Shown piece by piece: positions 1-64,000 of a stretch of 64,000 nt of DNA (the stretch's first letter is position 1; each line of letters begins with the position of its first letter). The notes under the pieces are model-generated. The model made no database searches. It saw nothing but the letters and a program-made list of their open reading frames with translations, and was not told where the DNA came from. The DNA is from Cinnamomum chago (lineage: Eukaryota; Streptophyta; Magnoliopsida; Laurales; Lauraceae), in assembly GCA_038049695.1 (NCBI GenBank), contig CP142461.1:29643001-29707000 (forward strand), written 5' to 3'. The position numbers and the translations under genes are program-made.

Positions 1-112
1 AAAGTCGATTATCGTTGTTTTTTGCATGATGATCGTCTCCAAAATCAAGATAAAACAAATTAGAACCGGATTTTCTAGTTCCATCATGCAAAAAATAGAT
101 ATAATCAACTTT
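1..112. repeat. Short foldback (MITE-like) with 31-nt arms
   Basis: Positions 1-31 and 82-112 are inverted copies of each other, matching at about 26 of 31 positions, around a 50-nt spacer. The arms begin AAAGTYGATTAT at the outside and end TTTTTTGCATGATG at the inside. It lies in the ERS1 intron left of the exon ending at 785. The left end may extend beyond the window, so no target duplication can be read. It is probably a small non-autonomous DNA transposon; the RNA would fold into a long hairpin, but nothing shows that it is processed. Confidence 0.6.
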
Positions 113-130
113 GATTGGTGGGACAAGCAC

Positions 131-176
131 TATTCCAGCTTAGGATAAGCTAAGCTTCAGTTTAGGAGAGCCCTGC
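131..176. repeat. End fragment of palindrome-ended foldback element
   Basis: The stretch contains AGCTTAGGATAAGCTAAGCTT and then TTTAGGAGAGCCCTGCTC just before a (TA)n tract. This is the same end structure as the right end of the element at 19397-19772, so a terminal fragment of that family appears to sit here against the same kind of TA tract. Confidence 0.5.
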
Positions 177-178
177 TC

Positions 179-223
<45 letters not shown>

Positions 224-374
224 GGAGATGCTCCTATGAGAGATATCTCTCACCTTATACGAGAGATTAGGTGGGAGCCCTCACATCCATATCCAATGCC
301 AACAACTTAAATGTGAGGGCCTCCACCCTTATCTCTCATAGTAAGGTGAAAGTGTCTCTCAGAAGAGCACCTCC
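224..374. mobile_element. Micron-like foldback element in (TA)n, copy 1
   Basis: About 150 bp that is almost wholly self-complementary: it starts GGAGATGCTCCTATGAGAGA, ends in the reverse complement of a close variant (AGAAGAGCACCTCC), and inside has CCCTCACAT facing ATGTGAGGG. Both flanks are (TA)n microsatellite (about 179-223 and 375-382). Three more copies with the same layout lie at 19801-20257. Size, foldback form and TA flanks match the type of rice Micron elements or very small Tc1/mariner-like MITEs. No coding capacity. It sits in an ERS1 intron. Confidence 0.65.
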
Positions 375-784
375 CTATATATATGGGGGATATTCTAGTA
401 CTTGAAACTTTTCCCAAAATGGGGAGTGTCTCTCACCCTATAGTGAGGGAATCCCTCACTTGAATATTACCCTATATATATATAGACACACATACATATA
501 TAATATTTACTATAAACCTTGACATATAATACGGAATTTCATGTTCATGGATTGGATGGCCGTATCTATATCTGTATTTTCAATCTAAAATGTGCATAGT
601 CATATCCCCAATCATTGTATCTGAGTCCCTATCTGTCATATATAGGCATCATTGCATCTGATAGCATATCCTTGGGGTACACCCACCCATGAAATGGCCC
701 ATGATAAGAAACGGTCCGGTTTACCAAACAGCAAAAAAGAATCTCTTTATACAACCATCGACAATAGCAATAATCTAAAGTTAC

Positions 785-3700
785 CTCTCTAAACACAACA
801 TGGAGATTGAAAGTGCCAATATCTAGTTCAAAGCTGCCATCTTCGAGCCTTGAAAGGTCTAAAACATCATTAATAAGTGTAGCTAAGAGGTTGCTACTCT
901 TTAACACGGTCTCTACCATCACTCGTTGCTCCGGAGACAGTTCAGTCTCTAGAAGAAGGGTGGACAAAGCAATGATTGCATGCATTGGAGTCCGCATTTC
1001 ATGATTCATAACTGCTAGGAAATCATTGCGAGCACAGATGGCCATTTCTGCTTCACGCCGGGCCAAATCTAACTGAACATTCTGCTTCATGAGCAGATCA
1101 CGGGCCTGCATAGACTCTTCTAAAATTGAAGCATGTGAAAGAGCAACAGCAACCTGCAATCGGGACAAGTTACCTTCAGTCGCATCTCACAAAGATTACA
1201 GAAATAACAATTTTGATAATATTGATACCATCTGAAAATCCATAATGATGACAAAAGGTTCCAAAATATGAATGTAAGCCACTTCTACTTATGGCATCAT
1301 TTGTCAGCAAGAACCAAACCATGTGGTCAAACCCAGAAATGAGACTATGTGGGTCACATCCATTTCCAATTGTCATTAAATTTTACTTGTTGGCAAGTTT
1401 TGTCTTCCTTCTCTCTTTCAAGGGCCCTTCTCTGATTTAGTTATCCTACAGAACAGACATTCATCTTTACTACTTTTTTTTTGGTGATGAGGGAAAGAGA
1501 TTCATCTTTTCTTCCCAAGTTGTTTCTTTGCATCCTCCCTTTCTACCAAAAGAAAGGGTCCCTTGGTGTATTGCCCTAGTTCCTGTCTATGACCATTGTT
1601 TTGGAAGTTCTCTCTATTTCCACATTCTTTTCTTCATCGCTTCCCCACTTTATTCTGTGTTAGAGGTTTCATTCAGTCGCTTAATGGAAATAGCCAAGAG
1701 GTGACAGTGTTCTGCCTATAGACAGAGGTAAAAATAAGAGATTACTAAAATTACATGTTGGTAAACTCTCTGCATAACCACTAACCGACAAGAAACTATG
1801 AAGTAAGCACTGGATTCATTCCCCCCAACCACCACACATGCAGCATATTTTTTATCTGATAAGTAACAAAATTTTCATTGATATAATAAAATTACAACCG
1901 TGTAAAAGCTATGCAGTATAAAAGGTGAGCCGGCCAGAACAGAAGGCTCACAACAGAAAAAAAAAAAAAAAAAGAAGAAGAAGAAGAAGAAAAAACCTGG
2001 TATGTTCAGATTGCTAGGTAGAAGAATAACACTAACTGGTGCAACTATGGAAAAAAATTAGGATGAATTTCCTTCCATTATTGTTAAAGGAGATTCTTTC
2101 TGTGCAATCAAGTGGCATATTCTATTCAGGATTATCAATGGAAATTTGCTAATGTCATCAAGGAAAAAAGGATGTTTCAACACTAGATGTAGTGAGGCCC
2201 ATGTATACTTTGAGGCACTAATGAGGATGATCATTTAGTTAAACAAGGAGCTCAATGCAGCATATGCCTTTTCTCGAGTGAGGATATTGAGGACGAGTGC
2301 TGTTTGTCAGATTTAAACCTCATAGCCTCATCTTCTGTTGTATCATTTCTTCTCAACTAACAAATTTTATCACCATTATCTCTCAACACACACACATCCT
2401 TCTCAATAGGTACATATACACCATGTCAAAAAGATGCACTGATCATAGTCTGATTGCTCGGTACTAAATATTGCTGAGATGTAACACAATAGAAAGAAAC
2501 ATATATTTGGGTTTGTTGACTGTTCTACAACAACAGTTGTCGTGGTACAACTGAAACAAGCAAAGACAACCTACACTAGACATGCATAATAAAAATGCTC
2601 CGACGAACACAGATAGCAATGCCAGAAAATTGGATCAGCAGTTGATCTCCAAAACCTAAGACACCAAAACATGCCCTTGACTAGAGTTGTTTAGCCAAAT
2701 AAGGTAAACACTAGTCAAAATTGCAACAGATGGATGAGCAAATCAGAGTCAGGCATAGATGCACGCTAACAGAAAAAACCAAGAATAATCTAATGGTAGG
2801 CAAACTATTGCAGAAAAAGGAAAAGGCAGGGCCTAGGCTGCTGTGGTCTATTTGAGGCCAATTCAAGTAAAAAGAGTGCAAAGGCATTCACAAAAGTCTT
2901 AAAAGGAGAACAAAAGAACTACCTGGTCAGCAACCACTTCAACAAGCTCCAATTCATGGACATGCCATTTTCTTGCACTGTTAGATGGGAGCATCAAAAC
3001 CATCACTGCAAATACTTTGGAAGATGCATCAGGCCAATCACTAGCTTGGAAATTTGAAAGATGTAAGAGTGGTACTCGCACAGCAACAACCTCCGGTGGC
3101 ACATATCTCCCTGAAAGGGGTCGAATCTTTGCCAATGGACACGTGTATGGAATTCTTATTGCACGGTTGCTATTGAAGATTTGATTAACCACAGAAAGCT
3201 GAATAGAGATGGTAGATCCAACAGGTATCTGGTGGCGTAGGGTGTAAGAAAGTTCGAGGTTCAAACCACTACGTGTTGGCATCCATAAAGCACACTCCTC
3301 CAAACCCAAAGTCCGACCCAGTTCTACAAGAGTAGTCTTCAATATAGTATGTCTGTCTAGCGTGCTTCTTATTTCATGGGTCAGCATTCTGACATGCCTG
3401 CCTGTTTCTTCTTGCGTACGGATGAGCCCCATCTCCCTATCAAGTTGTTCAGCCTTATTTTTTAGAAACAACTCCCGTGTTTTAACACTTAACAGATCAG
3501 GTATGATGTGAACAAGCATTAGAGCTGTGGCACAGGACACAATGGCAGTTGAGACTTTTGCAAGGGTCATTACCACTGCTACAGTTCTAGAATGCATAGT
3601 GAAAGTCCACAGGTTTATCAGGTGGGTCGCCCCACATAAAACAATAAATGCCCCAAATTGCATTAGCACCCATCTGTATGGGAAGAATGCAGATTTCTTT

Positions 3701-3828
3701 ACAAAATAAACAAGCTCAAGAGGAATGGAGAAATAAGCAAGGGCAATAAAGAAGTCCGACAGATACTGATATTTCACCAAAAGCTCATCAGCAGGCCACT
3801 GTGGCTCAATGCAGTTGCAGGACTCCAT
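785..3828 (-). CDS. ERS1: Subfamily-I ethylene receptor, ERS1-like (5' part)
   Basis: Ethylene receptor of the ER membrane; in the absence of hormone this family activates the CTR1 kinase. Coding exons are 3828-2923 (302 codons) and 1153-785 (residues 303-425), both phase 0 with GT-AG borders; the rest is off the left edge. Cys4 and Cys6 (dimer disulfides), three hydrophobic segments within about residues 20-110, and Cys65/His69 (copper and ethylene site) are present, followed by a GAF domain (about 150-310) and the histidine-kinase start with His353 in [11 protein letters not shown]. Start MESC plus the stretch around residues 220-255 ([15 protein letters not shown]) look more like ERS1 than ETR1. 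The two differ mainly by a receiver domain, which would lie outside the window, so the ERS1 name is likely but not proven. The intron at 1154-2922 shows only A-rich and GAA tracts. Confidence 0.95.
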
Positions 3829-6750
3829 CTTCCATAAACCACAAGAACCGGTTCCTAATTCCTACATTCTTGAAAATACAGGATAACAGTGGAAATCAGA
3901 ATCTTCATATAGAATAATTAAGTCAAAAGACTACAACGCGACTATATAAAAGATTATAATGCAACTATATAGTTCCTTAAGTTCTTGTGAGAATCAAATT
4001 GAATTTCAGATACAGAGTTTGGGATATGTGAAGGTTGCAATTCTTTAGATTAAGATTTATAAAGATGACAACCTACAATCCCTACAAATGCAATCATAAC
4101 TTGTTGCTTTCTTCAAAGCACAAATTTTGCAGAATATAGGAAAAGCTTGAAGTGCAGGTGTGCAGCACATCTGAAAAATACTACAGTGATGCAAGAACAG
4201 TTTTGCCTTCCAGGAAATGCAATGCCAATCAACTTGGACATCTCAACAGGATCTTGGTCAGCTGTAGTAAAAATAACAATGTCATCAGAATGGCACTAAG
4301 CTCATCATATACTCTCTCTGGCTTCAACAGTAACAATTTTTCGTTAAACATAGAACACAGTATGAGTGTCAATGGACAGTACATTACAAAAGACAAAGAA
4401 TGGGGCGAAAAAACCTCACGCAGCTGTGGGACCCAAACAAAACAGAGATCCACAATTGCACGCTGCAACTCAAAAATGAACAAAGCCCAAACCCAAGAAA
4501 GTTGTTCCCCAAAAAGGAGGGACAGACAAGTACAAGATAGTGGTATGGATATTAGATTCAAGCACACCTGGAGTGGCAAGGAGATACCTAATTCACTGGC
4601 CAATGAGCAGTTGATAGAGAAATGAAGTACATAGATCCATTATTGTAATTTTTCTTGTCTTCTCGGCCGTATCTTGGCTGTATAATTCTCCTTTAGTGAT
4701 TGCTTCTTTTCTATACTGTTCTTGCTTTCTTCGAATGAAATATCACCATTATTGATTTAAGAAAAAATATATTTTCTTATTGTCCATTTAATGACCTTAT
4801 ATCATACAGCTAGCAATATCCAATTGACCTTATTGTTTGCAGATAGACAGATCCCAAAGTCATATGGTATCTGATGGGACCAATGCACCCCACAATCACT
4901 ACAGCATGTCCTATTAGCAAAGGCAGGGTTGACTGTTGAGTACTGAGCATGCTGAATTGGTAGAGGATTTGCTGTAAGGGGGAAAAAACAGTTATGGTAG
5001 TTGACCCTTTCTAATCAGAAGGAGAGGAGAGGTAAGAAAAAACAAGAGGAAGGAGAGAAGGGGAGGAAAGAGGAGGAGGATGAACAGTAGGAGAAAAGGA
5101 GACAGATGACACCCAATATTTGTCCATAACAAATAATCTAACCACTATTTATCTGTATCGTATCAACTTCACTGGTCATATATTGGTCAATACAAGCAAT
5201 ATGGTCTAACAATGTTTGGCAATGGGCAGATTACAACCACTATACATCTATAGTAGGGACTGAAATCCTACTAGGCATCTCCACCACCATCCAGTCATGT
5301 CATAGATCAAACCCTTGATCTCTATAGGCCTAATGTGACAATAATGGTGATGACCATTAGCATTGATTTCTTCAACATCATCATCTCTGTCCACAGATGA
5401 ATGGACTCATTATGAGAAACCATGGCCTCCTACCTATCTCAGATAGAGAGAGTGGGAGAAAGAGGAAGATTATATGAAAGAAATAAAGTCCTTAGTCCAT
5501 ACAAATTAGGATTACAACTGAATCTGCACTCTTTACAAGCGCAAACATGTTAAGATTGGCCACACCAATTCAAACACCTTAAGATGGGCCACATAATATT
5601 GAGTTCAATTCAGCCTTTTGCTGGACACACTTGCATCACTAAAACTCAAAATTAAGTCTATAAGATTTAATGATTTAATGTGAAAATGGATGGGTTGGAG
5701 AGGTGAAAAGGTAGAAGATGACCTACAAAGGAGCATGGACACCAAAGACAATTAAATTTTTCCCACATATAGTGGGTTCTACTTTCTTAAGGGAGATGAT
5801 GACAAACTATTTACCATCGTGAAAGAGAGTTTTCAGCAGCACAATAATTCAACATTGATTTTATTCTCTGTGGAAAATTAAACTGAAGACTACATTTCCT
5901 ATGATTTTTGTTTCCATTGCTTGGTTCGCGGAAACGCTTTCCACGGTGAAATGTATTTCACCTCCTGTATATGACTGCAGAAAATGGTCCCTTCATCCTG
6001 GGTCCAGAGCTACTTTCCACACACACACACACACACACAAAAAAAAAAAAAAGGGTAAATACTTTCTTCTCAGCAAATGAAAATCATTCTCCCTTGAAAA
6101 GCAGATTGCATTTTCCACCGAAAATGCCAAACATACCCTAAGGGTGTGTTTAATACATCAAATTCAGAATAAAATCTCAGCAGGAAATATGGCTATTCAT
6201 CGCACTAGGCATTTGGGGCAACCCAGAAATGAGAAACCACATGCTTGATACTGATTTCTACCCTTTTTCTGCCCCCAATTCGTCATGATCCTATATCACA
6301 ACCATAAATTTGGGTTGAACAGAATAATGGGTCCCCAATTCCCCCATCCATTCTTGGGAAATACCCAAATCTAATGCGATTTAGAACATGACATGGCCAA
6401 ACACACCCAAATCCCTAGCACCCAAACCTCCCCAAACAAAATCAAAAGCAAATTACCAATCCTGATCCAAGAACAACAAAACCCAATCAGCAAAAATGAA
6501 AAATAGTAGATAAAAGAAGCATCTTTAGGGAATTTAAGTGAGCAATCATATCCATCAACCTTTGCAGTTAAAAGAAGCTTAAAGGACAGCTCAAAATCAA
6601 TTAAAGAAAAAAAATCTTACAGATACAGATACAGAGATGTTATCTTCCAAAGTGTAGAGAGAGTGAGAAGGAGGAAATCTTGGAAGAGGTATCAGGCTAT
6701 GATGAGAAATGAATGAGGAATCCGTGCAAGACCTGCGACTTCGTATTCTC
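3829..6750 (-). other. ERS1 leader: probable 5'UTR exon and 2.7-kb leader intron
   Basis: Upstream of the ATG at 3828 there is no further coding exon. On the minus strand a CT-rich leader-like stretch (about 6750-6622) ends in a good donor, TATCT followed by GTAAGAT at 6621/6620, and pyrimidine-rich acceptors occur about 25-45 nt before the ATG (for instance TATTTTCAAG). Subfamily-I ethylene receptors are known to have an intron in the 5' leader, so this fits. Transcription start not determined. A Tourist-like MITE at 6142-6408 lies in this intron. Open frames here on either strand have no recognisable product. Confidence 0.45.
6142..6408. mobile_element. Tourist-like MITE in ERS1 leader intron
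   Basis: A 267-bp non-coding segment starting GGGTGTGTTTAATACAT and ending ATGGCCAAACACACCC, so the outer 10 bp are perfect inverted repeats of the GGGTGTGTTT kind seen in Tourist/PIF-Harbinger MITEs. It is preceded by TAA; the base triplet after it is AAA, so the expected 3-bp target duplication is imperfect. A little further out on either side I see nothing else. Confidence 0.5.
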
Positions 6751-6959
6751 CTAGTCTGTACGCATATGAAAAGAAAAGATGATGAAGATGAACTGAAGTG
6801 ACAGGGAGAGGAAAAAAGTGTCAAATGATAAGTGACTTCACGGACTGAAAAGTGAACAAGGCCAAGGACCCAAGGTCTTTGGACTTTGGACAGGAAACGA
6901 TCGAGGACCATCTGAACTGGACTATGCAGAATCACTGTTTTGGCTTTTTGTTTGAGAGG

Positions 6960-9900
6960 TCCCTAAAAAGAAAACTTATAATTAACTATATTTACATGTA
7001 TGTACTAAAATAAATTAAAATATCACAAGTTCTATGAAATGCAATCTTAATTATAATTGCGACTTATGAGCTATCTATTAACGTTAAATTTAAGAAACTA
7101 AAGCTTTTGCTCATTAAATTTAAGAAGCCACAAGCATTTTCAACACACTCCAAATAAATATCCGTAACTATTTTGCAAATATCTATAAGATTCAACAAAG
7201 ATTTCAAGCTTCAAAACCTCAATTAGTAGATGTAGCCTCAAAATATGAAAATAAAAGAGAATGATATGTATTCGCAATAAAAAGGGCATGCAAACCTTAT
7301 TTCGAAGGTATTTCTAAATAAATATTTCAAAAATATAAAAAAGAAATCATAATACTCACCTTGGTAGAATTGTATATGATTTTTTGGAATGATATCCTTA
7401 AAAAAATAAAAACTTTTTGATGGCTTGAAAGTAAAATAAGTATTGGGTAATATATTTGGAAGGAGGAAAAGATGAGTACAAAAGGAAAAAAAAAAGAGCT
7501 TTAGACATTGCATGCCTATATTTTGAAAAATATAAGTTAAGTTCGATATTTTGAAATTTTGCCCAATGAATTTCGATACTTTGGGAATATTTTATCAAGA
7601 TGAAACTGCGACCGATTTGCAAGTCGATATCGAACCGGTGAAGGCCAATATTGGCATGTATCAGTCGATACAAACCGGTATCTACCAATAATTCGAACCA
7701 CATACATTGTGAGCCCTAGTAGGCTTGTTTTAGTATCTCCAATCTTATTTGATAGAGACATCAAAAAAGAGGCTGAGGCTCTTATTTTTCACAAGCCAAT
7801 GGGGTCTTTCTTTTTAAGATGATTTATCTCTACTTCTCTAAAGCGGGTAGAAGGTAGAATGGCGTGCCGAACATTCTTATTTCCCAAATCTCTTCTTGCT
7901 TTAGACATTTATATAAATAGAGATTGAAAATAGAGATGCCAAACATAGGTTATATTTGCCCCGATGATCAATCAATGAACATGGGCGTTTTAGCAATTTA
8001 CTTGTATAGTGTTGTAAAGTGGAGGGTCAAGTCAAAATAGAAGAAAATAAAAGTTTATGTTAGTTTTAATAATTTCTTTTGTCTTCTTAATGCAGGTTAG
8101 CCATGGTCAGGTCACCAGGATGAACTAGATCGGGCCAAATCGAATCAGTCCATCCATCGATTTGTAAACCGGTTATATTTAGAAATTAGAATCCGTTCTT
8201 TCCCTCACAAGTCACAAGTCACAAACCACATTTCTCTCCAAGTGTGGATTCGAATCCAATCATTCAGGTACCAGATTGTTATAAAAGCATATTGGGTTTT
8301 CTAACAAACCATATTCATTTTGAGCCCCTTTGTTGGCATTGGAATAGAGAGGAGTCATTTCTTTGCATTAAATTGAATTCCTATAAATTCAGACATATTT
8401 TTGAATGGGGCTAAAATCGAAAAGAAATAAAGGTGAATATCGGTTATTAAATAATCTCGCATTAGATTGAAAGGGAATAAAGAGAAGATGAAGAATGATT
8501 TAATTGAATGAAAGCTGGAGATTCATTTTCCATCTTATTAGTTTATTTTCCACTAAGACGGGGTTATTTAATATTTAGTTATTGACATTTATTTCTTTAA
8601 TTTTAGTCAATTTTAGAAAATGATTTTCTATCTTCTCTTAATCAATTTTCATCTAAGGATAATATATAGACCTTAAGGGGTAGCTTGTGCACAGTCATTT
8701 ACGTATATACATGATTCACATGTGTAATGGTTACGCACCTACACATTTGTTTGTACTCATAGATCTGGTTTTTTATATTTTTGTAGACTCCTAATTCATA
8801 ATCCGAACCGTTCAATCTTCTTGTATTAATGAAAAACATCAAGACATTTTGTGAATTTTGAGAAATCTGTTAAAATGTTCAAATACATCTAAAAGTATTG
8901 GATGTAATCATTCATTCAAGTGAAAATAGTGATTTTGACAAACATTGTAATGCATTTTTTTCGCCTTATCCCATGCATTAAAGGCAAATTATTCCTTGAA
9001 TATTCACCTTTATTTCCACCTCTAGAAATACTTTTTTTTAGAATTCCTACAAATTCAACACCATGCAGACAAAGGGCCCCTTACGAGTTTACGTGGACAT
9101 AGGTTTTAACTAAAGAATATTAAAGAGGTAAGAGATAAAGATATAAGGTGGAGATATATATACCCCTTGACCTTTTGGAGATGTAGGTAGGACTTGTCTT
9201 TTGAAAGATTTGATTTACTTTCTATTGAAAGGAAGATTATTTGATAGAATGATCAGAAGTAGTAGGAGGAGATACAGATGAACTGTTTGTACCAATTTGG
9301 CAGATTTGATTTTTGATTATGTGGACTGTATCATCTAATGAAGAGACATGCCACTATGCTAGCCAGGATGCTTTTCTCTAAGATGAATTGCTGTCTGGGA
9401 AACTTGGCATGATGGCATTTGCGATCATTAGACTTAGCTCAGAATAACAACAAAACATTACATGGATTTCAGTGTCTAGGATTGCAGAAGTAGAAACTGG
9501 TATGAGGACAAGAAACTGGTATGAGGACAAGAACTCATGAGCACATGCTCTCCTGTCTTTACATCTTTATTGTATTTTACATAATTTTCACCACAAAAGA
9601 AACCTCGGATACAAACAACCATGCAAGCATTTCAAGAACCTCAAGCTTGTGCATAAGGAGAGACTCTTGTTTTGCAAAATTTTGTCCTACATTCAGTCCG
9701 CACAAGTGGTTTTCATTTCCCACCATCCACAAAAGTGGATGTTTGCCTTTTACACATGGAATAGGTAAATAAGTTTTACATAACTATATATACACATATT
9801 CCACATGTAAAACACATTATCATGTTTATCAAAATTACCATTTCCACGAGTAAATAAGTAAATCCATTGGTTTAGATGTATTAGAATTTTATGGATTTTT

Positions 9901-11500
9901 TCATAAATTTTTCAAGATTCATGAAGAATTAAGAAATGAAACTAAACAACTTGAAATTTACCGTTGGTACCAAAAAAAAAAAATGAACAGTTTAGATCAT
10001 GAGTTGTGGGTCCACGGAAGTGTAAAAAATTAGATCTATAGATTGAGATTTTCTTGAATGTTTTACTTATTACAATTCTTTCAAAATCCATGAAGATTTA
10101 AACTATGTTTTAGGGTTTTTTAATCTTATTAAAAAGTTGGACTGCTCGGATCATGAAGTTGGGGCCCTGTAAAAGTCAAAAAGAAAAAGGTTGTCACAAT
10201 GTCACAAGAGTTCAAACCCATGACTTGTTTGGCTGGTCCCAAACTGTACCCCCACCTTGTTATAATGGCGTATATAACCATTTTACCACCTCTTTGAGGT
10301 GTGTAGATTTTCAAGTGAAATTAGTCATATTTACACCATTTTTACACTTCATTGAGGCATCACATGAGTAAATCAAAAGTAATTATACTCATGTGAATCA
10401 TTTACATATGTAAATGATGGTAAACAGACAACACACCTATTGAAATTCTTGCATGAAAGGACGTTGGATTCCCCCTCTTCTTGATTTTACAGTGTTGGAA
10501 ACATAAAAGTAATGAGGTGACAATGCTAAGCATGCTTGGTGTTGCCATCCCCTTCACTTGTTGAGGCCTTTTATTTTCGTTTTTGGTAAAATGTAAGTTA
10601 AGGGTGATGGCTAGTTCATTCTATTTGGATAAAAACACCTTAAAATCTTCGCTGGGTTTCAAAGAATTCTTGTTTTGGAGAATTTATAAATTCCCCAACA
10701 TGTGGAATTTCTAAATTTTCCTCTATATTTGAGCATCCAAAAGTTCCAAAAAATAAAAAATAAAAAAGTTGGAATTCCAGAAATTCCAAAGGTCATTTGA
10801 GTCCTTTTAGCTGGCTCGAATTTTAGAATTTCGGTATAAAAAAAAAAAAACATGATGACATTTACACATGTTAGAAGATAAGTCATTACATCATGTCCTT
10901 GATAATATGCTGATGTCAGTACCATATTGAATTATTGATGGCAGCTAATGAATGAATAATCCATGAGCAGGCCCACCTTTTCTTGATCTGACTCTTTCAC
11001 AACACGCATCCATGTATTTAGAGGCACTTTGCAAAGTTTTACTCCAATTGGGATGATGTACACTATTTAATTTAGACGCATAAATCATTATCATCAGAAT
11101 TCACATTAGAGATGCGACAAAAGTTTTACGCCAGCTGGTAACCTGATGCAACCATCCTTTTATTTCTAGGGGCACAACACCACATCTGGTTTAGATTTGT
11201 AAAATATGTAATCATATTTTCATACAAGATCAATCCATCAGTGCATGCCACTCAAAAGTAAAATTTTGGTCAGTTCCTACACAGATACAAGTGATATGAA
11301 CAGGTTAGATAACACAAAAGGTGGGCCTCACCCATACAGAAACATATATTGCTAGTATGTATATGTTACTGATACAGCATATGATCGAATAAAAAGATGA
11401 TTGAAGTACAAAACTACCAACTAACCAGCTGTTGGAATGGTAGGAATTCTGCACTTTCACCCCAAGCAGGGTTGACTGTTGAGTATCCACCACTGCAAAG
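6960..11500. other. Intergenic AT-rich region between ERS1 and DEAH13
   Basis: No gene is supported. The region is AT-rich with short remnants of repeats: a stretch at about 7540-7700 rich in CGATACN-type words resembling 22560-22930; pieces at 8690-8930, 9770-10120 and 10330-10440 sharing TTTACATATGTAAAT-type and TTAGATGTATTAG-type words; and a perfect 18-bp tandem duplication (ACTGGTATGAGGACAAGA) near 9496-9533. Open frames in this region are short and low-complexity. Confidence 0.6.
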
Positions 11501-12612
11501 TGGACTGGATAAAGGTGTATGCATGGAGGTTGTCATATGTAAATGGGCTTTGGTCTGGCCTAAATAATATCAGGTTTAGATCTGCCTAAACTAAGTAGTG
11601 TCTCAGAAAACGAAAGGCATTAAAATGAAAGGAAAAAAAGCCTGTTCTTAAAAAGATTTCATTCATAATAATCTTTCCTTCAACCTTCAAGGCAGCCAGA
11701 TGCATAAATGGATTTAGACTCCTCAAAGCAAATAATCTGGTGAAGAATTTTCATGGATTGCTCTGGAAGCCGGAAGAGCAGCTTAATCACCTCCACAATG
11801 GCAAGGAAGAGCACACAATGAGAAAAGATCAACAAACTAGCAAAGAAAAAGAGGAAAGATGCTACTTGCTATTCTGCAAATGAGAGTGACATCAAAGACG
11901 TGACATTTCTCTTTAAGAACATACATACATCAGAGGTCCAGAATGCCAATTGAGTTACTTTGGATGCCTCTAGGCATAAACAAAAAAAATTGGCCAAAAA
12001 AGAAATAATCATGTAATTGATGGCACAACGTAAATTTTAGCACATCATACTCTTAATAAATAGAAAAGATTATTCTGGTCAGCATCAAGTCTTTCCTGTA
12101 ACAATCTTCCAGAAGAAAGCCGCTTGAATCACAGGCAGGACAGCAGCAACATGCCTTAAGACCAGGAATTGAAAGTCGTATGACTGCATATAGTAACAAA
12201 CTTCAACTCCAGAGAAGACACAGCTCCAGTTTAACTATAGATGGTAATAGATCCTTTTAGCTTTGACAGGATAAAAGGCAAAGTAATTTGCATCAATATA
12301 CAAGCTTCCATCTAGAATCTAAATGAAGAAGTATCTGTCAAAAACTGCGACTGAGGAACAGCACCGAACTACACTTTTTGATGGTAACACCACACTATAC
12401 TTTCCGATCAATAAATCTTAAACCGCATATACTTGCACACCAGATGTCATAATGTCCTATCCTTCTCCTGTTGGTTAGAATATGCTTTTCAAGTAAATTC
12501 GAAACTACCATTAACTCTAACGGCAATGTGTAGTTTTGCAAATTCATCTTTTTCTATGAAAAGAGTTATAAAACATTAATAACTTAAATTAGTAGCATTT
12601 TGATTTGGCATT
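11501..12612 (-). other. Downstream flank and probable 3'UTR of DEAH13
   Basis: The DEAH13 stop codon is at 12613-12615 on the minus strand. The kilobase below it carries no coding exon or open frame with a recognisable product and probably includes the 3'UTR. No polyadenylation signal could be assigned with confidence. Confidence 0.4.
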
Positions 12613-15600
12613 TCAAAAGACTTTCCTTCCTCTTTTTACGCTTTCTGGGAAGAGTTCATGGGCCCCCAGTAAAACTTCATGATGCATCCGTGCCCAAAGC
12701 TCTTCAAAAATATCATGATACTTATCTTGAAACCAACACAGAATCTCTGAATGCAATTCGTGTGGATTCTTGTTCCAGGCCTCTCTTAATGCATTCCGGC
12801 TATCAATCATCCTCAATCCCATCTTTAATTTATTTAACAAATTGCCGACCCGTCTCTGACCTGCTGCCTCAGGCTTCAAAATGCTAGCTGGTGGTGCAGC
12901 CATGAACTTCTTGGCAGATTTCATGCATGGTAACACTTTGCCTGCTAGCAAAGAGTATGCAAATGTGGACACCCGAAGCACATCATTCTTAATCGGCAAA
13001 CTATGCAATGGAAGCAGCCACAGATGCGGACCAAAAGTAGGGCTGACCCAACATAAGACTTGGTCCATTGAAGGATCGTAGTAAGGTTTTGGGTCTGTGA
13101 GTGGTGCTGAGAAACTGCACAGAGATTTAGCATATTTTACAAGCCACTCAGATTTGACACTAGTTACCCCATGCATGTATGGTCGTTTTGACTGAAGTAG
13201 CTCATTGTACACAAGAAATTCTGGTGCAGATTGAGAAACAGATGACCAGCGGTGAAGAAACACAGTTTCATTTACCATGCATGATTGATACCGAACTGCA
13301 TTAGCTTTCTTATCTTTATCTGGTAATTCTGACACTCTTCTGATGCGCATAGCAACCCTATCCGCCCAACCAGCACAGATTGCTTGCCCCAGAATCTCTT
13401 CTTCCATCAGTAAAAGGGGATGCTTATCAATGGGAGTCATCCAGGCATGTTCCACATCCTCAACATTTCCATGAGTCCATGAGAACTCCTGTTGTAACCC
13501 ACCTACAGCACTTTGATGAAATATCAGCCGAAGCAGCTGCTTTCTCAACTTGGACATCTCATCCATGGTTTTCAAATACAAAGAATTGTTTTTGCAAAAC
13601 TCCACAGAGTTTTCAGCAAGCTCAAATGCTTGCAAAGCATATGCTATGGTCAAAGCATCACTGCTAGGATTACAAAATTTCAAGCGAGCTTCTTTAGCCG
13701 CTGCTTTCAGTTTCTTCTGCCTCCGTTTTTCCTGCCGATCAAGAATCTTTTCACTACATATTCCAGCCTGCTTGAAACTGTTTTCACCTTGGCCATCACC
13801 AAAGTTGTCTGTACTTTCATTACATCCGCCAAACTGCATAATAAAAGGGCTGCTAAAACTCAAAGCTACAGCTACAGCAACCGTGTAGCCCAAAACCAAA
13901 TTTGCTCTAGCATAGCCTTGCTGACTCCTCATAATTTGAATGACTGTCAGCAACATACGAGAATGACGAGGGCTCATGGGATATTGTGCCATGGCCTTTC
14001 CAATTGGAGTAAGTCTCCCCTTGCTGTCAAGTGCTTCAAGAGCTTTCAAGCAACGTTCAGCTTCCACCAGTGCAGTAGTCTCTGGGGGAGTGGGAAAAGG
14101 GAAATTTGCAACCTGAAACATACACAATGTAAAAGTAAAGATTTAAAATATGCTCAAATGGAAAAGAAAATGACATCTACAACCATTCTCAAGAAGTTTG
14201 CTGATCTTTCATACATTTAAAAACCAGATCAGTTTCCTGGTGGCTGTATGTGTCAGCTGTTTATTGGGTGAATCTTGTACAAAATGAATGCCAGTTAAAA
14301 ATGCCAACGTTTCACATTGATGTGCTAGTCTGCTAGATTCATCCCGATAAGTGGATCTGAATGATTTTTTGGCTAGCTGACCTTTACTAAGCCCCAGCAG
14401 ATGCATTGCCTAAATATGGCATATTTAACATCTTTGTTGCCATAGGCAATGGCGGATGTTATCCAAATGAGTAATGGACATGTTTAACATAGTCACCATG
14501 TTGCAGTGGAGATCAATGTCATCTAGACAATGCCTGCGACAACAGTGTATGTGGGGAAACCAATGGGAGCAAATATTAGTTTTTATGCAAAATTTAGATA
14601 TACATTATGAAAATATAACTGACCTTGTCAATGCCCATGAACTTCATTACAAGGACAACACCGTCAACAGGAATCTTGGTTATTTCAGCACTAGAATATT
14701 CCAAAAAGATGTTATTGAAGACAGCAGAGGAATAGAGGCGGTAGCAATGGCCAGGCGAAGTTCTCCCGGCTCTTCCTGCACGTTGGGCAGCAGATGCCTT
14801 GCTTATCCATTGAACTTCATATGATGCCATCCCACTGGCACAGCTGTAGTTCTTGACCTTCTCTCTGCCTGTGTCAACAACATACTTTATTCCAGGGATG
14901 GTTAAAGAGGTCTCAGCCACATTGGTAGCAACTACGACAAGCCGCTCCCCTTCACATACGTCTTCGAATACACGGAGCTGGGCTGCTGCAGGTAACATAG
15001 CATAAAGAGGCAGGACACGTAATGTACCAGGACAACGACCATCAACTCCACATTTCTTCCCATCAATAGGAGACTTCTCTACACATCCATCCATACCTGG
15101 AGAAAGAGGACGTGACGTTTCTTCATGATTTGTATTTGATGTTTTATGAGTCAGAGCCTCAAAAGCAGCCTTTAATGAAACAAGGCTCTCAGAATTTCCC
15201 AGAACATCAACCACCATGTCAGTTTTCTCCCTGGTTTCAAGGCTAGAAGAATCTTCACTGTCACTGTCAATTTCCAATTCACTGTCAGTTGCTGACTCAG
15301 AGGAATAAGAATCTTTCTCGTGAGTATCAATCTCCTCATCACAAGAGCTTAACCTACCAGCATGCTGGTCATATGAGTGACCCTGAAACCCAAATGCTTC
15401 ATTGATATCCTTCATATCAGGCCCTTGATCAATGCAACCCACTTCTGCGACCAGATCAACACCATCATCTAATTTTTTTCTGGAGCTGTTTTTAATTAAC
15501 TGCTGTGAAGCCTTTCTTAGCTTCTTACACAAGTACTCCACCTCCCTTTGGCCAGTGACAAATACAAGTACACCTCCTGGTGGCAGCTTCTTGTGAATTA

Positions 15601-18600
15601 ACATAACCTTCCTATAAGCTTGGCCCATGTAGTCCACTATCTCTGTTCTCCTGGAGAAGTGAACAGTCACTGGAAATTGTCTGGTTGGGACCTCTATAAC
15701 TGGTGGAGGATCATGAAATAGCCTCCTATCTGAAACAAAGTCCTCAACTCGCAAGGTAGCACTCATAAGTATGAGCTTTAATTCAGTAACCATATTTTCT
15801 GGACTAATATGCATTCCTGAAAGTATCTTCTGTTGTTGCTCCATATATAATTTCTGCAATTCATGCACAGAATCACATCCCTTACAAAAAGAACAAATTA
15901 CGGAAAAGAAAAGTAAATCAAAGAAAGAATTAGCATCAGGTTCTCGGGAGAGGATATGGCAACTCATCTTTGGGAAGTATCATACAAAAGACCTAACGTC
16001 AAACAAGGGGAATGGGCACGCTGGATAGAACGCAATAAACTAGCCAAAAAAGATAGTGTACCTCCATCATGTGGGAGATATCACAAAGGAGCCACATGTA
16101 TTACAATCAGAATGATGAGAGAACATACATCCAGTGTAATCTACAGTGCTGATGCAGTACAGACCAGGTCCAAGAAGTCAGCTGGGTCAACCCATTGACC
16201 CATAGGTCAACCTGGTCCATTAGGTTCAGTCCACAAGCCCAATATTCACTGAGAGCTACAGTGGCAACCTATTTTTATCCTATTTCTATTTTCATTCCTT
16301 GTTTAATTAGAGACTATTTCTAATTTCTATTTCTTGTTTGATTAGGATTAGCTAAGTTTCGTATTTTATTTAGAAGGTCTTGTTTGCTAAGGAATAATTC
16401 TACCCTCTTTATATAGATGAGTCCCTCTTGTAATTGTTTATGCTTATTATCAATTAATCAAGATTCGAGAGTTTTTCTCTCCAATTGTGGTGTTTTTCCT
16501 TATCGTGAGTATTTCCCTGTTTGGAATCCCTTCCTTGGATTCGATCAACCCCATCTAAGGCGTTGGTCTACTTGGTCGCAGATCCGGTGCTGCACCAAGT
16601 GCATAGCCAATCACTGAAAGAAAACGACACCTACAATATGAACTTATCCATTACTTCTCCAACTTCACTGTACTGAATGTTACTAGTAAATGGTGCCTGT
16701 CAAATGGTAAGATTGTCCAACCAATGTGGATGTCTAAGCATGTAAAGGGGTTTTGAGAAGAAGTAGGGGTATAATGTTTTGTACAGGTCAAAAAGGCTAA
16801 CTGATGATCAATAAATTAGGAATGCTGCATGCAAGTCTGAGAATGGGCAAAAAAAAAAAAAATTTGATTAAAAGAAAGATGCGTGATAAATGAAGAAAGG
16901 GTACGACGGTTTCCTTCTATATATAGGATATACTGAACTGTGTGGGAACTATAGAACCATTAAATTTAAATTATGAGCCATATAATGCAGACTCTGCAAG
17001 ATAATAATAGAGCAACACATCATTTCTCTATTGTTCTTGATTCTCTGCTGAGTTTTGATTGTGCTGAGAATGGACTGTGCAGACCTTGTTTGGAAAAATT
17101 ATCTCAAGATTGTTACAATCTCACGAAAATGTCAGGATATTTTTCAAAATCACACGCGTGGGAGGGAGAGAGAGAGAGAGAGAGTAACCTTGCTTCTTCT
17201 CTTTTTTTGGTGGGGGGGGGGGGGCGGGGGAGGGGGGGGGGGCAGCGCTGACCCCACTCCATCCCCACTCCTAAATGAATTGGCACTTACCCCAATTTGA
17301 AACTCATTTGAAAAATATTCACTGCTGAATAGAAATTTCAATAAACTTCCATTAAAAAAACGTACTAATTTGATTCAGCAACAGAAAAATACAACAAATG
17401 GGAGAAACTTCATTTTGGAAAAACATTGAGCTTTGAGGTGATTTTGTCGAAGGTTATAAAATCTTGTAATTGGCATGCAATCATGCAGGCCCCACAAGGG
17501 TGTCCATAAATAAGCTATGCGTGGACCATACGCAGATGAAAGTCTCCCTACACATATAATTGATATATGACATGTATGAACTATGTCCACAAAACAAGAT
17601 TCGGTTTTTACCTGACGGATTTGAATGATCCGAGAAAGCATTCCAATAAGTATATCTGTATTCAAGCTCCTCTCATGAGCCTCATCCAGAATGATAATAG
17701 AGTACCGTTTTAATAAGAAATCACTCTGCACAACAACAGACTATGTCAACAGTGAAAGGATAATGTGGAATCAATAAAGATATAGATGTTTACAAGCTTC
17801 TAACCAGACAGAGTAAAAGATGTTAATCATGTGAACCACATGCACAGTATAAAAAGAGCCACAAACAAGACACGAACAACTTTCTTTACTTTTATTAATT
17901 ATAAATAAAAGTGGGACCAACTGAAAAATGAAAAGGTGTAATAGAATTTAAGATATCTGTATTGACCATCAATTCAAGACTCTTTAACTCTTCAAAGAAT
18001 GCTATAACTATGAGAGAAATAGCTAAGTGAGGGGTTTCAAAAAGAAAATATGAATAGAATATTAGTTTAGAAGTGAAGGGGGAAAAACGGGCCGATTGTT
18101 GAAATGTATCCAAAATTCCAAGTATAACTGCATTTAACTGGCACATACTCCCTGAAAGGATAAAAGAATACAATTGAAAAATAGATCATAGGCATTGAAC
18201 CTTGAATCAGATAAGAGCAACATTAAACAGGTAAGATTCAGGGAGTAGGAACCTGCACTTCTCGAAGCAAAATTCCGTCTGTCATAAACTTTATGGAGCA
18301 GTTCTCTCCAATCTTCTTGTCATGCCTGACCTGAAAACCAACCTCCCTCCCTAGATGAAACCCTAGCTCAAAGGCTACTCGCTTGGCAGTGGCAAGGACA
18401 GCAACACGCCTTGGTTGCGTTACACCAATGATTCCTTTTCTATCATTGCATTTGCCAGAAGCAAAACCAGCTTCATAAAGGAACTGCAGAATATCATTAA
18501 AAGAGAAAAAAAAATAAACATTATTTTAACTCTTGAGAAATCACACCCAATGTTAATTCAAGCTTAAAAAATATATAGAGCATCTAACAAGAACTCACCT

Positions 18601-18607
18601 GAGGAAC

Positions 18608-18638
<31 letters not shown>

Positions 18639-20067
18639 CAAACAATAACAGTGGGATTTTCATTGATTGCTTCCATTATCTCTTGCTCCATCATGACTAT
18701 AGGAAGATCCCCCCTTTTGCTTTCAACCTCATGTGGTCTTGATACATGCACTACAGTCCGGTCATTCGCAGGTTTCAAATCCACATGAGCATCAAGGTAG
18801 CTCGCATTTTGACAAACAGTTTTTGAAGCTTGAACCTCCTTTCCAAAACACAAAATTAATTTCAATGTCATGATCATGAAGCAAAACACATAAGCCTTTC
18901 GTCCCAGGCTATTAACTCAGCCAGTAAAGGGCAGCAAAGTCCAGGTTAGCTAAGTTTGAGCCCTGGCGGGAACACCCGAAACTAGGACCAATAGCACCTT
19001 ATGAAAAATTAAGTTAGATAGGATAGCTTAAGAGGATAAGCTAGGATTACCACTCACCGAAGATATATATAAATATATATAGGAACATATATACACAATT
19101 TTTCAGGTGCACCCCATGCACAGATCTTATGGATAGTCACCTATCCCATTTTTGTATACGGATCCGAATAGACTGGACTGTTGGATCAAGGGTTAAATAT
19201 ATATATAAAGCCGTTAAGCTTGTAGGCCACAGATCAAGTGGTTACAATTATCTGATGGGCCTAAATTTTTATGCAATGGCATGGCCCGTCCAGATTTTTG
19301 GATACACCACGTTTGCCTTGATTGGTGGGCCCAGGACAATGTGTGCACATATGCGTAGAATAAGAGGTGTACAAGTGATCAGGCATGTATATATATAGCC
19401 AGCTCTCCTAAGCTCAAGCTTAGGATAAGGTAAGCTCAAGTGTGTGGTGGGACCCACCTGGGGACCCACATGGGGATGGGAATGGAGGGGATTTCAAGGA
19501 GTCCCTAGGATCTTCCTCTCTGCAAAAAATCATCCATAGCCGTGATTTCTATCATCTTCATATGGGCCCAAAAGTTTAATAGTCAACAACCAATTCGGAT
19601 TGATACATAGTCGATCCAATGGTCTAGTAAATCCGGATATGACCGAAAGTTTGTGGACATGTGAAATTTAGGGGGGTCTTGTGTTTGGTCCATTTGGATG
19701 GACCAAAGGTGGGCCCAACAAGCATGAGCTTACGAAATTTTCTCCTAAGCTCGAGCTTAGGAGAGCCTTGCTATGTGTGTGTATATATATATATATATAT
19801 GGGAGATGCTCCTATGAGAGATATCTCTCACTTTATATGAGAGATAAGGGTGGGGGCCCTCACATTTAAGTTGTTGGCATTAGATATGGATGTGAGGGCT
19901 CCCACCTTATCTCTCATATAAGGTAAGAAATATCTCTCATAGAAGCATCTCCCATATATATATATATATATATATATCCCTCACATTTAAGTCGTTGTCA
20001 CTGGATATGGATGTGAGGGCCCCCCACACAATCTCTCATTTAAGGTAAGAAATCTTTTATAGGAGCA

Positions 20068-20110
<43 letters not shown>

Positions 20111-20839
20111 AGGTGCTCTTGTGAGAGACACTCTCACCTTACTAAGAGAGATAAGGTGGGGCCCTCACGTCTTTATCCAATGTTAACAACTTAAATGTGA
20201 GGACCCCCACCTTTATCTCTCATAGTTAGGTGAGAGTGTCTCTCACAAGAGCACCTCATATATATATATATATATGTAACTTGTTTAGGTGCGCACTTTC
20301 CATGGGGCCCACTGTGGGTCCCAACTTTTGGTTGGGGGAATTGGAAAGATCCATGTGGGACCACCCCATGTATCAAGGTTGACCATAATCCCATACCCCT
20401 AACCCCTTCATCTGTGGCCCATATTCAAATAACATTTTGCTCCTACCCTCCATCAAACAGTCAAGTCCATTTGCATGGTTGCCAAACCCCGAGAACAGTG
20501 ACTATCAAGGGTGTTTGTTGCACGGTTTGGATTGGGAGATAGGTGGGCCCCACCGTGCGAACTAGTTCTCTCTCTCTCTCTCGCATGAGAGAGAGAGAGA
20601 GAGAGAGAATCATCCTGTGCTACTAGCTCAACTGATAAGGTACATCAAAGTCCTTCAAGAGGAGGCAGGGTGGCTATTCAAGCCCCAGTTGGAACAAGGA
20701 GAAATCAACCAGCAGTGCCTTGAGAAAAATTCAGTTAGATAGGATAGTTTAAGAGGGCAGATAAGAATTATGAAGGAACAAAAAATAAAGCAAGACTGTC
20801 ATCAACAGATGTGTCTGAGCACGCGCGCGCGGATGTGTG

Positions 20840-20873
<34 letters not shown>

Positions 20874-23800
20874 CACCTGTGGTTCGGTTTTTTCTCCTCC
20901 CACATAATTACAAGCAGCAATTGCAGGGGTATTCTGATCCCACCTTGTACATTTCCCAGTATTGTTATTATCAACTTCTAATATTGTTAAGGTGGTATGT
21001 GTTGCAGGTTCTGTATTCTGTCTGCAAGTTTCCATCTGATGACTGTCGAAAATCCCATGGGAACTAATGGCATCTCTTTCAACTATAATTGATTGTGGAG
21101 AGCGATCATCAAGATGGTCTTGTTTAGAGCGGCTTTTGTCATTATCAGTATCAACCTCAGCAGCAAATTCACTCTGATCAAAAATAGCATGGCTAACTCT
21201 TTTCTTTAATGGTGGATCATCATGTGGCATTTCTAAGCCTGCTTTAGAAAGTTGTATGGCCCTCCTACGTTTTTCCCTTTTAGTTTCAACCTACATGATA
21301 ACAAATATAATTAGTAATGCAAGATCCAAAATTACCTATTGCACACATGCATGCATGTAAATACACATGTTCAAATGAGAATTGGCTTCAAATTTCAAAT
21401 ATGAGACCATTTTTTTCTGGTCTAACTGTATGCGTGTCAATCATAATGGTAGGGTGGTATTGGTAGGACTTAGTGTGGAGTAGGGTAGATAAAAGATGAA
21501 TATGATCTGATGATACTAACAGGCTGTTTACGACTTACATGCCCTAAAGTTCTGATGGTCTATAAGTGCATACAAAGCCATTTACTTTGGGATAGGATCA
21601 TCAAAATCAATCTAATTTTTACCTGCTCTTAATCCGCATTAAAACCTTCTAACCAATCCCGCTCTGGTGATTAGTATAAATCCAGGTGGTCGGCCAACAA
21701 AAGCTTCTCAATTTTAAACTTGAGGAAGATTCTCACTTTACAATACATGCTCGCTCATGATCACATGAGTAACACTATATGGGCTACAACCAAAATGGGC
21801 CCCACCTTTCATCCCATTCCCTCCCTGTCATCCCATTCCCTCCCTGCTACCCACTAACCCCCTCTGGATGGGCACCAGACCCATTTGAGACACATCTAAA
21901 ACATATCTGCCATTAGATATGGAGAATCATTTTAGCCTTTTCCACCCTTGACTTTGATCCCTTAATATCTACACCATTTGGCATCTGATCAAGCTACTTT
22001 CTGGTATATCCCCCAACACTACCACCGCCAAAAAAAGAAAAGAAAATAAAACCTCCTAAAGATCATCCAGTGGGCCCTACAGGGCTTTCATGCATATGGG
22101 TGTCTCTCAAATGAAAACTGCTGCAAGAAACAATCACAAATTAAGATATATAAACTCCAATATAGGGCAACCTATATCAATCCAAACTCTTTACTTGCCA
22201 CCTATGAACTGGCACGATGCTAAATCAACACTCATCCGACCATCAATCAGCATTGTTTCCACAACACAATTCACTTCACCAAAGGGTTAAAAAGTGCTAA
22301 TTTTGAAAGTACATACTACATAAATTGCTGGATTCTACGCATGAAATTTTTTATCATTGATTGACCCTTGCAGTTGAGGTCTTAATATCCAACCGTATGA
22401 TGGTCAATCAGGTTGATTTTTTGTTCACCCCTAACCCAAAGAGTTTTAAATGCCCCATTCCATGAGGACTACCATGCATCCAAGTGGGGCCCACAAGAGT
22501 ATTGCTCAGAATCAAGTTAAGCTACACCACTAAGCAAATCAATGTTGTTATGTGTGAGACATGATCTATGATGCCCATATACGGATATGGATACGGACAC
22601 TCTGATACGAGGATAAGGGATACGACTCTTTTACTTTTGAAAATCTAGGACATGGATATGGATATGGGTGTCCTAATTTTTTTCTTTAGATCACTTTTGA
22701 ATCAATGAAATTATCATTTTTTTCATCCCTTTTCTAGCACTTTTTATGGTCAGAAGTAAAAAATATTAAAAGAACTATATGAAATAAAAGACTTTATCAG
22801 TGGATATGTTAAACTCGTTCTCCAGAAGTATCAGTGCAGTATCAGGTACCAATACAAGTGTCGTATCAGTCTGATACGGATGCGTTGGGCTTGTATGAGT
22901 ATCTGGGTATCCTAGGACATGATCGTGTGTTTCCATCATCATTGCACTAATGCTAACCAATCAACTCGTTTATCTGCTGTAGGTCCCACCCTTGCTTGAC
23001 CAAATATGTTCATGCCATACAAATCAAAATTATATATGCATAACTGCCCCCACCAAATTTCACTCTAAATGGGGTTTTATACAGCTTGGAGTGATCATGT
23101 ATAGAAAAATAATGACATATTTCACACATGATAAAATCCATTGGAGCATATCATTTTGCTTGGAGTAAAAGTTGGGCCAACGGCAATACATGGGGAGGTG
23201 TTTGTTACAAGTGAGTTAGATAAAGTGTTGATCCACATAGGTTAAACTCAGTTATTGCTGCCGCCAACACCATGCTAACGGCAACATAAGATTATCGTCT
23301 CTCTTTATCTATCGGTCTATCTATACAGAAGGATAGAGATCTCTTGGACGAAATCAGTCACACAAGGAGACCATGGGTGACCACCAAGAGGGACCACCTA
23401 GGAGGTAAAGTGTGGGGTTGGAGAGGGGGCTCACCAAGTTTCAGGTCCTAAGGATCTATGATGATCAAAATACAGGCCACCCTCAACACCAACGATCCAA
23501 AAAAGTTGGATCTCAAATCCAAGGTTTGAAAAGTCCTCAGGGGAGTCAAATTGGGTTTGACATCAATTCACGCAAGGGTAGTACGGAGTGGATAAAGTGG
23601 GACCCCTTGAGTGGCCCTAGGGGATCATACATGTGTTTGTGAGTGTTTATATATAGGCATTTTCTCTTGTTTACATGTATATATCACACACATACAAACA
23701 TATACAGGGCCATGCTCTATGTGGCTCACCAGCCCATGTATGAAAATTTCAAATCAATCCCATCATCCTAACCCCTAGATCTGTAGCCCTCATGTTTAAC

Positions 23801-25629
23801 GGTGTTAAAATGCATGATTTTGTTTGACTTCAATCCAGTGGTCCAGTCCATTTGTATCTGTGTAAAACTAATGGGATCCATGACATATGTGGGGTGGGGG
23901 TGGTTTGAATTAAGGGTTAAAATTAATCATGTGGGGCCCCCACAGGCTGTCTCGCACTGTAGGTGCCGTGCGAGACAGACAAACAGACACCAATAAGCAC
24001 CAACTATTATATATATATATATGTGTGTATGTATGTAATATACATATGTGTGTGTATATATACATACATATACACACATACATACGTATATATATATACA
24101 CATACAGAGAGAGAGAGAGAGGGAGATGTCCATCTAGCTTGCTTACATTTTCGAAGTCAAGTATGTTCCACTTCTTTCAAAAAACCACATATTAGCCTGC
24201 TACTCGTGACTACAGGCTGCTCATATCACACTATCATGAATATATTGGCACCATAAAAAGGCTCACTTCAATTCGAGCAAAACAATCGTTGGTTGATCAC
24301 ATCTAAAATACATGATTAACTCTATTGTGGTAGGTACACACTCCATTGGAGTGAGTTTTTTTTATGAGTCCCAACTCATAGTGGGGGTCAAGGGCGAGGG
24401 GGTACGAGAGATTCAATTTATCATACGTGGACCATTGCCGTTGCATGGATTTAAAATAGTTACAACATGATCCCGGTTTTAAAGTGAAAAGTAATATCAG
24501 GTCACCTAAATACTGGTTAAGTTTCTACTAAGAGGTGTCCTTCATAACTATATGAGGGACGATTGTGGGGTCCATTTGAGGCCACCACCAATCAAGGGGA
24601 GTGACGGCATGGGAATATCTATGCATAGTGAGAAATAGTCAAATGTGTCAATTTGGAAGAAACATATATCCGCATGGATAACACCAATATGGAGGTCCAC
24701 ACCCGATCTTACTGGATCATTTCATTGTACATCACCTTGCATATATGGTTGTTCCACTCAGGATCTAATTTACAACCAAAAGTACCCTAAACTTCACCAA
24801 GCAATTTTGACGCTACAAACCTGACCCATATTCCCTGAAGATTGAAGAAGAGAATACATGTTGTCCTGAATCTTGTACTTCCTGCAAGGTAATTCAGCAA
24901 AATTATTAACTACTAAAATTAACCTCAACAACATGATTGTAATAAAATATAACAAAGCAGTAGCATACTCCAAGATTCTAATACTTTTCAGTTCCAAGGC
25001 CTTTTTTTCTTTCTCCTCCTGCATGCACAAGAAGTAAAAGGGCAGAAAAAAAAAATTTCACACACCAATAAAGAACCAAGGACATCACAAGGACATGGCA
25101 GTATGGAAAACAAGTTGAAATACCTGCAACTTTTTTAATTTCCGTTTCTGGGAATTGCTTAGGCGCACGCGTTGTCTCTTCATCTCACCCTGTTAAAAAA
25201 TCACATCACGAGTTTTAAAACCATGCTTTGTTGTTGTATAAATGGGTTAAGAAAAAATAAAAACAACATAACATACCTGGCTCTCATTTCTTGTTTTGCT
25301 CTTTTTCTTTCCTGGTAAGAAGATTGCATTGCTACCCTCACTTTGGAAGCTAAACAATGGGGAGTAAAGAGAAATTTAGCCTAACAATGATCAAGCATTG
25401 CTGAATCATCCAGTGTATTATTCCAGCATTCTCAACTACCTAAAACCCTTCCATGTTGGCATCTATAATGAAAATTTGTACTACCAAAAAAACCCAGGCA
25501 TGAGGGAAACCAAATGTTGAAATAACAACTATACAAATTGTACCTCCAATCACCTTCAAGCCCTTCTGACTCAAATAGCTTGACAGTCTCATCCACAGAG
25601 GGATCAGAATTCTCAAAAGATGACTTCAT
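12613..25629 (-). CDS. DEAH13: DEAH-box RNA helicase, DHX37/Dhr1 type (plant DEAH13/FAS4)
   Basis: Nucleolar ATP-dependent RNA helicase whose yeast relative Dhr1 frees U3 snoRNA from the 90S pre-ribosome. Eleven coding exons, all GT-AG and in phase: 25629-25544, 25349-25277, 25189-25124, 25018-24969, 24881-24821, 21290-20877, 18838-18599, 18483-18253, 17725-17612, 15853-14624, 14112-12613; 1354 codons plus stop. The basic N-terminus has [10 protein letters not shown] and [15 protein letters not shown], as in plant relatives. Motif I GETGCGKT is at 318-325, TQPRRVA follows in the next exon, DEAH at 421-424, SAT at 476-478, then [10 protein letters not shown], an acidic serine-rich insert (about 590-660), [13 protein letters not shown] and QRAGRAGR, then the HA2/OB C-terminal part. 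Arabidopsis DEAH13 is slightly shorter. The first ATG after the leader intron was chosen. No break is seen; introns at 18839-20876 and 21291-24820 are swollen with repeats. Confidence 0.95.
16136..16616 (+). repeat. Solo-LTR-like segment in DEAH13 intron
   Basis: About 480 bp between exons 15853 and 17612 resembles an LTR rather than intron sequence: a promoter-like CTCTTTATATAGATGAG at about 16407, followed by a pyrimidine- and A-rich stretch with CAATTAATCAAG and TTTTTCTCTCC, as in the U3-R part of many plant copia LTRs. I cannot fix the ends or find a target duplication, and there is no internal region. Treated as a probable old LTR remnant. Confidence 0.35.
17163..17243. repeat. GA microsatellite and long G-run in DEAH13 intron
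   Basis: A (GA)n run (17164-17184) is followed by a nearly pure guanine tract at 17212-17242 broken only by single C and A bases. On the plus strand this could form a G-quadruplex; the DEAH13 transcript would carry the C-rich complement. Open frames here code only proline or glycine runs. Confidence 0.8.
18912..19060 (+). mobile_element. tRNA-derived SINE, family 2, copy 1
   Basis: Has a Pol III A-box-like stretch (ATTAACTCAGCCAGTAAAGG), then CAAAGTCC, a B-box-like GTTTGAGCCCTGGCGGGAAC, and a tail with AAATTAAGTTAGATAGGATA. The same parts in the same order recur at 20615-20770, 1.7 kb away in the same intron. It lies in sense to the plus strand, antisense to DEAH13. Target duplications are not clear. 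Confidence 0.55.
19397..19772. mobile_element. Foldback element with palindromic ends in (TA)n
   Basis: About 376 bp between TA-rich tracts. The left end reads CTCTCCTAAGCTCAAGCTTA and the right end, read inward on the other strand, CTCTCCTAAGCTCGAGCTTA, so the two are inverted repeats; at the right end TCCTAAGCTCGAGCTTAGGA is itself a perfect 20-bp palindrome (19743-19762). The interior has no coding frame and contains GTGGGACCCACCTGG and similar words. A terminal fragment of the same family is at 131-176. Confidence 0.55.
19801..19953. mobile_element. Micron-like foldback element in (TA)n, copy 2
   Basis: Starts GGGAGATGCTCCTATGAGAG directly after a (TA)n tract and ends with AGAAGCATCTCCC directly before another. 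The inside has GGGGGCCCTCACATTTAAG and then ATGGATGTGAGGGCTCCC in inverted arrangement. Closest in sequence to copy 1 at 224-374. Confidence 0.7.
19978..20070. mobile_element. Micron-like foldback element, copy 4, half element
   Basis: Contains the spacer and one arm of the same family (CCCTCACATTTAAGTCGTTG through TTTATAGGAGCATCT) and is flanked by (TA)n on both sides. It lacks the opposite arm. Confidence 0.6.
20109..20257. mobile_element. Micron-like foldback element in (TA)n, copy 3
   Basis: Starts GGAGGTGCTCTTGTGAGAGA and ends TCTCTCACAAGAGCACCTC, so its outer 19 bp or so are near-perfect inverted repeats. Flanked by a long (TA)n on the left and (TA)n on the right. Subfamily differences from copies 1 and 2 (GTGCTCTTGTG for ATGCTCCTATG) change both arms together, which suggests an independent amplifying lineage. 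Confidence 0.7.
20571..20607. repeat. Inverted CT/GA microsatellite
   Basis: A (CT)n run turns into a (GA)n run around TCGCATGAGA, so the pair can fold back on itself. It sits just left of the second SINE copy in the DEAH13 intron. Confidence 0.8.
20615..20770 (+). mobile_element. tRNA-derived SINE, family 2, copy 2
   Basis: A-box-like ACTAGCTCAACTGATAAGG, then CAAAGTCC, a B-box-like CTATTCAAGCCCCAGTTGG, and the tail TTCAGTTAGATAGGATAG. It matches copy 1 at 18912-19060 along its whole length. Both copies flank the group of TA-inserted foldback elements. No clear target duplication. Confidence 0.55.
20827..20873. repeat. (GT)n-(GA)n microsatellite beside DEAH13 exon
   Basis: A CG, then GT, then GA dinucleotide run ends within a few bases of the donor of the DEAH13 exon 21290-20877, so the splice donor is followed directly by CT-rich and CA-rich repeat on the transcript. 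Confidence 0.85.
21291..24820. other. 3.5-kb DEAH13 intron with repeat remnants
   Basis: No coding exon was recognised between the exons at 24881-24821 and 21290-20877, and the protein joins in frame across the gap. The intron holds CGATACGG-type repeat (22560-22930), GTGGGGCCCA-rich pieces (23700-23960) and a compound microsatellite. A tandem ATCCCATTCCCTCCCTG duplication is at about 21812-21846. Open frames are short and unlike known proteins. Confidence 0.6.
24007..24124. repeat. Compound TA/TG/CA/GA microsatellite
   Basis: TATATA, then TGTGTATG, ATATACATATG, TACACACA, TATATA and finally GAGAGA runs, with partial inverted symmetry. Open frames across it encode only Tyr/Ile/Val/Cys-rich low complexity. 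Confidence 0.85.
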
Positions 25630-25642
25630 TCTCTCACTTAGT

Positions 25643-25757
25643 TCTGTGCAAAACACCATATAATGCGCATATGAATATAAGATCTTATACTAAGCCACCT
25701 GCTGCTTGCAAATTGGCTAGAAAAGTGAGAGACACAGGACGAGAAGCAACAGAGAAA

Positions 25758-25788
<31 letters not shown>

Positions 25789-25915
25789 AATACTTGCCGC
25801 CGCAGAAAGAGAGGAGGTGCGCTGTGCGCTTGCCGATGGCGGAGCCGCTTTCCTGGAATAAAAGGAAGAATCTTTTCGCCTCTCCCTTCTCTCGTCCCGT
25901 ACGAAAGAGGCGCGC
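25643..25915 (-). other. DEAH13 5' leader exon and 150-bp leader intron
   Basis: Upstream of the start codon at 25629-25627 the minus strand has an acceptor (TTTTGCACAG) at 25644, and a donor GGCAA followed by GTATTCC at 25794/25793, bounding an intron that holds a (GA)n run. The leader exon (about 25915-25794) is pyrimidine-rich and contains no ATG, so the ATG at 25629 is the first in the spliced message. Transcription start is a guess. Confidence 0.5.
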
Positions 25916-25989
25916 CTAAAACCCTCGCTCTTTCCTGCCCCTTTTTTTTTTTTTGACAGTTGCAGACTACAGATCACAGAACAGATGCA

Positions 25990-27241
25990 AGGGTGGAGAG
26001 TCTGAGACGAGTTAAGACCTCCCGGGTAGAGAGTTTGATGAGGAAAGGGTTGTGTTTTTGGGCCAAAGCCCCAGATTTTAGGGTTTTGGGGTGGACCCAC
26101 TGTTTCTATCTGGATTTTAGAAGAGGACCCAAATTTTTCATTTGGGTTTGGAAGCGGACGATGCCCATATCGACCACCGCATTGGATTGGGTGACTGGTC
26201 AGGATTATAATTTCTCTCCCTTTTAGAGTTAAAGGTCCTAATATCTATCCACGGTTTTTCCTCTTCAAGACTGAAGATTAAGTCCACCAGTGCTATCACC
26301 TGGGGGTCACAAGGGTTTTACTTAAGGTTGCAAATGGGACAGTTTCGGATCGGAACCATAGTGGACCCGGACCTGAACCCGTTTTTAAATAACAGTTTCG
26401 ATTCCGAATCTGATTTTGAATCAAAACTTGTTTTGTTGGTTCTGTACCCAGTTTCGATAAGAAAAATCAGATTCGGTTTTGTAACCGGGTCCATTTAGAT
26501 AACTCGAATCTAGTTCCAAAATCGATTATGTTTTCTCTTTATTCTTCATTTCTTTCTTAAAATAAGCATAGCATTCAACTTATAACAGTGCATCAAGTCT
26601 ACAACATCCAGTATTATACATAAAAATGTCCAAAAAGAGTTAGTTTTAAATTACAAATTAAAATATCAAAGACTCATATGCTAGGTCCAAGGGTCGGAAC
26701 TTATATAGACTCAGAACCGGACCCATTTATCAATCAAAACTTAAAGTAGGTTTCGGACCCAGACCCGATTTTTTGTGGGTCGAAACTTCCGAGTAATTGG
26801 AGTATCGGATACCCATTTGCAATCCTAATTTTATCCGTATTCTTTTTATGCTTGGAATGATTAATCCTACCCAAAGGGTTGGAAACCCTTTGTTAGCAAA
26901 AAAAAAAAAAAAAACTTTGGTCGTGTGATATATTTACATATGTAAATGACATGCTAGCATATTTTAGTGTCTATTATTTTTATATTTCTTTAAATGTAAA
27001 TTCGAGTGCATGTAGCCTAACAAATCACAGTTTTGCAAAAAGTCATAGGGAACTATAATGAGATTCGATCTCCTGCCCATGTATAGACTTATAGCAAAGG
27101 TGGATGATTTATTTGGTAAAAATGGGGGCCATAGAAGACCAAAGTGGCATATTTTAGAGTATAAAATTTCCCACAAATATTCCAAAATACATGATGAATG
27201 CATGGCTAAATTTTGACCCAGTGGTCGTTTGTGATCCTTTA
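25990..27241. other. Region upstream of DEAH13
   Basis: Promoter side of DEAH13. At 26330-26830 there is a repeat-like block rich in GGACCCGGACC and TCGGAACC words that starts and ends with related inverted phrases (GTTGCAAATGGG near 26328 and CCCATTTGCAATCC near 26810), which suggests a further terminal-inverted-repeat element of about 490 bp. Otherwise nothing recognisable. Confidence 0.4.
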
Positions 27242-28318
27242 GAGCACATTTGGCAACGGTCCATGCTAGGGGAGGAATCCTCTGTTTAGAGGATTCTCTC
27301 CATCTCCAAAGAATCAACACCTCCTCAAGTAGGATTCCTGATGAAATTTCCAGGTTTGGATGGAGGAATAATTCCTACAATTTGTAGAAATGTTTAATCC
27401 AATGGATGTTTTTACAAATATCTTAAGATATAATAAGGATCAACAGTTGAAATTTGGTCACCTTACCGTGTTTGATCTTCCCGAACTAATGACCGGCTCC
27501 AATCATGATTTTGGAACCCACATAAATATGAAAATTTGGAAAAACGGACTATTTTGGCACCCGTTTTCAATATTAGTATAAACAGTCATACGTTTTGGCA
27601 CATATCTCGAGATATAAGAGGAATTAAATGATGAAATTTGGTCACCTTGCTATGTTCGACATTCTAGAACTAATACCGGTTCCGATCTTGATTGTGGACC
27701 CCACATAAACCGAAAAATTTAGAAAATTTGACTGTTTTGGCACCCATTTTCAATAATAGTGTAAATAGTCAGACGTTTGGCACATATCTCGAGATATAAA
27801 AGGAATTAACTGTTGAAATTTGGTCACCTTGCAATCTTCAACCTTTCAGAACTAATGACCGTTTCCGATCTTGATTGCGGACCCCACATAAATCGAAAAA
27901 ATTGAAAAAACAGACTATTTTCAATGATAATGTAAACAGTCAGACGTTTTGGCACGTATCTCGAGATATAAGAGGAATCAAAGGCTGAAATTTGGTGAGG
28001 TGGCCGTTTTTTAGTTCTTAATGGTGACTAACGGTTTGGATCTTAATTACGAGATCTAAAAGGTACATTTCCAAAGCAAAAATTTATTAATGCCCACATT
28101 ACCGTCCCAGCTAATGTTTTGCATTTTTTCTCCGCCTTTCTCTCCTTCCTTGGATTCTATGCATCTGAAGGGGGGAGGTCTGACTACAATAATATTCGGT
28201 TCCGCAAATTTCTCTCGTCCACCCTTTGAAAATCAATGCCGATCCAAACGTACAAAATCCATCATCGAGCGGAAAAGGCCAAGGAATCATCTTGCGTGGA
28301 CCGTTGCCAAACGTGCCC
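27242..28318. mobile_element. PIF/Harbinger-like non-autonomous element, copy 1
   Basis: A 1077-bp element between TTA target duplications (27239-27241 and 28319-28321). Its ends are inverted repeats: left GAGCACATTTGGCAACGGTC, right read inward GGGCACGTTTGGCAACGGTC. A GGGC..GTTTGG end and TTA duplication are the signature of PIF/Harbinger elements. No transposase frame is present. Inside are four tandem units of about 172-184 bp, marked by GAAATTTGGTCACCTT or a close variant at 27449, 27633, 27815 and 27987, each with a TATCTCGAGATAT-like word nearby. A second copy lies at 59371-60390 in the opposite orientation. Confidence 0.8.
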
Positions 28319-29338
28319 TTATAATGCATTCAATGGATTGGATTTTGACAAGGCCAAGCAATTTAAAAGATAAAAGAAAATTTGACTATTAAAATTTTTG
28401 CATAAGTTATTTTAGCAACCACCCCATAACAGTGACATGCACTTCTATTTACCATCTTTTTCACATGTGAACAAAATTTGGACCCAAAAACACCTCATTT
28501 TCATGCCACTATTTTATGCATGTGATGCGGAAAATGGTGCAAATAAACGTGAGTTGGATAATAGTTACACATGAAGGACTACTTACATATGTAAATGGTG
28601 TAAACAACCTTTAACCGTTTGCCTCAAATTAGAAAGCTCCATTCTTTATTCATTATCTTTGCCTTTTTGTGAAAGCCTGACCCAAAATTTCACAAATAAT
28701 ATTCTCCTATTCTCCACTTAATCCATTTCACTCGTTACAAAGACACATGTAAGCTCTTATCTTATCCTTTGAGGACATGGAAAAGGGAGTTTTATGTGGT
28801 ATATTTTTTTATCTTTTATCAATAGAGATAGGAAATAAACATTTTTTGCATGCCAGGGTTGCACTAAAATCACTTTTCAAGCATGGGTTTAAAGTGATAT
28901 TAGAACATTGCACAGTATAAGGGCAAAATTATCATGTCTTAACACTTGTGCAACAAAATTCAATTCTTAGGACACCTATTTAGTAAAATCCCTTTTTTTA
29001 TCCATATTTTTTTTCTTCGGGACACTGTTTACGCAGCATGAAAGATTCTGTATAGCAGGAAAAATCAATGGTTAAATCTCAACCAACTCCATTTGACACT
29101 TCATATTCTTTTTGTATTTAAATCTTAAGCACTCTAAATTATTATTATTATTTTGATAACGCGTGGGTATCCATCCTTATGATCTTTCCCCCAACATGAC
29201 TAATCCCCACGGGTGGCACCCACTAAACCTACACTTGGTAAATCTAAGGTGGTTTGAAACATAAGACATGTGCTCACCAAAATATTAATCCAATTGAACA
29301 CGTTAAAGAAAATTGCAAATCCCACTACAATTTATTTA
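28319..29338. other. Intergenic, no gene
   Basis: AT-rich with no supported gene. TTTACATATGTAAA-type words at about 26934 and 28580 stand on either side of the Harbinger-like element and may be ends of an older element that it entered, but this is weak. Confidence 0.4.
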
Positions 29339-29350
29339 GGCTTCATTGAG

Positions 29351-29534
29351 GTTTTTTATTTTTTATAATGCGGGTTCCTAATCCTTTAGGCCATAATAAT
29401 AATACCTACGGGCTCAGGAGAGAAAGCCGGATAAAAATTTTCCTATGGGCCATAATGTGGTAGTGCAGTTTCGAACCTACAACCTTCGGATGCCAAGCGT
29501 GGACTTAGGCCAACTGAGCTACCCCTTGCGGTTG
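29351..29534 (-). mobile_element. tRNA-derived SINE with 12-bp target duplication
   Basis: On the minus strand the element begins AACCGCAAGGGGTAGCTC, has an A box TAGCTCAGTTGG (29522-29511), a B box GGTTCGAAACTGC (29477-29465), a tRNA-unrelated body, and ends in an A-rich tail (ATAAAAAATAAAAAACC). It is flanked by GGCTTCATTGAG at 29339-29350 and GGCTCCATTGAG at 29535-29546, a 12-bp duplication with one mismatch. This is the structure of a LINE-mobilised SINE. It lacks the fold of a working tRNA gene, so it is not annotated as one. Confidence 0.8.
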
Positions 29535-30061
29535 GGCTCCATTGAGTTTACAGATTAAATCGTGAGAATGAACTTGGTTCGAGCCCTGCCTACCAAGAAA
29601 AAATCGCAGGCTAAATCCTGAATCATCACGATGGACTCGAGAGAAGTTACTTGGGATGGGTCAAAATTGGGCATATTATGCATCCAAACGACCATTTGAA
29701 TAACTACGGTAGGATCACCAAACCCATAGAAAATATATCATCTCATGGCTCACCCACGATGCTACCAATCAAACAGACGGTTCAGATGTCTCTATTCATT
29801 GGGCTTATAAAACCACCCCTATCTCCGCTCCCAAAAAGTACAGAAAAATCGCACACTCCCTCAAATCGGCTCCAGTGGCAACCCTCATATGCTTCTCTGA
29901 ACGTCCCCCTTAGGTCTACACCCCAAGCTTCTCTAAACACATGACCCCCGTTTGGCACTTTACGAGATAGGTAAAAGTCTAAAAACGCATCATTTTTTTC
30001 CAGACATGGGGTGTCACATCAATAACCCTTTAATTCAAAATTTATTCCATCTTTATAAAAA

Positions 30062-31993
30062 GGGAAAACAGCATAATACTTACATGTACTTTGGTAATTT
30101 TGCAGAGTACCCCACGTACTTTGGTATTTTATACTAAACCTACTTGTATTTTAAATCATAATGCAAGCAGAGACGGTTGTGACGGAAAATGTGGAATGAC
30201 GAATTTACCCTTTCAGATATAAGATGTCTCTTGCCTTTTTCTTTTTTCATTTTCCCCTTTGCCGGCTTGATTAAAACCCTAGCTACCCGATCTAAGTTCC
30301 GGTCCATCATTGACACCTACTGCTGCGATCTTGACGAGTTCAGCTCAGCCTCAGCAAGGAGACGGCGGCCATTCGCGATGGAAAGGATGAAAAGAGATAA
30401 GATTCTGGTGGTTAGTCTCGTAATTGATAGTTTTTTATGAATGGAGATGGCTATGGGGCCTACCTATGACTGATTCCCCTTATAGGTCTGAATGGCATAA
30501 GATGCCTAGGCACATATCCACCTTTGGTGATGGGGAAGATGGATCGAATGCAACATAGAGGTCAATGGCAGCTGGTGGGGATGAATATGGAGATGGCTTC
30601 GAGCCTTCATTGAACGATGGGAATACCAATCGAGACTAGCCACCAGCATCTTATCTCGCCGCCTCCCGCGCCGTCAAGGACCTCCCAGGCTCCCTCTAGA
30701 CCGATGCCTCCGTCGCCAAGGAGTCGTTCGAACAAGTGATCGATGACTTCAGCTGCTCCGTTTGGTGAGGAACAGTTGAGATCATCTCCCACGGCAAGGA
30801 CGCGTTCCGCTTCGCCGATCTCAACGACAGTGGCGACTCTAAAACACTCAATTATGTCTCCTCTGTCGTTGCCAGTCAGAGTTCAAAGCGGTATAACCGG
30901 TTTGAAGCGCATGTTGCTAGAATCCAGTATGATCCAGTGACGTACTGCGATGAGTCGAAGGACGTGGAGGATTACGGGAAGTGGAAATTAGGGTTTGTGT
31001 TGGAAGAGAAGGATGAGGAGATTGAGAATTTGAGTAGTGAGAATGGAACTATGGAAGCGATCTATGAGAAGCTTGTGCCAAGTGTTGTTGATCATGAAAC
31101 CTTCTGGACAGGGTCGGATATTGTTTTTCTGCCCTTTCATGCCCTGACTATTAGCAGGAACTAATTAATTGATACTGATTTGGTATGGAAGAGTTGGGTA
31201 TAGCTTCAACCAAACAGAGGCTTTTTCTGATTTCCACTTCCATTTTTTTTTTTGAATGATTGATTTCCATGTTACCCAAATGCTCAGAAAAATAAGTTAG
31301 ATTCTGTTATAACCACAGTTTTCAGAGGCATTTTAATTTCGAATGCATCATACATAAGACGAGTCTGGGACAAATGTTCTTTCTCTCCTTTGGGTCTCTT
31401 CTTCTTTCTCTCCTTAGGTTTTATTCTCTCCTTTGGGTCTCTTTTTCAAATGTTCTTTCCACCTCTTGTTCAGGGTTTTCTACATCAGCTCTGAACGCAC
31501 TTAAATGGGCATGAAGACAAGCACATGAAGCTTTTCTGCACGTAACATGAGAAACAAAGAAAATAAAATAGAGATGGGGAAACCTCCAAATCAATTAAGG
31601 AGATATGAGGAGAGAGGAGATGACCGGATATGGAAGCGCAGGGTGGAGCACAGGCCGGAGATTTTCTGGATCTGGCTAGAGAGAGGGAGTGCAGACGAAA
31701 AAGGGCGAGTTGTAGATCGATTAGGTTTAGAAATTTGGAAAGAGGGAAATGAGAAAAAAAAAACCGAGCCTTAAGATTTTTTCTCCCTAGGGGCAAATAA
31801 GTCTTTTTGGGTGAGTAATTTCACGCCAGTGTGCACCAGACACTATTTATATGACCTATGCCGTTAACACTCATAGAATTCGTGATTTTTGCATGTTAAT
31901 TAGAACGACATGTATGTTTAGTACAAAATACCAAAGTGCATGGGGTACTATGCAAAATGATCAGAGTCCAAGTAGATATTCTGCGGTTTTTCC
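30062..31993. mobile_element. Pack-MULE (Mutator-like) carrying a host gene fragment
   Basis: A 1932-bp element bounded by near-identical 9-bp target duplications, TTATAAAAA (30053-30061) and TTTTAAAAA (31994-32002). Ends are GGGAAAACAGC and, read inward, GGAAAAACCGC. The inverted repeats continue for over 100 bp (about 30062-30165 and 31888-31993), sharing AGTACCCCA, ACTTTGGTATTTT and TACTAAAC on both arms. Long inverted repeats with 9-bp duplications are the mark of Mutator-like elements. There is no transposase; instead the interior holds a piece of a BSD-domain gene, so it is of the Pack-MULE type. Confidence 0.75.
30638..31115 (+). pseudogene. BSD-domain protein gene fragment inside Pack-MULE
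   Basis: Intronless stretch resembling plant BSD-domain proteins (the relatives of At1g69030/At1g26300, function little known). Readable parts in one frame: KESFEQVIDDFSCSVW, a TGA at 30766-30768, then VEIISHGKDAF, SKRYNRFEAHVARIQYDP, TYCDESKDVEDYGKWKLGF, LEEKDEEIENL and IYEKLVPSVVDHETFW, the last being the start of the BSD domain. The frame breaks off after FWTGSD, where relatives continue with the conserved SRYFYRVYKL part, and there is a further stop before SFEQ. It lies wholly within the Mutator-like element and is best read as a captured, dead gene copy. The fragment at 30230-30420 may be part of the same capture but is not recognisable. Confidence 0.7.
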
Positions 31994-32711
31994 TTTTAAA
32001 AATAAAGTAAAAAACAACCTCCATTCTCCACTAAAAGATAGAAAATGTCTTCCCTTTTCAATATAAAAAGTAAAAAAGATTTCATAATAAACAACTAAAA
32101 ACAAAATATCATTATAACCTCATTATATTTTATTCTCTCTTAATTTGATACTTTACTACACTTTATTTTACATGAAAAATTACCAAACGGGCCCGGCATA
32201 AAAGTAATATAAAGCCTTCATTTTTTCATATAAGGGGTCAATTAAAAGTACACATCTTCAAAATTCCTTTCTACTTTTTAAAAAAAATAAGTATAAAAAA
32301 ATATATTCTCTTTACTAAATGACAAAAAAACACTCACTTTTTACATAAGAAGTCAAAAGAATTCCCTATCAATCCATTAAAGACAAAATACCATCTTATT
32401 TTTTATTCTCTCTTAATTTGATGAGTTACATTACTTTTATTTTAATAGTAAATTACCAAAATGGCCATTTTTTAAGACCAATATACTAAAGTGTGAAATT
32501 ACCAAAAATGGATATCACTCGTATTTTTCATACCTCGCCCAATTTTTCTCTACACTCTCCCACGCTAGCCACCACCGCCCTATCCGACAACACCACAAAG
32601 GGTAGAGGGATATGGAGACGAGGAGGGAGATGGATCGAGTGGAGGTAAGGATAGGGGGAAGAAGGGGAGTGAACTGAGAAGTAGTTTTTGGAGGGGTCTG
32701 GGTATTTTGGA

Positions 32712-32830
32712 TAGAATGGGTTCGTAGGGAGAAATTTTGGAAATCTTTTGACTTATTTGGGGTGTGCAAAGACAATGGGTGTGGTCAGAGAAGTCTATAG
32801 TGTGGCATTAGCAGCTTTTCTCTAAAGGCA
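32712..32830 (+). repeat. Direct repeat, left copy
   Basis: About 110 bp that recurs at 33329-33440. The shared core includes AGACAATGGGTGTGGTCAGA and GTCTAT-GTGTGGCATTAG. The two copies lie 617 bp apart in the upstream region of the importin alpha gene. Confidence 0.75.
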
Positions 32831-33328
32831 TGTTTGTATAACACTTTTCCGCAGAAAACAAGATAGTTTAAAAAAAAAAAAAACTCATTTGTAATGCATT
32901 TGGTGTGAAACAATTCTACATAAACGCTTTCCTACATCGTCAGTATTTGCCTTGCTAATGCTGGAAATGAGTTTCCTAGGGGTATGAGAAATTGATATCA
33001 TCAGAAAACTTTTCACTCTTTTCCATTTCAACTCAAAATCTTACAACTCTTTTATTTTTTATTTCTTTAAATAAATTATTTGATGTTGAATAAATAATAT
33101 ACATGTTATATTATTTATCTTCTAAAAATTATTTTACCAAACAAAAAGATTTGATTTTTATAAGTAATCCACAGCCTCACCAAACAACATTAGCAACAAT
33201 TCAACGAGAAAAAAAAATTCGCATCAAATATAAATTTATAAATTTTATAAAAATTCTTTTTCGAGATTTTTATTTTTATAGAATTCGTTAATGTTGCAAT
33301 TTTCCCACCCCACGGAAGGTGTGTATAA
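32831..33328. other. AT-rich spacer between the direct repeats
   Basis: Very AT-rich, non-coding. It begins GGCATGTTTGTATAACACTT and ends in CACGGAAGGTGTGTATAAAG, which look weakly like inverted ends of a MITE, but no target duplication can be defined other than the long direct repeats. Confidence 0.35.
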
Positions 33329-33440
33329 AGAATGGTTGTGTTGAGGGAAATCTTGGGAAACTTTTGACTTACTTGGGATGTGCGGAGACAATGGGTGTGG
33401 TCAGAGAAGTCTATGGTGTGGCATTAGTAGCTCTCTTTTA
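33329..33440 (+). repeat. Direct repeat, right copy
   Basis: Second copy of the repeat at 32712-32830. It ends about 250 bp before the importin alpha start codon, close to where the promoter or leader should be, so the pair is a local duplication of proximal upstream DNA. Confidence 0.75.
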
Positions 33441-33539
33441 AATCAGACGACCTAGGATCTCGATCTTCCTTCTCTCTAAAACCCGAAACTTCCCTCTCGA
33501 CCTTGCACTTGCGAATCGCAAAACCTCTGCTTTCTTCAG

Positions 33540-33687
33540 GTATTCTTCGATCTTCAAATCTTCGCACAAATTACAATTCCCCGCTTCCTCTTCTTCTCGT
33601 TCTAGGGTTTCTCATCTTTCTTCCTTTTCACAATTCTGCTATTGCTAGGGTTTCAGATTTCTAGGGTTTCGTTGATCGATTGCAGCC
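33540..33687 (+). promoter_or_regulatory. Importin alpha leader with three telo-box motifs
   Basis: Three CTAGGGTTT words lie at 33602-33610, 33645-33653 and 33661-33669, and a further GTTAGGGTTT is in the first coding intron. AGGGTTT (telo box) is known from leaders of plant genes for translation and cell growth. A CAG followed by GTATTC at 33539/33540 and GATTGCAG just before the ATG (33685) would fit a leader intron here, in which case the motifs are intronic. Confidence 0.5.
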
Positions 33688-36600
33688 ATGTCTCTGAGGC
33701 CGAATGCTAGGACTGAGGTCCGCCGCAACCGCTACAAGGTTGCCGTCGACGCCGAAGAGGGCCGGAGAAGAAGAGAAGACAACATGGTCGAGATCCGGAA
33801 GAATCGAAGGGAAGAGAGCCTCCAGAAGAAGCGGAGGGAAGGGATGCAGGCGCAGCAGTTCCCAGCATCGATCCATCAATCCGCCGTCGAAAAGAAGGTA
33901 TTTTTTCCCACTGATCGGATCGATCGATTCATCTCGTGCTTTGGTTTTAGGGTTAGGGTTTCAGTTCCTTTGGATCTGGTTTGGTTTCTTGATTTTGATG
34001 ATATTCCTTTTGTTTCAGATTGTGTAAATTTTAGATTTTGATGTTGTTTTCGCTTGCAGTTGGAGAGCCTTCCTGCGATGGTTGCTGGGGTATGGTCGGA
34101 TGACAGCGCTTTGCAGCTTGAAGCTACGACACAGTTTCGAAAACTGCTTTCCATTGGTATTTATTGACCTGATTCCCGTCCTAGGGTTTTTTGTTTTATT
34201 TGATTATGTTTTGTGTTGTTTTAATTGATTATACAAAAATGTGAATTTTTTTTTGTTAGAGCGGAGTCCTCCAATTGAAGAAGTCATTTCATCTGGCGTT
34301 GTCCCGCGCTTTGTTGAATTTCTTGTGAGGGAGGATTTCCCACAGTTGCAGGTTTGAACTAAGCTATTTCGATTTCCTCTGTTTTGCTGGATTTTGAATT
34401 ATTGCATTTTGCACCTTGTTTGATGATTTTTTATTGGAATTTGAGTAGTTTGAGGCGGCTTGGGCTCTCACAAACATTGCATCTGGAACATCTGAGAATA
34501 CCAAGGTGGTTATTGATCATGGGGCTGTACCAATCTTTGTGAAGCTTCTTGGTTCTCCAAGTGATGATGTCCGGGAGCAGGTATATATATTTGATAGATC
34601 AAATTTACCTTCTTTTCCATTTCTGGATTAGACTTTCTCGTCTAGTTGCTATATTTATTTTAAATTGAACTTCAACATCCTTTAGAATATGTTGGTTAGG
34701 ACTATCTAGATGGGACGGTCTCGCCAGGTTGAACAGATTGAGTGGGGCTTGTCTGTCTACTGATATTCTGATGGTATGGAAGAACAGTGTCAATTTCCTC
34801 TCATTGTGGTGTATTTCACTTGACACAGATATCAATGATGGGCATAGTGGACTAGCACTCACCATGGTTTCCATGTTCTACTACTCTGAAGTCTCCCATT
34901 TTTAAACACAGGCTGAAAATTGTCACTTTGTTTTACATAACCGCTGTGTTCTAGTACCTTTAAAATCTCTGGTTTTTAAAGTGAAGGCTGACAGTGCCGT
35001 CACTTTGTTGTTGGAGATATTTTTATTCAGATATTCTTTTTTAAAATATTAGTTATCAGTTCATGGGCAAATTGTGGAATGTATTTGTTTTTAGCTATCC
35101 TCTTTTTTGAAGTTTGGGTTCTAGGCTTATTGTTTTTTTTTTTTTAATCTGCAGGCTGTCTGGGCATTGGGAAATGTTGCTGGTGACTCCCCTAGGTGCC
35201 GTGATCTTGTTCTCAGTCATGGTGCCCTACTTCCACTGCTGGCACAGTTGAACGAGCATGCAAAGCTTTCTATGTTGAGGAATGCCACTTGGACACTATC
35301 AAATTTCTGTCGGGGCAAGCCGCAGCCACCTTTTGAGCAGGTTGGTTCATGGTTCTTGTGTTAAGAGGCTTATATTGTAATTTTGAAGCTGTTGCTCTCC
35401 ATGGTTTGAAATTTCTCTATTGTCCAGACAAAACCGGCACTTCCAGCACTTGAGCGTCTTATCCATTCAAATGATGAGGAAGTCTTGACAGATGCTTGCT
35501 GGGCTCTTTCATATCTCTCTGATGGTACAAATGACAAAATCCAAGCTGTTATTGAAGCAGGCGTGTGCCCTCGGCTTGTTGAGCTTCTTCTGTAAGTACA
35601 GATTGCTGCTTTTGTCTTCCTTGTAGTGGAATTTTTACTTAACTTTTTATTATTATTATTTCGGATTGGAATTCTGAAGTTCTGTTTATACTGTATTCTT
35701 AGCCACCCCTCACCATCAGTCCTTATCCCTGCGCTTCGTACAGTTGGGAACATTGTCACTGGAGATGATATGCAGACTCAGGTATTGAATATTATATTCA
35801 TAGCTTCTTGCAGAACCCCCTACTATTGTGGTTTTCAAATGATTTCTGTTATGTATGAGTGGAAAAAATTGTTGTTTCAAAATTATATCCTTGATATAAA
35901 TGATATTAATACTGAATACCATATCTGAGAACTTTTATTTGTAGTAGTTGAAGTTTAAGGGCATTTCTCATTTATGCAGGAAAAAAGTTTTATGCCATTC
36001 TGGAAGTATGAATAATATAACATAGTGTCTTGTCGGTGCTCTTTTTCTTTATTGTGCAACAAGGTCGGTAACTGACCAACCAGTAGATTGGAGGTTCATC
36101 CCAGGGGGTTGTCATGAAGCCATTGTAAATTGGTGGCTAACTTGGATGGAACTGAAACATTGGAGGTGTTGTAAATGGTTTTTGATCTTGTGGGATTGAC
36201 CAATGTGACGGTATGTCAAATAACCTGTTGGATATTGATCATGTGGAGGTTTCCAATTCTTTTGCAGAACCATCCTAATATTTGAGAGGAAGATTTGTAA
36301 TATTGCTAAAACAAGACATGGAAGAATACTACATATCCATTCCTTTTTTTGTGGTTTAGTGTGGTTACTGATCATCCATTTAGAGCAATCTTAAGTGATG
36401 GGTAATACAACTTGCTTGAAGTAGTAAGCATAATAAGCGAATGCTGGAAAATGAACAATGCCCTTATAACCTTTTGTGGTTAACATAATAATCCAGTCAG
36501 AGCCATCTTAAAATTACTATCTTGTGGAATGAAGTGCCTGGTAACACCTCTTTTCACGTGCTTTGAAACTAAAGGAACATAGGCACCTCGATATAGAGGA

Positions 36601-37012
36601 CAAAAACAATGATTTGCGTGAAACTGTTTATGAACATTTGGTTTGGAGTATGGTGGTCCACAGATAATAATTGATAATGTCAATGAGAGAAGATTTCCAG
36701 GTGTTAGGATTTGCTTATGGTGGTTTTTGCAGGCGTGGTTTTTGTGATTGACAATGATTTTACGTGTGGGAGGATCTGATGTGTGATCCAAATACAACTT
36801 TAATAAAGGCTGAATGACTGAAAAAAACTCCAGTTTGTCACCAAGAATGACATTTTCAATAGAACTGGTCCTTCATGGAAGGAAAATGATAATCTAACAT
36901 TTTTTTTTATTTCAAAAATCAGAACGGACTTACGAGCAGAAAATATGAACTCAAACAAAAAATCATAAAATCATCGTGATTCCCCAGAAATATCGAAGTA
37001 GAACTGGTATTT

Positions 37013-37079
<67 letters not shown>

Positions 37080-38954
37080 CACTCCCTACTACATTCAGTT
37101 TCTCAATGAATGAAAAGGAAGAAAAAGGGCGAGGAAAGGAGGAAGAAAAGAATGTAGTGCCGTTTCCTACTTAGATGCACAGCTATCACATCTTTTAGTT
37201 GGGTGGGTGGGTGTGAGTGACCTGAGGCAAGCTCATTGAAAACCTTATATCTTTTTGCTTGTATTACAGTTTTTCAATGAATGTAAAAGTAGAGAGGAGA
37301 GGAGGAAGAAGAGAATGTTGATTGTGTGAGGCAAAATCGCGCAGACACACTTCTACTGCAAGATTAGTGTATTGCAAAATGGGGAGCTGATAATCAAGGG
37401 AGCTAGCCAACTTGTTGGGTCTCTCTTCTGAAATCCATATTTGCATTATTTTTCTCTTTTGCATCCAAACAGTGTTACTTGCAACAATTCTATGCAGATA
37501 TTATATTTATAGACCAGTAGATTGACTGCTGTCACGTAATTGTATCAATTTAATATTGGTTAAGGCATTCATGTTTTCTTTTCCTGTTTTTGTGGATCTT
37601 TAGCTTGCTTGTAACCCTCTTGTACTGTGGGTTTTTGATTAATGGAATTTAAAAAGGGGGGGAAAATGCATGTTTTGATTAATGGAAGTAACCATTAAAA
37701 AAAAAAAGAAAAAAATATATGTTGTACGAGATTTTCAGTAGAGGATATTTTTGTTGGAAGCCCTTTTATTAATGGTATCTGAAGTTCCTCTTCAGATACC
37801 CAGATATTCTGATTCTCTATCCTATTAGTTGTATTTTTTTATTTTTAAAAAAAATGATGTTTTTTTTTAATCTTTTAAGTACATATGTTGATGTATTCTC
37901 TGTCCTTACAGTACATCATCAATCACCAAGCACTTCCTTGTCTTCTGAACCTGTTGACTCACAATCATAAGAAAAGCATCAAGAAAGAAGCTTGTTGGAC
38001 TATCTCAAACATTACAGCGGGAAATAAGGAGCAGATACAGGTAATGGAGGGGTCTTTAATTAACTGATTTCATCTTTGCTTTATTTAATGTTCTGACAAT
38101 GAAATTCTTTTCATGTCCAAATCTAGGCTTTTTAAATACTTAGTTTTAGCCAAAACTTCCTGATCCTTATGCTCCTGATGTTTTTCCTTCCTCTGGCTAC
38201 TATTTCAGTACCCCTAAGCTTATAAAACCTCTTCTGAAGTTTTCAAATGAATACTTACTTTGGTTTCCCCTGTCATTGGTCCCTGTTGGGTAGACTATCT
38301 GTGAGCTTATTCTAATTATGTGTTCTAATTGTGGTGTGAACTTGTAAAATCTAGGCTGTAATTGATGCTGAAATCATTGGGCCCTTGGTACATTTACTTC
38401 AAACAGCTGAGTTTGATATCAAGAAAGAGGCAGCATGGGCCATCTCAAATGCTACTTCTGGAGGCACCAATGATCAAATAAAGTGTGTATCTATTGCTCA
38501 GTGATGTACCTAGAGAGCTTAAATTGTTATTTATTTCCCTACACTTTTCAACTTACATAGTTGATGTCTTATTGTTGAAAGGTTTCTTGTGAGCCAAGGT
38601 TGCATCAAGCCATTGTGTGATCTCCTTAATTGCCCAGATCCAAGAATAGTCACTGTCTGTCTGGAAGGGCTTGAGAACATCCTGAAGGTTGGCGAAGCCG
38701 AGAAGAACTTGGGTAATACAGGGGGTGTCAATCATTATGCCCAGATAATTGATGAAGCTGAGGGGTTGGAGAAGATTGAAAATCTACAAAGCCATGATAA
38801 CACTGAGATTTATGAGAAGGCAGTGAAGATCCTTGAGACGTACTGGCTGGAAGAGGAAGATGAGGCTCCGCCTCCAGGAGATGCCACTCAGCCTGGGTTT
38901 CGCTTTGGGGGAAATGAGCTACCCGTTCCTTCAGGAGGATTCAACTTTGGCTAA
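33688..38954 (+). CDS. IMPA: Importin subunit alpha
   Basis: Adaptor that binds classical nuclear localisation signals and, through importin beta, carries cargo through the nuclear pore. Ten coding exons, GT-AG and in phase: 33688-33897, 34060-34156, 34260-34351, 34449-34580, 35155-35340, 35428-35591, 35703-35781, 37912-38040, 38355-38482, 38582-38954; 529 codons, the usual length. Residues 1-70 form the basic IBB domain ([34 protein letters not shown]). Armadillo repeats follow with the WxxxN ligand positions in [28 protein letters not shown] and WAISNAT. The acidic tail EEEDEAPPP is followed by [19 protein letters not shown], typical of plant IMPA1-like proteins. No break is seen; which paralogue it is cannot be settled here. 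The 2.1-kb intron 7 holds a GA microsatellite. Confidence 0.96.
37016..37076. repeat. (GA)n microsatellite in importin alpha intron 7
   Basis: About 30 uninterrupted GA units in the 35782-37911 intron. A pure run of this length is likely to vary in length between individuals. Confidence 0.95.
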
Positions 38955-39960
38955 AGGTATACAGTAAGAGCATCATCTTACTGATAAATTGGATTCTTGT
39001 TGCCAGTGCACTGACAAATGATTCACATTATTCAAACTTGCAGGGGATTTAGTCTGTGTTGCGTTCATATAGCACCCAGTGGTGGGGTGTCATGGGACGT
39101 CTTTGGTCAGTCGGAGTCGGGTCTCGTCTTGTTGTTTGGTCCAGTCGCAGCGTGGTTGAAGGGGGTGCTGGAACGGGTCTGAGGCTTTGGTGGGTATAAT
39201 AAAACATGAAGGTTTTGCAGGGGAACAGACATGTTTTTTTGCTATTATTGGATATGGTATGGGTGTTGGCTTCCAAACTATAGGAGGTTTGTGAAGTGGG
39301 AGCCAAAAAGGATCCTTGTCATCTTGTACCCGTCGTCCTAGGCGATAAAATGCCTGGTTTTTCATTGGTTTAGTCGTGGAGTTAGTAGTCGTAGTGGAGC
39401 TAAAGAGAAGTGGGGTGGTGCTGCAGGTGATACAGGGCAATTTCTGATAGTGCCTCTATCTCTGCCTTTTCACCTGTTATGGCAAAAGAGCAAAGGAGCT
39501 TTTGTATGTTGTCTGTCTGTCTTGATTATTCTTGTTTTTTTGTTCATTTTATGGGTCTTGTCCAGACATTTTCTAGATATTATAGTTGATGGTATGATAC
39601 ATAGCCGCAACTTTGGTAAAAATTAGATGCAGTGTTGCTGTGTTCTTTTCATCTATTGGGAATAACAATGCTCGTGGTGTATGATATTTAGATAAATTGC
39701 TGCATGCCATGACTTGCACTTTGGATGGGAGCGGCAAAGATTGGAATGGTTTTCACTAATTAGGCTGATGTCATTTGTCATTATGACTGTTGGACATGAA
39801 TGCGGCTGCTTAAGTTGATTGATGCTTCTTTTTTTTTTTCCCTTTTTTAACCTTTGCAGGAAGTGTGCGTTATTTCCTCAGCTTTGTTGGACATTGTTTC
39901 AACCGTATTGTAATGTTTTCATTTTTCTTCGTTGTTTTTCATAGGACCCCGAGCGTGGAT
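38955..39960 (+). other. Probable 3'UTR of importin alpha
   Basis: Follows the TAA at 38952-38954. An AAAG then GTATAC at 38961 and AACTTGCAG at about 39043 could bound a small 3'UTR intron. No protein-coding signal is present on either strand, although the minus strand is open for over 100 codons around 39090-39440 without recognisable product. Confidence 0.4.
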
Positions 39961-42900
39961 TTTATCTATTGACAAAGGGTCATGCCTACTTGCCTAGTTT
40001 CCTGTCGAGTGGTTGCCTTGTTCTTGTCTTTATAGATGCATTTATTCCCACTTCTCTTCCTTATCATTGGGGTTTTGGTGAACCCCTGTCCCCCACCTGC
40101 CAAGCATAGTAAATAACAGAATCTCGACCTTCCTTCGTAAGTTGTCTCCTCCACTGCCTTTGGGCTTGAAAAGAGAGAATCATAGAGGAAATAATAATAA
40201 AAAATATTATAACAAAAAGCTAATTATTAAGTACTCGAATACTATTTTTCATATATAAAAGTCTCAATTTCATTAGAGAAAAAAGGGCTTTCTGTATTCC
40301 GGTGAAAATCTTTTCATTCCAATTTCTCTCTCTTTTTGAACAGTAACATTAAAGATGTATTAAAAAGAAAAAGGTAAACGCCACATGCACTTACAGGAGA
40401 GAGATACCCAACGAAAGGAATATATAAGTCCAATCTGTCAATACCAAACTAAAAACAAGAATTTTCAGGATCTTCTTTATTGGGATTTAAGTAGGGCTGT
40501 CAGAGGATCGGCTGCTCCAGGCCTTGTCCTATTGTCAAAATACGTGGGCCGATCAAAACCCTGTGAGGGCGTGTTATCTAGGCCCTTAGTCTATCATTGC
40601 GGGCCAAGCCATGAAAAAAAGATCAATTAAATTTTTTTTTTTCTTATCAGTAATGTCGAGTGTTAACTTACATCTAACTATTCTGAAAATATATATTGAA
40701 AATGTGATGACTTTATGAAATATGTATCAATATATGTTGACCAGTAGAGAAAACATATATCATATATATATATATATGACAGCAAGCCTAATTCAAGTGC
40801 TCTTGAATTTGATCTTATATGACAAGATAGAAAAGCTCTCTGTTTTGGCTTGCAGTTGAATGAAACTAGTGCGGAATGGAATGATTGTCGTTTGTGAATG
40901 TGGAGATGTGGTTATAGCTTTCGGATATTTGTCACGGTGCTCGTCTGCTCTTTGGCTACTTTCTTCTCCATTGCTTCATATGTAAGCGTTGCATTGTCTT
41001 ATGTGTATGTATTCCATCCTCTCTTGGGTTATTTGATTTTTCTCAAATTGCATAATGAGGCCGAAGTTTTGTCTCAGAATATTTTAGGACTTTAAAGTTG
41101 CCTTTACAGGACTTAAGTATCAGGAATCATGTGTTTAATTGACATTGATTTCCTAATGTTTCTAAGCAAAGGTAAATATATGCAAGGGTCATTAAATTGA
41201 GAGGGACAGGCCACGTTAGGCCTGGTATTGTCTTACCCGGGCTCTCAAATTGGAGGGCTGACAAAAATTGAGCTCTATCCTTTTCTTATGTGTTCTATGG
41301 TGTTAGGATTCTACTGGCCGTGGATTTTTATTTTTGCAGAGAGAGGAATCCGACATTCTTATCCCCTACATATAAAATCAAAATCCCTTTTTATTGATAA
41401 AATCGGCTCATTTTTATTTTTTTACTTTTCACGAGAAAAATGTGCCACACACACATGACGGAAAAAGGGGTTGAATGGAAAATTAGAGGTGTTACTTAAA
41501 TTCCTCTCCTCCCACAAACACACTTCAACTTGTTTGGCTACTTCACTAAGTAAGGTGGAGTAAAGTAAAGTCTCATTTCACCATACAAGAAAAGACTAGG
41601 GGTTATATCAAAAGTAAAATTTTTCAAGATTCCCTCATTGGTTTTTGAAAAAAAAAAGAGAATAAAAAATAATATTCTCATGCCACTAAAAGACAAAAAT
41701 TCATCTACTTTTTACCCAAGAATTAAAAAAAATTACTTATCAAGCCATTAAAGATAAATTTCAACGTACTATGATTAGACCCCTAATATTTTATTAGGTC
41801 TTTAATCTTCACTTTACTTCACCCTACAAATATTTCACTTCACCCTACAAGTATCTTTACAAAACAAGCCTTTTTTTTTTTTTCGTTTATAACTCATTTT
41901 GCAGGCCTTTCGAGGGCCACACCAGACACCCTTCATGTGGGCCCTTCCTACCCCCACAAACTGAGAGACTTTCAAACAGAACAAACCATTTCATCAGTCT
42001 CCAACACTCCCCCATGAACTGAAGGAATCTTCCTTAAAATCCAATTCCCATCTTTCAGTGCAACAAGGTCAGGTTGATGAGGTAATGCTTCCTTCCCCAC
42101 TCCGAGTAAGTCTTTATTTCGCATCTTTAGCTATGTTGAATGCTCTTAAAATTTAAGCTTAACTCATGTTCAATTCCTGTGGGTGATTTTTGTCCTTTTG
42201 CAAAACACAGTGTTCTTCCTTTTCCCATCTGGGTATCTCTTTTATTTTCTTCTCTTTCCTTATGTTTCGTGAAAAATCGCCACTTAATGTTATATATATA
42301 TATATTTATATTTTTGCATGCTTGATTTGCAGGTTTGTATTTTCGTTTTCTCTTGAGCATTGTTTTACTGTTGTATAAACTGGAAATGAGTTCATAATTT
42401 GATACCAATTAGAAGTCTGTAATTGAAGAAAATGAAAATGGAAGTGGGTTCACAACTTCAATACCATTGAAGTCTGTAATTGTAGAAATGGAAGTGGGTT
42501 TGCAATTGCAGTGTGGCCTTTTAATCTGTAATTGTATAAAATGGAAGTATGATTACTTCCCCTTTTTAATTGGTATGATGGAGATATATTTTGATTCAAT
42601 TCTTTGTTTTGGAACATAGAAGATAATGAAACTTAAAACATAAGCATTGTGTGGCTGTGTGTGAAATAGCATAGGTGTGTTCATAGTGGATATTCCACCT
42701 TCCACTGATTCACATGCATTGGAATCTTGGATGGATGGTCCTGTCCACTTATAATATTCTTTTGGATAGTTTTCTGTCCAATGCCCTATCCATTTTGTTG
42801 TAGCATTGTAGGTTACTGGAAGGATGTTGAGATCATCAAATTGGGTAGGTTTTTCCACTGGACAAACTGACCGGATGCCGGGCCAATATGCTACTTGGTG

Positions 42901-45900
42901 GGGGCTGCTTAGGTTGATTTTGTTTGTGTTTTGAAGAATATAGTTGGGACAAGGCTGTGCTGATGACGAAAAAAAGATTTGTATTTTGAAGAAACAACAA
43001 GGGTAGCAATAACTCTAATCCTGTGCATCTCACTCGGTTAGATGTGTATCACAATGTTTCATGATAAGTAGTTTGAACTATTTGACTGGAGGGTCACTTC
43101 CCAGCGATGCACAGGAATAAAAATCTGGTCATTAATTGAAGAGTCTAATATGTCCAGGAACTACTAATGAGGACTACAATACAAAAAACAATCAGCACTG
43201 GATTTGAAAAACTAAGAACAATTTGTTTTGATAGATGCTTAAGAGATTGATTTCTTTTTATTTGGATTTCAGCATTGCAAGATTGTAAATGTAGAACCAA
43301 AATATTACTGAAGAACTTTCACCTGTTAAGGAAGTGCATCACTAGCTGTCATATCTCCTTGAACTCAGGCCCTGTTGGACTTCACAAAGAGTTCTTTCTC
43401 AATACAGAAAGGTGGAATTTCCAACACTTTAATGAGGAAAGTAGAAATCAGTAGTAGAGAACCACAGAGCAGTAAAGCATGTGACATCAGGCTAGAACAT
43501 TTGGAGGGGACAGTCAAAAGAAGCACAAAACTAAAGGCCAGTAAACTAGGGCTTCATGAATACAGAATTGTTCGGTAATGTGACATTCAACATGAGATTG
43601 GAGAAAACAAAGAGACGGGGTAGTGTGACTCCTGGAATCCCACACCGACTATTGGTAGGAAAGTGAATGGAATTATATGTAGAGCTTACACCCTTATCTT
43701 GCATATTCTTGTGATTGATGTAGAAGACAACTGGCTTTTGCAAAAACAGGGACACAATTATTGAGGTTGCAATTGAGGATCTTGTCGGGGCAAAAACAGT
43801 ACCTTCCAGATTCTGGTCAATCTGGAATGGAAAGTGCCAAATGCACATGGCATCAGTATTCATATGGTCAACAAGCGTGATATCCTGAGGTAATTTCCTC
43901 ACAAAACCTCTCCCTTTTTTTTTTTTTGTTTCTTTTTCTTGTTTTTGTTGGCTCAATGAACATATCCCTAAGTTACATCCAGTCAATATCTTGGAAAAAT
44001 AATGGTTAGTCTCAACCTTTCCTTCAAGGCAGTGCCAAATAGAAGGTCATAGTAGGTGGGATACTTTTTCTTTCTTATCATTTTTCTTGCTTTACTGTCT
44101 CAAATTAATATCAATGGTTATTTGTAAGCATTTAGGTTGCAAAGGAAATTTAAGAAAATGAAAATATATCCCCTCTTAATGTGGTTTGATATGCTCAAAA
44201 TAATTAACCGCAATTGCATAAATTTCTATTAATTAGCCAGTCGCAAGTACAAGTCGATCCACATGGATTTATAGAAACAAGATAAAAAAAACCCTTGATC
44301 AATTTTCATACTAGGAATTTTGAAAAAAACAATTAATTGAGAAAATAATTACAAAAATACTATCAAATAGAACTAAAACAAACTGATTAGAGAAAGAGAG
44401 ATCAGGGTATCAGATTCCACCAAAACAGCTATACTCATCCCAAAATTACTTCATAACATTATCTCAATGAAACCTAATCCAATGAGCAAGCAATTGCCTT
44501 GGATTAGAAGATTTATCTTTAAAAACCGTTTTTTTTTTTTTTTAAATCCAATTCTCTAACAAGTACCTAAGCCTCCATTCACTTCAACATGTTGATATTC
44601 TATTCACTATTTATCAAGATCAAGTACAAACCATTAAAGGATTTTAACCTAAGCATGGTATGTCAAGATGAAGCATTAAAAGAAGTAAAAGATATTTCAA
44701 ATAACATTTACAAAACAAGAAGTTAAATAACATTCATGAAAGAGAACCTATTAAGTCATTAAGCATAATGAGGGAAAGACATAGAAAAATGACAAAGAAC
44801 AATCTCATTGGTTTTGGTTTCCTCTTCCACCCTAATCCACGGATTAGCCAAGCATTGTGGAACAAGTAAAAACAAAGAAACAAATTTTCATTACTGAAAG
44901 CCTTCAAAGTTGCTAATACACCACTCAATCTTCACATTCACTTTCAAACAAAAATTAAAGAAATAACTAAAGAGCAAGAGAGCATGAGATAGAGAGCCAA
45001 AAAAAATAAAAAGAAAACAACCTCCTCATTCTCTTCCTCTCACCTACTTTTAAGAAGAAAAAAGAAGGAAAAATCCCCCAAATTTGTCATCCCTCTCATC
45101 TCTCATCTTGCCAGCCTGTCTTGACCCCAAAACGTCGGAATTACGAGATCCTCTTCAAATATGATTTTTTTTCTCCTTTTAACCCTCTTTCCAAAGCATC
45201 AAAGCTTGCCTTAATCCGAATTTTGAGTAAAAAATCCGAATTTTGAGTCAAAAGTTATGATCAAAACAGTAAGCATCTGCAGGCTAGGCTGGAATTCCAA
45301 AAATCCTCTTTCCTTTAAGATATGATTAATTGCTAAATAATAGCACTCTTGTTGCTATCCACGAGATTCCTTACTTTTCTTGTAAGAAAAATGGGTCCCA
45401 CCAACTTCGGTCAGACTTGATCTCATGACCTTTAACTTGAAATTCTAGCTCCCCACTTGAAATTCTAGCTCCCCACCACCAGGCCTATATGCTGTTGGTG
45501 CATTGCTTTTCTCTCTAATAGGCCTTTTGCTTTAAACCTTTCCAAATTAAGCTCAAATATGCTCAACTCACTCTAATTCCTACATAATAAGAAAAAAGCT
45601 ATAATTAAAATATTTAAGAAAAAAATAAACAACTAACAAATTCAAATAAATGGGTAATTATTAATATTATATCATGCATATCATGATTTTGATTTCCACA
45701 CTGCCCCAAATGCATAACAGAACCAGAAAAATCCCTTTTTATTAACACACAATGCAAAACCACGTGTGAGTGTAGTACATACATATTCACACTGCACCAT
45801 ATGTTAGTGTTTACCTTTTCTGATTTGTAGTTAGATTCCTTGTTGAATTGTTGTTCCTAGGAGTTAGGACCATATTTTTTAAATTTCAACTTCATACAAA

Positions 45901-46424
45901 ATAATAAATCAAATTACTGGGCCTTTTGATCTGTTCAATTTTGTTGCATGGGATATGACCCTATGTATTTTATATACCATATATAACACAACACAGTATC
46001 CATGTCAGATACATTTGTTTTTGACCTTATGACATGCTAGTTATTTTAAAACTTCGAGTGAGTAATACTATGCAGGCTATCATGTCAAGATGCAAACATT
46101 GATTTTCCATCAGAAGAAGGCATCATATGTCAGTTTTTTAATGTTTAGGGTTGCAATTCCCTAGCATGCTTAGTGTGTCTGGTTCTATTGGGTGGTTTAG
46201 TTGTTTTTGGCTTTTTGGGGGTGTATCCATGACATGGATGCTGCTTTTTTTTCCTTTTTATCATAATAAATTTAGTCTTCTTTTAAAAAGTATTTTTAAC
46301 TTAATTATAGTTTTTTTGAGTGATGACATAAACCTTTATCAATAGAAAAGAAAATCAAGTACAGGAAAAGAAAGTATATTAAAGGTGACCTATAGAGTTT
46401 ATGGACCCATTATGTGGAACATAT
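39961..46424. other. Intergenic region between importin alpha and the tRNA
   Basis: No gene supported over about 6.5 kb. It is AT-rich with MITE-like pieces (41524-41871), a GGGCTGTCAGAGGATCGG-type repeat fragment at 40490-40600, and a 1.5-kb block at about 44180-45690 that opens with a GTACAAGTCGATCCACATGG phrase and reads like a non-coding interspersed repeat, of unknown class. The longest frame here (minus, 43546-43986) is low in complexity and unlike known proteins. Confidence 0.5.
41524..41871. mobile_element. Tourist-like MITE
   Basis: About 350 bp with imperfect inverted ends: left AACTTGTTTGGCTACTTC and right read inward GGCTTGTTTTGTAAAGATAC. Next to the right end ACTTCACCCTACAA is repeated in tandem, with an inverted relative (TAAGGTGGAGTAAAG) by the left end. 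The interior resembles 32200-32480 (CACTAAAAGACAAAAA, CCATTAAAGA). The target duplication is not resolved. Confidence 0.4.
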
Positions 46425-46427
46425 CTG

Positions 46428-46680
46428 TAACGTCCCACATCGCCAAGAGGCTGTCTAGAGTCTGGGCTAAAATATGTTCACGCCTGTGAGTCTAGTAAGA
46501 CGCGTTTTGGGTTTCAAAAGGACCCGAGAACAAATCCTTGAGGTAAGATTGGGCCAGAGTCCACGGGGCCCTAGACATAAGCCAAAGAGGTCAATATCTG
46601 CTGGGCGGATCGGGATCGTGACGATATCACACGAACAATTCTCAGTGTATCAGTTGTACCCCCACCTTGGCAAGTGCATT
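46428..46680 (+). repeat. LTR/TRIM-like fragment
   Basis: Begins TGTAACGTCCCACATCG, a common opening of small plant LTR (TRIM or SMART-type) elements, and continues with GAGACGCG-like TAAGACGCGTTTTGGGTTTC, TCCACGGGGCCCTAGACAT and GGCGGATCGGGATCGTGACG. No coding region. It carries no recognisable 5S rRNA stretch, so it is not of the Cassandra kind. The right end is uncertain, and it looks like a single LTR or fragment. Confidence 0.4.
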
Positions 46681-47254
46681 GGCTTTTCCTTGTAGCTCTT
46701 GCTGCAGCCAGTATTGGGAATACAGCCTCCTCATGCAGTCCCTAAAAAAGTGTGGTCAAGTTACAAGCATTCAATTTTGTAAACCAACAATCTCCTAAGC
46801 TGTAACCAATTTTATTTTGAGTGTAATTTAAGTTCATTAGATTTATGGGCTGTAACCAATCTTACCCACCCCTGTATTTTGAGACTCTGATATATAAAGG
46901 ATTTTCCATGCTTGAATCTTCTACCTGCGTCTGTGGACCTTTGCTACATGGATTCTTTCAAACTTGTATTCCAACTGAGGATGTGTCCATTGAACATGAG
47001 TTTGTCAAAACATATACTAGAACTCTTTGAAATTGAGCTTTGATCATTCTACTGCATCCCAGTATATGTTTTAATCTGTTCTCAACAACTAAATTGAGCT
47101 TGGAATGATCTTGTTCCAATCTTACTACAATTATTGTCATGGAATTTAGTTGTTGTTTCATGGAAGTTCCTCCAGATTGGCTGTTCCTAGACACACTTCC
47201 ACTTGCGCGAGACTAAAAAAAAAAAAAAGATTAAAAAAGAGAGCAGTTTAATAT

Positions 47255-47327
47255 GCTTTCGTTGAGAGTTGAACTCAAGACCTCCCGCTTACTAAACGGG
47301 TGCTCTAACCAACTGAGCTACGAAAGC
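47255..47327 (-). tRNA. tRNA-Thr (anticodon AGU)
   Basis: A 73-nt cloverleaf reads on the minus strand: acceptor arms GCTTTCG and CGAAAGC pair fully; D arm GCTC-AGTTGGTTA-GAGC; anticodon stem CCCGT/GCGGG with loop TTAGTAA, so the anticodon is AGT (AGU in RNA, read as IGU); T arm TTGAG-TTCAACT-CTCAA. A box TAGCTCAGTTGG and B box AGTTCAACTCT are intact, and a TTTTTT terminator follows within about 25 nt. No intron. It looks functional. Confidence 0.95.
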
Positions 47328-47943
47328 TTTTGTTGAGAATTTTTTAAATAGGTTTTAGATCTCTGTTTCTCAAGCTTCTGGCAAATATCAAACACTAAAA
47401 GCTCGAATTTGCTAGGAGTAAATGTTCTCTCTTAATTTTTAGTGTTGATCATTTTCAGCAGCAGTTTGACTTTTAGTTTCTCATTTTTGTTTTCTAAGCC
47501 TTTATTGCATAATGAGATGCTATTTCTCATTTTTTTTTTAAAGGTCAAGTTCCAGATATTAACCCTTCTGCTGATGTTGCATTTTGGTGCCTATGAGTGA
47601 AGACCTTTGTATAAATAAAAAAAAAAAAAAATCCTATTGGAAAAGCCCATGCTTCTATTCAATATCCAGCTCAAGTCTAGTCTAGATTGAGATGAAAGAG
47701 TAGAACCCCACATTGGACTCAACCTGCTAGAAAAAGAAAACATTTTTATCAAACGGTCAATCTTACCAGGAGACCAACTCCTGGAGTTCGAACCTTTAAC
47801 TCATAAGTCAAAGCCTTAAGAGGAACCATACGATGCAACTGCAACTCGGGAGCACACCGAAATGAAGAAACCAAAAAAGGATCAGTTTGGCATCCAACCA
47901 ATCTCCCATAGCTAAGAGGACTCTTTTTTTTTTTTTTTTTTTT
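47328..47943. other. Spacer between tRNA-Thr and the Tat element
   Basis: No gene. At about 47760-47860 a phrase with B-box-like GGTTCGAACTCCAGGAG (minus strand) suggests a worn SINE fragment. The spacer ends in a long T run next to the GAATT target duplication. Confidence 0.35.
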
Positions 47944-47948
47944 GAATT

Positions 47949-48624
47949 TGTAAGTGCCTAAAAATTACGGACTTAGTTAATGGAGGGTTAAACTCCTGAT
48001 TTGAGGTTTTGGGGAAGATAAGGGGAAAGGATCGAGCCTCCGGTGACCTGAAAGGAAGAAGATAACAGTCAGAGACCCTGGCTATGGGCAGCCGAAGGTC
48101 CTCCGACGCTCAAGTCAGTGCGAGAATTGAAAGGGAATGAAGAAAGAGAGTGCTCAGAAGGGAGGATTATGCGTACCCTACATGGTTTGCGTTCATGCAA
48201 TATATAGTCGTGAAAGTCATCATGGCACTGTCCACATGAAGGGATGGGAGTCCCATCAACATGTATTCGTACCTCCTGAGTGGGGGTAGGTAAAAAGGGA
48301 ATGTCCCATCGGACCAGCACCCCCAGTCTATGGACATGACTTTAGATAAGGCGTGCTTCTTATCTAGGTCCGGCGCCCACTATGTTGTCAGTTTGCCGAT
48401 CCCGTCATGGCAGCGCATTTATGGCCACATTAATGGCTGAGTGACAGGAACCGAGGTCGGGCAGAGGCGAAGACCGAGATCGGGGCTCGTGACGCAGTCA
48501 CCGAGACTCGCTCCATGACTTCTTCCGAGATGGCGTCGCGGCCGAACTTGGATGGCCCCGAGACCGATGGTAAACCGAGACTGGATGACCAACCAAATCC
48601 TTGAGCACGGAACGTCCCCACACA
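47949..48624 (-). repeat. LTR (left; 3' LTR in element sense)
   Basis: 676 bp, plus strand TGTAAGTGCC...CCCCACACA. It matches the right LTR at all but about two positions. Confidence 0.95.
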
Positions 48625-48640
48625 ATTGCCCCCTAGCTTC
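48625..48640 (-). other. Polypurine tract of the Tat element
   Basis: Read on the minus strand, GGAAGCTAGGGGGCAAT directly abuts the start of the LTR (TGTGTGGGG), as expected for the plus-strand priming site. Confidence 0.7.
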
Positions 48641-49306
48641 CGACCTCTTGGGCTTTATTCGAGGTCGGGAGATAAGATTTGGAAGTGATGGGGCCGTCCT
48701 TTCGTATCTTGCATTTATGAGGTCTTCATCATGATGCTCCTTCATCTGCCCTAGGCAATGAATAGGGCGCCATAATTGCTCTGTCCTGTCAAGCACGCGG
48801 GATGCCGTTCCGTATGACCGAGGTGATAAATACTGTACTTGAGGCGTGGTGAGAGATGAACCGTCACTGCCACGTGGAATCCTCCATCTGGCCATACGCC
48901 GGGATCGAAGCGACGCGTGGCGAGTCTCGAAGAGACGCCTCGCGTGCGTAGTATTTTAAGGAGGGTGTCCCTTTTATAAAACGGGGGTGTCTTTCTCCTT
49001 TCCTCCCTTACCCTAGCTCTTGCCTGAAGGAGATCTTGTTGAAGTGCTGAAGAACATTTTGCTGAGCACCTTGCTGCAACTTCACCCAAGTCAGAGGACC
49101 ACCGAACTTGGAGGCTTCCCCTTCTGCTTCCTACTTCCTGCCTTCTCGTCTTCTGCAGTCCTTCTTATTTTTTCTGTGAGTTCCATTCCTTGCCTTTGCT
49201 ACTCCTTCGTACCCCTCCTTTTCTTTGTTTTCAGAGGGTTTTGGCCCTTTAGGGTTTTTCCAATTTTTCGCCTATTTTCTCTTGCTCCTTAGCCTCTTTA
49301 AGAAAG

Positions 49307-51702
49307 ATGGGGGCTTATAGCCACTGGTTAGAGGGTCCTGCAGCCCTGGAGGCTTTCAGGTCGTCGTTTAAGATTCCGGCCGACGTCTTGGTTAAACCCG
49401 ACGATCTCGGGGACCTCCTCGGTGGCCTTTCCCGGTATAATGAATGGATGCCTTTCCCCCTGTTGTCGGTGTGTGAAGGGGGGGTTAGGTTCCCTATCCA
49501 CTCGCTTCTCCGATCCTGCCTCAATGCCTGGAAAATCTGCCCCTTTCAGCTAATGCCGAATGGCTTCAAAATAATAATGGGCGTGGCTGAGCTGAACTGG
49601 ATTCTGGATATCAACCTCGGTGTGCACGACATAGAAGATGTCTATGATATCTGCAAGGCCGCAGGGGCCGAAGACGCCTATTATCTCCGAGTGAAAGCCA
49701 GGCGCCGTCCTTTGGTGAACGCCCTGGAGGATTCCACCAAATACGCTGGAGATGACCGTATTTTGGTCTCGGGGAACTGGGAATTCAAAGGGACCGAGAC
49801 CGAGGAAGATCGGAGAATCCAAGTTCCGCGGAAGCTTGGGACCCCCCTAGTAAATGCCCGCCACTCTAGGTTTTGCTTGTATTGCCTTTGCTCATCGTTG
49901 AGCCGAACTGACGCCTTTGCCTTTTTCCTGCGCAGGTATTCAGAAGAGGAGGAGAGAGGCCGGCTTCGACAAGTGGAAACGAAACGACGCGTGGTTAGAG
50001 AAGATTCATTGCTACCACGGTCACTTTGACCGAGCTGCCTTCTCTCTACTTGGGTACAAGCCGCGGTACCGGTCTTATACCAATAAGACTGCCGAGGTCC
50101 CCCTTGCGCCGGTAGGGGAGGTCGTACTCGCGCTTGCCGAGGCCAGCGGTCAAGCCACGGAGTCCCAAGACCCAATTGTTATCACCGACAGCCCTCCTCA
50201 TTCCCGAGGTCAAGAAGAAGAGGAGATGGACGGACAACGCCCTCCCTTGAAGAACCTGGGGACCGCGATCTTCGGGGGCCGAGCCCCCCTGCCCCCAAGC
50301 ACGCCCCCGGTGGGTCAAGCGCCGGCCCGGGCTCCGTTGTTAGCGCCTCCTCCGGCTCATCGGGAGCAGCGTCGGGAGCGGCTGGGGCCACCACCGTCAA
50401 AGCTAAGGGGAGGTCGGTGGAACACCCCAAGGACGTCCGACCGCCCAAGGAACCTCGTCCGCTTAAGGACAGCAGGCCACGGGTGGTCGAGCCTGCGAAG
50501 GAGGCTCTGCTGCCTCCGCCGCAGCCGCAGAGGGAGACTCGGTCTCGAACCGTCAAGGCTGGAAAGGAGGGCGGGGGGCCCCCTCCCGAGAAGAGGCCTC
50601 GCCTGGTGGGCGCGGAGGGGAGGCCCCAAGGAGCGGAGGCGCAGGCCGAACCTTTCGTGCCGGCACCCTGGAGGCCCAACTTTGACCTCAACCCGAACGA
50701 GCCCATGACCATGGGAGAGCGGCTGGGGGCCAGCTGAGAGTCGGTTGTGGCCCTAGCTCGGGGATGTGCCCTCCCCCTGGACATGGAAAAGCATAAGAAA
50801 GTTGGGTCATCGGGTCTACTTTATCAGACGATGAGGGTGTCGCTTGAGGTAGCTTTTTCCTCCTTCTGGTTTCAAATTTCTGACTCCTGGTTGCTCGAAT
50901 TGATCCCTTTACTATTTTTATCTTTTTACAGAATGTACAGAGGACTCAAGTACTGATGGATAGGCTGGAGGAAAGAACTGCCTACATCGCCGCCTTGGAG
51001 AAGGAGAAGAAGAAAATGGGGGCTGCGCTGGAGGCGAGCGCAGCTGAAATAAAGAAGTCGGAGGAGAAACTCGCCCAACACGCAACGGAGCAACAGGCGG
51101 CAAAGACCGAAATTATCAAGTTGCGGGGCGAGAACAAAAACCTGAGGGGTGCCGCTGATGATAAGGCGAGGAGGGCGGCTCAAATGGAGGCCGAGCTTGC
51201 AGCGAAGGGGGCCGAGCTCGTGAAGAGGGAGACCGAGCTTGCTGAAAAGCGGAACGAACTGGCCAGGAAAGAGACCGAGCTCGAGGCCTCCAGGAAAGAG
51301 AGGGCCGATGTCGAGTCCACCCTGAGGGCCCAGGCCGCGAAAGCTTATCAAGATGGAGTGGACTGGGCATCGGAGGAGTATGTGGTTCAAATTATGGATT
51401 TGAGCCCGGTGCTGTTCGAGATGGGGTGCAAGGAGGCTCTCCGCAAATATGGGGTTTCTGAGGACGATCCCATATTCACGGATCTTCCTAAGTTCCAGCC
51501 TGCAGTGCCGAGTTCAGGATCAGAGCCTGGCTCCAATCCTCCTGGGACCCCTATCGAAGTTCCAGACGTGCCCCCTCCTTCTCCGACCCCTGCCGAGGCC
51601 GAAGCGACCCAGGCTCCTTCTCTGGCTCCTCCATCTGATGCTTCCGCCCCGTCAGATCCTCCAGCCCCAAAAAATACAGAAGCGGCGCCCGAGAAGCAAT
51701 AG
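49307..51702 (+). other. Antisense open-frame region of the Tat element
   Basis: Plus-strand open segments antisense to gag and pol, between pol and the left LTR. The first segment (from 49307) has FPIHSLLRSCLNAWKICPFQ and LMPNGFKIIMG, which recalls the plant domain of unknown function listed as putative gypsy-type transposon protein (FPLH..LR..L..LHPN..). The middle is Pro/Arg-rich; the last segment (50956-51702) has a long Glu/Lys/Ala coiled coil with repeated AELVKRETELAEK-type units and a Pro/Ala-rich tail. Extra antisense open frames are known in Tat-lineage elements; their role is unknown. How the segments relate in RNA is not resolved here. Confidence 0.65.
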
Positions 51703-52149
51703 GATTTTGTTTCTTTTTTCTTTTGATGTAATTTTTTCTTTCTTTCGGATTGTACAAAAAACTCTGTATTATCCTTCCATTAATGAAAAGACGAATTTTT
51801 CTTTTTGATTCTTCAACTGTTTCTATATCTCTTTCTTTTTGGTGCAAAAACTTGCAAGTCTTTGAGGTCGGTAAAGCATATCTAGGCTTTAACCCTCTCT
51901 TCTGTCTCAGGAAGGAATTTGCAGTTAGTTTGGGCTCATACCCTGAGATGTCGCCCATTCGCTGGAGAGCTGGGGTCGTATCTTTATTTTTGGTGAGCAT
52001 TCCTTGGTGGCTCGAGGGGGCCTGGACCAAACTTGTGTGTGTGGGCCGAACTTCGTGCCTTCGCAGATGGTCCTACTCGCATCCCGTGGCGATTGTTGCT
52101 CGGTGTTGCTGTGAGGGACAAAGCCTTGGCCCTGCGACTGGTTTCTAGG

Positions 52150-52455
52150 AGGCTGGCGCGAGGGCCAGAGCCTTGGGGAGTTGGTCCTGTGACCGAACTC
52201 AAAGAGGCTGGCGCGAGGGCCGGAGCCCTGGGGGAGTTGGTCCTGTGACCGAACTCAAAGAGGCTGGCGCGAGGGCCGGAGCCTTGGGAAGTTGGTCCTG
52301 TGACCGAACTCAAAGAGGCTGGCACGAGGGCCGGAGCCTTGGGGAGTTGGTCCTGTGACCGAACTCAAAGAGGCTGGCTGGCGCGAGGGCCGGAGCCTTG
52401 GGGAGTTGGTCCTGTGACCGAACTCAAAGAGGCTGACGCGAGGGTCAGAGCCTTG
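52150..52455. repeat. 55-bp tandem repeat in the Tat element
   Basis: Five full units and a partial one, starting AGGCTGGCGCGAGGGCC at 52150, 52205, 52261, 52316, 52371 and 52430, so a period of 55-56 bp (59 once). Each unit has CCTTGGGGAGTTGGTCCTGT and GACCGAACTCAAAG. It lies just past the end of the pol region; such tandem arrays are common near the 3' side of Tat-type elements. Confidence 0.92.
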
Positions 52456-52529
52456 TTTACAACTGGAAAGATATAAGGCAGATCTTTGTGAAAAGGTTCT
52501 TCTTTATTGATCAACCATTTTGAATACAA

Positions 52530-55500
52530 CTAAAAGTAATATTTCTTGAGGTGTGCAGCGTTCCACGGTCGCGGCAACTCCTTGCCGTTCATCCCTTCAA
52601 GTCTGTAGGCCGATCTTCCTGAGACTGAGACCACTTTGTAGGGGCCAAGCCAGTTTGGCGCAAGTTTACCTTCGTTAGGATCTTTATCAGCTGGGAGCGC
52701 TTTCTTCAAGACTAGTTCTCCAACCGAGAACCTTCTTTCTCTAACCTTCTTATTATATCCTCGGGACAGCTGCCGTTGATAGGCTGCCAGACGTACGGAC
52801 GCTGCTTCCCTTCGTTCCTCGGCCAGGTCGAGCTCTCTGGCGAGGTTTATTTCATTCTGCCCTTGATCAAAGAGGTTCGTCCTCAATGTTGGGAGGCCAA
52901 CTTCGAGAGGGATCACGGCCTCCATCCCATAGGCCAGTGAAAAAGGAGTCGCTGAAGTGGACCGCCTCGGAGTGGTTCTGTATGCCCAGAGGACACTTGA
53001 CAATTCTTCTACCCACCTGCCTTTAGCTTTATCGAGTCTCTTTTTGAGTCCATCCAGCACCACCTTGTTTGAGATTTCTGCCTGTCCGTTGCTCTGTGGG
53101 TAGGCCGGAGTCGCATAAAGGTTTCTGATAACGTGCTCCTGGCAGAAAGTTCTGAAGAGTTTTGAATCGAACTGGGTCTCGTTATCCGAGACCAGAGCCC
53201 TAGGGATCCCGAACCTTGTGATGATGTTTTTCCACACAAAATTCTTTGTGTCGTGTTCGGTGATGGAGGACAAGGCCTCTGCCTTTATCCATTTTGTGAA
53301 GTAATCAGTGCCCACCATTAACCACCTCTTGTTCCCTGGACTGCGGTGAAAAGGACCCACGATGTCCAGCCCCCACTGGGCGAAGGGCCACGGACTGGAG
53401 AGGGGACTCAGGTCCCGAGTTGGCTGATGCAGGGAATTGGAGAACTTCTGGCATTTCTCACACTTTCTGGCGTAGAGCTGGGCATCCTTCTGCATGTAGG
53501 GCCACCAGTAGCCCTGGCTAATAACTCTGTAAGCCAGTGACCTTCCCCCGATGTGGCTTCCACAGATTCCTTCGTGAATTTCAAAGAGGAAGTCCTCCAC
53601 TTTGCTCGGATGGACGCATTGGAGGTATGGTCCTGAATAGGATTTTCTGTAGAGCTTCTCGTTCGGTGATAGCCAGAAGTGAGCTGCTTTCATCCTAACC
53701 TTGTGAGCTTCAGTCTTGTCTTCGGGGAGCTTATCTTCTCTCAAGAATGTCACGATTGGGTCCATCCAGTTTGGACCGAGATCAGTGCACAAAACTTGCC
53801 GAACTGGGAGGGGCTCTATGCTCGGTCTTTCCAATGCCCCCACATCAACTGTCTTTCTCTTCCCAGCTTCTACGGCCGAGGCCAAGCTTGCTAGGGCGTC
53901 CGCATGGCGATTGGACTCCCTGCCGATCTGCCTGACTTCAACTTTTTCAAACTGGGAGAGGAGCTGCCTGGTGTGGGCTAGGTAGGCCATCATTCTTTCA
54001 TCTCTGGCCTGGTAATCTCCGCTCAGCTGACTCGTCACCAACTGGGAGTCACTGAAGACTACCACCCGGCGTGCCCCTAGTATTCTTGCACTACCGAGAC
54101 CAGCGATCAGTGCTTCGTATTCTGCTTCATTATTTGATGCCTTGAAGCCCAGGGTCAGTGCTTGCTCAATGACTAGTCCTTCTGGAGATTGAAGGACAAC
54201 GCCGGCGCCTGCTCTTCTGGTTGTTGACGATCCGTCAACGAAGACTTTCCAGGCTGACTTAAGGAATTTTTCCCACGACTGGTCTTCCTCGGTCTCGGTT
54301 TCAGTTTCATCATTGCTCTTGGGGTCCCCCAGTTCGGTATCGAGCGAGGTCGGTGCCGAACTAGGGGAGGTGAATTCGACGACGAAGTCTGCCAGGACCT
54401 GTGCCTTGATTGCCGTTCTGGGTTTATATTGGATATCGAACTGACCCAGTTCGACGGCCCATTTGGAGATGCGACCAGAAAAGTCCGCCTTGCGGAAGAG
54501 GGATTTGAGTGGGAATTCCGTGATGACCACCACCGTGTGCGTCTGGAAGTAATGGGAGAGCTTGCGAGAAGCGCTGATCAGTGCTAGTGCTAGCTTTTCA
54601 AGTGGCAGGTACCTGGTTTCAGCGTCGAGCAGGGTTTTGCTGGTGTAATAGATGGGATACTGCTGCTTGTCGCTTTCTCGAACCAGCACCGAGCTCACCG
54701 CATGGTCCGAGACTGCAAGGTAAAGATAGAGAAAATCGTCTTGCGACGGAGTAGACAAAAGGGGCGGTGAGGAGAGGTACCTTTTGAGCGCTTCCAGCGC
54801 CAGGTCGCATTCAGGAGTCCATTGAAACTTGGAACTTTTCTTCAGGATCTGAAAGAATGGCCGGCACTTGTCCGAGGCTCGGCTGATGAAGCGGTTGAGT
54901 GCAGCAGCCATTCCTGTGAGTCGCTGAACTTGCTTGGCCGAGGTGGGGCGCTGGATTGACTGGATGGCTGCAATCTGTTCGGGATTAGCCTCGATCCCTC
55001 GTCTGGTTACCAAGCTGCCCAGGAATTTGCCAGAACCGACGCCAAACGCACACTTGGAAGCATTTAGTTTGAGCTGGAACTCTCGGAGGATGGCAAATGT
55101 TTGGCGTAGGTTCGCCAGGTGGTTCTGCGACTCCTTGGACTTGACCACCATGTCATCAATATAGACCTCCATCGTCTTCCCGAGCTGGTTCTGGAACATT
55201 CTCGTGACCAGCCGCTGATACGTTGCCCCGGCATTCTTCAGTCCGAAGGGCATCACCTTATAACAGTAGATGCCTCGAGGCGTTATAAATGCAGTTTTTT
55301 CCTCATCAGGTCCTTGCAGCGGGATCTGATGGTAACCTCGGTAGGCGTCTAGGAAACTCATCATGTCATGTCCCGAGGTGGCGTCGATCATCTGATCGAT
55401 CTTTGGGGAGGGGGAAGCTGTCCTTGGGGCAAGCTTTGTTGAGGTCGGTGAAATCCACGCAGACCCTCCATTTGCCGCTCTTCTTCTTTACCACCACCGT

Positions 55501-55650
55501 GTTGGCGAGCCACTGGGGATAGTGCACCTCGCGGATCGCCCCAGCTTCGAGGAGCTTATCCACCACCTCTTCGATTACTGCCTCTGTCTGCGGGATCCCC
55601 GTTCTGCGAGCCTTCTGCACTATGGGCTTGTGTCCGGGATCCACATTCAA
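52530..55650 (-). mobile_element. Tat element pol: RT, RNase H, second RNase H-like, integrase
   Basis: Reverse transcriptase (about 55650-54750) has RVCVDFTDLNKACPKD, MPFGLKNAGATYQR and the catalytic YIDDM near 55160. The Ty3-type RNase H follows (about 54700-54350; TSKTLLDAETRYLPLEKLAL). The second, RNase H-like domain (about 54260-53870) shows VFVDGSSTTRRAGAG, NNEAEYEALIAGL and NRHADALASLAS. Integrase (about 53640-52700) has the zinc HHCC part (CEKCQKF), WPFAQWGLDIVGPF and LYATPAYPQSNGQAEISN. The region ends in WLGPYKV and PWNAAHLKKYYF. The domain order and the second RNase H domain are the grounds for the Tat assignment. Confidence 0.88.
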
Positions 55651-55899
55651 CTTGTGACACATGACCTTGGGGTCCACTCCTGGCATCTCATATGGAGTCC
55701 AGGCGAAGACATCCTTATTCAGAAGTAGGAAGTCTAGCAGCTCGGCCCTCTCGGTGTCGGGGAGCTGGCTACCTAGCATGAAGTAGCGCTCGGGGTCTGC
55801 AGGATTAATCCTGACCTCGGTGAGGTCCTCTATGCTTTTCTGCCCTGCTGTCCGCCCAACATCCTCAATCTCGGCTTCGAGCTCGGCCATATGCACTTG

Positions 55900-58433
55900 T
55901 CTCGGCTCCGTCTCCCCAGGTGTTATGGCTATGAGGCATTCTCGGGCCATCTGCTGATTTCCGCACACGGTCACAATCTCGAACGCCCCGTCAGGCGTTG
56001 CTAATGGAAACTTGAGTTTTTGATGTAAGGTGGAGGGCACGACTTCCATGGCATGCAGCCATCTTCGTCCCATGATCACATTGTAGGGAGATGGCGCGTC
56101 TACTACCATAAAGTCTGCCATCTTCGTTGCGCCTCCGATCCGGACTTCGAGTGAGATCCTGCCTTTGGGATATACTGGTTTGGCGCTGAACCCTATCAGA
56201 GGGACATGAGCCTCCTGTAGGTCGGATTCGGTTAGGCCAAGCTGCTTAAAACAGCTATAGTAGATGACCTTGGAGGAGCTCCCCGGATCCACGAGGACGC
56301 GCTTGGTAGTGTAATTGTTGAGCCGCAGGGTGAGGATGAGGGCGTCATTATGGGGGAGCTGGACTCCTCTTAGGTCCTCATCTGAAAACCAAATCTTAGG
56401 CCTCTCCCTCTTAGCCCTCTTCGGGGCGCTCTCCAGCTCTGCCGACATCACCTGCTTGCCATGGGCAGCCCTCCTGGCCTCTGACCGAGCTCGGATACTT
56501 TCTTTACTTGGGGAGGGGGCCAGGTGGATGACGTTGATGATACCTGCTGGTTCGTCGTCGTCCGGGCCATCATTGGGCGGAACGAGTTGCTGGGTTCGGT
56601 TAACCCTTTCTTCCTTCTTAACGTACTCTTGGAGGTGCCCGTCTTTGACGAGCCTCTCAAGGTGAGACTTCAGCGCAAAGCAGTCTTCGGTCATATGCCC
56701 GTGCTGCTTGTGATAGGAGCAGTTCTTTTGCTGGTCTCGGGTGGACGGGTCGCTCATCATCGGCCGCGGCCACTGGAAGTACGGTTCTGTCTTGATCTTG
56801 TTCAGGATTCTGTAAATGGGCTCCCTGAATACAACACTGATGGCTCTGTAGGAATCGCCGGCAGGCTTGTGGGGCTGGAACTTTGGTCTCTTGCTGTTAT
56901 CCGAGGAGATTGAGAGAGAGCGGGCGGGCTTCCTCTTATCCGACCTCGGTCTGGGGAATGTCCCTTCCCTGGTGGATGCCTGGTGCTTCTTTGGGAATCC
57001 GAACCGCTCTGTGCCATGGGCCTTGTCCTCCTCCTGTTCAATGTACTGCTTCACCCTTGCCATTAGTGCTTTCATCGTCGCCACAGGGTTCCGGACTAGG
57101 TCTCTGCGGAGTTCGTTTCCTGGGAGTAAGCCCTCCCAGAAGCACATGATGGCGATCTCGTCGTTGGCGTCGGTAATCTGACTGTATATTGTCCATAATC
57201 TCCTGGCGAAGGCAGTGATACTCTCACCGTCTTTCATCCGGATCGCCATAAGATTGCTACCCGTCTTCGGGATGACGCGGTGTGCTTGAAACTTTTCAAG
57301 GAAAGAGCTCCGGAGCTGCCGCCAGCTTGAGACCGATCCGGGGGGGGGGGGGGGAGCGCGCAGAACCACCGGAGGGGGAGGTCTCCCAGACTGGATGAGA
57401 AAACCCTGTAGTTCAAAAGACCGACGTCCCCCCAGACCGACATCCGCTGAGTGAAATGCCGTAGATGCGCCTCTGGGTCCGAGGCTTCGTCATAAAGGAC
57501 GAACCTCGGGACGTTAAATCTCTCAGGGAGAGAAATTTTTTTGATTTCCTGTGAAAAGGGGGACATGCCCTGATTGTCCTCTTCATGCTCATCAGCTAGG
57601 TCTCGGGCGAACCCGATCTCGGCCAAGCGGGCCTGGACCTCCTGTTTGACGTAATGATCCAACAACTCTTTGAAGTCCGCCCGGTCATCTGGTCTCTGTG
57701 GTTCTGGCTCGCGCCGCGATCCCCCGAGGCCACTGGGCAGATGACTGCTGCTGGAGCCCTCCTCCTCACAGTGGTATCTTCTTCTGCTGTCGAGGAGCTG
57801 CCTCAGGTCTCGGTTGTCCGGGTGGGCCCGCTGTCGCCGGGGAGGTGGACTACGAGACTTTCTCTCATTTATCTCGAGTCGTTCCTCGAGGCGACGAATC
57901 ACCTCGTCTTTATCTTGGAGGGCCTGGTGCTGGGCATTGAGCTCTTTGAGCAGGGGGTTGTCGCTCCTGGCTCCATGGGTTTGATGGAAGGACTGGCCGT
58001 CGTTGAGGACGCGCTGGTGGGACTGTCGGGACCCCGTCCCGACGGGGGTCTTGCCTCGTCGTCGAAGACCCGCCGTGGAGGCGTTTTGCTGAGGACCCTC
58101 GTGTGGCCGCTCACCAATGTGGCGAGGAGTCTCACGATGGCTATCTTGGCGGAGGCGCGTGGTTATGGGCCGAGACGAAGAAGCCGACTGGACGATGCCC
58201 TCTACGTGCGCGGCACTCGACTTTATCCCTGACCTCCTCTGACGCGAGGTCCCCGATGGCTCCTGCCCGACGGGGGGGATCTCGGTTGGCCCCGGAGGGG
58301 GAAACAGAGCAGAGTGAAGGCCAGGGGGTGGTTCCGGAAATGGTGGAAATGCAGGTTGCTCCTGTAGCGGGAAGGACGATGCTTTTTGGGACTTCGAAGG
58401 CCCTCCACCACCGTGTCTGGTCTTTGGAGGCAT
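55900..58433 (-). mobile_element. Tat element gag and protease region
   Basis: The gag start (MPPKTRHGGGGPSK) is followed by a Pro/Arg-rich part and the retrotransposon gag core (about 57560-56900): FNVPRFVLYDEASDPEAHLR, FLEKFQAHRVIPKTGSNL, SITAFARRLWTIYSQITDAN and CFWEGLLPGNELRRDLV. A CxxH-type remnant (CSYHKQHGHMTEDC, near 56700) precedes the protease (about 56400-56000), with LVDPGSSSKVIYYSCF around the usual aspartate site and YNVIMGRRWLHAMEVVPS downstream. A run of G bases lies near 57337-57350. Confidence 0.85.
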
Positions 58434-58465
58434 GCTTCAGTAGAGGTTTTGACACAGATCATATT

Positions 58466-58481
58466 CCCACAGACGGCGCCA
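58466..58481 (-). other. Primer-binding site of the Tat element
   Basis: On the minus strand TGGCGCCGTCTGTGGG starts two bases after the LTR. TGGCGCCG is the start of the tRNA-complementary site used by many Tat and Athila elements (tRNA-Asp type is the common guess). I cannot check the match to a tRNA from this plant. Confidence 0.7.
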
Positions 58482-58483
58482 AT

Positions 58484-59159
58484 TGTAAGTGCTTAAAAAT
58501 TACGGACTTAGTTAATGGAGGGTTAAACTCCTGATTTGAGGTTTTGGGGAAGATAAGGGGAAAGGATCGAGCCTCCGGTGACCTGAAAGGAAGAAGATAA
58601 CAGTCAGAGACCCTGGCTATGGGCAGCCGAAGGTCCTCCGACGCTCAAGTCAGTGCGAGAATTGAAAGGGAATGAAGAAAGAGAGTGCTCAGAAGGGAGG
58701 ATTATGCGTACCCTACATGGTTTGCGTTCATGCAATATATAGTCGTGAAAGTCATCATGGCACTGTCCACATGAAGGGATGGGAGTCCCATCAACATGTA
58801 TTCGTACCTCCTGAGTGGGGGTAGGTAAAAAGGGAATGTCCCATCGGACCAGCACCCCCAGTCTATGGACATGACTTTAGATAAGGCGTGCTTCTTATCT
58901 AGGTCCGGCGCCCACTATGTTGTCAGTTTGCCGATCCCGTCATGGCAGCGCATTTATGGCCACATTAATGGCTGAGTGACAGGAACCGAGGTCGGGCAGA
59001 GGCGAAGACCGAGATCGGGGCTCGTGACGCAGCCACCGAGACTCGCTCCATGACTTCTTCCGAGATGGCGTCGCGGCCGAACTTGGATGGCCCCGAGACC
59101 GATGGTAAACCGAGACTGGATGACCAACCAAATCCTTGAGCACGGAACGTCCCCACACA
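58484..59159 (-). repeat. LTR (right; 5' LTR in element sense)
   Basis: 676 bp, same length and ends as the left LTR; followed by the second copy of GAATT at 59160-59164. Confidence 0.95.
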
Positions 59160-59370
59160 GAATTCTATGCCTTTTTAAAACTCATTTGCTGTGGAAAAAA
59201 AAAAAAGAAGAGTAAGGAGAAAATAAGAAGTGAAGTATTTTATGATTGTATTTAGAGAATTGAAGGAAGGCCCCAGATGTCGAACATTTATATTTTCTTT
59301 TTCAGCAATTATCAGCATGATATTTCATTATTTCATTATATTCCATCTGCAGAAAAATGTTTTTTTCTTA

Positions 59371-60390
59371 GGGCACGTTTGGTAAAAGTCTTCTCCGTGG
59401 ATTCCTCGGCACTTTTCCGTCATTTTGTGGAAATACCACGTTTGGCTACATCTGGATGAAGTATAGAGGACGTCCCCTTTCCACTAAAGCAAGGTTATGC
59501 TCAGTCAGACCACCCCCCATCGGACTTACAGAATCGTCAAAGGCACTGAAACGCGGAGCTACAGTAACACGAGCGGTAATTGTGGACAGATCCGTTTTTT
59601 TTTTATTTTCTCATTTATATGGGTCATAAAATCACAATCCAAACCGATCATCCTCTTAACATGGCCAAACACGGCTACTTGATCAAATATCAGCCGTTGA
59701 TTTCTGATAGATTTTGAGATATTTACAAAAACATCTAGACCGTTGGACGATGATTTCTGGAATTATGTGGGGCCCATTTGTGAAATCCAAACCGTCCAAT
59801 CTCTTCAAAATGCCTAAAACGGCTATGGGTCCAAATTTGGAAGCCTGATTCATCATGAATCATGAGAAATTGGCCAAAAATTATAGACCGTTGATTTCAC
59901 ACAATGCAAAAAAAGTGATGAAAAACAGTGTTTTTTTTTTTTCAATTTCTTGGTTCCTGTGGGGCCCATAATCATGATCTAAACCGTGAGATGTCTCGGT
60001 AAAGTCAAAAAGGGCTAGTTGATCAAATTTCAACCGTTGATCATGTCTAGATATCGAGATTTTTGCAAAAACGTCCAGATTCTAAAATATTATTTGTGTA
60101 TTTTTGTGGGATCCCTTCGCACGATCCGAACCGTTCAAATGCTCTAGATGGCCAAAAATGACTGTGAGTAAAAAGTGGAGGTCATGATTCTTCATGGATC
60201 TTGTTTTATTTTCAAAAAACTTACAACTATTGGATCCTGTATTCCACTACTGGTGGAATCCTCTTTCTATGCCAAACCTGGATCTCTCCTTACAAATCCT
60301 ACATGAGGATATCTTTATTCTTAGGGATGGAGGGAATCCTCTAAATAGAGGATTCCTCCCCGAAGCATGGACCGTTGCCAAACGTGCCCC
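59371..60390. mobile_element. PIF/Harbinger-like non-autonomous element, copy 2
   Basis: 1020 bp between TTA duplications (59368-59370 and 60391-60393). Left end GGGCACGTTTGGTAAAAGTC, right end read inward GGGGCACGTTTGGCAACGGT. Its right end continues like the left end of the copy at 27242 (GAGGAATCCTCTATTTAGAG versus GAGGAATCCTCTGTTTAGAG), so the two are in opposite orientation. Inside are four diverged tandem units, marked by GTGGGGCCCAT-like words near 59617, 59770, 59961 and 60108, each followed by a TCCAAACCGT-like phrase. No transposase. Confidence 0.78.
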
Positions 60391-60393
60391 TTA

Positions 60394-62000
60394 ATGGAAG
60401 TAGTGGTCTATCAGCAAAAGGCCCATCATCAACTCTATAATCTGGATCACAGTGATCCACAAGCCTCACCTGTATATCCTATTATACCAAATGCCTAATG
60501 GTACTTTCTCATCAAAGACATACAAAATCTTACTTCAATGGCAAGGCAATAAAGCCATGTGAGTAGGTCCCCACCCTGACAAGATCAAAACATTGGCCTA
60601 AAGCAACCCTAAAAAGGCCAAAGCCCTTGTAGTCTTTCTTGAGCACACAGATTGGTAACTTTCAGAATTTGCAAGAAAAATGCAAAATATTCCTAGGCAT
60701 CATTTTCAGTTAGGCTGTCAGTGCACCATTGTCTCCTCCTACAAGTGGATGTGTACTGATTTATGTGCATGGTCCACCCTGTTGGGCTCACCTGAAAGCT
60801 TCCTAATCATTGGGTGATTGGTGGGTGGTCCCCCCTAATGGGTTTAAGTTTTATGGTTTAATAACTATACAACTTTTTAAGTTTAATCCAATGATAAATG
60901 TGCTTTGAATGAGTGTCAATTAAGTCGTGCCGATTTGGATTAGAAGAGGTTATGCAACTAGCCAAAGGTAGTAAGTGCACCCGGGACGTGGGTGTGTAAG
61001 AGTGCGCAAGTTTGAACCCTAAAAATAAAAATATATTTTAGTGAATAGTCCACATCCGAGTTGCAGCTTATATGTGTAAGATATGAGTCATGTAGTCGAG
61101 TCCAATTTGGCCCATTTAAGAATCGGGTAGTTTCAATTACAAAAATGAACAGACAAGGGGAAAGGATGAACAAGCAGCAAACAAGAGAAGACAGAAACGA
61201 AAACAAGCAAAAAAAGGCCTCAAGACTTCCAACCAGCTGACAAGGTGATTAGATAAACTTAAAAAACTGGTCTCCATCACTTTCAGAATCCCTGTTAAGA
61301 TTATGATTTAGATTGAGATTCAGGTTGTTAACATTCGAATGCAGTAGGAGGCAAGTAGTCATCAAAGGTGGTAAAACTCTGGGCAGTCCATTTTTGATAG
61401 ATGATAAGCAATCCTATTTTGAGATCTTCTGCAGTGGCTAATCAATCTCCCATCCCTGAAATGCTTTGTGATGATGCAGCAGTTTCCACATATAGATGTG
61501 TGACATATTATCATTGTTGGCTCTGCAAAATTCAGGTGGTTACGAGTCTGGGTCCAAATAGGGAAATCCTCAGCAAGTTCATGTGTCACCTCTGATTGGT
61601 TCAAATAGGTTTTTCTATTTGGTTCTAACAGTAGATCCAGATGTAGTGGATCCTAATTCCTAGCTCATTGATGGGTCCTCGCTTGTCCATGCAGACATAT
61701 TAGAAAACGCTAGCCGGACACGAATTAGGGCTCACACCCCTAAATATAGATTAAAAAACTTACTCAACCCGTGTAACCTTGCCACCCAAGGGTTACTAGT
61801 GTTTTCTTTTAATTTATCAGCAGTAAGACATATATTAAAATTATTGAAAGAGGGGAGCACGTGGGCTTTGACGCACATATATATTATAAATACGATAGAG
61901 ATACGTCATGGATATTCGAAAGACACGAGTTTTACCTATAAAAAAATTGAAGCATCGGATACAATTGACACTTGTATGATTTGACATATTTGTGCACGCA
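60394..62000. other. Intergenic, no gene
   Basis: AT-rich, with no supported gene, RNA or clear element. Short frames on both strands have no recognisable product. Confidence 0.5.
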
Positions 62001-62002
62001 GG

Positions 62003-62460
62003 TAATTTCTTCAGCTAACCATTCGTATCAAAATCTCGAGGCATTATTAGAGACGATATAAATACTTTTCAATATTTCCCCACAATGGAGCCCACTCCTC
62101 AACACTCCCTCTCAAGTGGAACTTAGTTGATTCACTTTTGACGACATACATTTATTTTTGAACTATTAGTAAAGGCTGCATAAATACTTTTCAATACTCC
62201 TTCTTATCCCCCTCGGGTGAAGATCACTCCTCAAAACTCTCCCTCAGGTGGAATCCGGTCGGCGCAATATTGGTAACACACCTTTTCTTTTTCTTAGTGC
62301 AGAATCATTCTTTCTGGGATTCGAACTCGCGACCGGTTGGTTCTGATATCATTTTAAATTTTTTCAACTAACCATTCTTATAAAAAATCTTGAATCATTA
62401 ATAAATGTAGGGAGGATACTTTTCAATATTTTTGCTCGAGAGTGAAGTCCACTCCTTAAC
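62003..62460 (-). repeat. Triplicated repeat block with tRNA-like motif
   Basis: Three diverged copies of a unit marked by ATACTTTTCAATAT (62060, 62182, 62416), accompanied by CACTCCTCAA-type and CTCCCTC-AGTGG-type phrases. Read on the minus strand, a TGATATCAGAACC stretch (like the site that pairs with initiator tRNA-Met) is followed by GGTCGCGAGTTCGAATCCC, a B-box-like sequence. It may be the remains of a tRNA-derived SINE or of an LTR element's end; I cannot decide. Confidence 0.45.
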
Positions 62461-63000
62461 AAGCCATATTTCCTCTTTTATGGCATCCATTTCGCATTTA
62501 ACAGAAAACATGGATTTCTCCCCTAATGAAAATCCAATGCAAAACCACCCTTTTTCACCGCATCCATACAAACATCGCGAGAAATGATGTCGGAGAATCT
62601 AACAACACTATATTGACAACTCCTCCTTATAGCATCGATATCGGATGCAATACAAACGCGACCTAATGAGATGGAGGAGACTTCACGCACACGTTTTCAA
62701 ACCATAGATTTACACCCTGGGACCCACGTTTCAACGGCCCATAGTCAACCTTCCACTAGCGTGGGACATGCTCCATCAGCATTCAACGTGTCGCCACCTA
62801 AAGTCAAGTCACCTAAAAAGTAAAAACAGACAATGGCGGTCAGTTTTAGCGCGTGTAAAAAGTAATACTGCAAAAAGACAAACAACGAAAGTACCCCGGA
62901 AACCCCTCAAATGTCTCTAAAAAAAGGTAAAAAGTCCTCTGCTGCTGCAGCTGCAGCGAATCTCTGAGGCTCTGAGTCAGTCAGCAAGTCTACTTTCTTC

Positions 63001-63108
63001 TCTTTTCCTATCTCTCTCTCTCAGCTCTCTCTCTTTCTCCTTCTCCTGCGGATTCTCTCTCTCTCTCTCTCTCTCTCTCGCTATCCAAAACCCTAGATTT
63101 AGGGTTTT
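63001..63108 (+). promoter_or_regulatory. CT-rich leader and inverted telo box before Di19
   Basis: A (TC)n-rich stretch (63010-63079) is followed by AAACCCTAGATTTAGGGTTT (63088-63107), an inverted pair of telo-box-like words, 40 bp before the start codon. CT/GA tracts in leaders are typical binding places for plant GAGA-binding (BPC) proteins. A further (TC)n run lies just inside intron 1 (about 63222-63258). Confidence 0.5.
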
Positions 63109-63148
63109 TGTACCAACCCAGAAATTCCACCACTCGAATCTCATTCCC

Positions 63149-63507
63149 ATGGCATCCGATCCCTGGAGCATTCGTTTGTCGTCCAAACGCCATCCGTCGG
63201 CTCTCCATTCGCGATCTGGTCAGTATCTCTCCCTCTCCCTCTCTCTCTCTCTCTCTCGAATTCGTCAATTTGGGGAAAAATCTCAAGTGGGTTGATCTCA
63301 GGCTGGTGAGTCGATTAGAAGGATTGTTGAAAGATCTCTCTTTTATTTTCGGCTGTTGATGCAGATTTGTACCTCGGTTTCGAAGAAATGGACGGTGAGG
63401 ATGATTCCCGAGCGGAATTCGCCTGTCCGTTCTGCTCCGAGGGTTTTGATATTGTGGGATTGTGCTGCCATATCGATGATGTGCATCCCGTCGAGGCGAA
63501 GAATGGG
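63149..63507 (+). CDS. DI19: Di19-type zinc-finger protein (5' part)
   Basis: Dehydration-induced 19 family: small nuclear proteins with two unusual Cys2/His2 fingers, linked to drought, salt and light responses. Exon 1 is 63149-63218 (MASDPWSIRLSSKRHPSALH) and exon 2 63365-63507, joined in frame (phase 1) with GT-AG borders. Exon 2 has SDLYLGFEEMDGEDD and the first finger CPFC...CCHIDDVH followed by PVEAKNG, as in Arabidopsis Di19. The donor after AKNG (GGG then GTATTT) matches the usual place, before the second finger (VCPVCA in relatives). The second finger and C-terminal part lie right of the window; 63508-64000 is intron with no exon seen. Confidence 0.93.
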
Positions 63508-64000
63508 GTATTTCTTTGTCTTTTTTCCCATCTGTTGTGTGATTTTAGTCTCTTCTTTGGAGGGGAATTGAAAAAAAAAAGTAGGTTTTTGTTCGTTTGG
63601 TTGCTTAAAAATTTGATCTTTTTGGTGCCTATGTGAAATAGGCTGTGTTGGGATTGCAAGGTTTAAAACTTGTCAGTTGGGGTTGTTTGGTGCGTCTGAT
63701 TAATAAGTTCGAAAGGGATTTCGCTTGTAACTTTCGGGGTGTATTTGGATTTAGCCCAAATTGGAATTGGTTTGAATGTTAGAATAGTTTGCATGGTTTT
63801 GAATTGTTTTAGCAGGAAGTAGGAATTATATCAAGTAGGGTACTGTTTTTTACTTTAAAAAAAGGAGGTAGAATACTGTTTTCTTTATTTTTCTGCCCCA
63901 TTATCAGTATTGATGAGTGGTGGCTTCATTATTTTGGAAGAAAGTGAAGGAGAATAGTAGCACACTTGGTGTCATTTCTCATCTCCTGCCAACCCCAAAG

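Follow-up and report, generated by a model that had tools for sequence, protein, structure and literature searches.

The stretch of DNA analysed here (the window) comprises 64,000 nucleotides of C11 of the 1.06-Gb Cinnamomum chago genome (C11:29643001-29707000) and it carries, at positions 30062-31993, a 1932-bp element with a single terminal inverted repeat at each end. The 5' repeat extends from 30062 to 30166 on the plus strand and the 3' repeat from 31889 to 31993 on the minus strand, and inside the flanking duplications these 105-bp arms are 78% identical. An earlier note on this DNA had claimed more than 100 bp of inverted terminal repeat and our alignments substantiated this claim. When 30001-30320 was locally aligned with the reverse complement of 31701-32060, the arms gave a score of 103 across an ungapped 109 bp; scores peaked at 35 among 200 dinucleotide shuffles and at 29 among 242 pairs drawn at random from the first 46 kb. 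The element is flanked by the putative target-site duplications TTATAAAAA (30053-30061) and TTTTAAAAA (31994-32002), which match at 8 of 9 positions, so that they had rightly been called near-identical. Both 9-mers are AT-rich and of low complexity and, taken alone, they constitute moderate evidence, since 15 of 272 mismatched flank pairs likewise reached 8/9. After removal of the element, the joined flanks aligned through the junction to 32199-32466 (plus strand; 285 columns, 68% identity, E 1.5e-29). This segment is an element-free sister copy of the target repeat and represents a related empty site at a distance of 200 bp. When we searched the 1932 bp for a transposase gene, no open reading frame of at least 150 codons was found.

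The interior of the element is a chimera. The 5' arm is followed by a subterminal backbone (30167-30255, plus strand), which is common to elements with and without BSD cargo, and the family match stops at about element position 197-199 (window 30258-30260). The first part of a captured BSD gene (FAGLIKTLATRS...SKETAAIRD) occupies 30256-30378 on the plus strand, contains a 1-bp frameshift and is 89% identical to an intact gene on C10. A 278-bp insert (30379-30656, plus strand) separates it from the second part (30657-31108, plus strand; 86% identity to the C10 gene), which involves a 9-bp deletion, two in-frame stops and a truncated BSD domain (Pfam E 9e-10, profile positions 1-43 of 58). The 3' backbone (31111-31888, plus strand) completes the element. 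The captured parts are richer in GC (51-54%) than the arms (31-36%) and the flanks (33-40%). These data confirm that a stop-bearing BSD-domain piece is present, as had been proposed, but its left boundary, previously placed at 30638, had to be corrected: the real start is 30256, the piece is larger than had been stated and it consists of two parts, with 30379-30656 being an insert that is absent from the gene.

To identify the source of this piece, we searched the genome with the 228-bp BSD core and obtained seven matches (seven of seven candidates scored). These were the window element, four other elements (L032 at C4:57.28M, L035 at C4:58.42M, L033 at C1:94.67M and L060 at C4:4.26M), the intact gene at C10:56.008M and one paralogue of the latter (C11:6.895M, 76%). 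The C10 gene involves a single open frame of 455 codons from the first methionine (Pfam BSD E 1.1e-15) and with 89% identity over the BSD core it is the closest intact gene, and the closest match to the source. Element positions 195-317 and 596-1047 (575 bases) match the adjoining positions 1145-1268 and 1269-1729 of L052 (585 bases), which belong to the C10 gene. Since the two parts are adjacent in the gene at L052 1268/1269, the captured piece is one contiguous stretch that was split by the insert. On either side it is bordered by backbone (5' and 3') that occurs BSD-free in other elements, and a comparison of the element ends with the 4.2-kb region surrounding the C10 gene gave no match better than E 0.096. 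A literature search for a Pack-MULE together with a BSD domain retrieved no paper.

Continuity of BSD gene sequence beyond the arms, which had been named as an observation that would speak against a capture, was not seen, and the coding matches of the C10 gene in the window were confined to the two captured parts. Comparison of the whole window with the 4.2-kb C10 locus yielded additional matches at 32232-32409 and 41561-41759 (71-73%). We take these to be a dispersed AT-rich repeat that hosts the element rather than gene continuity: it is found upstream of the C10 gene yet downstream of the element, and again at 41.6 kb. The same AT-rich repeat was observed around the element, upstream of the C10 gene (L058, about 720-940), beside L067 (2908-3062) and at the two window positions mentioned above. 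The family may favour this repeat as target, or the repeat may simply be common.

Each of the six aligned copies of the chimera contains the insert, always at the same position of the gene, with L060 lacking its last 19 bases or so, and it is absent from the C10 gene and from its paralogue. Genome search with the insert gave eight matches (eight of eight candidates scored) and all of them were located in family elements, namely in the six aligned copies and in L034 (C6) and L067 (C8), which match only its first 189 or so bases. We considered the insert as an intron or as a second captured gene and rejected both options, its genome matches all lying within family elements. Inside the insert we found a 27-bp inverted repeat, the left arm of which (30394-30420, plus strand) is 93% complementary to the right arm (30631-30657, minus strand), and the right arm extends to the border of the second BSD part. 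We interpret the insert as probable repair filler that arose by template switching.

The ends of the element recur throughout the genome. A 21-base end motif gave, with up to two mismatches allowed, 437 genome matches versus four for the reversed control, and a search with the 5' end, which the earlier note had recommended for finding other members of the family, returned 40 scored matches of 429 candidates. Twenty longer loci were retrieved for comparison with the window element. Most of them share a common backbone that consists of element positions 1-197 and about 1728-1932, and the interior is variable. Those family elements that were measured are mostly 1.2-1.9 kb long and carry long inverted ends and duplications of about 9 bp. 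The 5' arm of the window element is 85-91% identical to the 5' arms of seven other elements. In all eight elements compared, the identity between the 5' and the 3' end varied between 78 and 87%, with the window element being the lowest, and unequal ends are a family trait. L038 and L043, which are free of BSD sequence, contain element positions 1-197 and 1050-1257 (the latter corresponding to window 31111-31318), and here 361 and 286 bases, respectively, replace the BSD piece; these replacements did not match the window element. Further 3' parts are common to L040, L039 and the window element. Extra copies of the ends were seen near one end of L039, L048 and L069, which may be compared with the multiple-TIR MULEs of tomato. 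Six 5'-end matches in the same orientation (L008, L017, L018, L022, L023, L024) fall within 420 kb of C5 (15.21-15.63M) and this cluster probably represents local segmental duplicates.

For quantification of the flanking duplications we used 17 elements (15 of the 20 fetched loci, L060 and the window element) and 272 mismatched flank pairs from different elements as control. With the ends fixed, a duplication of 8-9/9 was present in 14 of the 17 elements (nine exact) and in 15 of the 272 control pairs (one exact); a good duplication was missing in L034, L038 and L041. When a displacement of at most 3 bp was permitted at the ends, the corresponding numbers were 15 of 17 (11 exact) and 45 of 272 (five exact). 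In an earlier set, to which L035 and L060 were later added (16 elements examined, of which 15, namely 14 of the 20 fetched loci and the window element, had both ends assigned), the same displacement gave nine exact duplications of 9 or 10 bp, 8/9 or its equivalent in the window element, L034, L039 and L042, 7/9 in L038 and none in L041. A failure of flanks and arms to recur in other copies, which had been put forward as grounds for refutation, did therefore not come true. We are highly confident that a Mutator-like transposon of the Pack-MULE type, non-autonomous and decayed, occupies 30062-31993, and the original proposal of a Pack-MULE with a captured BSD-domain fragment is supported by the ends, the duplications, the recurrence of the family and the intact gene elsewhere. 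That a chance inverted repeat surrounds a BSD pseudogene, with no transposon involved, has a practically negligible probability: the low complexity of the flanking 9-mers would be compatible with it, but the shuffle control, the hundreds of end copies, the excess of duplications over mismatched pairs and the related empty site all argue against it, and the recurrence of complete copies refutes it.

Eight sites of the genome hold the chimera in whole or in part, five of them (including the window element) with the BSD core and three in cut-down form. The BSD piece occurs together with the ends at the distinct sites L032, L033, L035, L036 and L060. Two sub-lineages can be distinguished. The window element groups with L032, L033, L035 and L060, in the latter four of which the initial 34 bases of the captured piece are missing; L036 groups with L034 and L067, and these three lack the second BSD part except for 28 bases in L036. 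L034 and L067 keep a portion of the insert along with the first BSD part, so that later deletion or replacement is needed to account for the missing second part, and L067 has no recognisable 5' end. L034 (C6:25137200-25144300) additionally contains about 3.16 kb that are absent from its close relative L067, the break showing an overlap of 5 bp, and this extra sequence is probably a nested insertion. The right junction of the captured piece is common to five of the six aligned copies and is lost in L036. For phylogenetic analysis of the captured segment we included the window element, L032, L033, L035, L060, the C10 gene and its paralogue, and left out L036, which lacks the core. Here, the five core copies grouped against the gene and its paralogue with a support of 100 (200 bootstraps), and the C10 gene was placed on a short branch (0.015).

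The copies have decayed since they separated. Private changes in the six copies were distributed over the first, second and third codon positions as 39/33/35, and 74 of the 107 were C>T or G>A. Such a C-to-T bias together with an even use of codon positions would be expected of methylated, untranslated DNA, and all six copies carry a frameshift, a stop or a large deletion in the gene frame. Because the core copies group with full bootstrap support and decay neutrally with a C-to-T bias, the chimera appears to go back to a single capture that was followed by transposition. Repeated, independent capture of the BSD piece by different elements is highly improbable. Seven other elements hold some of the piece and the two sub-lineages differ in its first part, as repeated capture would allow, but the insert occupies the same gene position in the six aligned copies, five of them share the right junction, and the grouping of the core copies points in the same direction. 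Almost as improbable is a retrocopy of the BSD gene (a processed pseudogene) that landed in an ordinary MULE, the piece having passed through RNA. The captured piece does lack introns, as the term intronless in the earlier note had implied, and this would suit a retrocopy; it is uninformative on an RNA or a DNA route, however, because the C10 coding region itself is one open frame without intron, so that intron loss would be invisible either way. Moreover, the piece begins and ends within the coding region, and inspection of the alignments by eye revealed neither a poly-A tract at the 3' junction nor a duplication flanking the piece.

The changes common to all copies bear on the question of which gene copy was the donor. 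Counting only sites covered by four or more copies, 13 of 16 such changes affected the third codon position (Fisher p 0.0005 versus private changes), and those that could be placed on the side of the copies did so in 7 of 7 cases. With a looser criterion (sites where the paralogue decides the side), the corresponding values were 11 of 16 (p 0.011) and 8 of 9 (p 0.0015). This lean towards third positions suggests that the split between the C10 gene and the copies probably proceeded partly under coding constraint, with a gene copy that is now diverged or lost as the likeliest source, the counts being small and the core coming from one sub-lineage. The captured sequence would then probably derive from a copy of the C10 gene that had diverged but still functioned, and not from the C10 gene in its present form. 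There is a realistic minor chance that the C10 gene was the direct source and that the third-position excess reflects mutation bias or chance: among intact genes it shows the closest match (89% over the core) and it sits on the short branch, third positions are richer in G+C (139 versus 116 and 88), and the excess varies with the criterion. Against this reading, private changes of the same sequence lack a third-position excess (35 of 107), and the changes on the copies' side are almost exclusively third-position by either criterion. We regard it as improbable that the coding constraint acted on the first BSD copy before its spread, or on a lost functional source copy, in such a way that the ancestral Pack-MULE may once have carried a working BSD frame. 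If this were true, the record would be that of the life and death of a transposon-borne gene, not of a fragment that was dead from the start.

As for the mechanism, capture may have occurred by copying of gene DNA into a break inside the element (gap filling with template switching). At the right break GTCGG follows immediately in the gene and four bases further on in the element, and at the left break at most 2-3 nucleotides match. This slight microhomology fits gap filling guided by short similarity without proving it. Movement would have relied on the transposase of an autonomous relative, and methylation and silencing would be predicted for the inserted copies, with no protein being made from the BSD piece. 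MULE transposase domains (Pfam PF10551) are plentiful in the genome (150 scored of 3015 candidates), and none was located within 10 kb of an end motif among the matches listed, both lists being partial and compared by eye. L069, a 4-kb element, was considered as transposase partner and discarded; it carries a PPR piece instead.

Other cargo was detected on the same ends. We found an SRR1-domain piece in L049 (Pfam E 1.6e-32) and in L045, the two being 88% alike over 1.6 kb, and this cargo is present in three element copies and in one relative on C6. PPR repeats were identified in L069 (Pfam E 9.3e-33). Since the same ends carry SRR1 and PPR pieces, the family has captured genes repeatedly. L041 and L050, which over 1.7 kb are 84% alike, share an open frame that we presume to be SMXL/Clp-N-like; a Pfam scan of this frame gave no supporting match. 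In one scan of eight reading frames, only SRR1 scored above its Pfam cut-off. L049 (C1:11.459M) keeps an open SRR1 frame of 284 codons from stop to stop, and the C6 relative (L070, C6:75272300-75274700), which lies outside the family, is broken by 396 extra bases. Of the two, the copy on the transposon may be the more complete. An explanation of the SRR1 cargo as an intron-less capture was rejected, since the 396 extra bases lack GT and AG at the break and resemble an inserted repeat.

Tomato, rice and other plants are known to harbour multi-copy Pack-MULE families with AT-rich duplications and parental genes (PMC3310237, PMC8903248, PMC13317346). Like the Pack-MULEs of rice, maize, Arabidopsis and tomato, the family described here involves long inverted ends, duplications of about 9 bp, a gene fragment, no visible transposase, several copies and an intact parental gene elsewhere. 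It differs from them in its less similar ends (78-87% in the eight elements), and the 78% of the window element is just under the 80% used in the tomato screen of PMC3310237. Additional differences are the 278-bp insert, containing a 27-bp inverted repeat, that splits the captured piece, and the fact that an autonomous partner for these ends was not found among the transposase matches listed. The tomato family PM-ZIBP is likewise a multi-copy Pack-MULE family with one gene fragment, and it has AT-rich duplications in the rows seen of PMC3310237. In that family the ends are tandem in 13 PM-ZIBP copies and single in one, whereas the window element has single ends and its relatives L039, L048 and L069 have extra copies. 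Pack-TIRs that were explained by gap filling or FoSTeST resemble our element in having gene DNA inside, little microhomology and movement in the multi-copy cases, but PMC8277862 deals with animal cases and calls the applicability of its models to plant Pack-MULEs worth exploring. The window element adds to the known Pack-MULE kind and nothing in it departs from that kind.

This Pack-MULE is well resolved. Its capture junctions are defined, the closest gene and a BSD-free backbone have been identified, and both a related empty site and several daughter copies are available, so that the order and the mechanism of capture can be tested in Cinnamomum chago. Elsewhere, positions 52530-58436 of the window contain what we take to be the GC-rich reading frames of a Ty3-type LTR retrotransposon. 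On the minus strand, frames that presumably resemble an ethylene receptor and a DEAH-box helicase are located at 629-3861 and 12613-15979, respectively.
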